Source: Myxococcales bacterium (GTDB taxonomy: Bacteria > Myxococcota_A > Polyangia > Haliangiales > Haliangiaceae). From it: a stretch of 64,000 nt of DNA. The translations under genes were made by a program, and so were the position numbers. The notes under the pieces are model-generated. The model was given only the letters and a program-made list of their open reading frames with translations. It was not told the origin of the DNA and made no database searches. Numbering within the stretch: the first letter of the stretch is position 1; each line of letters begins with the position of its first letter. This document shows, piece by piece, positions 1-64,000 of this stretch. The stretch covers positions 1 to 64,000 of the forward strand of contig JADKKI010000014.1 of the NCBI GenBank assembly GCA_016720595.1, read 5' to 3'.

Positions 1-565
1 CCACGAGGTGGAACTCGCCCCTTGCCCGGGCGGGCGAACACCTCCGGGGGAGCTGCCAGTGAACTTGGGGTCGAGCTTGATGGTCGCGCCGGCCTCGACG
101 GGCGCGCGGTAACGTCGGCTCGGCGACGGTCTCGTCAGGGCCGGTGAGGGCGAGCCGGCTGACCAGCTCGGAGCCGGCAGGCTGCACCCGGAGTCGACCT
201 GGATCAGCCCCAGTTCCCGGCCCCTCCGCGCGCGCCGCATCATGCCGCGCGAAGCTCTGCGCCGGACTAGCGTGGACTCGTTCTTGAACGCGTTGAGTAG
301 AGGTGGAACAGGGGCACATCGACCCGCGCTGGTGCCCGTGTTGGTCAGGTCACGGTCTCGGTGGCGGTGATCTGGCGACGTTCGGCATCGAGCCGCGCCT
401 GGTCTTGTAGTTCGCGATCCGCGCGGCGATTTCGGCGCGCCGCCACCGCGCAGGGCAGGGGCTGCCATCCTTCCTCGGCAGCGGCCGGACGCGCGCGCTG
501 CCATGGTCGCGACCGCACGCCCGCGGGCACGCGAGCGCGACGACGATCACCACGGGGCGAACCAC
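1..565 (-). pseudogene. N-terminal part of an M1-aminopeptidase-like exported protein, frame-disrupted, runs off the window
   Basis: Reading the minus strand from a GTG near 565 gives a short hydrophobic signal-like stretch (VVIVVALACPRACG). About 40 residues later comes a stretch reading ARLDAERRQITATETVT, then FHLYLNAFKNESTL. The HLYLNAFKN segment after a beta-strand-rich 'YxxxARLD...ITGTE' stretch is typical of the N-terminal domain of M1-family (membrane alanyl aminopeptidase) proteins. The coding frame changes at least three times in 560 bases, and the zinc-binding HExxH region would lie outside the window. The gene is divergent from the plus-strand gene near 614. Identification rests on a short stretch recovered across frames; I consider a sequencing-error-rich gene more likely than a decayed one. 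Confidence 0.4.
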
Positions 566-613
566 GCCCCGTCTATACCACGCGATTCGACGCACCTCTG
601 ATACGGTCGCCGG

Positions 614-1035
614 ATGGACGAGGTCGTCGATCGCAGGGCTTCCGTGGCGCGGTTCCCTGACCCGGTTCGGCGTGGGGCGCAACCTGACCTTGCCGCCGCT
701 GTCCCCCGAGGGTGTGGGCTCGTCCAGCGTGGCTCGGCGGTGATCACGATCCGTGTCCTCACCGAGCAGAACGTGCTGCTGCTGCTGGCGAAGGTCGCCA
801 CCGCGCCCGCGCTCGATGCGGCGAAGGCCGCGCGCCCTGACCCGCCTCGTTCGTGGAAACCGGCGATGCCGCGTTCGCCCCGCATCCGGAGACCGGCGAT
901 CTGTACCTGCGGATCCTGCGCCGGGCTCGACGGCCTCACTACGCCGAGTTCGAAGATCACCGTGCACTCGATCGCGCAGAGCGCGCAGACAAGTGGGACG
1001 ATCGGCTGGCGGCCGGGCTCGCCGGGCCGGCGTGA
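614..1035 (+). pseudogene. Unknown protein, frame-disrupted, directly upstream of tsaE
   Basis: An ATG at 614 opens a frame reading MDEVVDRRAS and, further on, VLTEQNVLLLLAKVATAPA, predicted as a helical segment. After frame changes around 840-850 the text continues as ETGDAAFAPHPETGDLYLRI and ends in LAAGLAGPA with a TGA at 1033-1035. That stop overlaps the GTG of tsaE by the GTGA arrangement used throughout this window, which supports a real, translationally coupled gene of about 140 residues. I do not recognise the family. Apparent single-base frame changes prevent a reliable protein sequence. Confidence 0.35.
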
Positions 1036-1471
1036 CGACGATCCACCTCAGTTCGGCCGAGGCCACCGCGCGCGCCAGTGCCCGGCTCGCCGCGGCCGTG
1101 GAGGGCGGCGATGCGATCGCGCTGATCGGTGATCTCGGCGCGGACAGAGACCACGCTGGTCGCCGGGCTGGTGGGCGCTCGGCGGCGGCGCGGCGGCGAA
1201 GCCGACGTTCTCGCTGGTCAGCGAGTACCGCCACGGCCGGCTGCGGGTCTGGCATCGTCTATACCGGCTCGAGCGCGAGGCGGAGCTGCCCGACTCGGGC
1301 TCGATCGATCTGATCGGCGATCTCGCGCGGCCGCGTGCTCGTCGAAGTGGGCCGACAAGTTCGACGTCATGCCGGCCGATCACCTGCGGATCGAGCTCGC
1401 GCACGGGGCGACCAACGGCTGCTCACCGCCGCGGGCGCGGGACACGCGGGACCGCGCTGGCGAGCGTGTAG
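1032..1471 (+). pseudogene. tsaE: tRNA threonylcarbamoyladenosine biosynthesis ATPase TsaE, frame-disrupted
   Basis: TsaE is the small P-loop ATPase that works with TsaB and TsaD to make the t6A modification at position 37 of ANN-decoding tRNAs. The GTG at 1032 gives TTIHLSSAEATARASARLAA and AIALIGDLGA, the lead-in to the Walker A loop. One base out of frame, the text continues as TTLVAGLVGA, so the GDLGAGKTT motif is split by an indel near 1140. Further frame switches yield FSLVSEY, the switch region typical of the family, then a tail containing WADKFDVMPADHLRIELAH, which matches the conserved 'EWxE...P...L.I.L' C-terminus. The stop is TAG at 1469-1471. Length, about 145 codons, fits the family. 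Because TsaE is normally essential, sequencing indels are a likelier explanation than gene loss. Confidence 0.75.
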
Positions 1472-1481
1472 GGTCTGCCGC

Positions 1482-2997
1482 ATGACGCTCCGGCGCGGTC
1501 GGCCTTCGTGTTCGCGCTGGGCCGCTCGTCGGCCTCGTTCTCTCCCTCGGCTTGGCGCTGCTCGCCACCGGCGCGCCGGATGGACGGCTGACCTCCGATC
1601 GAGACGATCTACAAGGTCCCGCGCGGCGAGGCGCCGCGGATGGCGGTCGGTGCGCCGGTGACGATCTCTACTGGAGCGACTACGCCTGTGGGTACTGCTA
1701 TCGCGTCCAGCCCACGCTCGACACGCTGACCCGGATGTTCCCGGGCCAGCTGCGCTGGTGCATCGCTGCCGCTCGATGACGACGGACGATCGGCGCCGAG
1801 GCCGCGCTCGCGGGCCGCCGCGCGAAGCCCGTTCCGGCCGATGAACGATCGGCTGTAGCGCTCGCCGGCCACGTCGATCGTCAGCCGTGGAACGATCGCG
1901 CGCGAGCTCAGGCTCGACATGGCGCGGTTCCGCGGCAGGCTCGATACTCGCACTCATCGCAGGCAGCTCTCGCGTCAGATATCACCGATACCCACGCGCT
2001 CGGCGTTTTCGAGGCACACCCCCGTTCTTCTCAACGGCCGGCCGGTGCACGGCAACCAGACTCTCAAGGTGTTCGTCGATGTGGTGGAGCAGGAGCTCGC
2101 GCGCGCTGGGCTCCACGAAGGCGGCTACGACCAGCTCGTGGCCGCCGGCAAACGGCGCGCCACCGATGTACCCCGCAGAGACCGAGCACACCGGCTTCGA
2201 GCTCGATCCGAAGCCCGTACCGCGTGGGCCTCGGCCTGCCAGGGCACCAGCTCGGCCCCGATTCACGGCAGCCGTGACGATCGTGGTGGGCGACTTCCAG
2301 TGCCGTTCTGCCAGCGCAGCGCCGGTGGTGAACCCAGCTGCGCGAGAAGTACGGCGATGACGTGCGCGTGGTGTTCCGTCACCTCGCGATGCAGTTCACA
2401 GAACGCGGGGCTGGCGGCGGAGGCCGCGATCACCGCGGCGGACCAGGGCAAGTTCTGGGCGTTCCACGATCAGGTGTGGGCGCGCTTCGGCCAGCGGAGC
2501 GCGCGGATCTTCCAGGCTTCGCGCAGGGCGGCGGGGCTCGATCTCGGCGCGTTCCGCGCGGCGCTCGATCAGCGGCGGTATCGAGATCTCGTGGTGGCCG
2601 AGGGCGCCACCGCGCTGGCGCTCGGCGTGGATGGCACGCCCACCATGTTCGTCAACGGCCAGCCGGTCGTCGGGGCGCGGGACTCTGCCACCATGGATGC
2701 GATCGTCGCCGCGCACCTCACGCGCGCCAAGCGGGCGATCCCGCGGGTGTCCCCTCGGGTGACATCTACGCGCTGCTGATGAGCGACGCCCTCGGCGTGG
2801 AAGCGCTCGATCCCCTCGCGGGTGCCGGATCCGTCGGTCGCCAAGGTCGCGCTGGCTCAGCGGATCGCGCGCGTGCGATCAACTTTGCGTACCGGCGGCA
2901 CGATACCAAGCGCGCGATCGAGGCTGGCCATCGGGCTCGCAGCCGAGCCTCACCGGCAGGCCCGCACTCGTGCGCGGCGTCCGGGATCGATCTCTGA
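1482..2997 (+). pseudogene. Membrane-anchored protein with two tandem DsbA-like thioredoxin domains, frame-disrupted
   Basis: Starts 11 bases after tsaE with ATG at 1482. After correcting one frame step the N-terminus is a hydrophobic anchor or signal (roughly FVFALGLLVGLVLSLGLALL). Two DsbA-family modules follow. The first has YWSDYACGYCYRVQP with a CGYC redox pair near 1675-1710 and a cis-Pro region FxTPVLLNGRPVHGNQ near 2010-2060. The second has a CPFC-type pair near 2290-2320, then FRHLAMQF and the domain end VDGTPTMFVNGQPVVGARD near 2620-2680. The module order and the TPxxFVNG motifs are those of periplasmic disulfide oxidoreductases or isomerases. The C-terminal 90 residues after 2720 are unassigned; the stop is taken as TGA at 2995-2997. 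At least four frame changes are needed. Fusion of two complete thioredoxin domains in one chain is less common than single-domain DsbA. Confidence 0.6.
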
Positions 2998-3297
2998 CCA
3001 GCTCACAGCGGCTGTGGCGGCCTGCGACGGCCTGCGATCACAACGACGCCTGACGGCGCGAACAGATCGCTCACGCGTAGTGACAGGTGCTGACCGGCGC
3101 CAACCGGGCGCGGCCCTCACCGGTTGCCGACCGTCGTGTCTGACGCCAGGATCCACGGCCCCCGTATCAGATTTCCACGGCGGTAACGATGGTGTTCCAC
3201 CACCTGCCGGCCTCGCGAATTCACGTCTCTACGGATCTGACTGCGAGCAGGGCAACCAAACCGGAGGTGGCACTGTCTCTGCACAAGGCAAGACGTC
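2998..3297. other. Intergenic stretch without a supported gene
   Basis: About 300 bases between the DsbA-like gene and the kinase. No frame shows recognisable protein features, and I see no strong hairpin, tRNA or repeat. A GGAGG lies near 3260 but about 35 bases from the chosen kinase ATG, so the kinase could start earlier if another indel is hidden here. Confidence 0.4.
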
Positions 3298-4232
3298 ATG
3301 GCTCGGTCGAACACCATCGTCCCCTCGCGCGGCCAGCAAAGGGCGCCAGGGTCGGTTCGGGAATACGACGTCACGGTGCCGCTGGCACGCGGTGGCATGG
3401 GCGGTGTGTACCTGGCCACCTGCTTCGACACCGGCGAGCGGGTCGCGCTGAAGGTCCTCGATCCACAGTTTGCCAGCTCTCCAGGTCGTCGAGCGCCTGT
3501 TCGCCGAGGCCGATCTCGCCTCGCTATGATCCACCCCGGCCTGATCGAGATCCGCGAGGCGCGCCGCAACGACGAGGGGCTGCCGTACCTCGTGATGGAG
3601 TACCTCGAGGGCGAGACGCTCGGCGCGCTCGCCGAGCGCGACACGCTCGAGCTCGGCACCAACATCGCGATCACCGCGCAGGTCGCCGCTGCGCTCGCGG
3701 CCCTCCACGCGGCGGGCGTGGTGCACTGCGACGTCAAGCACGACAACATCTACGTGCTCGATCAGACGATCGGCTGCTGGCCGCGCGTGAAGGTCATCGA
3801 TTTCGGCGTCTCGCGCCTGGTCGATGATCCGCCGCTCGCCGATGCCACGATCGCGGGCACGCCGTGGTGCATGGCCCGAACAGTGGAAGGGCGCACCCGA
3901 CCACCGCCTCGGACGTGTACGCGCTCGGCTGCTTGCTCTACGAGCTGACCACCGGGACGCAGCCGTTCGATGGCTCGCTGCCGGAGCTGATGATCGCGCA
4001 CATGGAGAAGCGGCCGGCGCGCCCCTCGTGGCTGCGCGCGATGCCGATCGAGCTCGAGCGGATCATCCTGCGCGCACTCGCGAAGGATGCGGCGACGCGG
4101 CCGTCGATGCACGATCTCGCGACCGAGCTCGCGGAGCTGGTGGACGCGTACACACCGGCGCTGCGCCGCGCGGGGCTAAGCCGACCAGCGTCCTCGGCCG
4201 AGACCGCCGGTCGGCGCAGGCTCACGGCGTGA
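3298..4232 (+). pseudogene. Soluble Ser/Thr protein kinase, apparently frameshifted twice
   Basis: Hanks-type kinase of about 310 residues, probably cytoplasmic, since no membrane segment follows the kinase domain. Visible subdomains: glycine loop LARGGMGGVYLA, ATP lysine in VALKVLD, hinge LVMEYLEGETLG, catalytic loop VVHCDVKHDNI (HCD replaces HRD), KVIDFGVSR, GTPWCMAPEQW, DVYALGCLLYEL and the closing Arg in DAATRPS. Around 3475-3535 the text QVVERLFAEADLA, carrying the C-helix, is out of frame. Around 3875-3915 MAPEQWKG and DVYALG lie in two further frames. Both disruptions fit single-base indels rather than loss of domains. HCD instead of HRD points to a non-RD kinase, usually not controlled by activation-loop phosphorylation. 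The 3' end overlaps the convergent lipoprotein gene. Confidence 0.7.
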
Positions 4233-4858
4233 GCGTGATCTGTGCCGTTGAACGTCGTCGCTGCGGTCGTGGTCGGCACACGCAACAGCTTCGCGACGGT
4301 CTGGATGCAGGCGTCGAACGCATCGCCGAGCGAGGGTGCCGACGAGGCGGACTTGAGCTGGCCGGAGGTCGCGAAGCTCGCCGACACGGTCAACGTGACG
4401 ACCCGTGCCTGAAGGGTGGGGTTGGTCGAGAGCGCCTGTCGGTAGCACTTCTGGATCGCGTCGCGCGATGCACCGAGTGTGTCGAGGAACTGCCTGGACG
4501 CCGCGGCGATGACGTCATCCTTCGGCCGGGCCTTGCCAGGCGCGCCGTTCGCCTTGACCACGAGCGCGGTGCCCTCGATCCCCACGGAGATCTCGTCCTG
4601 GCTCGCGCTCGCGCGCATCAGACGTGCGTTCTCGTCGCCGAGGGCCGCGATCAGCTTGTCCTTCTCCGACGTCGCGTCGAGGCACCTCGCCAGATCGGCG
4701 GACGCCTGCGGATCTGGCTTCGTCGCCGGTGCCGGCGCCGGTGGGGCTGACGGAGCTGCCTCATTCTCGGGTGGTGGCGTCGACGCCGTTCTCGCTGCAC
4801 AGCCGGCGATGGCCGCGCCGACGAGCATGACCACCGTCGCCGCTCCTGATCGCATCAT
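4222..4858 (-). CDS. Lipoprotein with AgmX/TonB-like C-terminal domain (one likely frameshift near 4250)
   Basis: Starts MMRSGAATVVMLVGAAIAGC, a lipoprotein signal peptide with Cys at residue 20. A proline/alanine linker rich in APAP follows, then a coiled segment ATSEKDKLIAALGDENARL and a C-terminal domain with paired cysteines: KCYRQALSTNPTLQARV...FDACIQTVAKLLRVP. That layout resembles the GltJ/AgmX/PglI C-terminal (TonB-like) domain found in many myxobacterial envelope and motility proteins. In the uninterrupted frame the protein runs far into the kinase on the opposite strand. Skipping one base near 4250 gives the family-like ending QITLTP and a TGA at 4222-4224, which I take as the true end. 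The ATG overlaps the stop of the upstream gene, so the two are probably one operon. Function unknown. Confidence 0.65.
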
Positions 4859-5601
4859 GCGCGAAGACTACTTGATTCGGCGCGCATCGAGGGGCCGAAC
4901 ACTCCGAGCACAAGATCTGCCCGAGGATCGAGCGGGGGGGCCGGTTCGCGACGGGCTTGGTGACGCGCAGCTTCCTGAACCGCACGCTCATGCCCGGCTC
5001 GACCCGTGGCATACATCGAGTCCTTGCCCTCGAACACGAGGGTGCCGTCCGCGTACATCGCGAAGCGCTCGCCGCTCTGCGTGACCCGCAGGTGCGTCGT
5101 GGATCCCTTGAACAGGGGAGTCGGTTTGTAGCCCGGCTTGCTCTGCGGCCCCGTGAGCACGTTGCAGACGTCCGTCACCTTGCAGGCGAAGATGTTGTAC
5201 GAGCCCGCGAACGTGAGGTTGAACCAGTAGCCATGCACGTTGGCGTTCCAGGTCGTGTCGACGTTGCTCGTCCGGGTCGCGACCCCGAGGCCCCCGTGGG
5301 GGCCAGCGGTCTGCTCGATGTCGACGTCGAGCGTGAAGTCCGCGACGTCGACGTCGATCGTGTAGTGGCCGCCCGTCGTGGTCGAGACGGTGCCACCGTC
5401 GCGGGTCCACTCGCCGTCGTTCGCGTGGCTGGTCACCGACGCGAGGTCCTTGATGAGGACGCCGTCATCCGGCGCGGGGACGGCCGGGGTGGGGGGGGCC
5501 GGCTTGGCGGGCTTGGTCGCCTTGGCCTTGGGGGCTGCGTGCGTCGTCGGCGCGCCGACGATCAGGACGAGCAGACTGAGGGCCGTAGACGTGCGGAACA
5601 T
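4855..5601 (-). CDS. Exported LamG/DUF1080-like protein of unknown function (frame steps near 5005 and 4940)
   Basis: MFRTSTALSLLVLIVGAPTTHA is a signal peptide ending in an AxA-type site; an Ala/Lys/Pro linker follows. The body (GHYTIDVDVADFTLDVDI, TRTSNVDTTWNANVHGYWFN, HLRVTQSGERFAMYADG, TLVFEGKDS) has the alternating strands and 'G..V.VYVDG..V' pattern of concanavalin/LamG-like or DUF1080 (3-keto-disaccharide hydrolase-like) domains. No catalytic residues can be assigned. The conserved ending RFRKLRVTKPV is only in frame after a step near 5005. A 7-base C/G homopolymer near 4940 probably causes the second step that restores the stop at 4855. That stop overlaps the next ATG in ATGA form. 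Bases 4899-4922 match a stretch at the 3' end of the neighbouring peroxidase gene. Confidence 0.55.
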   Translation of the reverse strand: MFRTSTALSLLVLIVGAPTTHAAPKAKATKPAKPAPPTPAVPAPDDGVLIKDLASVTSHANDGEWTRDGGTVSTTTGGHYTIDVDVADFTLDVDIEQTAGPHGGLGVATRTSNVDTTWNANVHGYWFNLTFAGSYNIFACKVTDVCNVLTGPQSKPGYKPTPLFKGSTTHLRVTQSGERFAMYADGTLVFEGKDSMYATGRAGHERAVQEAARHQARREPAPPLDPRADLVLGVFGPSMRAESSSLRA

Positions 5602-5653
5602 GCCGATGATTGTAGATCGATCCGGTCGTGAGCCGCACGCTGCGTCTGGGCGG

Positions 5654-7817
5654 TCACTCCGAGCACAAGATCTGCCCGCGGATCTGGCAGTCGCCGCCAT
5701 TGTCGTCGTGCTCGGAGCAGCCCACGAGGACCTGATCGGGCACCTCGGGTGCGAGCTGACCGGCCGAGCCGAGCGCGATGTCCACACCGTTGGCGATGCA
5801 GTGGCCTTCGATCACGTGGTCCGACGCCCGGCGCACCACCAGCTGGTTCCACACCAGCGCATCGAAGACGGCGTTGGGGACCGTGCCGAACTCGAGGTTG
5901 CACGCGGCGCGGTGGCGCGGACCTTCATGCCGGCGGGACACGACACGGTCTTCGAGCACAGCTGGTTGCTGCTCTCGTTCCGGCACTCGAAGTCCACGAT
6001 CTTGGTCCGGGTCGGCGTCGGCGCGATCGACGCTGTCGGTGGCGAGCTCGTGGTGTCGCACGCGCCGCCGTCCTGGAGGTTCGGCGGCACGAAGCCCAGG
6101 CGAGGGACGCCCACGTTATCGGAGCGCTTGCGGTTCGCCTGCTGCGCGCCGGCGTTCGGGAACGTGCACGCGCTGGTGCCATCCGCGTAGTAGAACCGAG
6201 ATGCGCCGTCTGCGATGACGATGAAGTAGCCGCGGGGGCGGCCGAGGCCGGAGGTGGTTCCGCTGCCCACTCGTGAGCACGTGCTCGATCGCGCGGTCGC
6301 GGGACATCAGCGCGGTCGTGCGGCCGTTGAGGGCGCGGTAGTCGTCCACGTTGAAGAAGGCCGGCGCAAGCTCGTACCGGCCCACCCAGCCGCGCTGGCG
6401 GCCGACGTCGAGGTAGTGATCGATCGCGAGCCGGTACGCATTGGGCTCCGCCGCGAACGCCGCGTGCACGGAGGGATAGAGCTCCAGGTACTCCTTGACG
6501 TGGAAGCTGCGGAGCGCCGCGCGCCCCTCACGCATCCCGTGAGCGAGCCAGTGCGCACGCAGCTCGCCTGGTGTCATCGCCGCGAGGTCCGGGTTCGCGG
6601 CCAGGTAGTCATCCTCGCTGAACACCGCCGGGCTGAGGTAGATCGATTCGCGACGATTGGAGCTGGCGGCGTCGCCCTTCGAGGACAGCCACGGCTGCAC
6701 CGGGATCGATCCCGTGAGCGCGCGCAGGAACGCGACGACCGCGCCCTGCTGATCGCTCCCCATGCCGAGGAGCTGGACCTGCGGGTCCTCGTTGGGCTCG
6801 CCGATCGGTGGGCCACCGTTGTAGCGGCGCACCACCTCCCCGAGCGTGGTGGCCATCCCGGGCGATCCGAACGGATCGCCATCGTGAAAGTACGGCCCTC
6901 GCAGCGCGACGTTGCGAAGCGACGGCGTCTTGAACCGTCCGGAAGTCGCTCGCCAGCCCGGTGACCTCCTGGCGGCCGAGGTCGGACGAGATCACTGGCA
7001 CGATGTGGTGGAAGCCCTCGTCGGTGTAGTTCGGGCCGCTGTGGCACAGCACGCAGCGCGCCTGGGTCTGGAACAGCAAGCGCCCTCGCTTCTCGGTGAC
7101 GGAGAGCGCCTCGCCTTCGCCCGCTTCGAACCGATCGACGGGCGAGCTCCCCGTCATCAGACCTCCGCGCTGGAACGTCGCGATCGCCTGCTGGATGTTC
7201 TCCACCGAGATCGCGGGCGCAGTCAGCACGCCAGTGACCACGAGGCGCTCGAAGCGATCGGCGTAGCCGGGGATCGCCGTCACGGTGGCCACGAGCTCGG
7301 CCTCGGTGAGCCCCATCTCGGCCGCGCTGGTGATCGGCGCCGTGGACTGCTCCTCCAGCGTCCGCTTGCCGCTCCACGTGGCGCGCTTGCCGAACGCTCG
7401 ATTCATCGATGGCGGCGTCGTGCGCGGCAGCCGGTTGCCACCGACGCCGCGGGTGAACCCCGTGGTCGAGTAGCCATGCGCGGGATCGTGGCAGGTGGCG
7501 CACGACATGACCGCGCCCTTCGAGAGCCGCTGATCGAAGAACAGCAGGTTGCCGAGCTCGATCAGGGATGGATCGAGCCGGTCGGCCGGGCGCAGCTCCA
7601 GCCCCGAGGCGCGCATCCCGAGGGGGAGCTCGAGCCGCCGCCCGATGCCCGGCACGATCTGGAACGGGCTCGGGACCTGCTCGCTACCGACGAGGAGCGC
7701 CATCGAGACGTCGGACTCCGCAGGCTCGGGCTCAACCTCCTCGACGGTCACGCCACATCCCACGGTCATCGCGACCAGCCATGCAGAGATTCCAGCTCGA
7801 GCACCCCAGTTGCGCAT
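5654..7817 (-). pseudogene. Di-heme cytochrome c peroxidase/MauG-like lipoprotein with long C-terminal extension, frame-disrupted
   Basis: The N-terminus MRNWGARAGISAWLVAMTVGC is a lipoprotein signal. The first 330 residues are a bacterial di-heme peroxidase: LGNLLFFDQRLSKG, first heme motif CATCHDPAHG, second CVLCHSGPNYTD. After a frame step near 6945 the conserved FKTPSLRNVALRGPYFHDG follows. The family reduces hydrogen peroxide in the periplasm or, for MauG types, oxidises protein substrates. Beyond the usual end lie repeats of the type DDYLAANPDLAAM...HWLAHGMREGR...YLELYPSV, seen in some secreted proteins, and a Cys-rich tail (DFECRNESSNQLCSKTVSC) ending GQILCSE. Frame steps near 6945, 6270 and 5915 break the reading. 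The 52-base gap to the downstream exported protein suggests one transcript. Confidence 0.65.
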
Positions 7818-7984
7818 GCGGCTCTATCGAGCACGCGATGTGCCACGCCCAACCCGCTTGATCTCTTGAGCTACGAGGTTGGGGGAGGGCCGGGGTTGTC
7901 GGGGAATCCCTACAAGGAAACCAGGTGGCCAGACCCCACGCCCACCCGTTGGGTCGGGCCGTATGCGGCCGAACGATCTCGCGA
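7818..7984. other. 167-base gap upstream of the peroxidase gene, with a weak inverted repeat
   Basis: No coding signal. CCCAACC at 7848-7854 and GGTTGGG at 7877-7883 form a 7-bp inverted repeat with a 22-base loop. It has no T-tract; it could be a weak terminator for the cassette read from 9000 or part of the peroxidase promoter region. Confidence 0.3.
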
Positions 7985-8403
7985 TTACGGCGTCTCTTGG
8001 CGCAGAGCTTCCCGCACCGCCATCAACACGCGGCCGAGCTCGTTGCGCCCGCTCCCATCTCCACCGTCGCCCCAGAAGTCGTCGTTCTCGGTGTGCGGCG
8101 CAGGTCTTCGTGCTGCCGGAACTTCGCTTCGACGGCCTCGCGCATCACGCCGATCTTCGCGCTCTCCCAGTCGCGCCGAAGCTTCCGCTTGCGGTCGCGG
8201 CCGATGCGCGCGGCGATCATCGGCGACTTCGTCGCGCGGATCTCCTCTTGATCCGCGGCGCGCTGGAACTTCTGGGCCTGGAAATAGTGCTCCGACGTCG
8301 GCCACTGCTTGCCCTTCAGCTTGATCGGGTACGGCGCGAAGTTCGAGAGCTCGCCGTACTCGGCACTCACGCTATAGAAGCGGATGACGGGGCGATCGTT
8401 CAC
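7985..8403 (-). CDS. NADAR-domain (YbiA-like) N-glycosidase, one frameshift near 8100
   Basis: NADAR proteins cleave N-glycosidic bonds of ADP-ribose-type or riboflavin-pathway intermediates, and some members act as antitoxins removing ADP-ribose from guanine in DNA. Diagnostic motifs: FYSVSAEYGELSNFAPYPI, then KGKQWPTSEHYFQAQKF near residues 30-46, then MREAVEAKFRQHEDL. After a step of frame near 8100 comes NDDFWGDGGDGSGRNELGR followed by VLMAVR, the conserved C-terminal block. Without the frame correction the C-terminal block is lost. The GTG start overlaps the stop of the nucleotidyltransferase gene (GTGA), which makes this the last gene of a three-gene unit. Length after correction, about 139 residues, is usual for the family. 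Confidence 0.75.
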
Positions 8404-8858
8404 GGCGACTGCTTGGTCAGCTCGAGCTCGATCCAGGCGAGATCGACGAGGTCCTTGGGGCGTCCCGCGGCTCGCTTGTTCGTCGCGAGGTCAAGAAGGC
8501 TCAGGACGGGCGCCTTCCGCGAGCCGAGGTCCGCGATCACTCGACGCTTCCACGCATCCTCGAACGTGACCCCGTCGATCCCAGCGAGGATGTCGATCCG
8601 AACGGGGGCTACACCGATCTGGAACACGGTCTGCTCGTCGACGAGGTCCTCGGCGGTCAGATCGAAGAGCGGCGCCCCGAAGGCGCGAAGCGCGGCGAGG
8701 ACTCGCGCCGCGTTCTCCAGTGTCGGGCGCACCCAGATGTCGATGTCGCCTGTGGCTCGTGGGTTGCCGTGCGCGGCCACGGCGAAGGCTCCGACGATGA
8801 TGAACTCAGCGCCCGCGGCGGAGAGTTCGGACAAGATCTCGGCGAAGTCTGGGTTCAT
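8400..8858 (-). CDS. Nucleotidyltransferase of the DUF6036/AbiEii-MNT type
   Basis: 152 residues. EFIIVGAFAVAAHGNPRATGDIDIWV carries the helix-turn-GxAA element followed by a T-x-D-I-D-I metal-binding pair, as in the pol-beta-like superfamily branch that includes AbiEii toxins and MNT antitoxins. VRIDILAGIDGVTFEDAWKR supplies the third acidic position (DIL), and PVLSLLDLATNKRAAGRPKDLVDLAWIEL is the usual helical end with the KxxAxRPKDL motif. The length is a minimal catalytic domain. It overlaps the small upstream gene by 53 bases and the NADAR gene by four. Proteins like this occur both in toxin-antitoxin pairs and as solitary genes; nothing here proves toxicity. Confidence 0.75.
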   Translation of the reverse strand: MNPDFAEILSELSAAGAEFIIVGAFAVAAHGNPRATGDIDIWVRPTLENAARVLAALRAFGAPLFDLTAEDLVDEQTVFQIGVAPVRIDILAGIDGVTFEDAWKRRVIADLGSRKAPVLSLLDLATNKRAAGRPKDLVDLAWIELELTKQSP

Positions 8859-9000
8859 CGGTCAGTCCCAAGAAGCTCCACGCGTCCAGTGTCAGTTGCC
8901 TGACCATGAGCATGCGCTCGCCTGCGGTTCCCGGCACGAGCTCGTGGTCGGGAAGTGCGTTGCGACGGGTCTTGCGGGTGACCCATGCCGAGCGATCCAT
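8806..9000 (-). CDS. Small conserved partner of the nucleotidyltransferase
   Basis: 64 residues starting MDRSAWVTRKTRRNALPDHELVPGT. The region VPGTAGERMLMVRQLTLDAW is what I recall of small proteins encoded just upstream of DUF6036-type nucleotidyltransferases. I chose ATG at 9000 over the one at 9060 because this family begins 'MDRxxWVxR'. No transmembrane segment or DNA-binding motif is evident. The 3' end extends into the next gene by 53 bases, so the two are almost certainly co-translated. It may be the antitoxin-like or regulatory half of the pair, but that is inference from position only. Confidence 0.6.
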   Translation of the reverse strand: MDRSAWVTRKTRRNALPDHELVPGTAGERMLMVRQLTLDAWSFLGLTDEPRLRRDLVRTLRRGR

Positions 9001-9060
9001 AGTGGAAGCATACCAGGGGCCGGCGGGCACACCAGCGGACACCGCCTGGTCGTCGGCCAC

Positions 9061-10089
9061 TCACAGCCGGTCGCGCTGCGGATCGAGCAGCGCCGCACGC
9101 TGCTGCGCCAGCGCCGCGATCGCCTTGTCGAGCTGCTCGCTGCGGCCGCGGAGCGACATGGTCTCGGAGGCGACGTACGACGAGGCCATCGCGAGCTGGC
9201 TCCCGATCCCCGCGAAGTCGACGACGGTCTTCGGGATCAGCAGGTCACCCGCGACCATGCCGGCGGTGCTGCCCTGGTCCTGGCCCCACTTCCACGTGCC
9301 CAGATCCGTGATGATCATCGCCAGCGCCGAAGGGAGCTGCGTGACCTCGAGCCCCGTCATCGCGCGTGGATCGACATCTCGGCACTCGCGATGGAACGCG
9401 CTCAGCGCGTGCTGCGCCGCGGAGATCTGCGAGCGCAGCTGCTCGTGTACGGTGTGCTCCGAGAGATCGGCGGCGATCTGGGTCATCTGGCTCGCACCCA
9501 GCATGCCGAGGACCGACGTGTTGTTGTTGCTCCCCTCGCGCGCGGCGCTCGAGGCCGCGACCGCGTCGTTCGCTACCGTGAGCACGTCGAATGCGGCGCG
9601 CCCCGCGGTGATCGCCTCCTCGACCTCGCGCCGCGCGGCGCGCAAGCGGCCCTCGGCCTCGGCGATCGCCTTGAGCTGTGGCGCGCCCGTGCCGTCTGTG
9701 GCTGCCTTGGCCTCGAGCTCCGCCAGGATCGCGGTGTACTGGCTCTCGGCGTCGCGCACGCGGGTGGCGCGCTCCTCGAGCTGCGCGATGTCCACATCGA
9801 TCGCCCGTTGCTCTTCGAGCAGCCCCTCTTCGCGGAGCTTGGCCGATGCGAGCTCCTTCTGTTCGCGGGTCAGATCCTCGCGGCTCGTGACCAGCCGGCG
9901 GAAGAACCCGCCCACACCTTCGAGCCGCGCCACGTCGCTGGCCTCCGAAGCGACGAGCTCGACGGCGATCGCCAGCTGCGCCTCGAGCTTGGCACGGTCC
10001 GCTCGGGCTTCGGCGAGGCGCTCGGCGACCCGCTCTTGCTCGCGCTTCGCGGCCCGTGCTTCGACGAGCCTCTCATCCAGGGTGGGCAT
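9061..10089 (-). CDS. Coiled-coil protein of unknown function
   Basis: 342 residues, mostly charged heptad helices: MPTLDERLVEARAAKREQERVAERLAEARAD and so on through about residue 180, then a less charged, Ala/Gly/Ser-rich C-terminal half (SNNNTSVLGMLGASQMTQIA, VDFAGIGSQLAMASSYVASE). No signal peptide; the C-terminal half contains mildly hydrophobic stretches but no clear membrane helix. The start at 10089 is preceded by GGAGA at good spacing; the in-frame ATG at 10128 lacks a ribosome site. It ends 60 bases upstream of the small gene at 9000, on the same strand, so cotranscription with that cassette is possible. Family not recognised. Confidence 0.65.
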   Translation of the reverse strand: MPTLDERLVEARAAKREQERVAERLAEARADRAKLEAQLAIAVELVASEASDVARLEGVGGFFRRLVTSREDLTREQKELASAKLREEGLLEEQRAIDVDIAQLEERATRVRDAESQYTAILAELEAKAATDGTGAPQLKAIAEAEGRLRAARREVEEAITAGRAAFDVLTVANDAVAASSAAREGSNNNTSVLGMLGASQMTQIAADLSEHTVHEQLRSQISAAQHALSAFHRECRDVDPRAMTGLEVTQLPSALAMIITDLGTWKWGQDQGSTAGMVAGDLLIPKTVVDFAGIGSQLAMASSYVASETMSLRGRSEQLDKAIAALAQQRAALLDPQRDRL

Positions 10090-10192
10090 CCGTTGTCTCC
10101 TGCCTTCATGGTAAGGCAGCCGGGTCACCTCGGGTGACCTCAGGCCGTGCGAACGCCCGCGTCGCGGTCGGCATCGCCGAACAGTCGCAGAA

Positions 10193-11044
10193 TCAAGATC
10201 CTTTTTTCGCGAGCGCTTCGATCACGCGCACGTGACCGGCTCCCGCGAGCTCGAGACCCGGAAGTTGTTCAGCGAGGTCGCGAGGATCGAGGAGCATCCC
10301 GAGCAGGCCCGCCTGTGCCAGTGCTGCTTCGGCCTCGTCCGCGGAGTCGAAGTGGATGTGGACCTTGCCGCGCACGAACGCCGAGAGCAGCCACGAGAAT
10401 GCTGCGACCAGCGCACCCGCGTTGCCGTCGCGGGTGTTCACATCGGAGAGATAGAGGCCGGTCGGGAACCGCGCGAGAGCGCGGGCGAACCGCGCCCAGA
10501 TCCCGATCACGGTCGCACGATCGAAGTAGTTGATCAGGCCCTCGGTGATGATCGCCGTGCCCTTGCTCGGATCGAGCGTCGCGCAGATCGCCTCGATCGA
10601 GGTCGGCCCCGCATCGGTCAGCGCGTCGACCTCCGCGGTGCGGTGGTGCGGTGACTCGCCACCGAGCTCGGCCAGGATGCGGCGCTTGTTGGCGAGCATC
10701 CCGGGCAGATCGGCCTCCACATACGTGAGGCGGTCGCCATACCGGCGCGCGAACCGCCAGCCGCGCGGCGACAGGCCGGCGGCGACCTCGACCACCTGCT
10801 CGACCTCACCGGTCTCGATCGCCTCGGTCAGCCGCAGATCGATCAGGCGATGGCGCGCGAGCAGCATCCCATCGAGCGTCGGCAAGCGCACGGTCTGCGC
10901 CGCCAGGTTGGCGACACGCAACGCCTGGTACATCCGCCGCCCGGTCGTGGTCGCGAACGCCTCGTGCGATTGCCCGTGCGCGAACCAGACGTAGCCCGTG
11001 TAGTGCGCCGTCGGCGAGATCTGTTCGGGATGGGAGCGAGCCAT
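10193..11044 (-). CDS. Class I SAM methyltransferase, leucine carboxyl methyltransferase (PF04072) type
   Basis: 283 residues. VVEVAAGLSPRGWRFARRYG is the glycine-containing SAM-binding loop of the LCM/PPM-type family, usually written 'xxELGxGxDTRxxR'. It is followed by TYVEADLPGMLANKRRIL (adenine-side acidic residue and the DLP..L..K motif) and IITEGLINYFDRATVIGIW, the conserved 'EGLxxYL' motif. Members methylate free carboxyl groups of proteins or small molecules, including polyketide-type products. The substrate here cannot be told. The gene is divergent from imuB with a 107-base intergenic region, and no partner gene suggests a pathway. Confidence 0.75.
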   Translation of the reverse strand: MARSHPEQISPTAHYTGYVWFAHGQSHEAFATTTGRRMYQALRVANLAAQTVRLPTLDGMLLARHRLIDLRLTEAIETGEVEQVVEVAAGLSPRGWRFARRYGDRLTYVEADLPGMLANKRRILAELGGESPHHRTAEVDALTDAGPTSIEAICATLDPSKGTAIITEGLINYFDRATVIGIWARFARALARFPTGLYLSDVNTRDGNAGALVAAFSWLLSAFVRGKVHIHFDSADEAEAALAQAGLLGMLLDPRDLAEQLPGLELAGAGHVRVIEALAKKGS

Positions 11045-11151
11045 ATGCCCGAGACTATAGGCATTGTTTCTGCAAGCTCCGGAGCAAGAAGCTCCCAGCT
11101 TCCCGCTCCCGTGCTACACTGAACATCAGACCAGTACGGTAGGACTGACCC

Positions 11152-12510
11152 ATGCGTATCGCCTGCCTCCACGTTCCGCAGTTCGCGCTCCAGTGCCTGA
11201 CCCGGATCGATCCGTCGCTTCGGGGCGCGCCCGTCGCCGTCGTCTCGGTGTCCGGAGCCGGCGCCAGTGGCGCACGTCCCGCGATCGATACCGGAGCGCG
11301 CGCTGCCCTGTACGCCCCCGTGGTCCAGGCGTGCTCGCGCGCGGCCTGGTCGCTCGGCATCCGGCTCGGGATGACCGCCACATCAGCGAATGCCACGGCG
11401 CCCGGCGAGCTGCGCGTGGTCACCGCAGACGTGTCGCTCGAGCGCGAGACGATCCGCGCGCTGGCCGATGCACTGCTCGGCGTGTCCACAATCGTCGATG
11501 TCGGCGGGCGGGTCGGGGCGGGCGGGGCACACCTCGCGATGTACTGCGAGGTCCCCAGCAAGACCCGCGGCACGAGCTATGGCGATCGCCTGCTCGAGGT
11601 CGTCGAGACCCTCGGCCTCACGGGCCGGATCGGCATCGCGGACGATCGGTTCACGGCCTGGGTCGCGGCGGCGCACGGCGGCCTGCCGTCTGACGAGCAG
11701 GGCGTGGTCTCGGTCCCCCGCGGTGGTTCGGCGGCGTTCCTCGCGCCGATGCCGCTCTCGCTCCTGGCGATCACCCCCGAGGTCCAGCACATGCTCGAGG
11801 CGCTCGGCGTGCGCACGCTCGGCGAGTTCGCGGCGCTCCCCGCGCCTTCAGTCGCCCGCCCGCTCGAGGCGGACTATCAGGCCCTCGCCCGCGGGGACAG
11901 TGGCACCGGCCTCCGCCCGTACGCCCCGGAGGCGCCGATCCGCGAGGAGGCGGTGCTGACCGCTCATCACGGCGGCGGAGCGGCGATCGCCACGCTCGCG
12001 GATCGGATCTCGCTCCGGCTCGCGGGGCGTGGGCGCGGCGCGGCGCGGATCGAGGTCACGGTCTCGGGCTCCGAGGGCGAGCACGTGATCCCGGTGACCG
12101 CGGCGATGGCCGGGCTCTCGGCGATGTCCACCACGTCAGCGTTCGGCCTCCAGGTCCTCGAATCGGCGCCGGTGATCGCCGAGGCGCTCGGCAAGGCGCT
12201 GGGGGACGAGCTGTCGTCGGCGTGGCGGCTGCGTGCCGCGGTCACCGCGGAGGCCGTGGCCGGCGAGGAGGTCGCCGGCGTTCCGGCGGTCGCGCAGGCT
12301 CCGATCGACGTGCTCGGTGTGGTGCTTGGCACCACCGGCGCGCTCGGCACCTGGCAGCTGACGTCACCCACCGCGATCGGGCACTCGGCGTCTGTCCTGC
12401 GCAGCGAACGTCGCGATGCGCACCGGCGCACGCGGCACGGCAAGCAGGATCGGCGTCATCGCGCTCAGGTCGAGCTGGCCCAGCCGCGGCTGTTCGCCGA
12501 TCGCAAGTGA
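11152..12510 (+). CDS. imuB: ImuB-like, catalytically inactive Y-family DNA polymerase homologue
   Basis: 452 residues. The opening RIACLHVPQFALQCL corresponds to the palm start 'hDxDxF' of Y-family polymerases but with both acidic residues absent; the later SxDE motif is also absent (VSTIVDVGGRVGAGG). This is the hallmark of ImuB, which acts as the clamp-binding adaptor of the ImuA-ImuB-DnaE2 mutasome in SOS mutagenesis. MLEALGVRTLGEFAALPAPS is the helix-hairpin-helix typical of the thumb region. No imuA or dnaE2 lies next to it, unlike the usual cassette. A TACACT hexamer and CTGAAC (a half-match to the LexA box used in related bacteria) sit 30-40 bases upstream. Confidence 0.75.
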   Translation: MRIACLHVPQFALQCLTRIDPSLRGAPVAVVSVSGAGASGARPAIDTGARAALYAPVVQACSRAAWSLGIRLGMTATSANATAPGELRVVTADVSLERETIRALADALLGVSTIVDVGGRVGAGGAHLAMYCEVPSKTRGTSYGDRLLEVVETLGLTGRIGIADDRFTAWVAAAHGGLPSDEQGVVSVPRGGSAAFLAPMPLSLLAITPEVQHMLEALGVRTLGEFAALPAPSVARPLEADYQALARGDSGTGLRPYAPEAPIREEAVLTAHHGGGAAIATLADRISLRLAGRGRGAARIEVTVSGSEGEHVIPVTAAMAGLSAMSTTSAFGLQVLESAPVIAEALGKALGDELSSAWRLRAAVTAEAVAGEEVAGVPAVAQAPIDVLGVVLGTTGALGTWQLTSPTAIGHSASVLRSERRDAHRRTRHGKQDRRHRAQVELAQPRLFADRK

Positions 12511-12519
12511 AGCGCGCGC

Positions 12520-12981
12520 CTAAGCGAGCAGTTCGTCCGCGAGCTTCTTCGTGAGCTGAGCGTCGGCGCGATCGCCGAACTCCTTCTTGATCGCGCCGAT
12601 GATCTTGCCGGCCATCTTCGGATCCTTCGCCGGGAGGGCCGCCACGGCCTTGGCGACCGCATCGCGCAGCTCGGCCTCGGACAGCCCCTTGGGCAGGAAC
12701 GTCGCGCACCAGGCGATCTCGAAGTCGAGCTCGGCGACCTGCTCCTTGCCGCGCTCGCCAGCGGCGACGTAGTCCGTCCGCGCCTTCTCCATCGACTTCT
12801 TGTACGTGGCGATCACGTCGAGGATCAGGGCGTCATCGACCTCGCCGGTGAAGCCCTTGGCGGTCCGTCGCTCCATGATCTTGGTGTTGATCATGCGGAC
12901 GAGGTTCGCGGTCTTGCCATCCTTCGCCTTCATCGCAGCGGTGAGCTGCTCGCGGAGCTGGCCTTCGAGGTTAGTCGCCAT
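12520..12981 (-). CDS. GatB/YqeY domain protein
   Basis: 153 residues, the usual length. LREQLTAAMKAKDGKTANLVRMI and the 'IxxYKKSMEKARTDYVAAGE' helix are diagnostic of the YqeY family, as is the end GKIIGAIKKEFGDRADAQL. The fold is shared with the tail of GatB, the tRNA-dependent amidotransferase subunit, and is thought to bind tRNA; the free-standing protein's role is unsettled. Here it lies 17 bases downstream of the end of... rather, its start lies 17 bases upstream-side of the response-regulator stop (12999), so it is the last gene of that minus-strand run. It converges on imuB with nine bases between stops. Confidence 0.85.
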   Translation of the reverse strand: MATNLEGQLREQLTAAMKAKDGKTANLVRMINTKIMERRTAKGFTGEVDDALILDVIATYKKSMEKARTDYVAAGERGKEQVAELDFEIAWCATFLPKGLSEAELRDAVAKAVAALPAKDPKMAGKIIGAIKKEFGDRADAQLTKKLADELLA

Positions 12982-12998
12982 GGCGACGGTCTACCACG

Positions 12999-13796
12999 TT
13001 ACCAGCCGTCGTCGGTCGACGTGATCGGCGGGACGGTCAGGACCGCCGAGCTGGTCGCGCCCGGATCGTTCTGCTCGTCCATCAGGCGCGCACCCTCCAT
13101 CAGGAGGTGCGTCGTGGAGACCGCGACCCGGTCGGCGCCCTCGACGAGGCACGCCGTGAACTCGAACTCGCCGGCGCCCCAGGTCAGGAGGTAATAGACG
13201 CACTCGGCGTCGACCGGCTCCTCGGCATCGTCGAGCCGCGCGTGGACGACCTTGCCCTCGCGCACGAGGATCTGGGCCGACGGCCCGTTGGGGGCGCGGA
13301 GCTGGAGCAGCCCGGTCTTGCGCTCCATCTCGATCAGCACGAGCAGCGACGATAGGCCGACCTGCGACAGGTCACCGCGCAGGCTCGAGCCGCCGAGCTG
13401 ATCGCGGGTCTCCTGGATCGTGGCCTGGGTCCGGCGCAGGGTCTTGGCGACCCGGAGGTCGAGCTCCTCGAACCGGAACGGCTTGGTGACGTAGTCGTCG
13501 GCGCCGAGGCGAAAGCCCCGGATCCGGTCATCCTCGGAGGACAGCGCGGTCAAGAAGATCACCGGGAGCATCGCCAGCTCCGAGTGGGACCTGAGCTGGC
13601 GCACGAGCGACCAGCCGTCCATCTTCGGCATCATCACATCGGTGATCAGGAGGTCCGGGGTCCGGGCGCGCGCGCGCGCGAGGGCATCCTCGCCATCGAC
13701 GGCTGTCTCGACGCTGTAGCCTCGCTTCTCCAGCACGGTCGCGACCATGCGCAGAATCCAGGCATCGTCGTCGGCGACGAGAACGTGCGGAGCCAT
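12999..13796 (-). CDS. Response regulator with REC and DUF4388 (PATAN-like) domains
   Basis: 265 residues. REC domain 1-120: [11 protein letters not shown] supplies the acidic pair, [14 protein letters not shown] the phospho-accepting Asp, FLTALSS the conserved Thr, and DDYVTKPF the Lys. From about 140 to 255 a DUF4388 domain follows ([45 protein letters not shown]), found in myxobacterial and delta-group signalling proteins. There is no DNA-binding domain, so output is probably by protein contact. ATG at 13796 is preceded by GGAGG. An in-frame ATG at 13982 would add 62 residues of unrelated text and is rejected. No cognate histidine kinase is adjacent. Confidence 0.85.
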
Positions 13797-13878
13797 CCCT
13801 AGCCTCCAAGGTAGCGGATAGACATCCGGATGCGCAACCTCGCGGGACCTCGACAGGTCGGGGACAGGCAAGGAGTGG

Positions 13879-14814
13879 TCAGGGGGAGGTCGCCGGGGCG
13901 GGACCCGGCTTGGGGCCGGGGAGCGCCTCGCGGACCGTGATCGTGGTCCAGGTCCCCCGGTCTCGTCGGGCCAGGCGCCCATCGGCGAGGGCGACGGTGG
14001 CCCGACCGGCCTTGTCGAGCACCACCCCCACCGGCTTGGCTCCGGCGGTGTTGGCGATCGGATCGCGCACCAGCTTGGACGCCGCCAGGGTCACCAGCTC
14101 GAGGCCGGCCCGGGTGGCTCCGACCGCCACCAGGCCATCGCCGTCCACCGCGGATGCGATCTCGACCGAGAGCCCGGTGGGCCACGAGGTCGTCGTTCCG
14201 GTCTGGAGGTTGACCGCGCCTCGATCGACGAGGGCCCAGCGATCCGAGATCAGTCGAGCCACCCGGCGCGGCGCGCGCTCGAGGCGCTTGAACGTGGTGC
14301 CGTCGAGCCGGAGCAGTCCGCGCTCGGTGGCGATCACGACCCCGCGCGTCCCGCTGCCGATCGCCAGTACGGGCGCGGGCGCCAGGGCGAGCTTCGCCGG
14401 CTCTCCACCGGCGGTCTTGTCGAGAGCGAACAGCTGACGGCCGACGGCAGCCACGGCCCGATCGCCACCGCTCATGACGGCCTTGCCCTTCTGGACCAGG
14501 CGGATCGCCGTCCACCCGTTGTCGGCGAGCCGATAGACCACGCCCTCGCCGATCGCGACGATGCTGCCCCCTGAGCGCCCCGCCAGGGCCAGCGTGTCGG
14601 CCGTGCTGATCGCCTGACCGCGGACCCAGTCGCCACTCGGATCGGGCGCATAGACCTCACCGGAGGGACCGAGCGCCACCGCCTTGCGCGCATCGTCGAC
14701 CGGCGCAGGGGCCAGCGCCGCGAGGGCAGGGCCAGCCGAGGCGGCGCCGCCCTGGGTGGCGAGGGTGCCGAGCGCCCCGGCGAACGCGAGGAGGGCGCTC
14801 CGCGCCGAGGTCAC
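13879..14814 (-). CDS. Exported repeat protein, probably beta-propeller-like
   Basis: 311 residues from a GTG at 14814 that overlaps the preceding [31 protein letters not shown] looks like a signal peptide. The body is about seven short repeats of the type '[20 protein letters not shown]', '[21 protein letters not shown]', '[21 protein letters not shown]', '[17 protein letters not shown]', each ending in a hydrophobic strand, a pattern like WD/PQQ/Kelch-type propellers. No catalytic site can be identified. As the last gene of the overlapping operon with the CDP-alcohol transferase it may act in the envelope, but that is context only. Confidence 0.65.
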
Positions 14815-15083
14815 TTCTTCTCGGGGACGTGCATGAAGTCGCACGCCCGGAGATCGTCGAGGCTCTTGGCCTGGATCGCGCACTCGACGGCCTTCTTGCT
14901 CGAGCCACCGCGACAGCGCCGGACCTCGCCCTGGATGTCTCCATCCTTCGAGAGGAACTCGGTGCCCAGGAGCGACTGCATGTTGGCGAGTGCCTTGCGG
15001 CAATCCTCCTCGCTCGGCTTGCTGCAGCCGACGCCGAGGCCGAGGCCGAGGATCAATCCGAGGCTCGTGATGACCTGCTTCAT
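14811..15083 (-). CDS. Small Cys-containing lipoprotein
   Basis: 90 residues: [20 protein letters not shown] is a lipoprotein signal with Cys at 20, followed by a mature part with further cysteines in SEEDCRKALANMQSL, EVRRCRGGSSKKAVECAIQA and LDDLRACDFM. Four or five spaced Cys suggest a disulfide-stabilised periplasmic helical bundle. The start was taken at 15083 because that ATG overlaps the TGA of the upstream gene; an in-frame ATG two codons earlier is possible. Not recognised beyond this; short lipoproteins with regularly spaced Cys are common in this window. Confidence 0.7.
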   Translation of the reverse strand: MKQVITSLGLILGLGLGVGCSKPSEEDCRKALANMQSLLGTEFLSKDGDIQGEVRRCRGGSSKKAVECAIQAKSLDDLRACDFMHVPEKK

Positions 15084-15904
15084 GACCATTCCTTCGTCGC
15101 GGACTGTACCAGCTGCCGTGCGCTCGCGAGATCCTGTCCGGTATCGATCTCTCGCCACTGACCGTCGATCAGGATCGGATCGATCCGGATGCCCGAGTCG
15201 ATCAAGGTCTGCCACAGATCGGTCTGGTACGCATTGCGGAACGTCGCCGCCCGCATGAACGGATCGTGCTCTCGCCCCGCGAACTGGCGCGCGAGCTGAT
15301 CGATCGTGTTCGCCACCGTGGAGGCGCCGCGCTCGCCGAGGCGCGCGAGGCCGATGTACTCGCCCACCGCGTCCTCGGGCGGCAGCGCCCGCTTGCCGAC
15401 CCGGGCGACCGAGCCATCGTGCATCAGATCCGAGACCTCGCCCTCCTCGAGCGGATGCTCGGTGCGGCCGACGTAGATGTCACGGAACTTTCGATCGATC
15501 ACCAGCCCGATCTCGGCGGTCGAGGCGGCCGCGGCCTTGGCCACGGCCGGCGTGAAGATGATGTCGGAGTAGGTCAGGTACGTGGGCTGATCGAGGAACT
15601 TCCGCGCGCAGGCCATCGAGAGCAGCACGTTGTTCGACTGCCACTCCGGGTTGTCGACGAACGTGACCTTGGGCACCAGCTGGCGCACGAAGGTCTCGAG
15701 GACGTCGCCCTTGTAGCCGCGGATCACCACCAGCTCGTCGACCCCGGCGGCCGACAGCGCGGCCCACACCCAGCCGAGGATCGGCCGAGCACCGACCTGC
15801 ACCATGCATTTCGGGATCTCGTCGGTGTGCGTGCCGAGGCGCTTGCCGCGGCCCGCGGCGATCAGGATCGCGCGGCGGATCGGAGGATTCGTGGTGACGG
15901 TCAT
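15080..15904 (-). CDS. Nucleotidyltransferase of the LicC/inositol-phosphate cytidylyltransferase type
   Basis: 274 residues. [24 protein letters not shown] carries the NTP-binding G-x-G-x-R-x-G loop and the PKxM motif; [12 protein letters not shown] and [15 protein letters not shown] with [10 protein letters not shown] (metal-binding Asp) complete the NTP-transferase fold. The pattern resembles choline-phosphate cytidylyltransferase LicC and the cytidylyltransferase half of bifunctional IPCT/DIPPS. Its gene overlaps, by ATGA, the CDP-alcohol phosphatidyltransferase just upstream. The simplest reading is that this enzyme makes a CDP-activated alcohol that the membrane enzyme then transfers. 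The alcohol (inositol, choline or another) cannot be decided from sequence. Confidence 0.8.
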
Positions 15905-16656
15905 GGTGGGGGGCTCGCGGGCGTGGGGACGTGGCCGAACCGGCCGAGGCGGAACAGGATCGCGGCGAACGTCTTGGCGAAGTACAGCGCGTTGACGCCG
16001 GCGTACGCCCAGAAGAACACGTCGATCCGGTTCGCGAGCGCGCAGATCCACAGGTACTGCGGGTAGTGCACGACGATCCGCGCGAGGAACTCGAGCACGG
16101 TGAGCGCCAGGCCGATCGGTCCCTTGCGTCCGCCGACCTCCGCGGGCTGACCGTCCTCGGTGGGCGGCTTCGCGCCGTACTCGGGCCGCCGCGTGAACGT
16201 GGTCAGTGACAGGCCCGCAGCGAGGCAGAACAGCGCCCCGATCCCGACGAGCAGCAGGCGCACGTCACCACCGCTCTCCCACCACACCCGGACGGTCACC
16301 GCCCCGAGCAACAGCATCGCCTTCAGCTCGTCCATCAGGAAGTCGAGCTGATGGCCGAGCGGCGAGGCGATCTTGCGCAGCCGGGCGAGCATGCCGTCCG
16401 CGCAATCGAGGACGAACGAGAACTCGAACACCAGGGCGGCGGCGACCAGCCACCAGTACCCCGGCAGGAAGATGAACATCGCACACGCGCCGGCCGCGAC
16501 CACGGCGGACAGGAACGTCACCTGGTTCGGGGTGATCGGCGTCCCGCGGAGCAGCCAGACCACGAGCGCTGCCGGAGGCCGGGCGACCCACTCGGTGAAC
16601 CAGTTGATGTCGCGCTTCTTCTTGGAAGAGCGATAGATCTCGACGACCGAGGGCAT
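15901..16656 (-). CDS. CDP-alcohol phosphatidyltransferase family membrane protein
   Basis: 251 residues with several membrane helices ([53 protein letters not shown]). The family signature D-x2-D-G-x2-A-R-x8-G-x3-D-x3-D is complete: [20 protein letters not shown] followed by LDFLMD, near residues 85-110. Such enzymes transfer a phosphoalcohol from a CDP-alcohol to a lipid or polyol with release of CMP, at the inner membrane. As first gene of a four-gene overlapping operon, and coupled to a cytidylyltransferase, it looks like a split version of bifunctional inositol-phosphate systems or a specialised head-group pathway. Confidence 0.85.
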
Positions 16657-16722
16657 GAGCGCGCCGACCTTATCAGGTGCGTGGCAACCTCGCGAGATCG
16701 CGAGATCGGCGGCCCGCGGACC

Positions 16723-18369
16723 TCAATTGAGCTTGGTCGACGAGCGGCGCGCCGGATCGCGCGGCTTGATGCCGCCGAGCAGGTAGGTGGTCATCAGGCC
16801 CTTGCCCTTGACCTCGATCGGCGCCCGCTGCTCGAGCTCGAATTCCTCGCGGATCAGGGTGAACGTGGCCTCGCTGACGTGGATCCGGCCGGGAACGCCG
16901 GTCGATTCCATGCGGCTCGCCGTGTTCACGGTGTCGCCCCACAGATCGTAGATGAACTTCTTCTCGCCGATCACGCCGGCGACCACCGAGCCGGAGTGGA
17001 TGCCGATCCGGATCGTGAGATCGGAGCCCGCCTTCGCGGCATAGGCGGCGATCGCGGCGTTCATGTCGAGGGCCATGTGGGCGAGGGCGATCGCGTGATC
17101 CGCGATCGGCTGCGGGATCCCGGCCACCACCATGTACGCATCGCCGATCGTCTTGATCTTCTCGAGGCCGTGCTTCTCGGCGAGGCGATCGAACGTGGAG
17201 AACAGCTCGTTGAGCATGGTCACCAGCTCCTCCGGGCTCGTGCGCGACGACAGGGCGGTGAAGCCGACGATGTCGGCGAACAGCACGCTCACGGACTCGA
17301 ACCGATCGACGATCAGGTTCTCGCCGCCCTTGAGCCGATCCGCGATCGCGCCGGGCAGCACGTTGAGGAGGAGGCGCTCCGAGGTCAGCTTCTCGGCGGT
17401 GAGCTCCTTGGTGCGCTGGATCACGAGCTCCTCGAGGTGCTCGCTGTGCTCCTGGATCGTCGCGGCCATCGCATTGAAGTTCTCGCCGAGCTGGCCGATC
17501 TCGTCGCGGGTGAACACGCGGGTGCGCGCGGAGAAGTCCTTGTCGGCGAACCGCTTCACCGTGTTCGTGAGCGCGAGGATCGAGCGCGTGAGCACCGTGC
17601 CCATCGCGATCGAGACCAGGAGCGCGAGCGCGATCATCGCCACCGAGATCTTGATCGCGAGGCCTCCCGCCGCCGCGAGCGCCGCGCGCATGTTCTTGTC
17701 GGTGATGTCCACGCCGAGCACGCCGAGGCAGCGGCCCTTGGAGTCCCGGAGCGGCGCGCCGTCGGGCGCGGCCAGCGGCGTGTACGCGGACACCGAGTTC
17801 ACGTTGAACACGGGGTCGTGGACGAACTCGGTCTCCATGGTCGGCGCGCACTCGGCGAGCGCCTGCTTGAGCAACGGTATCTCGGAGACGTCGTAGGTCT
17901 CGTTGTAGTGGGAGATGTCCTCGCCCTCGGGCAGCGTCTCGCCGCGGGCGACCTTGGCCAGGAGCTCGAGCACATCGGCGTCGACCACGAACTTGGGGTT
18001 GTTCGGATCCTCGGTCGGGGACAACAAGTACACGTAGTGGATGAGGTCGGGTTCGGCGCCGCGGATCATCCGCAGCTGCTCGTAGATCCGCTTGTAGTCC
18101 TCGGTGTGCTCGGCCTTGGACACCGCGTCCTCGTCGAGCGTCCCCAGCCCCTCCTCGAGCCGCCGGTAGCCCTCGGCATCCACGGCGTGAGCGCCGACGT
18201 GGGTCAGATCGCGCAGCCGGTCGCGCAATTCGTCGGCGAGCTTGCGCTCGACGAACCGGTACAGGAACAACGCCAGGAGCACCGAGACCAGAGAGCTGAC
18301 CCCGAAGAAGGCGATGGTGATCTTCCGACGAAGGCGCACTCCCCGGACGGACCCTATCACCACTCGCAC
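16723..18369 (-). CDS. Membrane-bound class III adenylate/guanylate cyclase with HAMP domain
   Basis: 548 residues from GTG 18369. N-terminal helix ITIAFFGVSSLVSVLLALFLY (about 17-37), periplasmic sensor of about 190 residues ending VFNVNSVSAYTPLAAPDG (dCache-like), second helix KISVAMIALALLVSIAMGTV, HAMP linker with RSILALTNTVKRFADKDF, a coiled coil and then the cyclase domain. Catalytic positions visible: metal-binding Asp in VSVLFADIVGFTALSSRTSP and in IKTIGDAYMVVAG, and DLWGDTVNTASRMES with the Asp and Asn-x3-Arg of active cyclases. It should make cAMP (or cGMP) in response to an extracytoplasmic signal. It diverges from the SIR2-TPR gene with 93 bases between starts, so the two may share control. 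Confidence 0.9.
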   Translation of the reverse strand: MRVVIGSVRGVRLRRKITIAFFGVSSLVSVLLALFLYRFVERKLADELRDRLRDLTHVGAHAVDAEGYRRLEEGLGTLDEDAVSKAEHTEDYKRIYEQLRMIRGAEPDLIHYVYLLSPTEDPNNPKFVVDADVLELLAKVARGETLPEGEDISHYNETYDVSEIPLLKQALAECAPTMETEFVHDPVFNVNSVSAYTPLAAPDGAPLRDSKGRCLGVLGVDITDKNMRAALAAAGGLAIKISVAMIALALLVSIAMGTVLTRSILALTNTVKRFADKDFSARTRVFTRDEIGQLGENFNAMAATIQEHSEHLEELVIQRTKELTAEKLTSERLLLNVLPGAIADRLKGGENLIVDRFESVSVLFADIVGFTALSSRTSPEELVTMLNELFSTFDRLAEKHGLEKIKTIGDAYMVVAGIPQPIADHAIALAHMALDMNAAIAAYAAKAGSDLTIRIGIHSGSVVAGVIGEKKFIYDLWGDTVNTASRMESTGVPGRIHVSEATFTLIREEFELEQRAPIEVKGKGLMTTYLLGGIKPRDPARRSSTKLN

Positions 18370-18462
18370 TACCCCTGGCGGTTTCGCTTGCGAGCCGGAG
18401 GGTCCCTGGATAGGGTGCGCGCGGGTAAGTTCGTTTCAACACTCAAGACACTGGGGTTTAGG

Positions 18463-21400
18463 ATGCCTGAGCACACGATCCCCGAGTCCCTCATCGATCA
18501 GATCCGGACGGGCAAAGCTGCCCTGGTCGTCGGTGCGGGCATCGGAGTCCCTTCCTGGAAGCAACTGCTGGAGCGCCTGACCAAGGCGCTCGAGACACGG
18601 GGTCGCGAAGGCGACGACGTGGCGACCAAGGATCTCGAGAAGCTGCTGCACAAGGGCAGCCTCGTCCGCGCCGTCGGCTTCCTCGCCCGATCCCTCGGCG
18701 AGGAGACCTGCGACAAGATCGTCGAGGAGATGTGGGCCGCGCCGGTCGAGACGCCCGCGCTCCCCAAGGCGCTCGCCTCCCTGCCGTTCCGGCACATCTG
18801 GACCACGTTCCCGGGCGACATCCTCGAGCACGCGCTCGAGACGCAGTCGCCCGCCGAGTGGCCGAGCGCGCGCATCGTCACGTACCAGGAGCTCGGCGAG
18901 CTGTCGCCGCGCCGCCGCACACTGGTCAAGATGCTCGGCAACTTCGACACCTACGTGGTCACGCCGAACTCGGTGCGCCGCGCCCTGTCGCGCGCCGTCG
19001 ATCTCAAGGACTACGCCCGCAAGCTCTATGTCGAGGGCTCGCTCGTGTTCGTCGGGTTCCGCTACGGCGATCCCGATCTGTCCGCGCTGCTCGATCGCGT
19101 GTTCGGCATGTTCGAGCCGCCGCGCGGTACCCACTACTTCCTCGGCGCCGGCGTCGGCCCCGTCACGATCGACGAGCTGATGGCGGATCACCACATCGAG
19201 GTGGTGAACCTGGCCGGCCGCGGTGGCGACGAGGTCGCCGAGCGCTCGGTGCTCGAGTGGCTCGATTCTCTGCGCGAGACCTGCCGCACCGCCGGCGTCA
19301 CGCTGTCGCAGGCGCGCCCGGACTCGGATGACGTCGAGGGCTGGATCGCGCTGCTCGGTGAGAGCGGCGATGAGGGCTCCGAGGCCCGCGATGCGCTCGA
19401 TCTGATCGAGCGCAAGGCCCGCGATGCCAGCGACTGGGAGAACGTGATCGAGGTGCTGCTCGGCAAGATCGAGCACGCCGGCGATGGTCCGGATCGCGCG
19501 CAGCTGCTCCGTCAGCTCGCCGAGGTCTACGAGACGGGTGTCGGCGATCTGCGCCGCGCCTTCGAGGCCGTGACCACGGCCTGCCAGGTCAACCCCGAGG
19601 ACGACGAGGCGGCCGCGATGGCCGAGAAGCTCGCCGCTGCCACGGGTGGCTGGGCCGACCTCGTCCAGGAAGGTTCGGAGATCGCGACCGATGCGCAGGA
19701 TCCGAAGGTCGCCTCCAAGTGGTGGGCCCGGCTCGGCGCCTGGTACGCGCAGCGGCTCGATCGCATCGACTACGCGCTGCCCTCCCTGCGCCGTGCACTC
19801 GAGCTCGACGCCAACAACGGCATCGCGTACAAGGCGCTCGCCGAGGCGCACCGCAAGCAGCAGAAGTGGGCGGATCTCGCCGACACGCTGCGTGCCCACG
19901 CCGAGATCGAGACCGACACGCAGGCCAAGGTGGATCTGCTCCTCGGGCTCGGCGATCTCCTCGAGAGCCAGCTCGCCCAGACGGCGAAGGCCACCGAGAC
20001 CTATCAGCAGGCCGCGGATCTCGACGATTCGTCCGATGACGCGCTCGCCGCGCTCGAGCGGCTGTACCGCCGCGACGAGCGGTGGGCGAACCTCGCCAAG
20101 GTGCTCGAGCGCCGCGCCGAGATCGCCGAGGCGCACGGCGACAAGGGCCGCTCGGCCGCGCTCCGCCGCGAGCTCGGCACGATGCGCGCCGAGAAGCTCG
20201 GTGATCTCGAGGGCGCGATCCAGCGCTACGAGGCCGCCGTGGCCGCCAACGGCAGCGATGCCGCCGCGCTGAAGTCGCTGGTCGATCTGTACGACAAGAC
20301 CGGCCGCACCGATGACTACCTCCGCACGATGGAGCGGCTCGCGGTGGTCGCGCCCGAGGGCGAGAAGCTCGCCACGCTGCGCAAGCTCGCCGCGGAGCTC
20401 GAGGATCGCGATCCGGCCCGCGCCGGAAGCGCATACGAGAAGCTCCTCCAGGCCGATCCGAATGCCGACGATGCGTACCGCGGGCTCGAGCGCGTGCTCG
20501 AAGGCCAGGAGAGCTGGCATCCGCTGGTGAACCTGTACGCGCGCCACATCTCGGCGGCGAAGACCCCGGCCCAGCGCGTCGAGCTCTATCTCGGCGCCGC
20601 CAAGGTCTACGAGACCAAGCTCGACGATCAGATCAAGGCGATCGAGAGCCTGCTCAACGTGCTGGCGATCGAGGATCAGAACCGGACCGCGCTGTCGGTC
20701 CTGCCGCGCCTCTACGTCAAGACCGAGACCTTCGATCGCGCGGTCGACGTGCTGACCAAGCACGCGGCGCTCGAGGGCGATCGCGGCGCGCCGCTCTATG
20801 CCGAGGCCGGCAAGATCGCGTTCGAGCAGCTGCTCGATCCCGAGGTCGCGCAGCGGCACTATGACAAGGCGCTCTCGCTCGATGCGGAGCACTACGGCGC
20901 CCTCAAGGGCCTCGCCGCCGTGCACGAGTCGCGCGCCAACGTCGGCCAGGCGGTGGAGCTGTTGCTCCGCGCCGAGGCTGCGTCGGGGAACCGGATCGAT
21001 CGCGTCGAGCTGCTGTGGCACGCCGCGCAGCTCGCGGACACCCGCTTGAACGATCCGAGCCGTGCGCTCGAGCTGTACGAGCGCGTGCTCAAGCTCGAGC
21101 CCGATCACGTGCTGGCCGGTCAGCAGGTCGCCGATCAGCTGGTCGCCGCGAAGCGGTGGGACGATGCGCTCGGCGTGCTCGAGATGCTCGCCCGCCAGGC
21201 AGAGGGGCTCGATCAGAAGGAGCGGAGCCGCCGCGAGGCGCAGCTCGGCAAGGCGTACGAGGCGCTGCACCGCACGGAGAAGGCGGAGCAGCACTATCGC
21301 CGCGCAGTCGAGGCCAACGCGGACAACCTCGACGCGGCGATCGGGCTGTCGACGGTGATGATGCTCGAGGCCAAGGCGGGCGAAGGCACCGAGGCCACCA

Positions 21401-23397
21401 CGGCGAAGTGGATCGAGATCGACAAGCGGTACCGCGAGATCCTCGCGCGCCACCGCACGGCGCTCTCCGATGCCCAGGTCGCGGACATCTGGTACCGGCT
21501 CGGCGTCACGGCGCGTGCGCAGGGCGAGGACAAGAAGGCCGAGGCGAACTTCCGCCGCGCGCTCGAGAAGGAGCCGCTGCACGAGGCCACGCTCGAGGCG
21601 ATGGTCGAGCTCGGCGGTCAGCGCGGCGAGTGGAAGATGGTCGCGGACGCCAAGCGCGCCCAGGTGGATGCGGTCGCGAAGGCCGCTTCGTCGGCGACCT
21701 CCGAAGCTCGGCAGGCGAAGCTGTACGAGGAGATCGGCGACGTCTACAGCGAGCGGCTGAAGGACGTCAACTCGGCCGTCGATGCGTACCAGGAGGGCGT
21801 CAAGCTGTCCCCGAGCTCGCGCGTGCTGCTGCACAAGCTGCTCGAGGCGTACACCGAGCAGAAGAGCTGGAAGAAGGCGATCGACGCCCTCGATCACCTC
21901 TCGGCGCAGGAGACCAGCGAGGATCGCCGCGCGCGGTTCCACTACACCGCCGCCGTGATCGCGCGCGACGAGCTGAAGGATGCGGACCTCGCGGTCGATC
22001 GCTTCAACGCCGCCCTCGACGACGCGCCGTTCACGCCCAAGGCGTTCGACGCGATCGACGCGGTGCTCAGCGAGAAGAAGGACTGGAAGAACCTGGCCCG
22101 GGCCTACCGGCGCCAGCTGAAGCGCATGGGCGAGGACGCCTCGCCCGACAAGATGCTCGAGCTGTGGACGCGGCTCGGCGACATCTGCCTCGATCACCTC
22201 GGGGACACCGAGGCGGCCACCGAGGCGTACCAGGTGGCCTGCGAGCTCGCTCCCGACGATGTCGCGCGCCACGAGCAGCTGGCGGACCTCTACCTCGAGG
22301 CCGGCGAGGCTCGCCGGGACGAGGCGATCGCCGAGCTGCAGTACCTGCTCGGCCACGCGCCGGATCGCGTCGAGCTCTACAAGGCGCTCGCGAGCCTGTA
22401 CCGGGCGGAGCACGAGCTCGACAAGGCGTTCTGCGTCGCGCAGGCGCTGGTGTTCCTCGGCGCCGCATCGGACGAGGAGAAGGGCCTCTATCAGCGGCTC
22501 CGTCCGCTGCAGTTCACGCCCGCACCGCGCCGGCTCACTGAAGAGCTGTGGCAGAAGTCGATCATCCACCCGAAGGAGGATCGCCACGTCGGCGCGATCT
22601 TCTCGTCCACCCTCGGCGCGCTCGCCGCGGGCACGGCCCAGCCGATCACCGCGTTCGGGCTCACCCCCGAGACCCGCACGGATCTCGATCGGGATCCGCG
22701 CACGGTCAGCCGTATCGTCAAGTACGTCTCGGGCGTGCTCGCGATCGATCCGGCGCCGATGGTCTGGCTCCAGGAAGGTGGCGATGGCCTCCGGGTCGCG
22801 AACACCGTGGGCCTCGGAGCCGAGCGCCAGCGGCTGGTGCCGACGCTCCTGGTCGGCGCACCGCAGATCACCAAGACCGACGAGCGCGAGCTCGCGTTCG
22901 AGGTCGGCAAGCGCATGGCCTACTTGCGGCCCGAGCGGTTCGTGACGCTCGCCGTGGGCACGCTACCCAAGCTCGAGGCCGCGTTCGCGGCATCGGTGCT
23001 CGCGGGTGGCGCGCGCGTGGTGTCGGAGGATGGGACGCCGTACTACGACCAGACGACCGATGAGGCGCGGAAGCTCGCGGGCACGCTCAAGACCCAGGTC
23101 CCGGGGCCGCTCCTCGAGCAGGTCGGCGAGCTCTCGAACAAGCTCTCGCACCGCCTCGGCAACGGCCTGATCCCGGGCTGGCGCACGGCGACGGACCTCA
23201 CGGCCAACCGCGTCGGTCTGATCGTGTCGAACGACCTCGAGACGGCCGCCAAGGCGATCGCGACCGAGGGCGCGGCGATGTCGAACCTGTCGGTCAAGGA
23301 CCGCCTCCGTGATCTCCTCGCGTACTCGGTGAGCGAGCAGTACTTCACCGTCCGTCGCCACCTCGGACTCCACGTCCGGGGCGAGGCGACGGCGTGA
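18463..23397 (+). CDS. Giant protein: SIR2-like domain lacking catalytic residues, long TPR array, conserved C-terminal domain
   Basis: 1644 residues. Residues 1-290 have the SIR2-like (SIR2_2) pattern: AALVVGAGIGVPSWKQLLE with the G24-A-G NAD loop, FRHIWTTFPGDILEHALE, LVKMLGNFDTYVVT and LVFVGFRYGDPDLSALL. The position that is Asn in active enzymes (TTNxD) reads TTF-P-G-D (114-119), and the KLHG His reads KMLG (156-159). Residues about 300-1330 are TPR and TPR-like repeats of about 34 residues (for example RLGDICLDHLGDTEAATEAYQ). The last 270 residues (AFGLTPETRTDLDRDP, VGKRMAYLRPERFVTLAVG) form a domain I associate with large myxobacterial TPR proteins. ATG 18463 is the first start after the divergent cyclase. 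Likely cytoplasmic scaffold; role unknown. The stop overlaps the next gene. Confidence 0.85.
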   Translation: MPEHTIPESLIDQIRTGKAALVVGAGIGVPSWKQLLERLTKALETRGREGDDVATKDLEKLLHKGSLVRAVGFLARSLGEETCDKIVEEMWAAPVETPALPKALASLPFRHIWTTFPGDILEHALETQSPAEWPSARIVTYQELGELSPRRRTLVKMLGNFDTYVVTPNSVRRALSRAVDLKDYARKLYVEGSLVFVGFRYGDPDLSALLDRVFGMFEPPRGTHYFLGAGVGPVTIDELMADHHIEVVNLAGRGGDEVAERSVLEWLDSLRETCRTAGVTLSQARPDSDDVEGWIALLGESGDEGSEARDALDLIERKARDASDWENVIEVLLGKIEHAGDGPDRAQLLRQLAEVYETGVGDLRRAFEAVTTACQVNPEDDEAAAMAEKLAAATGGWADLVQEGSEIATDAQDPKVASKWWARLGAWYAQRLDRIDYALPSLRRALELDANNGIAYKALAEAHRKQQKWADLADTLRAHAEIETDTQAKVDLLLGLGDLLESQLAQTAKATETYQQAADLDDSSDDALAALERLYRRDERWANLAKVLERRAEIAEAHGDKGRSAALRRELGTMRAEKLGDLEGAIQRYEAAVAANGSDAAALKSLVDLYDKTGRTDDYLRTMERLAVVAPEGEKLATLRKLAAELEDRDPARAGSAYEKLLQADPNADDAYRGLERVLEGQESWHPLVNLYARHISAAKTPAQRVELYLGAAKVYETKLDDQIKAIESLLNVLAIEDQNRTALSVLPRLYVKTETFDRAVDVLTKHAALEGDRGAPLYAEAGKIAFEQLLDPEVAQRHYDKALSLDAEHYGALKGLAAVHESRANVGQAVELLLRAEAASGNRIDRVELLWHAAQLADTRLNDPSRALELYERVLKLEPDHVLAGQQVADQLVAAKRWDDALGVLEMLARQAEGLDQKERSRREAQLGKAYEALHRTEKAEQHYRRAVEANADNLDAAIGLSTVMMLEAKAGEGTEATTAKWIEIDKRYREILARHRTALSDAQVADIWYRLGVTARAQGEDKKAEANFRRALEKEPLHEATLEAMVELGGQRGEWKMVADAKRAQVDAVAKAASSATSEARQAKLYEEIGDVYSERLKDVNSAVDAYQEGVKLSPSSRVLLHKLLEAYTEQKSWKKAIDALDHLSAQETSEDRRARFHYTAAVIARDELKDADLAVDRFNAALDDAPFTPKAFDAIDAVLSEKKDWKNLARAYRRQLKRMGEDASPDKMLELWTRLGDICLDHLGDTEAATEAYQVACELAPDDVARHEQLADLYLEAGEARRDEAIAELQYLLGHAPDRVELYKALASLYRAEHELDKAFCVAQALVFLGAASDEEKGLYQRLRPLQFTPAPRRLTEELWQKSIIHPKEDRHVGAIFSSTLGALAAGTAQPITAFGLTPETRTDLDRDPRTVSRIVKYVSGVLAIDPAPMVWLQEGGDGLRVANTVGLGAERQRLVPTLLVGAPQITKTDERELAFEVGKRMAYLRPERFVTLAVGTLPKLEAAFAASVLAGGARVVSEDGTPYYDQTTDEARKLAGTLKTQVPGPLLEQVGELSNKLSHRLGNGLIPGWRTATDLTANRVGLIVSNDLETAAKAIATEGAAMSNLSVKDRLRDLLAYSVSEQYFTVRRHLGLHVRGEATA

Positions 23398-24209
23398 GGC
23401 TCGGACGGCTCGCCATCGTCGGCGGTCTCGTGTCCTCGACGGTCGCGCTGTCGTGCGGCGACGATGGTCCGCCGGTGTGCCCGACGGGGAACTGCACCCT
23501 GGACGGCAGCACGATCGTGAAGTGGAAGTTCAACCACTTCCCGATGCTCGGCTTCGACAGCGATGCCTGCTCGGACCTCGGCGTCATCACCGTGCGCGTC
23601 GAGCTCTCGAACGTGGCCGATCCGTCGGTGATCACCGATTCGATGGACAAGGGCTGCGGCGAGGGGCAGGTGACGTTCCTCGGCCTGCCGGCTGGGACCT
23701 ACAAGGCCGCGGTCACGCCGCTCGACGTCGACGGCAACTCGCTCGTCACCGCACCCGTGGTCGTCATGGGGAACGCGGCGGCTGCGGGCACCACGCTCGA
23801 GATCCCGGTCGACGTGAATCACCCCGCATGGGCCCGGCCGTACACCGGCCAGCTGCTGTTCCGCCTCAAGTGGGGCGGGATGACGTGCGCCACGGCCACG
23901 CCGCCGGTGGTCAACCAGGTGCTGACCCTCACCGCAGGTGGCACGGTCCGGACCGAGAGCACGAGCATCGACAACGTCGTGTTCCAGAAGCTCGATGGCA
24001 CCGACCCGCAGATGTGCCGGGCGTTCACCGATCCGTTCCCGCAGAACGTCGCGGGGCTGCCGTTCGGTCCGGCCACCCTGCTCGTGATCGGCAAGGACGC
24101 GACCGATGTGGTGGTGTTCCAGAACACGTTCAGCACGTTCATCGGCGCTGGCGTGTTCAATCCCACACTCACGTACGACCTGGTCGACGCGGGTGTGGAC
24201 GCGATGTGA
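23394..24209 (+). CDS. Lipoprotein of unknown function
   Basis: 271 residues from GTG 23394, which overlaps the TGA of the TPR gene. LAIVGGLVSSTVALSC is a lipobox-containing signal peptide. The mature part is beta-rich with about eight cysteines (DDGPPVCPTGNCTLDGS, DSDACSDLGVITVRVELSN, GMTCATATPPVVNQ) and Ig-like strands: FLGLPAGTYKAAVTPLDVDG resembles a 'LPAGxYxxxxxxxD' carboxypeptidase-regulatory-like fold. No enzymatic motif. Coupled translation with a cytoplasmic TPR giant suggests only shared transcription. A standing alternative is a structural outer-membrane lipoprotein. Confidence 0.75.
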   Translation: MRLGRLAIVGGLVSSTVALSCGDDGPPVCPTGNCTLDGSTIVKWKFNHFPMLGFDSDACSDLGVITVRVELSNVADPSVITDSMDKGCGEGQVTFLGLPAGTYKAAVTPLDVDGNSLVTAPVVVMGNAAAAGTTLEIPVDVNHPAWARPYTGQLLFRLKWGGMTCATATPPVVNQVLTLTAGGTVRTESTSIDNVVFQKLDGTDPQMCRAFTDPFPQNVAGLPFGPATLLVIGKDATDVVVFQNTFSTFIGAGVFNPTLTYDLVDAGVDAM

Positions 24210-24222
24210 CATCCTCTACGGG

Positions 24223-25902
24223 ATGCGCCTGACGCTCGCCGTGGTCCTCGCTGCCACGGCGGCGTGTGGCGCAACGAGCCATGTCGTGACGGCGGCGAGC
24301 AAGGTGCCGCCACCGCTCCCGGCGCCGCTCACGCTCGATGGTCGCGCCCGGGGGGCGGTCTATCTGACCGCCGTCGGGCAGCAGCTCCAGCCCCCGTGGG
24401 CCCAGTTCCTCGAGGACTGTCGGCTGCGGCTGCCGATCACCCACCCGCTCAACGCCGCGAACCTCGAAGCGCGCGCCGAGCTCGCGATCGATCGGGCCGG
24501 CAAGGTGGTCGTGGTCTCGGTCACGACGTCCGGGCTCGCGGACTTCGATCTCGCTGTCCGTCAGCTGCTCGCCGATGCGACGCGTTTCGGGGTCCCGCCG
24601 CTCGACCTGGTGTCCGACGACGACAAGCTGCACGTGCGCTGGCTGTTCGCGCGCGACCGCCGGCAGGCCGGCCCGGCGACCGCGGAGATCATGGATGTCG
24701 AGCTCCCGGTGCTCGCCGTGACCGAGAAGCTCCTCGCGGCAGGCGACCTCGCCCGCGCGGCACGGCGGATCGCGGCCGCGAAGGCCGGCGCCGCGGACCG
24801 GGACACCGCTGCCGAGCGCGTCATGATCGCCGCGCTGCGCGAGGCGCTCGGCTCGACGGGGGCGGCGGCGCGAACCTCCGCCGTCGAGGCCGCGGGGCGC
24901 ACGGGCGCGCACGCACTCGCGTCTCAGATCCGTGGCTTCCTCGCACCCACTGTGGACACCGAGCTCCGCCTCGCAGCGGTGGTCACGGCCGCCACGCTCG
25001 GCGATCAGACCGCCGTGCCGATCATCGCGCGCCAGCTCCCTGCCGATCTCGCAAACTATCCACGCCTCGCCCTCGCCGAGACCGCGGCGCTGCTCCAGCT
25101 CGGAGCTCGCGACGCGGCGGCCGAGGCGATCCAGCACGCCCTCGAAGCCGACCCGAAGACGCCGATGGTGGTCGCGCTCCAGGCGCTCGCCCTGGTTCCG
25201 ATCCCTGCGATCGCACCGAAGCTCGCCGGCTGGTTCGCGAAGGGGGACGCACGGACCCGCGCCGGGGTGTGCGCGGCGGTCGCCGCCGATGTGCCGGCGC
25301 CGGCGTTCGTGATGCGCGGGCTCCGTGATCCCGACGCCACGGTACGCGCCACGTGCGTGGACGCGGCGGGACGTCAGGGCAGGGCGCGCGCGCAGCCCGC
25401 GATCGTTCGCCGCCTGCGCGAGCTCGCGCTCGATCGCGATCGCATGGTGCGCGCGCGGGCCGTCGCCACACTCGCCGTTCTCGACACCGCTCGTGGGCTG
25501 CGGGCCGCGACGGATCCCTCGCCCGAGGTCCGGGCCGCCGCGATCGCGAGCGCGACCGAGGCCGAGCTGCGCACGATGCTCGCCGATCCGGATCCGGACG
25601 TCCGCGCCGCGGCGGTCGCTGCGCTCGTCGATCGGGCGCCCGAGCTCCTCGCGCGCGCCGCGTCCGATGTCGCGCCTCAGGTCCGCCGCGCCGCGATCAC
25701 GGGGCTGTCGGACGAGGAGGCCCTCACGCGCCTCGCGGCCGATGTCGCGCCCGAGGTGGCCACCGACGCGCTCGTCGCGCTGGCTCAGCACCGAGGTCGC
25801 GCGGCGATGACCACGCCGCTGCTCGTACAGCTCGCCTCGGCGCCAACGGGGAGCGCCGAGCGCGTGCGGATCGCGCTCGCGTGGCTCCTCGCCCGGCCGT
25901 AG
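24223..25902 (+). CDS. Lipoprotein with TonB-like N-terminal region and HEAT-like repeats
   Basis: 559 residues from ATG 24223, 13 bases after the previous stop. MRLTLAVVLAATAACGATSH has a lipobox-type Cys at 15. Residues 60-130 (ARAELAIDRAGKVVVVSVTT, DLAVRQLLADATRFGVPPLD) resemble the strand-helix-strand of TonB C-terminal/energy-transducer domains. From about 180 to 545 runs an alpha-helical array of HEAT/PBS-lyase type repeats, including VMRGLRDPDATVRATCVDAA, TEAELRTMLADPDPDVRAAA and RAASDVAPQVRRAAITGLS. Such arrays bind proteins. The mix of a TonB-like module and HEAT repeats in one lipoprotein is not a standard architecture. Likely cotranscribed with the genes upstream. Confidence 0.75.
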   Translation: MRLTLAVVLAATAACGATSHVVTAASKVPPPLPAPLTLDGRARGAVYLTAVGQQLQPPWAQFLEDCRLRLPITHPLNAANLEARAELAIDRAGKVVVVSVTTSGLADFDLAVRQLLADATRFGVPPLDLVSDDDKLHVRWLFARDRRQAGPATAEIMDVELPVLAVTEKLLAAGDLARAARRIAAAKAGAADRDTAAERVMIAALREALGSTGAAARTSAVEAAGRTGAHALASQIRGFLAPTVDTELRLAAVVTAATLGDQTAVPIIARQLPADLANYPRLALAETAALLQLGARDAAAEAIQHALEADPKTPMVVALQALALVPIPAIAPKLAGWFAKGDARTRAGVCAAVAADVPAPAFVMRGLRDPDATVRATCVDAAGRQGRARAQPAIVRRLRELALDRDRMVRARAVATLAVLDTARGLRAATDPSPEVRAAAIASATEAELRTMLADPDPDVRAAAVAALVDRAPELLARAASDVAPQVRRAAITGLSDEEALTRLAADVAPEVATDALVALAQHRGRAAMTTPLLVQLASAPTGSAERVRIALAWLLARP

Positions 25903-25961
25903 CTGGACTTGGATGCCCCACCACGGGTCGGCAGTTACGGCCCATGGCGTAAGCTCGCAGG

Positions 25962-26783
25962 ATGACGAGCACCGCGACCGGGTACCTCCACGGGTACAGC
26001 GACGAAGAGCGCGAGCGGCTCCATCGACAGGCACGCTTCCTCGAGCCAATGGTTCACGACCGGCTGCCGTTCCGCCGGCGCCGCCGATTGCTGGAGGTGG
26101 GCTCGGGCGTCGGGGCGCAGACCGAGATCCTGCTGCGGCACTTCCCGGAGATCCACATCACCGGGATCGAGATCAACGACGCCCAGATCGCCGAAGCCCG
26201 CCGGTTCCTCGCGACCGTGCCATGGGCGGCCGACCGCTACGCGATCGTGAAGGGCGATGCGACGCGCCTCGAGTTCGAGCCGGAGCGGTTCGACGCGGCG
26301 TTCCTGTGCTGGATCCTCGAGCACATCAGCTCGCCCGCGCGGGTCCTGTCCGAGGTCCGTCGCGTGCTCGTCCCGGGTGCACCGGTGGTCTGCAACGAGG
26401 TGCTGAACGCGACGTTCTTCATCGATCCGTACAGCCCCGACACGCTGCGCTACTGGATGGCATTCAACGATCACCAGCTGAGCCTCGGTGGCGATCCGTT
26501 CGTGGGCGCGAAGCTCGGGAACCTCCTCCAGTCGGTGGGCTTCCGCGATGTCCAGACCGAGGTCCGCTCGTTCCATCTCGACAACCGCGCGCCCGGCGAG
26601 CGCGCAGAGTTCCTCGCGTACTGGACCGAGCTGCTCCTCTCCGGCGCCCCCGCGCTCCTGGCCGCGAACAAGGTCTCGCAGGAAGTCGTCGACGGCATGA
26701 CCCGCGAGCTCGAGCTGGTCGCCCGGGATCCGAATAGCGTGTTCTTCTACGCCTTCATTCAGGCCCGCGCTCGCGCCTGGTGA
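25962..26783 (+). CDS. SAM-dependent methyltransferase (Methyltransf_11/25 type)
   Basis: 273 residues. RRRLLEVGSGVGAQTEILLRHF is motif I, ITGIEINDAQIAEARRFL motif post-I, FDAAFLCWILEHISSPARVL the VxDxVLEHL-like motif, and VRRVLVPGAPVVCNEVL the end of the Rossmann core. The C-terminal 110 residues (TLRYWMAFNDHQLSLGGDPF) form a cap that should set substrate specificity but matches nothing I recognise. It lies alone between envelope genes, so no pathway can be proposed. Spacing of 59 bases from the upstream gene permits cotranscription. Confidence 0.8.
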   Translation: MTSTATGYLHGYSDEERERLHRQARFLEPMVHDRLPFRRRRRLLEVGSGVGAQTEILLRHFPEIHITGIEINDAQIAEARRFLATVPWAADRYAIVKGDATRLEFEPERFDAAFLCWILEHISSPARVLSEVRRVLVPGAPVVCNEVLNATFFIDPYSPDTLRYWMAFNDHQLSLGGDPFVGAKLGNLLQSVGFRDVQTEVRSFHLDNRAPGERAEFLAYWTELLLSGAPALLAANKVSQEVVDGMTRELELVARDPNSVFFYAFIQARARAW

Positions 26784-26830
26784 CCGCAGGTCGAGCGGAC
26801 GAAGGGCCCGGGGCGCGCTAGACTCCGGGG

Positions 26831-27835
26831 ATGCTGCGTCGGTCCTCGGTCGTGACCCTGCTCGCCCTCACCGGCGTCAGCGTCGCCAGCGATGTGCCCA
26901 CCCAGCGCGGCAAGGCGGTTCGGGTCGAGAAGCCCGCGCGGCGCGAGGTGTTCGTCCCCGCCGGGACGTTCCGCATGGGCGTCGATGAGGATCAGGCGAA
27001 CTCGGCGCTCAATCAGTGCCAGCTCGCATACTTCCCACCGAACGCGGTCCCCAAGCAGCAGACCACCACGGGCCTCTTCATCGATTTCTGCAGCGAGTAT
27101 CACGGCGAGCTCACGCACATGGCGCAACGCGATGTGTTCCTCGACGCCTACGCGATCGATCGCGATGAGGTCTCGGTGGCCGACTATCGCCGCTGCGTCG
27201 ATTCGGGCGCGTGCACCCTCGACGCGCTGGTCGCCGGTGACGAGCGCTACATCCGCGGCGAGTGGCCGATGGTCAACGTGACGTGGGAGGAGGCGCAGTC
27301 GTTCTGCACGGCGCACGGCGGCCGGCTGCCGACGGAGGCGGAGTGGGAGCGCGCGGCGGTCGGAGACATCCCGGGGGCTGACTGGCCGTGGGGGGAGCTC
27401 GAGCAGCCCAAGGACTTCAACCACGGTCAGCCTCGCGCGATCGCGATGCGCGAGATCGAGCGCCAGACCACGCTGATCCCGATCAAGTTCTTCGGCGATC
27501 CGGATGACTCCGACGGTGCAGCTCTGCTCGCCCCGCCGGGCAGCTACCCGTGGGGCGAGAGCCCGTTCGGGACGCGCGATCAGGCGGGGAACGTCGCCGA
27601 GTGGACCGCCGACGCGTACACCCGCGACGATGCCCACAAGGGCTACGAGGGCCTGCCCTCGGTCAACCCGCTGCGCGAAGGCCCGATCTCGACGGGCCGC
27701 GTGATCCGCGGTGGCTCGTGGCGTCAGCCTACGTTCGTGGCGCGCTCGAACCTGCGAGACCCGTTCAACCCGTACTACGACGCTACCCAGCGGTTCTCCC
27801 ACGTCGGGTTCCGCTGCGCGCGCACGATTCGCTGA
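26831..27835 (+). CDS. Exported SUMF1/FGE-fold protein, probably non-enzymatic
   Basis: 334 residues with an N-terminal signal (SSVVTLLALTGVSVAS). FVPAGTFRMGVDED, FLDAYAIDRDEVSVADYRRC, VNVTWEEAQSFCTAHGGRLP then TEAEWERAA, DQAGNVAEWTADAY and GRVIRGGSWRQPTFVARSN are the ordered landmarks of the formylglycine-generating-enzyme (SUMF1) fold. Active FGEs have two Cys just after the RGGSW motif; here it reads RGGSWRQPTFVARS without them, so it is unlikely to convert Cys to formylglycine. Myxobacteria carry many such proteins, some tethered to kinases, where the fold binds ligands. An insert of about 45 residues (PIKFFGDPDDSDGAALL) sits before the usual WxWG motif. Confidence 0.85.
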   Translation: MLRRSSVVTLLALTGVSVASDVPTQRGKAVRVEKPARREVFVPAGTFRMGVDEDQANSALNQCQLAYFPPNAVPKQQTTTGLFIDFCSEYHGELTHMAQRDVFLDAYAIDRDEVSVADYRRCVDSGACTLDALVAGDERYIRGEWPMVNVTWEEAQSFCTAHGGRLPTEAEWERAAVGDIPGADWPWGELEQPKDFNHGQPRAIAMREIERQTTLIPIKFFGDPDDSDGAALLAPPGSYPWGESPFGTRDQAGNVAEWTADAYTRDDAHKGYEGLPSVNPLREGPISTGRVIRGGSWRQPTFVARSNLRDPFNPYYDATQRFSHVGFRCARTIR

Positions 27836-27866
27836 CCGTACCGTCGCGGCGGTGAGGTCGCGGCGA

Positions 27867-28142
27867 TCAGATCGCGTCGATCATCGCATCCGGCATCGCG
27901 TCGATCACGTCATCCGGGGCATCGGCGGGTGGCCCATCGGGCACATCAGCGTCGATCCCACCGCCGCTGGTCTTGGCGCACGACTGCGTGGCCTGGTTGC
28001 ACACCAGGCCCGATTCGCAGTCTGCATTGACCTGGCAGCGGTCACCCTCGCCCTGCTTGCACGCGACGACCCACACGCCGACACCGGCGATCAGGGCGAG
28101 CGCACCGAGCCCGCGAACGACCGAGCGTCCAAACCTGTTCAT
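27867..28142 (-). CDS. Small Cys-rich lipoprotein with Asp/Ala-rich tail
   Basis: 91 residues: MNRFGRSVVRGLGALALIAGVG then VWVVAC, a lipoprotein signal with Cys near 28. The mature part has the pattern GDRCQVNADCESGLVCNQAT and QSCAK, a disulfide 'C-x5-C-x5-C-x5-6-C' module seen repeatedly in secreted myxobacterial proteins, followed by a tail of DADVPDGPPADAPDDVIDAM. The tail of D-A repeats is low complexity. The start at 28142 overlaps the greA stop as ATGA. Function unknown; the C-terminal tail may be a surface or spacer segment. Confidence 0.7.
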   Translation of the reverse strand: MNRFGRSVVRGLGALALIAGVGVWVVACKQGEGDRCQVNADCESGLVCNQATQSCAKTSGGGIDADVPDGPPADAPDDVIDAMPDAMIDAI

Positions 28143-28654
28143 GACGGGACATCCTCGAGCGGGGGAACCTCGAACCACTCCACCTTGGTGACCTCGACCT
28201 CGCGCTTGCCCTTGGGGCTCTTGGGGCTCTGGAGGATGACCGTATCGCCGACCTCCTTGCCGATCAGCGCGTGGGCGAGCGGAGCGCCGACCGAGATCCG
28301 GCCGCGCTTGACGTCGGCCTCGTGCTCTCCAACGATCACGTAGGTGGTGATCTCTCCGCTATCGGTGTCTTCGATGGTCACGGTTGCGCCGAATCTGACT
28401 CTCGAACCCGACATCTTGGTTGGATCGATAACCTCGGCGAGGGCGGTTTTCGCCTCCAGCTCGCGGATCTTGGCCTCGATCAGCCCCTGCTCCTCTTTGG
28501 CGGCGCTGTAGTCAGCGTTCTCGGACAGGTCACCATGCCCCCGAGCCACCTCGATCGCACGGCTGTTGCGGATCCGATCGACGTCCTTCAGGCGCTTCAG
28601 ATGAGCCTTCATCGTCGCGTAACCCGCGGGAGTCATCGGGAATTTCTCGCTCAT
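28139..28654 (-). CDS. greA: Transcription elongation factor GreA
   Basis: 171 residues. GreA enters the RNA polymerase secondary channel and stimulates cleavage of backtracked RNA. The N-terminal coiled coil starts FPMTPAGYATMKAHLKRLK and carries the tip motif GHGDLSENADYSAAKEEQG with the two acidic residues (DLSENAEY in other species) required for cleavage stimulation. The C-terminal FKBP-like domain has VRFGATVTIEDTDSGEI and ISVGAPLAHALIGKEVGD. It is about 12 residues longer than the E. coli protein, the extra being a Lys/Pro-rich loop near SPKSPKGKREVEV and the end. It is coupled to a small lipoprotein gene rather than to the usual neighbours. Confidence 0.93.
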   Translation of the reverse strand: MSEKFPMTPAGYATMKAHLKRLKDVDRIRNSRAIEVARGHGDLSENADYSAAKEEQGLIEAKIRELEAKTALAEVIDPTKMSGSRVRFGATVTIEDTDSGEITTYVIVGEHEADVKRGRISVGAPLAHALIGKEVGDTVILQSPKSPKGKREVEVTKVEWFEVPPLEDVPS

Positions 28655-28694
28655 GACGAGGGGTATTCGTACCCTCTCCCCCGGCGCCCCGCAA

Positions 28695-29330
28695 TCATGG
28701 GCTGCAGGTGTTGCAGCCCCCGCAGCCCATCCCCACGCTGCAGCCGGCAGGGCACATCACGTTGCCGCAGCTATTGCCCGCAGGACACGAAGCCGTGCAG
28801 TTGCACGAGTCCTTGCAGTTGATGTCCCCACAGGCGTTGGTGCCGGTGCACCCGACCTGGCACGCCTTGTTGTCGCAGCTGATATCGCCGCAGGCGCTGC
28901 TGCCGGTGCAGGTGATCGAGCAAGCGGGATCCCCCGGTCCCGAGCAGTCCACCGTCCCGCACGCGTTGTTGCCGTTGCACGAGATCGTGCAGCCGTCCGC
29001 CTCACCGCAGTCGAGCCTGCCGCACGCGTTGGTCGCGTTGCAGTTGATGTTGCAGGTGTAGTCGTTCGGGCACCTCACGTCATCGCAGGCGCCCGTGGAC
29101 AGGCAGTTGACCGTGCAGGTCTTCGCCTTCGGGTCGCAGCCACCGTTGCAGATCGACGGACACTCCACGGGGATGCAGAACCCCGCGCCGGTGTCACACG
29201 TGCGCTGGTCGGTGAAGCCAGTGCAGTCCGCATCGCTGGTGCACGCGTAGTCGCCCGAGCGCCGATCGACGAGGCACGACGCGGCCGCCACCACGGCGCC
29301 GACGAAGGCGAGGGTCAACGCGACCTTCAC
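28695..29330 (-). CDS. Cys-rich tandem-repeat lipoprotein
   Basis: 211 residues from GTG 29330, which overlaps the upstream TGA (GTGA). VALTLAFVGAVVAAASC is the lipoprotein signal. After two modules of 'C.SDADCTG...RTCDTG.GFC' type, the protein consists of about nine short repeats of 13-17 residues such as NATNACGRLDC, NGNNACGTVDC, TGSSACGDISC and TGTNACGDINC, ending in CSVGMGCGGCNTCSP. About one residue in five is Cys. The repeat 'Cx(2-4)NACGxxxC' forms a regular ladder, probably a rigid disulfide-linked or beta-helical rod outside the membrane. It is the terminal gene of the kinase operon running from 32349. Confidence 0.75.
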   Translation of the reverse strand: MKVALTLAFVGAVVAAASCLVDRRSGDYACTSDADCTGFTDQRTCDTGAGFCIPVECPSICNGGCDPKAKTCTVNCLSTGACDDVRCPNDYTCNINCNATNACGRLDCGEADGCTISCNGNNACGTVDCSGPGDPACSITCTGSSACGDISCDNKACQVGCTGTNACGDINCKDSCNCTASCPAGNSCGNVMCPAGCSVGMGCGGCNTCSP

Positions 29331-30193
29331 CACGCACCTCCGAGCAGCACGGCCGGCCCGGTGGGTGTCACCACCGGAGTGAGCACGACGGACTCCTGCG
29401 TCTTGTGGTTCTTGTAGAGGATCCAGCCGCCGACACCGCCGAGCGCGAGGCCGGCGACGATCATCACGTCGCCGAGGATCGCATAGGTCTGCGCCTTGTC
29501 CTCGAGATCCTGCAGGCGCCGCAGATCGGCGACCGTCTTGGTGGGAGCGCGGTCGATCGCGTCCTGCTTGCTCGACTCGCTCCCCCACAGCGCGAGGCCG
29601 ATCGCGAGGCCGAGGCCTCCGCCGGCGACGCATGCGATCCCGATGTTGCGGCGGGTGTGATCGGGGCGGGGGCCCGCGGGCACGGGCGTGGGAGCTGGGA
29701 TGGGCGCGATCGGCTCGGGGTTGGGAGCGGTGACGCCAAACGCGGGCCCGAGCGTCTGCTCGATGCGGTCGGGGGAGTCCTCGGCGGCGAGGGCGATGGT
29801 GGTGGACCGGGGCGGATTGCTGGTCACCGACGACCGTCGGATCACGACGGTGGTCTGCTTGGCCGGATCGGTGGTGACCGAGCCATAGACCAGCTCGTCG
29901 ACCCCGAGGGTGGTGCGCACCGAGGCGGCACACGCCGGCGACGCGGGATCGCAGCCGACCGCGGCCGCGGTCTCGTCGAACGTCGCATCACCGACCGTGA
30001 CGACCGCGCCGTCCGCAGAGGCGCGCGCGAGCTTCTGCACGGCGGCGTTCACGAGCGAGCGCGTGGTGCCATCCGCGTTGCCATCGAAGGGCAGGACGAG
30101 GACGCGCTTCGGACCTGCGTGCGCGGATGTGCCGAGCACGATCGTGAACAGGAACGAGAGGGCGATGGACCACCAGACCAGACGACGGCTCAC
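29327..30193 (-). CDS. Envelope protein with TolB-N/CsgG-like start and a C-terminal membrane pair
   Basis: 288 residues from GTG 30193, overlapping the kinase stop. VSRRLVWWSIALSFLFTIVL is a signal peptide. GPKRVLVLPFDGNADGTTRS and ELVYGSVTTDPAKQTTVVIR resemble the strand-helix pattern of TolB N-terminal/CsgG-like domains often found in proteins that report on envelope state. A proline linker (EPIAPIPAPTPVPAGPR) leads to hydrophobic helices IGIACVAGGGLGLAIGLALW and LGDVMIVAGLALGGVGGWIL at the end. The family is not firmly recognised, but this layout recurs downstream of kinases in myxobacteria. The product probably works with the kinase encoded immediately upstream. Confidence 0.65.
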   Translation of the reverse strand: MSRRLVWWSIALSFLFTIVLGTSAHAGPKRVLVLPFDGNADGTTRSLVNAAVQKLARASADGAVVTVGDATFDETAAAVGCDPASPACAASVRTTLGVDELVYGSVTTDPAKQTTVVIRRSSVTSNPPRSTTIALAAEDSPDRIEQTLGPAFGVTAPNPEPIAPIPAPTPVPAGPRPDHTRRNIGIACVAGGGLGLAIGLALWGSESSKQDAIDRAPTKTVADLRRLQDLEDKAQTYAILGDVMIVAGLALGGVGGWILYKNHKTQESVVLTPVVTPTGPAVLLGGAW

Positions 30194-32349
30194 AGGTTGC
30201 CTATTCTCTGCCGGATCTGGGCGGCATCGGGAGCATTTGGTGACAGCTGGAGGTACTTCTGGAACGCGGTCTTGGCCGAGCCCCACTCGCCGAGCTTCTC
30301 GTGGGCGAACCCGAGGGCACGCCAGGCGGCGGCAAAGCCGTTGTTGCCCTGGAGGGCGCGCCGGAACTGCACGACCGCGGTCTTCGCGTCGCCCTTGACG
30401 TAGGCCTGCATGCCGGTCTTGAACAGCTCCTGGGCGGAGGCCTTGGGGGGCACCTCGTTCCGGACCTCGGGCCGGACCTCGGGCCGGACCTCGGGCCGGA
30501 TCGGCGGCCGCTTCGCCGAGCCCTGACCCGAACCCGCGGAGTTGCTCCCCGTCTGTGGCGCCTCGACGTTCGAGCCAGCATCGGATCCAGCGGCCGTTGT
30601 CGAGCCCGAGCCAGTGTCGCTGCCCTGAGCCACGATCGCCGAGCCCGAGCCACTGTCGCTGCCCTGAGCCACGATCGCCGAGTCCGATCCCGAACCTGCC
30701 GAGCCTGTGCCCGAGCCCATCGAGCCGGTGGCCGCATCGACGCTGCCCGATTCCGCGACGAGCGCCGCATCGGGTGGCACCGCGAGATGATCCGGGTTGG
30801 GGATCGCGAGGGTCTGCGAGCCGGCCGGATCGTCGCCCAGGGTCGGCGGCTCGCCGCCCCGAGCGCGACCACCGCGACCACTACACATGCTGGCGAGGAC
30901 GACGATCAGCAGCATCGCGCCCGCGGCGCTGATCACGATCAGCTTCTTCTTCCGATCCGCGAGCGCTGGGTGCGAGCCGGTGCTCGTGCCGGTCGCGGCC
31001 GGCGTACCATCCGCGTTGAACGGCGGGTTCTGGCTGACCGATCGAGGGCGGTTGGTTCGGAGCTGCTCGCTGATCCGCTTCGGCGCACCGACGATCGCCG
31101 GCACCGGGCCTGTCGCCGGCACCGGGCCGGTCGCCGGCACCGGGCCGGTCGCCGGCACCGGGCCGCTCGCTGGGGCTGGTCCTGTCGCCGGACTGGCTGC
31201 GACCGGAACGGGCCCGGAGGCCGGGATCGCGGCCATCTCGTTGGTGCGGCGGAACTTGACCGAGAACTCACCCGACAGCACCGGAGACCCCGACGCGATC
31301 TTCGGCTCGTTGAACGCCGCCTCGAGGACATCGGCGCTCGCGCGGCCCTTGCTGCTGACCTCCTGCAGGAGCTTCTTGCGCGCGACGATGTGCGCGTCGA
31401 ACGTTGCCTGCATGTACTTGGCGATCACGTCGTTCTTGCCGCCGTACTTGTGCTGGCGGAGGACCTCCTCGAGATCGGAGGCCATCTCCTTCGCGGTCGC
31501 GTAGCGCTTGTCCGGATCGCGCTCGAGCGCCTTCATCACGATCGGATCGAAGTCCTTGTCGACCTCGCCGTTGACGGCCGAGGGCAGGGCGATCTGCGTC
31601 TCGAGGACCTGACGCATCGTCTCGCTGTCGTTGCCACCCTTGAACAGGCGGCGCAGCGTCAGCGCCTCCCACAGCACGCAGCCGAGCGACCAGATATCGC
31701 TGCGCCGATCACCGGCGCCACCGCGCAGCTTCTCCGGCGCCATGTAGCTGAACTTGCCCTGGACCTTCGCGCGCGCGCCGGTCCCCGCCGCCGACTGGGT
31801 CGCCTTGGCGACGCCGAAATCGACGAGCTTCACCTGCCCGTTGTAGAGCACGACGATGTTGCCGAGCGACACGTCGTGATGGACGAGCTCGATCGGATCT
31901 CCGGCCATCGTGCGGAGCTCGTGCGCGGCATCGAGCCCCTCGGCGGTGTCAGCGATCAGCCGCGCCGTGGACATCGGATCGAGGCGCTTTCCCTCGCGCC
32001 CCGCACGGAGCACGGCGAGCAGTGGCTCGCCCTCGAGATACTCCATCGCGATGAAGTACCGGCCCTCCGCCTCGCCCAGGTCGTAGATGTCGACCACGTT
32101 GGGGTGCTTGACCAGCGCCGCGACCTTGGCCTCTTCGAGCAGCATGTCGACGAAGCCGGCCTGCGCCACGAGGTTCTCGTGGACGAGCTTCACCACCACG
32201 AGCTTCTCGAACCCAGCCGGACCGCGCTGGATGGCGAGTTGAACCTCCGCCATCCCGCCTTGCCCGATCTGGGTGATCAGCTCGTACCGCCCCAGCCTGG
32301 ACGGACGACCAGGTGCCTCCCCCAGAGTCACCAAACAATTGTAGCGCAT
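30190..32349 (-). CDS. Transmembrane Ser/Thr protein kinase with C-terminal TPR region
   Basis: 719 residues from ATG 32349 (GTG at 32333 is an alternative; neither has a clear ribosome site). Kinase domain about 20-285: IGQGGMAEVQLA, VVVKLVHE (ATP Lys), FIAMEYLEGEPL, LVHHDVSLGNIVVL (HHD for HRD), VKLVDFGVAK, GKFSYMAPEKL, DIWSLGCVLWEAL. A Pro/Ala region with GPVPAT repeats follows, then membrane helix LIVISAAGAMLLIVVLASMC at about 466-486, a low-complexity stretch rich in GSGSGSAIVAQGSD and RPEV repeats, and a C-terminal TPR pair (GMQAYVKGDAKTAVVQFRRA, AWRALGFAHEKLGEWGSAKT). The TPR part lies across the membrane from the kinase and may be the sensing part. It leads a three-gene overlapping operon. 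Confidence 0.9.
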   Translation of the reverse strand: MRYNCLVTLGEAPGRPSRLGRYELITQIGQGGMAEVQLAIQRGPAGFEKLVVVKLVHENLVAQAGFVDMLLEEAKVAALVKHPNVVDIYDLGEAEGRYFIAMEYLEGEPLLAVLRAGREGKRLDPMSTARLIADTAEGLDAAHELRTMAGDPIELVHHDVSLGNIVVLYNGQVKLVDFGVAKATQSAAGTGARAKVQGKFSYMAPEKLRGGAGDRRSDIWSLGCVLWEALTLRRLFKGGNDSETMRQVLETQIALPSAVNGEVDKDFDPIVMKALERDPDKRYATAKEMASDLEEVLRQHKYGGKNDVIAKYMQATFDAHIVARKKLLQEVSSKGRASADVLEAAFNEPKIASGSPVLSGEFSVKFRRTNEMAAIPASGPVPVAASPATGPAPASGPVPATGPVPATGPVPATGPVPAIVGAPKRISEQLRTNRPRSVSQNPPFNADGTPAATGTSTGSHPALADRKKKLIVISAAGAMLLIVVLASMCSGRGGRARGGEPPTLGDDPAGSQTLAIPNPDHLAVPPDAALVAESGSVDAATGSMGSGTGSAGSGSDSAIVAQGSDSGSGSAIVAQGSDTGSGSTTAAGSDAGSNVEAPQTGSNSAGSGQGSAKRPPIRPEVRPEVRPEVRNEVPPKASAQELFKTGMQAYVKGDAKTAVVQFRRALQGNNGFAAAWRALGFAHEKLGEWGSAKTAFQKYLQLSPNAPDAAQIRQRIGNL
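30460..30500 (-). repeat. 12-bp tandem repeat encoding RPEV units
   Basis: Three full copies of ccggacctcggg plus a partial fourth, read on the plus strand, inside the kinase gene. They encode consecutive RPEV tetrapeptides in the extracytoplasmic linker. The near-identity of copies suggests recent slippage expansion. Confidence 0.8.
31099..31170 (-). repeat. 18-bp tandem repeat encoding GPVPAT units
   Basis: About four copies of the unit ccggcaccgggccggtcg with few changes, inside the kinase gene between the kinase domain and the membrane helix. They encode GPVPAT hexapeptides, a flexible spacer. Copy number is likely to vary between strains. Confidence 0.8.
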
Positions 32350-32373
32350 CGCCAAGGAGTTAAGAGTGTAGGT

Positions 32374-33021
32374 ATGGCGCTGACTGTCCTGGTCGAACCG
32401 CACCCACTGCTCGAGGTCGGGCTGTTCGTCGCGCAATTCCTGCAACCTTTGGGGGCCACGGCCACACCGCCGGCGATCGCCGCCCTGGCCGAGGTCGGGG
32501 CCCAGGCCCCAGTGTCCTCGTCGGAGGCCGTCAAGACGGCCGCCCGGGACCTCCTCCGCCACGGCGGCTTCAAGCCCTCCGGTAGAAGTAAACCTGCGTC
32601 GGAATACCTGGTGGGGGCCGTCGCCGAGGGCCGATTCCCGAACATCAACGCCGGGGTGGACACCTGCAATGTGGTCTCGCTCCACAGCGGCCTGCCGATC
32701 TCCCTGGTCGATGTCGATCGGCTGGACGGCGCGCTCGTGATCCGGATCGCGCCCGCGGGGACCAGCTACGTGTTCAACCCGTCGGGCCAGACCATCGACG
32801 TCGGTGGCCTGCTGTGCCTGTTCGACGCCCACGGGCCGACCGGCACACCGGTCAAGGATGCGCAGCGGACCAAGACCCACGATGGAACGGTGCGCGCGCT
32901 GTCGATCGTGTGGGGCACCACCGCGCTGCCCGGCCGAACGCGGGAGGTCACGCGCTGGTACCGCGAGCTGGTGCAGACGATCCCCGGCGCGACCACCGAG
33001 GACGTGGCGCTCGCGACCTGA
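32374..33021 (+). CDS. B3/B4 (tRNA-binding) domain protein
   Basis: 215 residues. The central part (FKPSGRSKPASEYLVGAVAE, FPNINAGVDTCNVVSLHSGL, PISLVDVDRLDGALVIRIAP) matches the B3/B4 domain of phenylalanyl-tRNA synthetase beta subunit, which houses editing activity. Stand-alone versions occur in many bacteria, and some may clear mischarged tRNA or bind nucleotides. The C-terminal region (VKDAQRTKTHDGTVRALSIV then WGT) is also as in free-standing members. AAGGAG lies 14 bases before ATG 32374. The start is only 24 bases from the divergent kinase start. Confidence 0.8.
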   Translation: MALTVLVEPHPLLEVGLFVAQFLQPLGATATPPAIAALAEVGAQAPVSSSEAVKTAARDLLRHGGFKPSGRSKPASEYLVGAVAEGRFPNINAGVDTCNVVSLHSGLPISLVDVDRLDGALVIRIAPAGTSYVFNPSGQTIDVGGLLCLFDAHGPTGTPVKDAQRTKTHDGTVRALSIVWGTTALPGRTREVTRWYRELVQTIPGATTEDVALAT

Positions 33022-33101
33022 GGGTCGTACCGCATCATGAGCGCCTTCCGTGCGCTGGATCGGCAGCCCGCCCAGCCGTGTGCACAGAGTTCAAACCAAG
33101 G

Positions 33102-33166
33102 AAGCGAGGAAGCAAGGCAGTGACTGGTTGGAAAGTCTCTGACCCTGGTTCCTGGCTTCCTGGCTT
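33102..33166. terminator. Imperfect stem-loop between convergent genes
   Basis: aagcgaggaagc at 33102-33113 pairs with gcttcctggctt at 33155-33166 with one mismatch, and flanking AAGG/CCTT-type tracts extend the complementarity. It lies in the gap between the B3/B4 gene and carB, which converge, so a terminator or attenuator role is plausible. There is no T-tract. The loop of about 40 bases is long for an intrinsic terminator. Confidence 0.35.
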
Positions 33167-33185
33167 TGATATCCGGGAGGTGGGA

Positions 33186-33202
33186 GTGCTCGACGCGAGC
33201 AC
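33186..33202. terminator. Tight GC-rich hairpin next to the carB stop
   Basis: gtgctcg (33186-33192), loop acg, cgagcac (33196-33202): a perfect 7-bp stem, 35 bases downstream of the end of carB on the minus strand. No T-run follows in either direction. Probably a transcription end structure shared by the convergent genes. Confidence 0.45.
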
Positions 33203-33236
33203 CCAGAGCGCAAGATGGATTGGTTTGGGACCGCTC

Positions 33237-36500
<3,264 letters not shown>

Positions 36501-36546
36501 CTGGGAGGACCGTTTACCCTGGTTACGGCTTCGGCGGGAAGGCGAA

Positions 36547-37278
36547 TCAGCGCTTCTTGATCACGCCGCCGTCGACCTTGTAGTCATCCGACAGCGGGCC
36601 CGCGAGTGCCCCCGCGACGGCGGACGCCTTGTCTCCGAGCGGCGCCTTGGCCTTGACCAGCACCTCGACGATCGAGCGCTTGATCCGGCCGGACTCCTCC
36701 TCGGGCCGGAGCAGCGCCTCGACCAGTGGCGGGCCGATCAGCTCGGGATCGCGCCCGGCCATGCCCTCGATCGCGGCGAACCGCGAGTTCTCGTCGAAGT
36801 CGGTGGCGTACGGGCTGAGGCGACTCACGGCCTCGGCATCGGTGGCGCCCTTCCATTCGGAGAACCAGCGGATCAGATCGATCCGCCGCTCGGGCATGCG
36901 CACGTACCCCGGCGCCTCACCCGCGAACAGCTCGTCGGCGATCGCGAGGACCTTGTCGTGATCGGCGATCCGCTCCAGCACACGGAGCGGGAACGACAGG
37001 TGCTCCGCGCCTTTCATGTACCGCGCGAGCGGGGCGAGGGTGCCGCCGCCATTGGCGACCAGGGTCTCGAGCACCCAGTGCTTCTCCTGCTCGTCCTCCA
37101 CGGCCTTCTGCGACGTGACCCCGAATCGCCGGCAGAGCCCGAGCAGCGCTTCCTCGCTCCCGTCCTCCTTCAGCTTCTCGAGGGCGCCCCAGCGATCGGG
37201 CTGCTGCGCCAACTTGTTGGTCGCGCGCTCGATCGTCTTCTGCAGCGACTTTTCTTTGGAGAACAGACCAAACACCAT
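36547..37278 (-). CDS. HEAT-repeat protein upstream of carB
   Basis: 243 residues, no signal peptide. [21 protein letters not shown] opens a purely helical protein with repeats [60 protein letters not shown] and [20 protein letters not shown], a HEAT/ARM-like array, ending in a charged segment [21 protein letters not shown] recognise it only as a protein conserved in this bacterial group. The position 46 bases before carB suggests cotranscription, though a link with carbamoyl-phosphate synthesis is not evident. Confidence 0.75.
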
Positions 37279-37404
37279 GAAACGGGCTCCGAACTTCGGT
37301 GGACGCTACCACACACCATCTAGTGCCTCCGGTGGGCGGGGGCAACCCCCGAAACTGCCTCGAATTGTTCCGCGAGGCGCGCGCGCGCGTACAATCGTCC
37401 CCTC

Positions 37405-38442
37405 ATGAAGCTCCGGACCCCCTTGATCGGGCTGGCGGCATTCTCCGCCGCGCTCGCCTGCTCCGCATCGGTACAGAAGTCGCCCGGAGGCGGAGGAGGG
37501 GGAGGCTCGGCCACCACGGCGGTGACCCCGCCGCCCGGCACCTCGAAGCCTGCCGCCAAGGGCCCGCTCGGCCCTGCCGGCGAGAAGGCCGAGCTGTTCC
37601 GGCAGGCCGCCGATCAGCTCGACAAGGCCGCTGATGCCCTGACACGCGGCAACAAGAACCTCGCGGAGCAGCTGTTCTCGACGGCCGAGATCCTCGTGGG
37701 CCCCGAGGCCGTGTCCTCGATCGCGGGCCAGTTCCGCGAGGGCGCGCCGCCGCGGGTGACCACACCGACGCAGAAGATCGACACCACCGCCGCACCGCAG
37801 CCCAAGGTGTCCGGAAACTCCGAGGAGGAGGACGAGGCCGCGAAGGTGCCACCCCCGCCGGCGGTCGGGACGTTGTCGGGGTCGATGCAGATCGACGGAA
37901 AGTCGAGCGCGGGCTCGTTCGGCCTGGTCACGCTCGAGCCGGTCGGCGGTAAGTGGAAGCCGCGCACCCCGAAGCGTCACGTGATCGAGCAGCGCGGTCG
38001 CGAGTTCCTGCCGCACCTCGCCGCGATCTCCGTCGGTTCGGCCGTCTCGTTCCCGAACTTCGACACCGTGTTCCACAACGTGTTCTCGACCTCGCCGCTC
38101 GGGTCGTTCGACCTCGGCATCTACAAGGCGGGAGAGGCGCGCGAGTTCACGTTCCAGAAAGAGGGGATCATTCGCCTCGGCTGTAACCTTCACTCCAACA
38201 TGAGCGCATACATCGCGGTGGTGTCCGCTCCGTCCTACGTCGTGACCGATGACTCGGGTGCGTTCTCGTTCAAGCGGCTCGCGCCAGGCAAGTACAAGCT
38301 CAAGGCCTGGAACGAGAAGAGCAAGACGCCGATCACGCAGGAGATCACGATCAAGACCGGCAAGAACGAGGTGACCGTCGGGGTCACCGGCGATGCGCCC
38401 GCCGGCCCGCAGCCAGACAAGTTCGGAGGCAAGCGTGGCTAG
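37405..38442 (+). CDS. Cupredoxin-like lipoprotein with putative copper ligands
   Basis: 345 residues. MKLRTPLIGLAAFSAALAC is a lipoprotein signal. A Gly/Pro-rich linker and a helix (AELFRQAADQLDKAADALTR, a possible small binding helix) precede the domain at about 185-320: RHVIEQRGREFLPHLAAISV, GSAVSFPNFDTVFHNVFSTS, FQKEGIIRLGCNLHSNMSAY. His in FHNV and Cys and His in CNLHSNM are the copper-binding positions of methylamine-utilisation/plastocyanin-type domains. A carboxypeptidase-regulatory-like beta-sandwich (VVTDDSGAFSFKRLAPGKYK) follows. Such proteins may carry electrons or copper in the periplasm. The gene overlaps the next, a kinase, by eight bases. Confidence 0.8.
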   Translation: MKLRTPLIGLAAFSAALACSASVQKSPGGGGGGGSATTAVTPPPGTSKPAAKGPLGPAGEKAELFRQAADQLDKAADALTRGNKNLAEQLFSTAEILVGPEAVSSIAGQFREGAPPRVTTPTQKIDTTAAPQPKVSGNSEEEDEAAKVPPPPAVGTLSGSMQIDGKSSAGSFGLVTLEPVGGKWKPRTPKRHVIEQRGREFLPHLAAISVGSAVSFPNFDTVFHNVFSTSPLGSFDLGIYKAGEAREFTFQKEGIIRLGCNLHSNMSAYIAVVSAPSYVVTDDSGAFSFKRLAPGKYKLKAWNEKSKTPITQEITIKTGKNEVTVGVTGDAPAGPQPDKFGGKRG

Positions 38443-40332
38443 AGGCGTTCTCGTCGCTGGCGCGGCACTGATCGTGCTCGGCGGCGGTGCCCTCGGGTAC
38501 GCGCTGACGCGCAAGGCAGTCGGCGGGATCACGCCCGAGCACACCTCCGCGATGGGCGCTGCGGTGTCTAACCTCGACGGCGACATCAAGGCCGCGCGGG
38601 CCTCCGTGGATCAACGCGCTGCCACCCTGGCGGAGGTCGCACCGGTCCGGGCGGCGGTCAGCGCGATGCGGCGACCGCGCCGACATGGCAGGGCGCGAGA
38701 TCGCGTTCAAGGTCTCTCCGTGGGCGAGGTGATCGAGCTCGGACAACTGCCGAAGCCCAAGGGCGCGTCGGTCGCTGCTCCTCGTGCTGCCCCAGGGTGG
38801 GATGCGCTCTTCCAAGAGCGGGGTGATCGGCAGCTCCGCCGAGCTGCAGGGCGATCAGCTGCTGGTCACGCAGACCGTCGAGGTGATCCCGGCCGACCCG
38901 GAAGCGGCAAAGAACCTGAACGGCTTCGTCACGGTCACGTCATCTCCTCGATCTCAAGCCCGCGATCGATCGCCTGGCGGCATCGGGGGTCCCGGGTTCA
39001 TTTCAGTTCGGCGGCAAGAGCCGTGCGTTCGGCACGCCGCTCGCCGGCGCGACCACGCAGGCGATGCCGATCCCATCCCAGCCCGGTGCCCAGCTCGTGG
39101 TCTCGGTGCCGCCGATGCGTGGCGGGATGCCCGTGCCGATCGCAGCGGGCGGCGGCGGCGCGGCGGGGCTCGGGTTGATCCTGCTCTTGATCGGCATGAT
39201 CGGCGGCAAGGACAAGACCGGCATGACCCAGGCGGGGATGGCGGTCTCCGGCAAGACGCAGCAGCCATACTCGACGCAGCTCTCGGGACCTCAGGGCGTG
39301 GCCAGCGGGACCCCCTCGTCGGTCGACATCATCTCGGGTCCGGCGCCCGTGGCAGGGACGATCGGTCCGGGCGCGGTGCTCGGCCGCTGGGAGATCATCC
39401 GGCGGCTCGGCTCGGGCGGCATGGCCGATGTCTATCTCGCACAGGCCCGCGGTGAGGCCGGCTTCCAGAAGCTGGTCGCGATCAAGATCATGCACAGCCA
39501 CCTCGCGCGGAACACGCGGGCCGTCGAGCACTTCCTCGACGAGGCCCGCCTCGCCGCGCGGGTCGTCCATCCCAACGTGGTGGCGATCCAGGATCTCGGC
39601 AAGATCGGGAACGACTACGTGATCGTCATGGACTACGTCGAGGGCGTGGATCTCGAGCGGCTGCTCGCGAATGCACGCATCGGCGGACGGATGGTGCCGG
39701 TCAACGTGGCGCTCGGGATCCTGTGCCGGATCTGCGATGGCCTCCACGCCGCACACAAGGCCACGCAGCCCGACGGCACGCCGATCGGGATCATCCATCG
39801 CGATGTGAAGAGCGCGAACGTCCTGGTCTCCAAGCAGGGCGGGGTGAAGGTCGTCGATTTCGGCATCGCGAAGGCCGCCACCCAGTCGCACATGACCGTG
39901 GCAGGTGAGACCAAGGGAACGCCGTCGATGATGGCTCCGGAGCAGCGTGTCGGTGAGGTGGTCGATGTGCGCGCCGACGTGTATTCGACCGGCGCCGTGG
40001 CGTTCGAGGTGCTCACCGGGCACGCGGTCAACCTCGATCTCGCGACGCTCGCCCACCTCGGCGTCGAGAACTGGCCGCACCTGCCATTGCCGTCGAGCCT
40101 GCGCCCCGATCTCCCCCACGAGCTCGACGAGATCGTGCTGCGCTCGATGTCGTTCGAGCGCGACCGGCGGCCCGCGGACTGTGCCGCATTCGAGACCACG
40201 CTCGAGGCCGTGATGAAGAACAACGGCCTCACGGCGAGCGACAAGGACATCGCGCGGTGGGTCGAGTCGGAGATGCAGATCCTCGCCGCCAGCGCGGGTG
40301 TCGAAGGCACCGCGGCGACCGCCCTGACCTGA
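38435..40332 (+). CDS. Ser/Thr kinase with N-terminal membrane-bound sensor region, frame-disrupted at 38.66-38.95 kb
   Basis: GTG 38435 is preceded by GGAGGC. The N-terminus has helix VLVAGAALIVLGGGALGYAL, then about 200 residues of probable extracytoplasmic sequence. A second helix PIAAGGGGAAGLGLILLLIG ends near 39205. The kinase domain follows at about 39385-40200: LGSGGMADVYLAQ, LVAIKIMHSHLAR, YVIVMDYVEGVDL, IIHRDVKSANVLV, VKVVDFGIAK, SMMAPEQRVGEVVD, DVYSTGAVAFEVL. This order (sensor first, kinase last) is reversed relative to the usual kinase-TM-sensor. Bases 38660-38950 require at least four single-base corrections to join the frames that read DMAGREIAFKVSP, GEVIELGQLPK and LPQGGMRSSKSG. 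The kinase part is intact and could also be read from ATG 39064 alone. Confidence 0.75.
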
Positions 40333-40390
40333 GTGACCCTGAGCGACCTCAGCGATTCGTACAAGTTGCGGGCGCGCGCGAATTTCTTCG

Positions 40391-40441
40391 GGTGGGTTGT
40401 CGATCCGGGCGGTGCCCGTTCGACCCAGGGCACAACCCACC
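40391..40441 (+). promoter_or_regulatory. Structured leader before the VOC gene
   Basis: ggtgggttgt (40391-40400) pairs perfectly with acaacccacc (40432-40441); inside, gtcga (40399-40403) can pair with tcgac (40420-40424), and cgggc (40406-40410) pairs with gcccg (40414-40418) around a three-base loop. The 3' arm ends exactly where the AGGAG ribosome site (40442-40446) of the VOC gene begins. It could be the terminator of the kinase gene or a translational control element. Confidence 0.55.
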
Positions 40442-40454
40442 AGGAGAGATGCAC

Positions 40455-41216
40455 ATGAGCTTCCCGAGCGGCCGATTTGTCTGGTTCGAGTACGTGTCCA
40501 AGGACCTGCCCAAGGCGCAGGGGTTCTTCGGCGAGCTGTTCAACTGGAAGACGCAGCAGAAGCCGGCGCCCGGGCTTCCGGGCGGCCAGTACACGATGAT
40601 CGCCGCGGGTGAGCACACGATCGGCGGCTATGTGCCGACGCCCGAGGGTGCGCCTGCGCATGCGAACTGGCTCGCGCACCTCCAGGTCGAGAGCGCGGCG
40701 ACCACGATCGCGACCATCAAGGTCGCCGGCGGCAAGGTCCTGATGGACGCGATGAAGATGGGCGACATGGGCACGTACGCCGTGGTCGCCGATCCCCTGG
40801 GTGGCGCGTTCGCGCTGTGGCAGCCCGCGAAGGCAGAGGCCGCCGAGTATCGTGGCGTCGCGGGGACGTTCTGCTGGAACGAGCTGTACACCGAGGACGT
40901 CGCGCGGTCGGTCTCGTTCTACGAGACGATCGGCGGCTTCAAGGACGCGCCGATGGAGATGGGTCCGATGGGCACCTATCACGTGCTGAACAGCTTCGAG
41001 AAGGGACGCGCGGGCATCATGAAGTCGCCGATGCCCGGCATCCCGCAGCACTGGATGCCGTACGTCCAGGTCGCCAGCGCCGATCAGACGCTGGAGAAGG
41101 CCAAGCGGCTCGGTGCGGACATCAAGGTGCCCGCGAACAGCGTGCCGGGCGTCGGTCGGCTCGGCGTCCTGCTCGATCCGCAAGGCGCCTCGATCGGCAT
41201 CCTGCAGCCGGAGTGA
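40455..41216 (+). CDS. Two-domain VOC (glyoxalase/bleomycin-resistance) family protein
   Basis: 253 residues made of two copies of the vicinal-oxygen-chelate fold. SGRFVWFEYVSKDLPKAQGFF with ELFNWKTQQ starts the first copy and GTFCWNELYTEDVARSVSFY the second; each ends in a 'DPxGAxxxxxQP' strand (ADPLGGAFALWQPA, LLDPQGASIGILQPE). VOC proteins use a metal to isomerise, epimerise or cleave C-C bonds, or just sequester small molecules. The conserved metal ligands are not all obvious here, so activity is uncertain. ATG 40455 is preferred to 40449 because AGGAG at 40442 is eight bases from the former and only two from the latter. A structured leader precedes it. Confidence 0.85.
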   Translation: MSFPSGRFVWFEYVSKDLPKAQGFFGELFNWKTQQKPAPGLPGGQYTMIAAGEHTIGGYVPTPEGAPAHANWLAHLQVESAATTIATIKVAGGKVLMDAMKMGDMGTYAVVADPLGGAFALWQPAKAEAAEYRGVAGTFCWNELYTEDVARSVSFYETIGGFKDAPMEMGPMGTYHVLNSFEKGRAGIMKSPMPGIPQHWMPYVQVASADQTLEKAKRLGADIKVPANSVPGVGRLGVLLDPQGASIGILQPE

Positions 41217-41261
41217 TCGCGGCGCGGCACGTCGAAGCTCTAAACCTCGACGACGTCGTGC

Positions 41262-42107
41262 TCAGAACCGCAGGCTCGCGCTGACGCCGCCACCCGTCGG
41301 GGTGGCCGTCGGCGTGACCTGCACGCCGTGCTCGCCGGTGTGCCGGTAGAACAGGATCGCCGCGCCGATCGCGGTGGCTCCGGCGAGGCCGAACGAGACC
41401 CAGGACAGCTTCTCGTAGCGGTTCCCTTCGTCGACCAGGTCCTGATAGGTCTTCTCGGTCTTGGGCGTGAAGGTCGGCGGCTGGCCGCCGAGGCCCGCGT
41501 ACAGATCGTTGACGTCGCTCTCCGCCGAGCTCGCGGCGTACGCGAGCACGCCGCCCACCGTGACGAACGCGATCGAGCTGGCCACGAGGACCCAGGCGCC
41601 CTTGTTACTGGACGCGAGGTGGGGCGCAGCGCTGCCGGCCCCGCTGCCGGCCCCGCTGCCGAGGGCCGTGACGGTGGCACTGCCTGCGCTCGAGCCCGAT
41701 CCCGAACCGACGGGCTCGGCACTACCGGCGCCACTGCCCTGGTGCTCCGCATCGGGATCGCCATGGCACGCGACGATCCGCTCGCGGGTCATCGACACGT
41801 ACGCCTCGGACGGGTGCGCCTCGCGTAGGTATCGGCCGTAGTAGATCAGCGCGAGCTCGCACTTGCCGGCGCGCTCGTTGGCGCTGCCGATCTTGTAGAA
41901 CAGGACCGGATCCCGCGTGATGTCGTACGCACCGCCGTAGTCCCTGGCTGCGTCGAGGAACCGCCCGTCCTTGATCGCGGCCTCCGCGGACTTGTAGAGG
42001 TCCTTGGCTCGCACGAGGTCCGGGGCCGGCTGGGCGCGCCCGGTCATCGGGAGGATCGCGCCTCCGACCAGAGCTCCGATCACGATACCCGCGGCGATCG
42101 CTCGCAT
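41262..42107 (-). CDS. Exported TPR-like protein with GSGSA linker and two membrane helices
   Basis: 281 residues. MRAIAAGIVIGALVGGAILPMT is a signal peptide. AKDLYKSAEAAIKDGRFLDA and DPVLFYKIGSANERAGKCEL with LIYYGRYLREA form a TPR pair of the kind often found in myxobacterial outer-envelope proteins. A low-complexity linker follows (SGAGSAEPVGSGSGSSAGSA). Two membrane segments (WVLVASSIAFVTVGGVLAYA; WVSFGLAGATAIGAAILFYR) flank a short loop, and the protein ends with strand-forming GGGVSASLRF. It resembles the products encoded next to the kinase genes at 29.3 and 30.2 kb. No enzymatic motif. Confidence 0.75.
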   Translation of the reverse strand: MRAIAAGIVIGALVGGAILPMTGRAQPAPDLVRAKDLYKSAEAAIKDGRFLDAARDYGGAYDITRDPVLFYKIGSANERAGKCELALIYYGRYLREAHPSEAYVSMTRERIVACHGDPDAEHQGSGAGSAEPVGSGSGSSAGSATVTALGSGAGSGAGSAAPHLASSNKGAWVLVASSIAFVTVGGVLAYAASSAESDVNDLYAGLGGQPPTFTPKTEKTYQDLVDEGNRYEKLSWVSFGLAGATAIGAAILFYRHTGEHGVQVTPTATPTGGGVSASLRF

Positions 42108-42169
42108 GACATGAGCGTACCGCAACGGACGCCCGGATCTCACCGATCTGCGCTATACCGACCGGCCTC

Positions 42170-44203
<2,034 letters not shown>

Positions 44204-44219
44204 GCTCCAGACGCGGCGC

Positions 44220-44259
44220 GGCCCTCGCGACGACCGTGCTGTCACGGCGCCCGAGGGCC
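44220..44259. terminator. Bidirectional terminator-like hairpin between fusA and the DUF2541-like gene
   Basis: ggccctcg (44220-44227) pairs with cgagggcc (44252-44259); inside it ccgtg (44234-44238) and cacgg (44243-44247) form a second stem with loop ctgt. It lies 17 bases after the fusA stop and ends 42 bases from the stop of the convergent gene. No U-tract follows, as is common in GC-rich genomes. Confidence 0.65.
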
Positions 44260-44301
44260 ACTCTCGGGGCAGGGCCCGAGGCTACGGTGCGTGGTCGCGG
44301 G

Positions 44302-45523
44302 CTACTTCGCCCAGACCTGCACCTTGGCGTTGCCGCCACCGGGCAGGTTCTTGTACTTGAACTCGATCCACTTGATGACGCGATCGTCACCGGGGAGATC
44401 GATCACGCGCGTCCGCGAGCCCTCGCGGAAGTCCTGCTTCACCTCGGGCCGGAACACCGGGCCGCGGGCGAACTTGATCTCCATGTCGAGCAGGGCGAGG
44501 TCAGAGTCGAGGACGACCACGGTGAGCCGGCGGAACTTGCCCTCCGCGCGGCTGACCTGGATCTTGTCCTTGTCGGGCCGGGAGCCGTTGACCGTGCGCT
44601 CGCCGAGCATCGACCAACCCTTCGAGTCCCAGCTGACGACCACGGGCTTGGGCGGAGCGTCGGTGCGAAAGCCCCAGACCTCGACCTTGGCGCGGCCGCC
44701 ACCGGCGAGGTTCTTGTACTTGAAGTCGATGTACTTGATGACGCGCTCGTCGCCCGGGAAGTCGATCACGCGGGTGCGCTGGTTCTCGCGGAAGTACTGC
44801 GAGACGGTCGGGTGCCACTCCGGCCCGCGTGCGAACTTGACCGAGAGGTCGATCATCTCGAGATCGGAGTCGCGGACGAGCACCGTGAGCTTCGAGAACT
44901 TGCCCTCGTAGCGGCCGACCTCGATGCGATCCTTGTCGACGTTGCCATTGACCTCACGCTCACCCAGCTTGGTCCAGCCCGTGGAGTCCCAGTTGAAGGC
45001 CACCGGCGGCTTGACCGGGGGCAGGGGGGCGCCGGCGCCGGTCTTGAAGCCCCAGACCTGAACCTTGGCGCGGCCACCGCCGCGGATGTTCTTGTACTTG
45101 AAGTCGATGAACTTGATCACGTTCTCCGACGGCGGGAGATCGATCACGCGGGTCCGCTGGTTCTCGCGGAACAGCTGGCTGACCTTCGGGTTGTATTCGG
45201 TCTTGTCGCCGAACACGATCTTGAAGTCGAGCATCTCGAGATCGCTGTCGAGGACGACCACGGTGAGCTTCGCGAACGTGCCCTCGTAGCGGCCAACGTT
45301 GAAGCGGTCCTTGTCGACGTTGCCGTTGACGGGCTGCTCGCCGAGCATCACCCACCCGCGCGAATCCCACACGGGGGCCGCGACGGGGGCCTGCGGCGTC
45401 ACGGGGGCAGGGGGTGGGCGGCGGCGGTGCCTGCCGGGTGTTCGGGCCGCCGGCGGGCTGCGCGAGGGCAGCTCCGGTGGCCGCGATCATGATCAACGCT
45501 ACGAGAGAGATCGTTCTGCGCAT
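44302..45523 (-). CDS. Exported protein of three tandem DUF2541-like repeats (one frameshift near 45410)
   Basis: MRRTISLVALIMIAATGAALAQ at ATG 45523 is a signal peptide. After a Pro/Ala linker there are three repeats of about 100-110 residues, starting WDSRGWVMLGEQPVNGNVDK, WDSTGWTKLGEREVNGNVDK and WDSKGWSMLGERTVNGS. Each ends in the pattern RTRVIDLPGDERVIKxI, then DFKYKNLxGGGRAKVxVWG. Each repeat is beta-rich and resembles the DUF2541/YaaX-like secreted domain. The signal and the repeats are in two frames joined at a run of G/C near 45405-45420 (gggggcagggggtggg), probably a homopolymer error. Without correction the protein would start at 45402 without a signal. Function unknown; repeat similarity is about 60-70 percent by eye. 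Confidence 0.75.
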
Positions 45524-45624
45524 GGGCGCCAAGCTAACACACGGTCGCATTGGTCCTCCTCCGTGAGGGGTGACTGGGCCTTCGATCGACCCGCGCCGAC
45601 CGACGAGGTTAACCGCGACGATAT

Positions 45625-46977
45625 TCAGAGTGGCGCAGGGGCGCCGATGCAGCCGGCGAGCAGCGGCGCTGGAGGGCCGTTGAGGTGACAGCTCACCGGG
45701 GCACATTGCCCCGTGGTCGCGGGGAACTCGAACTGGATCGGGTATGCCACGCCGTGGATCGACGCCTGGAAGTCGATGGCGAGCAGGCCGCCGATCGGCG
45801 GGATGGCCGTGAGTGTGGGGAAGCTCCCGCTCGGCGTGATCTTGAGGATGCACGCGTTGTCGATCTCCACCTTGAACGTGGCCGCGTCCACCACCAGCAT
45901 GTCCTCGAACCGCTGGGTCCGGTTCCGGATCTTCGCCGAGCTGCACTTCGCGGTGGCGGGCAGGCCGAGCTGTTGCCGCAGATCGAACGTGCCAGGCATC
46001 GTACAGATGTCGGCTCCGGTCCCGGCGCCATTGGGCATCGTGAGGAAGCCCGTGCACGAGATCACCGGGTACGTCGTGCCGATCTGGATCGAGGCCGAGA
46101 CATCCTTCGCGCACTCCCACGCCGCGGCGCCGGTGCCGCACACGGAGCTGCTGCACACGCCGCCATGCATGCAGTACTTGCTCGCCGTGCAGCTGGCGTC
46201 CATGCCCACGCCGTCGACGCAGGCCGGGCCACCGAGCAAGCAGGTGTTGTTGTCCGTCCCCGCCGGGGTCGGTGACGCGAAGGTGAGACACGACAGCTCG
46301 TCGCGCGTGGCGGTGCGCGTACCGAACCAGACGTCGTCGAGACACTCGGGCGGGCTCCCCGGTGCGGGCTCGTCGGCGAAGCCGTCGCAGTCGCGATCCC
46401 CCGGCGTGCCGATGAACGCCTCGGCGATCGTCGGATCCGGATAGGTGTTCTGTACGAACACGCAGCTGTCATCAGCGGTGGTGCGCGAGCTCGGGCCCCA
46501 CAGCTTGAGGGCGTTGTAGCCGTTGCGCTTGGCGATCGGATCGGAGCTCGCGTTGAGCCCCATCGAGTAGACCCGCACGCGCGCGTTGCCCATCTGCGGA
46601 TCGAACATCACCGCGGACGAGGTCGGCGTTCCGTCTTCGGCGTAGCCCACCGCGACCACCGCGCCGAACGTCTCGGTGCCCTCCCCGGGCCGGAACACGA
46701 AGCGAGCGGGGCCTGCGCCGAACTCGGCGACGTCATCGCCGTTGGCGGGATCACGATCCCAGCGCTTGGCGGAGAACCGCTGCCCTGTCGTGTTCGGCGC
46801 CGTCACGATCGCCGCGTCGGTGGGCGCGCCGAGGCCGATGAACAGCTTCACGGTGTGTGGCTGCGGCGTGTCCCGATCCGACGGGCCGTACACCACGATC
46901 TCCATGCCGCCGCTGTCACACGCCGCGATCGCGAGCGAGAGCCCGACGAAGCACGCGACGGCGGCTCTCGATCCCAT
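45625..46977 (-). CDS. Large Cys-rich lipoprotein, myxobacterial type
   Basis: 450 residues from ATG 46977 (MGSRAAVACFVGLSLAIAAC, lipobox Cys at 20). The mature chain has a beta-rich first half (HTVKLFIGLGAPTDAAIVTA; RFVFRPGEGTETFGAVVAVG). A metal-binding-like loop follows with PGDRDCDGFADEPAPGSPPEC, of the type 'DxDxDGxxDxxD' used for calcium in thrombospondin-3-like repeats. The second half has many Cys (CMHGGVCSSSVCGTG, DICTMPGTFDLRQQLGL). The layout 'Asp-rich/Cys-rich lipoprotein with a DGFAD-type loop' is common in myxobacterial secretomes, but I can name no function. It is divergent from the adenine methylase gene with 84 bases between. Confidence 0.75.
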   Translation of the reverse strand: MGSRAAVACFVGLSLAIAACDSGGMEIVVYGPSDRDTPQPHTVKLFIGLGAPTDAAIVTAPNTTGQRFSAKRWDRDPANGDDVAEFGAGPARFVFRPGEGTETFGAVVAVGYAEDGTPTSSAVMFDPQMGNARVRVYSMGLNASSDPIAKRNGYNALKLWGPSSRTTADDSCVFVQNTYPDPTIAEAFIGTPGDRDCDGFADEPAPGSPPECLDDVWFGTRTATRDELSCLTFASPTPAGTDNNTCLLGGPACVDGVGMDASCTASKYCMHGGVCSSSVCGTGAAAWECAKDVSASIQIGTTYPVISCTGFLTMPNGAGTGADICTMPGTFDLRQQLGLPATAKCSSAKIRNRTQRFEDMLVVDAATFKVEIDNACILKITPSGSFPTLTAIPPIGGLLAIDFQASIHGVAYPIQFEFPATTGQCAPVSCHLNGPPAPLLAGCIGAPAPL

Positions 46978-46985
46978 CGCACCAG

Positions 46986-46999
46986 GATAACTCGTTATC
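46986..46999. promoter_or_regulatory. Inverted repeat GATAAC-TC-GTTATC between divergent genes
   Basis: gataac (46986-46991) and gttatc (46994-46999) form a perfect 6+6 dyad with a 2-base spacer, nine bases upstream of the lipoprotein start and 62 bases upstream of the adenine-methylase start. It is AT-rich in a GC-rich context, so it stands out as a candidate operator. No regulator is encoded next to it. Confidence 0.4.
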
Positions 47000-47061
47000 G
47001 AAGTGACGTGGCCAGGGACTGAAAACTCGCCCGAAGATCCGCGCCCCTCGACGATCATTTC

Positions 47062-47943
47062 ATGGCTTCTCGTTCTGTCGCCGCGAGCCGGGTCGCTCGT
47101 CGCGCACCTGTCGTCACCCCGGACGTCGTCGCACATCCGGTCATCAAGTGGGTCGGCGGTAAGACCCGCCTCCTCCCCGAGCTACTCGCGCGCTTGCCCG
47201 AGAAGTTTGGCCACTACTTCGAACCGTTCGCCGGTGGAGCCGCGCTGTACTTCCGCATCGCGCCGCGACGCGCGGTGCTGTCGGACTCCAACGCAGATCT
47301 GATCGCGCTGTACACGGCGATCCAGAAGGACGTCGCGTCGGTGATCCGACGGCTCCAGCACCACCGGGATGCGCACGACGAGCGGCACTACTACGCCACG
47401 CGGGAGCGCTGGAACGAGAACCACGCCTCGTGGAGCAATGCGGACCGCGCCGCGACCTTCATCTATCTCAACAAGACCTGCTTCAACGGGCTGTGGCGCG
47501 TGAACCGGTCCGGTGACTTCAACGTCCCGATCGGGCGCTACACGGATCCGCCGATCTGCGTGCCCGACGCGCTGCGCGCGGCACACACGGTGCTCGCACG
47601 GACGGAGCTGCGCTGCGGCGACTACCAGGCGGCGGTGGTCGATGCCGGGCGCGGGGACTTCGTCTACTTCGATCCGCCGTACGATCCGGTGACGCCGACG
47701 GCGAACTTCACGAGCTACTCGGCAATCGGCTTTGGTGCCGACGATCAGCGTGAGCTCGCCGAGACCGCACGACGCCTGGTGGCGCGTGGCTGCCAGGTCA
47801 TGCTGTCGAACAGCGACACGCCGTTCATCCGATCGATCTACAAGGGCTTCACGATCGATCGCGTGAAGTGCGCACGCGCGATCAACTCGAACGCCGCCAA
47901 GCGAGGCGATGTCGACGAGGTCATCGTCATGGGCGGCTACTAA
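47062..47943 (+). CDS. Orphan D12-class DNA adenine-N6 methyltransferase (Dam-like)
   Basis: 293 residues. HPVIKWVGGKTRLLPELLARL with FEPFAGGAALYFRI is the Dam-type SAM-binding start (WxGGK, motif I FxPFxGG). ADRAATFIYLNKTCFNGLWR with SGDFNVPIG is the target region of D12-class enzymes, and DFVYFDPPYDPVTPTANFTS carries the catalytic DPPY. These order gamma-alpha-beta features and the 293-residue length match Dam/DpnM proteins, which methylate adenine in GATC. No restriction endonuclease gene is adjacent, so it is solitary and may have a regulatory or repair role. An N-terminal extension of about 25 residues (VARRAPVVTPDVVAH) precedes the usual start. Confidence 0.85.
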   Translation: MASRSVAASRVARRAPVVTPDVVAHPVIKWVGGKTRLLPELLARLPEKFGHYFEPFAGGAALYFRIAPRRAVLSDSNADLIALYTAIQKDVASVIRRLQHHRDAHDERHYYATRERWNENHASWSNADRAATFIYLNKTCFNGLWRVNRSGDFNVPIGRYTDPPICVPDALRAAHTVLARTELRCGDYQAAVVDAGRGDFVYFDPPYDPVTPTANFTSYSAIGFGADDQRELAETARRLVARGCQVMLSNSDTPFIRSIYKGFTIDRVKCARAINSNAAKRGDVDEVIVMGGY

Positions 47944-47976
47944 CCGCCGGTAGCGTGTCCGCGCGGGTCGCGGGTC

Positions 47977-48312
47977 TTACGCGAGCGCGCCGGCAGCGGC
48001 GTACTTCTGCGTGGTCGGGTCGTAGTCGATCAGCGTTCCGACCACACCAGCGGACTTCGCGATCCGCACGATGTCCTCGCGGTTGCCGCGAACCACCATG
48101 CGGGGCTCGGCACCTGCGAGATCCTGCGCGGCCACGAACTGGCGCGCGGTCACGACGTTCTTGAACGCCAGGAGGTACGTCTGATCGTTGCCCGCACGCG
48201 CCATCACCGGCACGCGGCCATCGCTGTCCTGGGTGGTCAGCTCACCTTCGTTCTGCACCAGCAGGACCCAGAGGCCTCCAAGGGCTGGCGCTTCAGTCAT
48301 CGTTTGCATCAT
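47977..48312 (-). CDS. Conserved small protein of unknown function
   Basis: About 111 residues, soluble. GGLWVLLVQNEGELTTQDSD then GRVPVMARAG, followed by NDQTYLLAFKNVVTARQFVA and a C-terminal DIVRIAKSAGVVGTLIDYDP. The 'TYLLAFKN...A.QF' and 'xIxxxAxxxGVxGxLIDYDP' pattern looks like a small alpha/beta domain of the SseB type, but I cannot assign it with confidence. The chosen start (48312) has CAGGAG 12-16 bases upstream; two further in-frame ATGs follow within five codons. Divergent from moaA across 140 bases. Confidence 0.6.
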   Translation of the reverse strand: MMQTMTEAPALGGLWVLLVQNEGELTTQDSDGRVPVMARAGNDQTYLLAFKNVVTARQFVAAQDLAGAEPRMVVRGNREDIVRIAKSAGVVGTLIDYDPTTQKYAAAGALA

Positions 48313-48417
48313 TCGGTCGAAAGACTCCTGCTCCTGAAACTCGGAGCGAGGGATAGATGCTGGATTTCCTTCGATCTGTCAAGGACGAGTTGTGTGACCA
48401 GATCGCGTCTTCCGTGT

Positions 48418-48431
48418 AACGGGATCCCGTT
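48418..48431. promoter_or_regulatory. Perfect 14-bp palindrome upstream of moaA
   Basis: aacgggatcccgtt, symmetric about the central GATC, lies 21 bases upstream of the moaA ATG and about 105 bases from the divergent gene. It could be a repressor operator overlapping the promoter or a hairpin in the leader. It includes a BamHI-type core and a GATC that an adenine methylase could modify. Confidence 0.45.
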
Positions 48432-48452
48432 CCTGACGTATGGTGTCACGCG

Positions 48453-49532
48453 ATGGCGACGCCCCGGGTCCACCTGCCGGTCCTGCAACGAGATCAGGTG
48501 CCGCACGCGGCCCAGATCCCGGCGGATCCGCTCGTCGATCTGTTCGCCCGCAGGATCCGGTACCTCCGGGTCTCGGTCACCGACCGCTGTAACTACCGAT
48601 GTTCGTACTGCATGCCGGAGGACCTCGGCGATCAGCTGACGTTCGCGAGCAAGTCCGCCGTCCTGACGTTCGAGGAGCTCGAGCGCGTGATCACGGTGTT
48701 CGCGCGTGCCGGCGTCCGCAAGGTCCGGTTGACCGGCGGAGAGCCCACCGTCCGCAAGGGGATCGTCGACCTGGTCGCTCGGGTGGCCGGGATCGCCGGG
48801 ATCGAGCAGGTGGTGATGACCACCAACGGTCACCTGCTGGACGAGCTCGCCGCTCCGCTCGCCGCCGCGGGGCTGTCGGCGGTCAACGTCTCGCTCGACA
48901 CCCTCGACCCGGGACGCTTCGCGACCCTCACCGGCCGGGGGGACCTCCGGCGGGTGCTCGCGGGGATCGATGCCGCCGTCGCGGCCGGCCTGACCGTCAA
49001 GACCAACGCGGTCGCGCTCCGTGGGGTCAACGAGGCCGAGCTGGTCGCCCTCTGCGAGGATGCCTGGGAGCGCGGCGCCGTCCCTCGGTTCATCGAGCAC
49101 ATGCCGATGTCCGACGGTCAGCTCTACGTCACCGAGGCCGAGCTGTCGTCTGGCGAGATCCGGAGCCGGCTCGAGGCCGCGCTCGGTCCCCTGGTCGCGC
49201 AGGACCGCCCGGGAGTGGATCCGGGCCCGGCGCGCTACTGGGCCGTCGGACCTCTCGGGGCGGGCCAGCGTGAGGTCGGGATCATCTCCGCGATGACCGA
49301 CCACTTCTGCGACGACTGCAATCGGCTCCGGCTGACGGCGACCGGCGACCTCCATGCCTGCCTGGGTCATGATGACGCGGTCAACCTCCGCGACGTGGTC
49401 CGGGCCGGCGGCTCCGACGACGATCTGGTCCGGGCGATCGCCGGGGCGGTCACAGGCAAGCGGGCCGGGCACGTGTTCGAGCGCTCCGGGGCGGGCGCCC
49501 CCGGAAAGCACATGATCGGCATCGGCGGCTGA
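48453..49532 (+). CDS. moaA: GTP 3',8-cyclase MoaA (molybdenum cofactor biosynthesis)
   Basis: 359 residues. Radical-SAM enzyme that, with MoaC, converts GTP to cyclic pyranopterin monophosphate. LRVSVTDRCNYRCSYCMPED has the CxxxCxxC cluster motif; RLTGGEPTVRKGIVDLV is the SAM-binding GGE; LDTLDPGRFATLTGRGDLRR is conserved. FCDDCNRLRLTATGDLHACL supplies the second 4Fe-4S site (C-x2-C-x13-C) that binds GTP. The chain ends HMIGIGG, matching the functionally important C-terminal GG tail. The N-terminus is about 25 residues longer than usual; a downstream start is possible. No other moa gene is near. Confidence 0.93.
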   Translation: MATPRVHLPVLQRDQVPHAAQIPADPLVDLFARRIRYLRVSVTDRCNYRCSYCMPEDLGDQLTFASKSAVLTFEELERVITVFARAGVRKVRLTGGEPTVRKGIVDLVARVAGIAGIEQVVMTTNGHLLDELAAPLAAAGLSAVNVSLDTLDPGRFATLTGRGDLRRVLAGIDAAVAAGLTVKTNAVALRGVNEAELVALCEDAWERGAVPRFIEHMPMSDGQLYVTEAELSSGEIRSRLEAALGPLVAQDRPGVDPGPARYWAVGPLGAGQREVGIISAMTDHFCDDCNRLRLTATGDLHACLGHDDAVNLRDVVRAGGSDDDLVRAIAGAVTGKRAGHVFERSGAGAPGKHMIGIGG

Positions 49533-49680
49533 TCGTCGCGGGGGCCCAACACCTCGAGATCAGTGGGGTCGCGAAGGTACCCAATCCGGCCGGAATGGAC
49601 CTGATGCGTGCTACGGTTGCGTGACTCACCGGGCATACCGCCTACCCCACGGAAGTAGTGGGATGTGGAGGGATTTTTCC

Positions 49681-50175
49681 ATGCAGAACAGCACCATCGC
49701 GAAGCTCGCTCTGACCGCCGCCGTGCTGGTTGCGGGTGTCGCCTTCTTTGCGAAGTCCGCCTCCACCAGCACGCAGCACTACCAGATGGTGGATCAGCTG
49801 CTCGCATCGGACATGTCCAAGCTGGGTGACTCCCAGCTCAAGGTCCACGGCTGGGTGGTCGCGGGGACCATCAAGGAGAAGATCGTCAACCAGGAGACGA
49901 TCCGGACCTTCGTCCTTCACAAGGACGGCAAGAAGATCCGCGTGTTCTCGAAGGGCCCCAAGCCCGACACGTTCAAGGATCAATCCGAGGTCGTCGCCAC
50001 CGGAACGATCGTCTCGGCGGCCTCGATGGCACAGATGGCGGCGTCGCTCGACACGCGGATCGAATCGGAGATGGGCTACGTCGTGGATGCGACGGAGCTG
50101 ATGGCCAAGTGTCCCTCGAAGTACGAGGGCGCTCAGGCGAACAAGAAGCTCGACGAAGACCCCAAGTTCAAGTGA
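49681..50175 (+). CDS. ccmE: Cytochrome c maturation heme chaperone CcmE, CxxxY variant
   Basis: 164 residues from ATG 49681, preceded by GGAGG at nine bases. IAKLALTAAVLVAGVAFFAK anchors the protein in the inner membrane; a beta-barrel OB-fold follows (LKVHGWVVAGTIKEKIVNQE, IRTFVLHKDGKKIRVFSKGP, SEVVATGTIVSA). In the canonical protein a His in a HxxxY motif holds heme covalently; here the corresponding segment reads ELMAKCPSKYEG, a C144-x3-Y148 motif. This Cys variant is known from some delta-group bacteria, Gram-positives and archaea. The protein carries heme from CcmABCD to the CcmFH ligation complex. It is the first gene of the ccm operon. Confidence 0.9.
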   Translation: MQNSTIAKLALTAAVLVAGVAFFAKSASTSTQHYQMVDQLLASDMSKLGDSQLKVHGWVVAGTIKEKIVNQETIRTFVLHKDGKKIRVFSKGPKPDTFKDQSEVVATGTIVSAASMAQMAASLDTRIESEMGYVVDATELMAKCPSKYEGAQANKKLDEDPKFK

Positions 50176-50185
50176 GGAGGTCTTC

Positions 50186-52888
50186 GTGACCGATCCGACT
50201 CCGTTCTCACCGATCGCTCTGGTCGGTACCATCGCCTTGCTCGCGGCCTACCTGGTTGCAGCCTGGTGCGTCGCGGCCGGGATCGCGGGCAACGCCCGCA
50301 AGAGCCGCAGGCTGGTGCAGTCATCGATCTATGGCCTGTACGGCTTCGCCGCACTGATCGTCCTCGCCTCGGCGCTGATGATCTATGCGTTCGTCACCCA
50401 CGACTTCTCGATCAAGTACGTCGCGCACACGAGTGATGTCGCGATGCCCACGATCTACAAGATCACCTCGTTCTGGGGCGGGCTCGATGGCTCGTTGCTG
50501 TTCTGGGTGCTCGTGCTCTCGCTGTTCTCGACGATCGCGATCGCCGTGAACGCCAAGCGTCATCGCGACATGATCGGATACGTCATCGCGACGATCATGA
50601 TCGTGCAGGTGTTCTTCATCTCGCTCCTGATCTTCACGAAGAACCCGTTCGCCACGTCGCTGACCGCGGCGCCCGTCGATGGGCAGGGCCTGAACCCGCT
50701 CCTCCAGAACTACTGGATGGTGATCCACCCGCCGTCGCTCTACATCGGCTTCGTCGCCGCGACGATCCCGTTCTCGTTCGGCATCGGTGCCCTCGCCTCC
50801 GGTCGCCTCGACGATCTGTGGATCAGCTCGGCCCGCGTGTGGATGCTGATCTGCTTCGGCTTCCTCGGCCTCGGCCTCATCCTCGGTGGCCGCTGGGCGT
50901 ACGAGGAGCTGGGGTGGGGAGGCTACTGGGCGTGGGATCCGGTCGAGAACGCCGGGCTGATGCCGTGGTTCACAGCCACGGCCTTCCTCCACTCAGCGAT
51001 CATCCAGGAACAGCGCGGGATGATGAAACGCTGGAACCTCGTGCTCGTCTGCATGACGTTCTTCCTGACCATCTTCGGCACGTTCATGACCCGCTCGGGT
51101 GCCGTGCAGTCGGTCCACGCGTTCGGCGAGGACAACGTGCTCGCCCTACAGTTCATCGTGTTCCTCGCCGTGATCAGCGTGGTCTCGGTCGGCCTGATCG
51201 TGTTCCGCTCGAACAAGCTCGCGAGCAAGAGCGAGTTCGATTCGTTCTACTCGCGGGAGTTCGCGTTCCTCCTCAATAACTGGATCCTCCTCGGCTGCGC
51301 CTTCTTCGTCCTGTTCGCGACGATGTTCCCCACGATCTCCGAGGCGCTCGATGGTTCGCGTGTCTCGGTGGGCATCTCGTTCTTCAACAAGTGGATGACG
51401 CCGCTCGGGCTGATCCTGCTGTTCCTCGCGGGCGCGGCTCCGCTCCTCGCCTGGCGCAAGACCACCCGCGAGCGCCTGTGGCAGCAGTTCGTGATCCCGC
51501 TGGCGTGCGCTGCGATCACCGTGGTGACGCTGCTCGTCGCGTTCCCCAGCGTGACCACGAAGACCGCGATCTTCGCGGACTCGCTGATGCTGCCGATGTC
51601 GCTCATCAACTTCGGCCTGGTCGCGTTCGTCGTCGGATCGATCGGCCAGGAGTTCATCCGCGGCGCGATGGTGCGCCGCCGGCAGACCGGCTCGGATCCG
51701 TTCACGTCGATGATCGGCCTCGTGCTCTCCAAGCGCCGCAAGTACGGCGGCTACATCGTGCACTTCGGCGTCGCGGTGCTGTTCATCGGCTTCGCGGGCA
51801 AGGCGTACGACCGGATGGTCGATCGCACGATCGAGATCCCGGCCGCGATGGACAAGTCCGTCGCGTTCGGTGCCGATGGCACCGCATCCATCCTGCCGCC
51901 CAACTCCAAGAGCGCGTTCGCGTTCGGCTCGTACGTGTTCCTCTACGAGCGCCTGATCAGCACGGCTGATGACCACAAGGATGCGGTCACCGCGCAGGTC
52001 AGCATCTGGAAGGACGGCGAGAGCCTGGGCGTGGTCTACCCCGGCAAGTGGGACTACCACCGCGGCGAGGAGGCGACCACGGAGGTCGCGATCCGCGTGC
52101 GCGCGTCCGAGGACGTCTACGTGGTGCTCACCGGCTACGATCTCGACAGCGGGCTCGCGAACTTCCGCGTGTTCATCAATCCGCTCATCAGCTGGGTGTG
52201 GATCGGCTTCCTGCTGTTCGCCTTCGGGACGCTGGTCTGCCTGATCCCGCAAGGCGTGGTCGATCGCATGAGTCTGCGGCCCAAGAGCAAGCTCGGGCGC
52301 GCCGCGGACATCGGGATCCTGGCGACGATCCTGTTCGGTCTGGTCGCGGGCCTCGCCACGCAGGCCCACGCACAGGGCGCCGAGCACGTGGCGGCCGGTG
52401 GTGGCATGGGCGCCGATGGCATCGGCTGGGCGGCGCGCAATCGCCCCGATACCGCCACCTCCGAGAAGGCCATGAAGGAGCTGCTCTGCGTGTGCGGTTG
52501 CCCGCGCGAGAGCATCTTCGACTGCAAGTGCAAGACAGCGTCTGATCTTCGCGGCACCGTGATGTCGTTCATCAACGAGCGGGACCCCTCGGGCAAGCCG
52601 AAGTTCGATCTCACCAGCACGGAGGGGCGCTCCAAGGCGTACGAGGCCGTGCTCACCGAGTTCGTGAGCACGTATGGCGGTGAGCAGGTGCTCGCCACGC
52701 CTCGCAGCAAGTTCTCCTGGCTGTTCCCTTCGCTCGCCGTCGTCGGCAGCCTCGGTCTGATCTTCGTGGTCGGGCGGCGGATGGTCGGGCGGGGCAAGGC
52801 AGTCAACACAGCGGCGGTCGCCGCGAAGCCCACCGAGGACGATGCCTATGCGGACAAGCTCGACGACGAGCTCGCAGGCGTCGACTAG
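50186..52888 (+). CDS. ccmF: CcmF-CcmH fusion: heme lyase fused to apocytochrome thiol reductant domain
   Basis: 900 residues from GTG 50186 with GAGGAGG. Residues 1-700 are CcmF: many membrane helices, the WWD-type loop GWGGYWAWDPVENAGLMPWF near 250, and conserved HPPSLYIGFVAATIPF and GTFMTRSGAVQSVHAFGEDN. A long periplasmic loop after residue 540 (EIPAAMDKSVAFGADGTASI) is usual. From about 760 to 865 a CcmH module follows: KAMKELLCVCGCPRESIFDC, then DLRGTVMSFINERDPSGKPK and a final membrane helix WLFPSLAVVGSLGLIFVVG. C768 starts the cluster CVCGC, the variant seen in some CcmH proteins in place of CxxC. In most genomes ccmF and ccmH are separate. The product should attach heme to apocytochromes. 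Confidence 0.9.
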   Translation: MTDPTPFSPIALVGTIALLAAYLVAAWCVAAGIAGNARKSRRLVQSSIYGLYGFAALIVLASALMIYAFVTHDFSIKYVAHTSDVAMPTIYKITSFWGGLDGSLLFWVLVLSLFSTIAIAVNAKRHRDMIGYVIATIMIVQVFFISLLIFTKNPFATSLTAAPVDGQGLNPLLQNYWMVIHPPSLYIGFVAATIPFSFGIGALASGRLDDLWISSARVWMLICFGFLGLGLILGGRWAYEELGWGGYWAWDPVENAGLMPWFTATAFLHSAIIQEQRGMMKRWNLVLVCMTFFLTIFGTFMTRSGAVQSVHAFGEDNVLALQFIVFLAVISVVSVGLIVFRSNKLASKSEFDSFYSREFAFLLNNWILLGCAFFVLFATMFPTISEALDGSRVSVGISFFNKWMTPLGLILLFLAGAAPLLAWRKTTRERLWQQFVIPLACAAITVVTLLVAFPSVTTKTAIFADSLMLPMSLINFGLVAFVVGSIGQEFIRGAMVRRRQTGSDPFTSMIGLVLSKRRKYGGYIVHFGVAVLFIGFAGKAYDRMVDRTIEIPAAMDKSVAFGADGTASILPPNSKSAFAFGSYVFLYERLISTADDHKDAVTAQVSIWKDGESLGVVYPGKWDYHRGEEATTEVAIRVRASEDVYVVLTGYDLDSGLANFRVFINPLISWVWIGFLLFAFGTLVCLIPQGVVDRMSLRPKSKLGRAADIGILATILFGLVAGLATQAHAQGAEHVAAGGGMGADGIGWAARNRPDTATSEKAMKELLCVCGCPRESIFDCKCKTASDLRGTVMSFINERDPSGKPKFDLTSTEGRSKAYEAVLTEFVSTYGGEQVLATPRSKFSWLFPSLAVVGSLGLIFVVGRRMVGRGKAVNTAAVAAKPTEDDAYADKLDDELAGVD

Positions 52889-52891
52889 CTC

Positions 52892-53746
52892 ATGGGGTTG
52901 GTCGGTAAAGTCATCCAGGCGACCGTGGCAGAGGCCGCGGAGCAGATCGCCAATCAGGATCCGCTGACACCACCGGATCCGATGCGCTGGGTCAAGCGCG
53001 GCGTTGCGATCGCGATCTTGCTGGTCGGCTGGATCTTCATCCTGTGGGCCAACCGGTTCCACCTCACGGCCGCCACCGTGTTCGTGTGCATTGGCTACCT
53101 CGCGATCGAGGTCGCGGTCTACAACCTGTTCCGCACCGGCGCGCAGGCCGTGTCCGCCGAGGACGAGAGCGACTCCACCTGGGGCCGCCCGCTCGGTGCC
53201 AAGGGCGAGCTCGAGCGAGAGAAGAAGACGCTGCTGAAGGCGATCAAGGAGGCCGAGTTCGATCGGGAGATGGGCAAGCTGTCCACGGCCGACGCGGCGG
53301 AGATGATCGGGCTGTATCGGGCGCGCGCGATCGAGGTGATCAAGGAGCTCGACAAGCTCGGTGGCGAGGCCGGCACCGTCCGCGAGCAGATCGAGCGCGA
53401 GGTCAAGGCACGGCTCGAGCTCGAGGCGCGCACCAAGAAGCCCGCGGAGAAGGCGGCGAAGCAGGACAAGAGCAAGAAGGCCGGCAAGGACAAGAAGGCC
53501 GCTCAGGATCCCGCGAACGGCGATGCCAAGGTCGACGCGAAGGCCGACAAGGCGGATGCCAAGGTCGATGCGAAGGCGGATGCCGCCAAGGTTGCAGCGA
53601 ACACGGATGCCAAGGACGACGCGACGAAGGACGACGCGACCAAAGACGACGCGGACGACAACGTGAAGTCAACGCCGGAGGCCGCCGCGGCCTCGACGCC
53701 TCCCACCGAGATCAGCGAGCCCGCAGCGAAAGAGGCCACCCAGTGA
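52892..53746 (+). CDS. CcmI-like membrane protein with Lys/Asp-rich tail
   Basis: 284 residues. Two membrane helices (VAIAILLVGWIFILW; AATVFVCIGYLAIEVAVYNL) precede a cytosolic helical region. LEREKKTLLKAIKEAEFDRE with MGKLSTADAAEMIGLYRARA is the signature of CcmI/CycH-type N-terminal domains, which hold apocytochromes near the heme lyase. The usual C-terminal TPR part is missing. In its place is a low-complexity tail (KKAGKDKKAAQDPANGDAKV, ADKADAKVDAKADAAKVA) of about 110 residues. It starts three bases after the ccmFH stop and overlaps the next gene by GTGA. Likely an accessory of cytochrome c assembly. Confidence 0.8.
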   Translation: MGLVGKVIQATVAEAAEQIANQDPLTPPDPMRWVKRGVAIAILLVGWIFILWANRFHLTAATVFVCIGYLAIEVAVYNLFRTGAQAVSAEDESDSTWGRPLGAKGELEREKKTLLKAIKEAEFDREMGKLSTADAAEMIGLYRARAIEVIKELDKLGGEAGTVREQIEREVKARLELEARTKKPAEKAAKQDKSKKAGKDKKAAQDPANGDAKVDAKADKADAKVDAKADAAKVAANTDAKDDATKDDATKDDADDNVKSTPEAAAASTPPTEISEPAAKEATQ

Positions 53747-55959
53747 ATCGCTTCGTCTCGATCCTCGCCTCGGTGTTCGCGGTCGCCCTCGCCGGGGTCG
53801 CCGTCCACGATCAGGTCGCCTTCGCCCAGCCGGCGGCGGCGATCGGTCATCCGCTCCCCGATGGCAACCTCCCTGCCGGCACGATCTCCGTCCGGATCAT
53901 CGCGGGTCCGGGTGTGGCCGTTCCCGGCGCCGACGTCACGCTCACCGTCAACAACGAGCCCCGGAGCGCACGCACCGATGCCGCGGGCCGCGCGACCTTT
54001 GCCGGGCTGCCGGTCGGCGCCACGGTCCAGGCGCAGGTCGCGGATGCCGATGGCAAGCCGATCAGCTCCGATGCGTTCCCGGTGCCCGAGGAGGGTGGCG
54101 CGCGCGTGATGCTCTCGACCAAGCCGCTGCAGGGCGCGGGCGGCATGGTCCAGCCCGAGGCCGGCGAAGGCGCGGGCGGAGGCGGGGGCCCGATGAGTGG
54201 CGCGGGCATGCCCGAAGCGCGGGCGATGAGCGGCCAGCCGCGCCCCGAGCGCACCGATCTGCCGGGCACCTACACGGTCCGCGTCACCTACAACGATCTG
54301 AAGCTCGTCGCGGGCAAGATGACGGATCCGAACCCGCCGGTCGACGTCCCCGTATCGCTGGTGGCGTACGGCGCCGATGACTCGATCTCCGTGGTCACCA
54401 AGAAGGCCGCTGCCGACGGCCATGTCACGTTCGACTCCCTCGATCAGACGGGCGGCACCGCCTACTTCGCACTCGCGCTCTTGCCGCGCGGCTCCGGCAC
54501 CGATCGCCTGATCGCCGTGCCCGCCGTCCTCGACTCGCAGACCGGCGTGCGCTGCGTGCTGTCTGGTGACAAGCGCGATGCGACAAGCCCTCCGATCGAC
54601 GACTACAACAAGCTCGTCCCGCAGGACACGGTTGCCACGCCGGCCGGCAAGGTCCGCGTCTCGCTCGATGGCGTACCCGTGGATGGCTCGGCGAAGGTCA
54701 CGCTGTACGACGCGGCGACCATGAAGCCGCTCGGGGTGCAGTCCCCGCACGAGGGCGCGCCGGATCCGTCGCAGGTGCGCGCGCAGGCCGACTACAACCC
54801 GGTCAAGGATCTCCCGGCGGGCACGTTCGAGGTCGAGGTCAAGGGCGGCCCGGGCACGGCCACCAACCCCACCCCGGGCGTCTCGGTTCAGCTCGTGGCC
54901 GCCGATACCGAGCAGCCGATCGCCGACACCAGCGCCATCACGGGCATGGACGGCAAGGCGCGGATCACCACCAAGGTGACCAGCTCGGTGAAGGCGGTGC
55001 TCGTCATCAACGGGAAGACGATGGGCTCCGCGCCGATCGATCTCTCGGTGACCGGCGGAAAGCTGGATGTCACGGCCAACTGGTCCACCCGCGGCAAGCC
55101 CGAGGCGGTGTTCGATGTGGTGGCGCGCCCAGAGCTCGTGCTGTTCGCCGAGACCGTGATGAACAAGCAGCTGTTCCGCTCGCTGCCGTTCCAGGTCTCG
55201 CCCGAGACCGGGACCCACGCGTCGATCTATGTCTACCCGCGCACCCTGTTCACGTTCAGCGTGCACTCGTTCATCGAGGATCAGCTGCTCGCCGTGCAGG
55301 GCTCGTTCGAGGTCACCAACTATTCGTGGGCGCCGTACCGTGCGAGCCCCGATGGCCTCCTGATCAAGCTGCCGGCGCACCACAAGGGCGGCATCATCGC
55401 CGCGCAGGATCAGGGCGATGTCTCGGTCGCGCAGGGTGAGGGCTTTCGCCTGATGCGGCCGATCCCGCCGGGTGGGCGGAAGTTCCGCGCGGGCTTCTCG
55501 CTCCCCGTCGACAACGGCGAGGTCAACTGGGCGTTCGACCTGCCGATGGGCACCTGGCAGAGCAACATGGAGATCCGGCAGAGCGAGGGCATGAAGGTCA
55601 CCCTCCCGCCGGGCACCACGGGCGAGACGCGGACCGCATCCACTGGCGAGCCGTGGTTCGTGGTCGACAACTTCACGATCGAGCGCGGCCAGTCCCTGGT
55701 CATGAAGATCTCCGGTCTCCCGGCCGAAGCGCAGTGGAAGATCTGGGCCCCTCGCATCGTCGCGCTGTTCGTCCTGGGCCTCTTGCTCGGTGGCATCGCG
55801 TTCGCGATGCTTCGTCAGGCCCCGGCACCGAAGCCGGACCACGAGGCGCGGCGCGCCAAGCTGCTCGACGAGCTGGTCGATCTCGATCGCGAGGGCAAGC
55901 AGGACACCCGCCGGCGCGCACAGATCCTCGACGAGCTCGAGCGCCTGTGGGGCGCATAG
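53743..55959 (+). CDS. Large periplasmic protein with Ig/carboxypeptidase-regulatory repeats, inside the ccm operon
   Basis: 738 residues from GTG 53743. Signal FVSILASVFAVALAGVAV followed by beta-sandwich repeats of the carboxypeptidase-regulatory type: AVPGADVTLTVNNEPRSART with DAAGRATFAGLPVGATVQA, then VPVSLVAYGADDSISVVTKK and GVSVQLVAADTEQPIADTSA. A Gly-rich linker (EGAGGGGGPMSGAGMPE) lies at about 145-165. It ends with one membrane helix IVALFVLGLLLGGIAFAMLR and a cytosolic charged segment (ELVDLDREGKQDTRRRAQIL then DELERLWGA). It lies in the middle of ccm genes, overlapping ccmI at its start and 14 bases before ccmA. Members of the ccm set normally do not include such a protein; its role is open. 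Confidence 0.75.
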   Translation: MNRFVSILASVFAVALAGVAVHDQVAFAQPAAAIGHPLPDGNLPAGTISVRIIAGPGVAVPGADVTLTVNNEPRSARTDAAGRATFAGLPVGATVQAQVADADGKPISSDAFPVPEEGGARVMLSTKPLQGAGGMVQPEAGEGAGGGGGPMSGAGMPEARAMSGQPRPERTDLPGTYTVRVTYNDLKLVAGKMTDPNPPVDVPVSLVAYGADDSISVVTKKAAADGHVTFDSLDQTGGTAYFALALLPRGSGTDRLIAVPAVLDSQTGVRCVLSGDKRDATSPPIDDYNKLVPQDTVATPAGKVRVSLDGVPVDGSAKVTLYDAATMKPLGVQSPHEGAPDPSQVRAQADYNPVKDLPAGTFEVEVKGGPGTATNPTPGVSVQLVAADTEQPIADTSAITGMDGKARITTKVTSSVKAVLVINGKTMGSAPIDLSVTGGKLDVTANWSTRGKPEAVFDVVARPELVLFAETVMNKQLFRSLPFQVSPETGTHASIYVYPRTLFTFSVHSFIEDQLLAVQGSFEVTNYSWAPYRASPDGLLIKLPAHHKGGIIAAQDQGDVSVAQGEGFRLMRPIPPGGRKFRAGFSLPVDNGEVNWAFDLPMGTWQSNMEIRQSEGMKVTLPPGTTGETRTASTGEPWFVVDNFTIERGQSLVMKISGLPAEAQWKIWAPRIVALFVLGLLLGGIAFAMLRQAPAPKPDHEARRAKLLDELVDLDREGKQDTRRRAQILDELERLWGA

Positions 55960-55973
55960 GTGGAACGTCCCTG

Positions 55974-56684
55974 ATGTCTGCGCTCGACAAGGTCGAGATC
56001 ACGAAGCTCACGAAGCGATTTGGGACAGAGCGCGCGCTCGGCGGCGTGAGCCTCCAGCTGACCGCCGGCTCGATGTGCGCGCTCCTCGGCCACAACGGCG
56101 CGGGCAAGACCACGCTCCTCGGCATCCTCTCCACGCTCGTGCGCGCCACCGACGGCACCGTGACGTATCGGACGAACGGCGCCGAGGTCACCGGTGAGGA
56201 CGTCCGGCGCCAGATCGGGATGCTGGCGCACTCCTCGCTGTGCTACGCGGAGCTGACCGCGCACGAGAACCTCGAGCTCACGGCCGGCCTCTACCAGGTG
56301 GATGGCTCGCGCGCGGCGATCCAGGCGGTGCTGGACCGCGTGGGCCTCGATCCGCGGTCGCGCGACCGGGCGGCGCGGACCTACTCGCGCGGCATGCTGC
56401 AACGGCTCGCGCTCGCCCGCGCGCTCCTGACCAAGCCCTCGCTCCTGCTCCTCGACGAGCCGTTCACGGGGCTCGATCGCGATGGTGCCCTCTCGCTCGG
56501 CGAGCAGCTCGGCATCTTGCGCGATGGGGGCGCGATCGTCGTGGTCGTGACCCACGATCTCGAGGCGATCGCGAACCGCACCGATCACGTGGCGATCCTG
56601 CGTCGCGGGCAGCTGGTGTTCGAGGAGCGCGGCAGCTACTCCTACGAGACGCTCAAGGACCTCTACCACCGGCACGCCAACTAG
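55974..56684 (+). CDS. ccmA: Heme exporter ATP-binding subunit CcmA
   Basis: 236 residues. ABC ATPase with Walker A LLGHNGAGKTTLLGIL, Q-loop near GMLAHSSLCYAELTAHENLE, signature YSRGMLQRLALARALL (SRGMLQR in place of LSGGQ, as in CcmA), Walker B LLLLDEPFTGLD and switch VVVVTHD. With CcmB and CcmC it drives release of heme-loaded CcmE. The ATG at 55974 follows the stop of the periplasmic protein by 14 bases. Sequence order of motifs and length are as in the family. Confidence 0.92.
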   Translation: MSALDKVEITKLTKRFGTERALGGVSLQLTAGSMCALLGHNGAGKTTLLGILSTLVRATDGTVTYRTNGAEVTGEDVRRQIGMLAHSSLCYAELTAHENLELTAGLYQVDGSRAAIQAVLDRVGLDPRSRDRAARTYSRGMLQRLALARALLTKPSLLLLDEPFTGLDRDGALSLGEQLGILRDGGAIVVVVTHDLEAIANRTDHVAILRRGQLVFEERGSYSYETLKDLYHRHAN

Positions 56685-56714
56685 CCGGCGGGACCGCCGG
56701 GACGACGATCGATC

Positions 56715-57395
56715 ATGTCCGTGCTCCGACACGCAGCCCTCGTGGCCTGGAAGGATCTGCGCATCGAGCTGCGCAGCCGCGAGATCGTCTACACGATGGC
56801 GTTCTTCGGGGCGCTGATCGTCGTCGTCTACTCGTTCGCGTTCCCGGTCAAGCCGGACCTCGTGCGCGCGGCCGCCCCCGGGATGCTGTGGGTGGCGATC
56901 GCCTTCGCGGGGACGGTCGGCCTCGGCCGCGCGTTCGATCGCGAGCGCGAGAACGACACCATGCGCGCGCTGCTCCTGGCGCCGATCCCCCGCCTCAGCG
57001 TGTTCCTCGGGAAGGCGATCGCGATCGCGCTCCTCGTCCTCGCGGTGTCGCTCGTGTGCGCACCGCTCCTGGCCCTCCTCCTCGACGCGCCGCTGTTCGC
57101 GATGCCGGGGCCGCTGCTGCTGCTCCTGGTGCTGGGGGCGATCGGGTTCGCGAACGTGGGCTCGGTGTTCGCGGCCACGCTCCTCAAGGTGCGCTCGCGG
57201 GATGTGCTGCTCCCCGTGATCCTGTATCCGCTGCTGATCCCGCTGTTCGTGGCGGGGACCAGCGCGACCGAGGCGATGATCGCGGTCCGGCCCGATCTCG
57301 ACAAGCTCTGGTACTGGATCGGGTTCCTCGGAATCTACGACGCGGTGTTCCTGGTACTGTCCCTGTGGGTCTTCGAGGCGCTGGTGATCGAATGA
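56715..57395 (+). CDS. ccmB: Heme exporter membrane subunit CcmB
   Basis: 226 residues with six membrane helices. [20 protein letters not shown] then [12 protein letters not shown] is the conserved CcmB start, and [20 protein letters not shown] followed by [15 protein letters not shown] is the diagnostic cytoplasmic loop. The end [20 protein letters not shown] is also conserved. It forms the permease of the CcmAB complex. It starts 30 bases after ccmA and its TGA overlaps the ccmC ATG. Confidence 0.92.
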
Positions 57396-58081
57396 GCAAC
57401 AAATCAATCCCCGTGCTCGCCACGCTCGCCGCCGTGGGCTTCGTGATCACGATCTGGCTGGTGTTCAGCTACGCGCCGATGGTCGAGGACCCGGTGCTGA
57501 TGTTCAACCAGAAGATCTTCTACTATCACGTGGCGCACGCCTTCATGCTGTTCCTCGCGACGGCCGTGTGCGGCGTGAGCTCGCTCGCGTTCCTGAAGAC
57601 GCGCAAGCCCAAGTGGGATGACCTCGCGCTCGCCAGCGCCGAGGTCGCGGCGATCTTCGGCGCCGTCGTGCTGATCACCGGCATGATCTGGGCGAAGGCC
57701 GCATGGGACGTGTGGTGGACCTGGGAGAAGCGCCTGACCATGTCACTGCTGCTGTGGCTGACGCTGGTCGGCTACGTGCTCGTCCGCCGCTTTGCCGGGG
57801 CCAGCGCGGATCGGCTCGCCGCGGGGCTCGCCGCGTTTGGCACCGTCGGCATCCCCTTCATCTACTTCATGGTCGATGCGAGCGATCACCATCCCAAGGC
57901 GGGCGCCGGCGGTGTGGCCGCCACGCTGCCACCCGACATGAAGCTCGTGTTCTGGCTCAGCGTGCTGACGTTCTTGCTGTGGTGCGTGGCGCTCGTCGCG
58001 AGCCGCGTGCAGAGCGCGCGTGCGGAGCGCGAGCTCCGAGAGATTCGAGAGAAGGGCCTCGACGCGGGGCTGTTCCAGTGA
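57392..58081 (+). CDS. ccmC: Heme handling protein CcmC
   Basis: 229 residues with six membrane helices. [20 protein letters not shown] supplies the first conserved His. The tryptophan-rich periplasmic loop reads [20 protein letters not shown] (WWxWE where WWxWD is usual). [12 protein letters not shown] has the second His, and heme is held between the two. It loads heme on CcmE. ATG 57392 overlaps the ccmB stop (ATGA). Its C-terminus has a charged extension ([20 protein letters not shown]). Assignment is secure; the Asp-to-Glu change is small. Confidence 0.92.
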
Positions 58082-58100
58082 GGAGCCAGTGAGGAGTTCG

Positions 58101-58604
58101 ATGCGCAGCTTCATGATCATGATCGTCCTCGTGCTCGCACCCCAGCTCGCGGTGGCGCAGAGCGGCAGCGGTTCGGCTTCCGCGGGCTCGGCCTCCACGG
58201 GCTCGGCCTCCGCGGGTTCAGGTGCCGCGGGCTCGGCCTCCGCGGGCTCGGACGCAGGCTCGGCTGCCGCGGGTTCAGCGAGCTCGCCGACCTCGCCAAG
58301 CTCTGGTGAACCCGCGATTCCGTCGGCGACGCCTGACGAGCTTCGCAAGATCTGCGCGGACGCGATGAACGCCAATCCGGGGTTCGCGGACAAGATCGTC
58401 AGCACGATCAACGAGCAGACGGCGAAGCAGCACCGTGACGCCTCGGCCGCGATCGCGAAGAACGAGAAGCACGTGCTCCTCGCCTATGCGGCGATGTGGC
58501 TCCTCGCCGCCGGCTTCCTGATGTTCATGTGGCGACGTCAGCAGGGGCTCAACAAGGAGATCGCTCAGCTCAAGCGGGATCTCGAGGCGGCGACGAAGTC
58601 ATGA
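58101..58604 (+). CDS. CcmD-like protein with signal peptide and GSA-rich extension
   Basis: 167 residues from ATG 58101 with GAGGAG. A signal peptide (FMIMIVLVLAPQLAVAQ) leads to a 45-residue repetitive stretch (SGSGSASAGSASTGSASAGS, then AAGSASAGSDAGSAAA). A helical region follows (DELRKICADAMNANPGFADK, IVSTINEQTAKQHRDASAAI). The end HVLLAYAAMWLLAAGFLMFM then WRRQQGLNKEIAQLKRDLE has the shape of CcmD, the single-helix partner of CcmC: helix, then RRQ-x-L-x-xEIxxLKR. CcmD is normally 45-70 residues, without signal or repeats. Its place directly after ccmC supports the assignment. The DNA from 58161 to 58275 is repetitive. Confidence 0.75.
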   Translation: MRSFMIMIVLVLAPQLAVAQSGSGSASAGSASTGSASAGSGAAGSASAGSDAGSAAAGSASSPTSPSSGEPAIPSATPDELRKICADAMNANPGFADKIVSTINEQTAKQHRDASAAIAKNEKHVLLAYAAMWLLAAGFLMFMWRRQQGLNKEIAQLKRDLEAATKS

Positions 58605-58780
58605 CCTCGGGACACGTCCTGTTCATCCCGGGAGTCCTGATGGTGGGGATGTTCGTCGGGTTCATCTTCGGCACCCGGGCGGCGCGCAACCAGTTCGATC
58701 TGCAGGCGAGGCGCGAGGCGGAGCGGGAGGCGGCGCGGGCCGCACGTGCGGCGAAGAAAGCCGACAAGCCCGCGAGCTGA
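58601..58780 (+). CDS. Small single-helix membrane protein
   Basis: 59 residues starting ATG 58601, overlapping the previous TGA (ATGA). SGHVLFIPGVLMVGMFVGFI is one membrane helix, followed by FGTRAARNQFDLQARREAER and a basic/acidic tail ending KKADKPAS. It is predicted to be N-out, C-in by the positive-inside rule. Not recognised beyond being a small membrane protein at the end of a ccm operon; it could act with CcmC/CcmD or be a spare CcmD-like element. It terminates the operon: the next gene has its own start after 111 bases. Confidence 0.65.
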   Translation: MTSGHVLFIPGVLMVGMFVGFIFGTRAARNQFDLQARREAEREAARAARAAKKADKPAS

Positions 58781-58891
58781 TTCCCGACATGTAGGCCGGC
58801 GGCTCGGTCACGCGGGTCCGAGGCGGGTTTCCTGCTGGGTTTCGTGCACATTCTCCCGGTCGATGCGCGGGACATCTCTTAGGATAGCTCC

Positions 58892-60979
58892 GTGACGGAA
58901 CGGCTGGGTCGGTACGTGGTGCTCAAGCACCTCGCCTCGGGCGGGATGGCCGATGTTCTGCTCGCCCGCACCGATGGCATCGAGGGCTTCGAGCGGCACG
59001 TCGTGCTGAAGCGGATCCGCGCCGAGCACGCGAAGGATCAGCGCTTCATCGACATGTTCCTCGACGAGGCGCGGCTCGCCGCGAACCTCCACCACCAGAA
59101 CGTCGTCCAGGTCCACGACATCGGCGAATCGTCCGGCGAGTACTTCTTCGCGATGGAGTACCTCCACGGCGAGGACCTCCGCACGATCCTGTCGACGATC
59201 GCCAAGACGCGGACGCACGTGCCGCTGCCGCTCGTGCTCTCGATCGTGTGCTCCGTGGCGGCCGGCCTCCACTACGCGCACGAGCGCAAGGGGCCCGACA
59301 AGAAGCCGCTCAACATCGTCCATCGCGATGTCTCGCCGTCGAACATCCTCGTCGGATACGACGGCTCGGTGAAGGTCGTCGATTTCGGGATCGCGAAGGC
59401 GGCGATGCGGCAGGTCGAGACCCGCTCGGGGAGCCTCAAGGGCAAGGTCTCGTACATGTCGCCCGAGCAATGCAAGATGGGCGCGATCGATCGCCGGAGC
59501 GATGTCTACGCGCTCGGCGTGGTGCTCTACGAGCTCGCGACCACGACGCGCCTGTTCAAGAGCGACAGCGACTACCTCGTGATGGACGCGATCTGCACCG
59601 GCAAGATCCCGCTGCCGCGCGTGCGCCGGCCCGATCTGCCGAACGAGCTGTCGACGATCATCATGACCGCCCTGGCGACCGATCCTGAGCGGCGCTACCA
59701 GACCGCCGAGGAGCTGCGGGTGGCGCTCGACCAGTTCGCCGCCAAGCAGGGGCTCACCGCGAACGCCGGCGCGATCGCGACGTACGTCACCAAGACCTTC
59801 GGCGAGCGCCCGGAGCCGTGGCTCGATGTCACTGGCGGCGAGCCCAAGGGCGGTGGCGCCGCGGACACGGTCGCGAACGGAGACCTCGGTCGTCGCAGCT
59901 GGAGCGATCTTCCGGTCGCGCGGACGCGCACGGGTGGGGGAGCCGACGAGGCGAAGACGATCACCGATGGCAAGGGCAAGCGCCCGACCACGGCACCCGC
60001 GATCGCCGCCGCGGTCGCCAGGACCGAGTCCGAGCCACGCGTCGACGAGCGCACCAGCACGCGGATGGCGTGGGAGCACGAGGGCTCGCTGCCACCGCCG
60101 CCGTCCTCGCCCGCACAGCGCTTCCCGGTGCAGAAGATCGCGATGATCGCGGTGCCGGTGGTGCTGCTCGTCGGGCTCGGGATCTGGAAGCTCACCGGCG
60201 GCGGCAAGGACTCCGACAAGCCGGCCGACAAGGTCGCCTCGTCGGCCACCGAGGTCTCATCGTCGGCACCCGGTACGGGGGCACCCGGACCCGCACAGGA
60301 CAAGACCGTCGCACCCGACACCACCCACGTCGCGAAGGTCGAGCCCGCGCACGCGGTCGCGAACACCGAGCCGGCGAAGACCGAGCCCGCGAAGACCGAG
60401 CCGGCGAAGGCGGTGGTCACGAAGACCGAGCCCGCGAAGACCGAGCCCGCGAAGGCGGTGGTCACGAAGACCGAGCCGGCGAAGACCGAGCCGGCGAAGA
60501 CCGAGCCGGCGAAGGCGGTGGTCGCGAAGACCGAACCCGCGAAGACCGAGCCACCGAAGGTCACGCCCGCGAAGACCGAGCCCGTGAAGGCGGTGGTCGC
60601 GAAGACCGAGCCTGCGAAGACCGAGCCGCCGAAGGTGACGCCCGCGAAGGTCGAGCCTGCGGTCGTCACACCGCCCGTGACGCCGCCGCCGCCTGTCGTC
60701 GCGCCACAGGTCGCGCGACTCTCGCAGGGCAGCATCGATGGTGTCGCGTCGCAGCACCGGGGCGAGCTGTCCAAGTGCGAGGGCACGGACGAGCTGCACG
60801 GCGAGGTCAGCGTCAAGTTCGAGGTCAACGCCGCGGGGCGCGTGGTGAAGAGCCAGGTGGCCTCGTCGCTCAAGAACTCGCGGGTGAGCGGCTGCATCCT
60901 GCGCACCGTGCAGGGCTGGCAGTTCCCCAAGCCTCCGAGCGGTGCGGCCGAGGGCACGTACACGATGTCGTACCAGTGA
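58892..60979 (+). CDS. Ser/Thr protein kinase fused to a TonB/AgmX-like domain
   Basis: 695 residues from GTG 58892. Kinase domain about 5-275: LASGGMADVLLAR, HVVLKRIRAEH (Lys40), FFAMEYLHGEDLR, IVHRDVSPSNILV, VKVVDFGIAK, GKVSYMSPEQ, DVYALGVVLYELA. After a disordered linker there is one membrane helix IAMIAVPVVLLVGLGIWKLT at about 416-434. About 100 residues of repeats (AKTEP, PAKAVVT) follow, then a C-terminal domain at about 610-695: GSIDGVASQHRGELSKCEGT, HGEVSVKFEVNAAGRVVKSQ, NSRVSGCILRTVQGWQFPKP. The paired Cys and final strand are those of the AgmX/GltJ C-terminal (TonB-like) domain. The linker length (over 150 residues) could let the periplasmic domain reach across the periplasm. It overlaps the next gene by GTGA. 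Confidence 0.92.
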   Translation: MTERLGRYVVLKHLASGGMADVLLARTDGIEGFERHVVLKRIRAEHAKDQRFIDMFLDEARLAANLHHQNVVQVHDIGESSGEYFFAMEYLHGEDLRTILSTIAKTRTHVPLPLVLSIVCSVAAGLHYAHERKGPDKKPLNIVHRDVSPSNILVGYDGSVKVVDFGIAKAAMRQVETRSGSLKGKVSYMSPEQCKMGAIDRRSDVYALGVVLYELATTTRLFKSDSDYLVMDAICTGKIPLPRVRRPDLPNELSTIIMTALATDPERRYQTAEELRVALDQFAAKQGLTANAGAIATYVTKTFGERPEPWLDVTGGEPKGGGAADTVANGDLGRRSWSDLPVARTRTGGGADEAKTITDGKGKRPTTAPAIAAAVARTESEPRVDERTSTRMAWEHEGSLPPPPSSPAQRFPVQKIAMIAVPVVLLVGLGIWKLTGGGKDSDKPADKVASSATEVSSSAPGTGAPGPAQDKTVAPDTTHVAKVEPAHAVANTEPAKTEPAKTEPAKAVVTKTEPAKTEPAKAVVTKTEPAKTEPAKTEPAKAVVAKTEPAKTEPPKVTPAKTEPVKAVVAKTEPAKTEPPKVTPAKVEPAVVTPPVTPPPPVVAPQVARLSQGSIDGVASQHRGELSKCEGTDELHGEVSVKFEVNAAGRVVKSQVASSLKNSRVSGCILRTVQGWQFPKPPSGAAEGTYTMSYQ
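60366..60660 (+). repeat. Tandem repeat encoding AKTEP units
   Basis: Degenerate copies of gcgaagaccgagcc (coding for AKTEP) mixed with aaggcggtggtc units inside the kinase gene. At the protein level it is a Lys/Glu/Pro periplasmic spacer as in TonB proteins. The high identity of units at DNA level marks it as prone to length change. Confidence 0.8.
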
Positions 60980-61896
60980 AGCGGGCGCTGCTCGCTCTGC
61001 TGATCGTCGTCGGCATGCTCGCCCGCGTGCAGCGATCGGAGGCCTGCTCGCTCCTGGGGCCGTGTACGGACATCACCCCGGCGGCGAAGCCCACGGCGGC
61101 GGCCCTGGCCGGCAGCGATGGCGAGGCCGCGGCGAGATCAGCGCTCGCCTTCGCGCGGTCGAGCAAGCCCGAGGCGATCGCCTTGGTGAAGAAGGCGCTG
61201 CTCGATCCGAAGTTCATCGATCGGATCATGAAGGTCGCCACCGCCGAGCGGTGCGTCATGCCGCCGATCCTCCGGGCGCTCGCGCAGAACCCCGCGAAGC
61301 CCGCGCGCGAGGCGTTCGTCGCCCTGGTCAGTTCCAAGGTGTGGGGCGAGGATCCGGATGCCACGGATGGCTCGATGCGGCCGATGATGCTGCTGCGTGC
61401 GACCGCCGTGTTCCGCCCGGTGACCCCCGAGATCGTCGAGCTGTGGAAGCAGCGCTCGGTGCCGACTTCGGGCTGGGCCAACGTCACGACCAGCGTGCTC
61501 GCGGACAATGCGACGGCCGAGGCGGTGGCGCAGTTCGAGGCGATGCTCCGCGATCCCGCCTTCGACGTCAGCAGCCGGATCTCGTGGCTCCACTCCGATC
61601 TGCTCGCGCACCGCAGCACCGTGGCGTTGCTCGAGCTCGCCGGTCGGCTCCTCGACGGGAAGCTCGAGGCCGCGCTGAAGACGGGCGTGATCGAAGCGGT
61701 GTTCGACTATCAGCAGCAGTGGTTCGGCATGTGCCCAGGCCCGGAGCGGATCGCGCTCGCGACGTTCTCGCCCGATGCACGGCGCGTGCTGCGCTCGGTG
61801 GGGGCGAAGGCCACCAAGTCCCGGCCGGCGAAGGCGCTCGCCTCAGCGATCGCCACGAACCTGGCCGAGCTCGATCGCCTCGAGCGCACGAAGTAG
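60976..61896 (+). CDS. Exported helical protein of unknown function, coupled to the kinase-TonB gene
   Basis: 306 residues from GTG 60976 overlapping the kinase stop. KRALLALLIVVGMLARVQRS is a signal peptide; the mature start has Cys (EACSLLGPCTDITPAA). The rest is an alpha-helical array (SALAFARSSKPEAIALVKKA, AVAQFEAMLRDPAFDVSSRI then SWLHSDLLAHRSTVALLELA) like HEAT or TPR-like repeats. Pairs of Cys (AERCVMPPILRALA, WFGMCPGPERIAL) suggest export. I do not recognise the family. Co-translation with the kinase suggests it is a partner in the same envelope process. Confidence 0.7.
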   Translation: MKRALLALLIVVGMLARVQRSEACSLLGPCTDITPAAKPTAAALAGSDGEAAARSALAFARSSKPEAIALVKKALLDPKFIDRIMKVATAERCVMPPILRALAQNPAKPAREAFVALVSSKVWGEDPDATDGSMRPMMLLRATAVFRPVTPEIVELWKQRSVPTSGWANVTTSVLADNATAEAVAQFEAMLRDPAFDVSSRISWLHSDLLAHRSTVALLELAGRLLDGKLEAALKTGVIEAVFDYQQQWFGMCPGPERIALATFSPDARRVLRSVGAKATKSRPAKALASAIATNLAELDRLERTK

Positions 61897-61942
61897 GGCG
61901 GCGTCCAGCGTGCTCGGAGGCGCATCTGTTAGCTTCCTGCTC

Positions 61943-62377
61943 ATGAACAAGCTCACCTTGATCGTGATCGGCCTGGCGCTGGCCGGCTGCCCCAAGAAGT
62001 CCTCCACCTCGTCGATGCCCACCGGTGGTGGTGGTGCCGCAGCGGCAGCGAAGCCGATGGCGGGCACGATGGCCGAGGCGCCCAAGCAGGCGTTCCCGAG
62101 CACGCTCGAGGTCAAGCCCGAGTGCCATCAGGACAACTACCTCATCCTCGACGTCCCCGAAGGCAAGGACTTCACGATCGAGGCCAAGCCCTCCGAGGGC
62201 TGCGTGCACGTCTCCGTGATGAAGGAGAACGGCAGCACGAACGACATGCCGATGATGGAGATCTGCGCGGATGCGCTGAAGCCGATCGCGGCGAAGGGGC
62301 AGGCCGGCAAGACGTTCATCGCGATGAACGAGGGCGGTGCCTGCAAGGGCATCACCGTCAACGTCGAGTTCAAGTAG
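61943..62377 (+). CDS. Small lipoprotein with Cys-rich C-terminal domain
   Basis: 144 residues. MNKLTLIVIGLALAGC is a classic lipoprotein signal. After a Lys/Ser/Ala linker (KKSSTSSMPTGGGGAAAA) the domain KPECHQDNYLILDVPEGKDF, EGCVHVSVMKENGSTNDMPM, MEICADALKPIAAKGQAGKT and GGACKGITVNVEFK has four Cys in a beta-sandwich-like pattern. It starts 46 bases after the previous stop and its end overlaps the kinase on the opposite strand. Function unknown. Confidence 0.7.
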   Translation: MNKLTLIVIGLALAGCPKKSSTSSMPTGGGGAAAAAKPMAGTMAEAPKQAFPSTLEVKPECHQDNYLILDVPEGKDFTIEAKPSEGCVHVSVMKENGSTNDMPMMEICADALKPIAAKGQAGKTFIAMNEGGACKGITVNVEFK

Positions 62378-63173
62378 GTCGAAGCCGGGCCGCAAGCTCC
62401 GCGGGGGTGCGCAACCGCTGCGCCGGATCCTTGTGGAGCGCGGCCTGGACCACGGCATCGAGCGCGCGGTCGGGGAGCGCAGGAGCAGGCGCCTCGACCA
62501 CCGCCGCCATCGAGAGCCACGTGGGCCCGCGGTGGAACAGCCGGGTCCCGGTGGCGAGCTCCCACAGCACCACGCCGAGGGCGAACACATCCGTCGCGGA
62601 GGTCCACGCCTCGCCACGCACCTGCTCGGGTGCCATGTACGCGTGCGTGCCGCGCACGGCGCCGGCCTCGCCCGCGGCGCGCGCGATGCCGAGGTCGACG
62701 AGCGTCACGTGATCCGCATCGTCGACGATCAGGTTCGATGGATTGATGTCCCCATGGATCCAGCCGTGAACGTGGAGATGGGTGGCCGCACGGCACGCCG
62801 CTTCGACGATGGCGAGCGTTCGTGCGCGCGGCAGGATGACCTTCATCGGCTCGGTGCGGCTCGGGGTCGCGGGTGGCGCGACGATGCGCCGCAGGTCCTC
62901 CCCGGGTGCCAGCTCCATCGCGACGTAGGGGCGGCCCTCGACCTCACCGGCCTCGCGCGCGCGAACCACGTTCGGGTGGTGGGGCAGGGTGGTGGCGAGC
63001 CGCTGCTCGAGGGAGAACTGGGCGAGCCCTTCCTCGTTGCGCGCGAGGTGGGTGTGGAGCCGCTTCAGGGCGACGTGATCGCCGTCCCCGCTGGCGCGGC
63101 GCGCGCGCCAGATCTCACCGAGCCCGCCGACCGCGATCAGCGACTCGAGCTGCCACGGCCCGAACGACTCCAT
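62370..63173 (-). CDS. Compact soluble Ser/Thr kinase with HGD and DLG motifs
   Basis: 267 residues, essentially a bare kinase domain. IAVGGLGEIWRAR is the glycine loop, HVALKRLHTHL carries the ATP Lys, YVAMELAPGEDLR the hinge. WIHGDINPSNLIV replaces HRD by HGD (catalytic Asp kept). LVDLGIARAAG replaces DFG by DLG. GTHAYMAPEQVRGEAW, DVFALGVVLWELA and the closing Arg in DPAQRLRTP are regular. HGD kinases lack the Arg that binds a phosphorylated activation loop, so it may be constitutively active. It is convergent with the lipoprotein gene and divergent from the acyl-CoA dehydrogenase with 47 bases between starts. Confidence 0.88.
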   Translation of the reverse strand: MESFGPWQLESLIAVGGLGEIWRARRASGDGDHVALKRLHTHLARNEEGLAQFSLEQRLATTLPHHPNVVRAREAGEVEGRPYVAMELAPGEDLRRIVAPPATPSRTEPMKVILPRARTLAIVEAACRAATHLHVHGWIHGDINPSNLIVDDADHVTLVDLGIARAAGEAGAVRGTHAYMAPEQVRGEAWTSATDVFALGVVLWELATGTRLFHRGPTWLSMAAVVEAPAPALPDRALDAVVQAALHKDPAQRLRTPAELAARLRPT

Positions 63174-63220
63174 TTCCTCTCCATTCCCCGACAGCGTAGC
63201 GGTGTTAGACTGCCGCCGCC

Positions 63221-64000
63221 ATGGATCTCAGCTTCACCGAAGAGCAGCTCGCCCTCGCCACCACCGCCCGCGAGTTCACGCGCAAGGAGATCATCCCGCG
63301 CGCGGCTCACTTCGACGAGACCGGGGACTTCCCCACCGAGATCCTGAAGAAGGCCTGGGAGACCGGCCTGATGAACATCGAGATCCCCGATCAGTACGGC
63401 GGTCTCGGCGGCAGCTGCCTCGACAACTGCCTGGTGCAGGAGGAGGTGTCGTTCGGATGCTCGGGGATCAACACCTCGATGGCCGCGAACTCGCTCGGCG
63501 CCACGCCGCTCCTGGTCGCGGGATCCGATGCGCAGAAGAAGGAGTACCTGTCGCGGCTGACCAGCGAGTTCCTGTTCTCCGCGTACTGCTGCTCGGAGCC
63601 CGATGCAGGCTCCGATGTCGCGGGCATGCGCACGCGCGTGACCAAGCACGGCAGCGACTACGTGCTGAACGGCCAGAAGCGATGGATCACGAACGGCGGC
63701 GTGGCCAACTTCTACACCGTGTTCGCCACGTTCGATCCAGCGCTCAAGCACAAGGGCATCGCATGCTTTGTGGTCGATGCGAACACCCCGGGCGTCAAGC
63801 CGGGGCGCAAGGAGCACAAGATGGGGCAGCGCGCCTCGAACACCACCGACGTGATCTTCGAGGACTGCAAGCTCCCGGCGAGCGCGCTCGTGGGCTCCGA
63901 GGATGGTGGTTTCAAGGTCGCGATGAAGACGTTCGATCGCAGCCGTCCATGGATCGCGGCCACCGCGGCGGGTGTGATCCGGCGCTCTCTCGAGGAGAGC
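63221..64000 (+). CDS. Acyl-CoA dehydrogenase, N-terminal 260 residues (runs off the window)
   Basis: ATG 63221, uninterrupted to the window end. FAD-dependent alpha,beta-dehydrogenation of acyl-CoA; electrons go to ETF. N-terminal helical domain (FTEEQLALATTAREFTRKEI, PDQYGGLGGSCLDNCLVQEE), middle beta-domain with FSAYCCSEPDAGSDVAGMRT (flavin-binding SEP.AGSD motif) and LNGQKRWITNGGVANFYTVF, then the EHKMGQRASNTTDVIFEDCK loop and the beginning of the C-terminal helices. The catalytic Glu would be further on. The signature set is closest to medium- or short-chain acyl-CoA dehydrogenases; the precise chain length cannot be told from this part. Confidence 0.93.
   Translation, partial: MDLSFTEEQLALATTAREFTRKEIIPRAAHFDETGDFPTEILKKAWETGLMNIEIPDQYGGLGGSCLDNCLVQEEVSFGCSGINTSMAANSLGATPLLVAGSDAQKKEYLSRLTSEFLFSAYCCSEPDAGSDVAGMRTRVTKHGSDYVLNGQKRWITNGGVANFYTVFATFDPALKHKGIACFVVDANTPGVKPGRKEHKMGQRASNTTDVIFEDCKLPASALVGSEDGGFKVAMKTFDRSRPWIAATAAGVIRRSLEES

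Follow-up and report, generated by a model that had tools for sequence, protein, structure and literature searches.

SIR2 NADases of the fold considered here are best known as immune enzymes. In Thoeris, ThsA carries a SLOG domain and stands beside the TIR-domain protein ThsB, and the SIR2 NADases DSR2 and KomC have their catalytic residues in place, as is also reflected in the H171A and H146N mutants named in the titles of structure entries. Pseudoenzyme scaffolds are a known kind of protein as well. In active relatives, SIR2 domains of this fold assemble into tetramers and filaments; excerpts of one paper describe filaments of ThsA, Avs5 and FAM118 and indicate that filament formation is apparently needed for activity (PMC12700824). 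For Avs5, excerpts of another paper state that the Asn and Asp of the TTNxD motif are needed for defence and that the His can be Asn (PMC12931631).

Gene and domain organization

The window we analysed is a 64,000-nucleotide stretch of DNA from a Myxococcales bacterium, and the gene in question (18463-23397, + strand) encodes a protein of 1644 residues. Codon-position GC of 0.74/0.44/0.92 favours this frame, and a long antisense ORF (18436-22587; 0.92/0.43/0.74) fits less well. The protein consists of a pseudo-SIR2 domain (18463-19302, +; residues 1-280), a TPR array (19360-22422, +; about residues 300-1320) and a C-terminal domain (22450-23394, +; residues 1330-1644) that belongs to no Pfam family and is predicted to be a degenerate M48-like gluzincin. 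A Pfam scan gave a SIR2_2 match at residues 111-230 and many tandem TPR matches above cut-off, and the best PADLOC match of the protein was ThsA, over residues 8-227. We found no strongly hydrophobic segment in the protein, and an Rfam scan of the window returned no match.

Altered motifs of the SIR2 domain

Two structure models were made, each of a single domain as a single chain. The model of the N-terminal domain has a SIR2 Rossmann fold with a small helical subdomain, of the ThsA/KomC/DSR2 kind. The preliminary description had both catalytic positions replaced, with the GAG loop and the DPD end kept. The replacements were confirmed: TTFPGD (18802-18819, +; residues 114-119) has Phe116 in place of the catalytic Asn and Gly118 in place of the TTNxD Asp, and KMLG (18928-18939, +; residues 156-159) has Leu158 in place of the catalytic His. 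As to the kept features, the GAG letters and the DPD end are indeed present, the latter in GFRYGDPD (19054-19077, +; residues 198-205), where Arg200 replaces the GFS Ser, but the NAD loop, GAGIGVPSW (18532-18558, +; residues 24-32), is missing its Ser and is four residues shorter than in KomC or E. coli ThsA. Set against the hallmarks of SIR2-like NADases, the protein thus lacks the catalytic Asn/Asp, the HG His (or the Asn of the Avs5 type) and a full-length GAGxS loop. In the alignment with ThsA, His224 falls at the HY, and the ThsA Asp position is taken by the residue that follows KMLG. An Asn and a His elsewhere in the pocket would have spoken against the proposed loss; in the alignments no invariant Asn or His fills the lost places.

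Motif loss among relatives

We compared 121 close sequences, these being the window protein and the best 120 of 245 homologues, and none has either the catalytic Asn or the catalytic His. Position 116 is Phe in 120 and Tyr in one, position 158 is Leu in 112 and Phe in nine, P117, G118 and R200 are invariant; conservation also extends to the GAG letters and to DPD at the end of the closing motif. With 245 homologues, a pseudogene or a peculiarity of a single genome was ruled out. Scanning genomes gave 26 close loci, and in an alignment of 24 of these with the window F116, P117, G118 and L158 are invariant; at one locus, L025, GAG is wholly lost and WTTFPGD is kept.

In a survey of the class, 78 of 289 genomes had matches; weaker matches were left aside, and 33 fused loci (L057-L089) and seven stand-alone SIR2 proteins (L090-L096; 491-722 aa) were fetched. 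We scored 40 fused domains, namely the window protein, six of the 26 close loci and the 33 class-survey loci. The class-wide alignment shows the catalytic Asn in none of the 40 and the His in four; the GFS Ser is present in 2/40, GAGxS in 5/40 and the TTNxD Asp in 24/40, and no fused member has all four motif residues. All seven stand-alone proteins from the same class sample have the four scored motif residues and the TTNxD Asp.

A wider SIR2 profile matched 108 of 377 phylum genomes, and twenty further phylum regions, mostly with long ORFs, were fetched and yielded 23 SIR2 ORFs. In the seven that have the C-terminal domain too, the Asn is missing throughout and the HG His never occurs, the HG site being a gap in six and Phe in one. 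Among the 16 ORFs without the C-terminal domain, seven retain both TTN and HG; among the other nine are TPN variants, ORFs reading TTG or TTE, and L161 and L162, which lack the Asn and may be cut members of the fused family. A branch of the fused family (L143, L144, L145, L147, L148 and L149; ORFs of 2060-2408 aa) apparently misses the HG segment in the alignment. At L155, L156 and L157 two SIR2 ORFs are adjacent; the longer (1518-1525 aa) looks dead, with TTG or TTE and KLCG, the shorter (466-474 aa) shows TPN together with KINGT or KLHGT, and the two may represent a dead/active SIR2 pair. A profile search with the family alignment returned 67 proteins; these seem to be fragments of this family, and none was an evident active relative.

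Across the orthologues compared, the Asn is missing in 121/121, 40/40 and 7/7 sequences, and the His is kept in L065, L066, L077 and L078. Because these four are already without the Asn, the alignments suggest that the Asn was lost first and the His later.

Comparison of the window protein with ten relatives showed the SIR2 part to be more identical than the TPR part in 10/10 pairs, and more identical than the C-terminus in seven of the eight pairs having both, the exception being L016 (SIR2 83 and C-terminus 85 per cent identity). With a dN/dS of 0.10-0.39 (simple method, dS partly saturated), the domain is, on its sequence, under purifying selection. That it is dead and yet well kept argues for a non-catalytic role, and it seems to have been disarmed early and then held under strong constraint in a near-core gene. 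The catalytically dead scaffold of the preliminary description is borne out by the Asn loss in all members aligned, the loss of both residues in the 121 close sequences and the purifying selection, as far as sequence can do so.

The C-terminal domain

At the place of the M48 HExxH motif the protein has KRMAY (22909-22923, +; residues 1483-1487). The C-terminal domain gave an M48-like signal in a profile comparison against controls, among them a kinase profile that includes one row (L105) taken from the wrong ORF. Foldseek alone gave no significant match (best E 0.36), with a narrow alignment of the C-terminus there was no M48 match (score 18.15), and the C-terminal profile found nothing among PDB sequences and no family in Pfam, with scattered single weak matches only. 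The first zinc-ligand His is absent at the aligned M48 site in all 40 rows; a HExxH string occurs elsewhere in two of them. From these alignments the domain appears to resemble a degenerate M48 peptidase without zinc ligands. It is found in 193 of 377 phylum genomes (E 1e-10) and in 30 of the 33 fused class loci, L059, L067 and L069 being cut by contig ends, and is thus a widespread, conserved domain without a Pfam entry.

Other proteins with the C-terminal domain

Among the fetched members with this domain are giants of TPR-only build, whose complete ORFs span 3372-4063 aa, as well as shorter ORFs that are TPR-only, proteins of the SIR2 type and eight proteins with a kinase head. In a tree of the C-terminal domain the eight kinase rows group as a clade (100/98), as do 32 of the 35 SIR2-type rows (98/100); L025, L077 and L078 lie outside the SIR2 clade on long branches, and a single origin of all 35 is allowed (p-AU 0.41). 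We considered whether the kinase relatives represent the same locus with a swapped head and rejected this, as lipid genes occur at 0/8 kinase loci within fetched stretches reaching only a few kb beyond the gene. Among seven readable kinase heads (L104, L106-L110 and L115, with L105 left out) the HRD Arg is replaced in all, the catalytic Asp is lost in L106 and the DFG Asp in L115, and DFG itself reads DAG, DPG, DGG or DFG or is lost. Because the HRD Arg is replaced and DFG varies, this type of head may, judging by its motifs, be partly degenerate as well. In the TPR-only loci L097, L098, L103 and L114 a class III cyclase ORF lies in convergent orientation at the 3' end of the TPR-only ORF; that of L114 has only 1342 aa, and the cyclase ORF of L098 starts, by eye, with an FHA-like domain.

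A tentative wider picture, which we think more apt to fail than to hold in full, is that Myxococcota possess an undescribed family of giant scaffolds in which a swappable N-terminal module (dead SIR2 NADase, EAD7-like plus kinase, or none) is joined to a TPR array and a dead M48 domain, and that in a Kofleriaceae-like clade the dead-SIR2 version became a near-core hub, with the former NADase as an envelope-tied assembly module.

Genome distribution and neighbouring genes

The gene is present in 28 of 30 family genomes, with a single match in 26 of the 28; the second match is a 33-codon fragment in one of the remaining two and an equally scoring copy on another contig in the other. The two family genomes without the gene do carry the C-terminal domain. 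Directly downstream lies a 271-aa ORF for a putative lipoprotein (23394-24209, +; signal and lipobox by eye), whose GTG start lies in a 4-bp overlap with the stop of the gene. Where at least 0.9 kb of downstream sequence was in hand, a relative of this lipoprotein was found at 18/18 close and 10/27 distant loci. Next to the lipoprotein gene is a 598-aa ORF (24106-25902, +) with HEAT repeats and a TonB C-terminal match barely above cut-off.

On the other side, a divergent CDP-alcohol phosphatidyltransferase gene (15901-16656, -) adjoins one for a MobA-like nucleotidyltransferase (15080-16051, -; true start probably inside the ORF). At loci with at least 1.5 kb of upstream sequence, the former is found divergent within 5.5 kb in 16/22 close and 12/31 distant cases and was not found upstream in 6/22 and 19/31, and the latter is found upstream in 14/22 and 10/31. 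These conserved neighbours, lipid genes and lipoprotein, point weakly to an envelope link. The wider window is ordinary: seven of ten further ORFs scanned had Pfam matches, to a carbamoyl-phosphate synthase large chain, an EF-G-like GTPase, CcmF, a MoaA-like protein and three protein kinases.

Discussion

We consider the best explanation, with a probability of roughly 0.55, to be a near-core cytoplasmic scaffold in which a non-catalytic SIR2 assembly module is joined to partner-binding TPRs and a zinc-less M48-like module. The SIR2 domain would have kept its fold and lost NAD hydrolysis, most likely with NAD binding as well, and would now serve for assembly or docking; the TPR array would bind partners, and a second non-catalytic binding module would be provided by the M48-like domain at the C-terminus, devoid of its zinc site. 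Because the residues needed for cutting are lost in the relatives checked yet the SIR2 domain is closely preserved, the giant myxobacterial protein is probably a structural hub and not an enzyme. NAD hydrolysis is very unlikely from the motifs, because the TTNxD Asn and Asp that Avs5 needs are both lost here. By analogy with active relatives we infer that the SIR2 fold may oligomerise, and we also infer partner binding, an absence of NAD binding and a link to the envelope or to lipid genes.

The first alternative to weigh, unlikely in our judgement, is a conflict or antiphage component in which the dead SIR2 would be an adaptor recruiting an active effector. Such systems contain SIR2 and EAD7 modules, and kinase N-termini were found in 8/8 sister proteins scanned, with sub-threshold EAD7 matches in 5/8; EADs belong to bacterial conflict systems, according to excerpts of PMC8195603. 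The gene is, however, near-core in its family, its neighbours are partly conserved, and a search at E 0.001 of the 28 family genomes with it turned up no further SIR2 of this type. PADLOC showed no defence cluster among the ten neighbours (the cyclase in its right frame being outside the scan), and its two partial matches fit generic domains: SduA was hit over 62 residues within a receiver domain (E 6e-7), mad2 over 135 residues within a methyltransferase (E 1e-15). No TIR or ThsB was found among the neighbours scanned with Pfam and PADLOC. The antiphage link raised earlier thus gains no support.

We regard as distinctly unlikely a non-catalytic sensor whose pocket would bind NAD or a related nucleotide and switch the TPR scaffold. 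An intact predicted fold and the GAG letters and DPD end shared by the close sequences would fit this. The loop, however, is four residues short and without Ser, the TTNxD Asp is Gly118, the Asn and His are replaced, an invariant Arg stands at the GFS Ser in close sequences, and L025 has dispensed with GAG while keeping WTTFPGD. Because of the loop and Gly118 in particular, NAD sensing as put forward in the preliminary description is disfavoured for the window's clade.

That the protein scaffolds cyclic-nucleotide signalling as a cyclase partner is improbable, at long odds. A divergent HAMP and class III cyclase gene (16723-18369, -) is found in the window and at nine close loci, eight of the 22 with at least 1.5 kb of upstream sequence plus L015, which has less, and another cyclase lies beside four of the seven TPR-only paralogues with the 3' end in hand. 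The divergent cyclase occurs, however, at 0/31 distant loci with that much upstream sequence, and a cyclase match at only 4/22 of loci L097-L118. Because it is found at 8/22 close but no distant loci, we take it to be a local neighbour, less widely conserved than the phosphatidyltransferase, and the suggested cyclic-nucleotide or starvation link is improbable.

A hidden NADase, with other residues replacing Asn and His or a partner SIR2 completing the domain as in FAM118A/B, is scarcely credible: excerpts of the two papers cited above report that Avs5 tolerates Asn for His (PMC12931631) and that FAM118 paralogues need each other (PMC12700824), but the Asn and Asp on which, in the former, Avs5 defence depends are both gone here, and the 28 family genomes showed no partner SIR2 of this type (E 0.001, in a search confined to this SIR2 type and so excluding classical sirtuins).

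The scaffold reading makes this family a clean test of what roles the SIR2 fold has outside NAD chemistry. Caution in annotation is also called for, as some database records carry the protein as 'SIR2 family' or 'golgin subfamily B member 1', and it scores as ThsA with a defence-gene model.

A literature search, with most subscription journals outside its reach, found no description of such a protein. DSR2 and KomC are NADases without the M48-like domain predicted for the window protein, and SAMD9/SAMD9L and Avs5 carry a P-loop or STAND NTPase, none of which was seen here. M48 peptidases of the BepA type also combine with TPRs, but in reversed domain order, and unlike them the window family has no first zinc-ligand His and no signal peptide was seen. 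Human FAM118B keeps Asn163 and His206, which according to excerpts of PMC12700824 are needed for activity; both are lost in the window protein. As for Thoeris, its PADLOC model matched 0/10 neighbours and no SLOG domain is among the 17 Pfam families listed for the protein. ThsA (6LHX, 8BTO, 7UXT, 8WC0) keeps GAGxS, TTN and HG, whereas the window protein does not, and where ThsA has SLOG the window protein has TPRs and a predicted M48-like domain.
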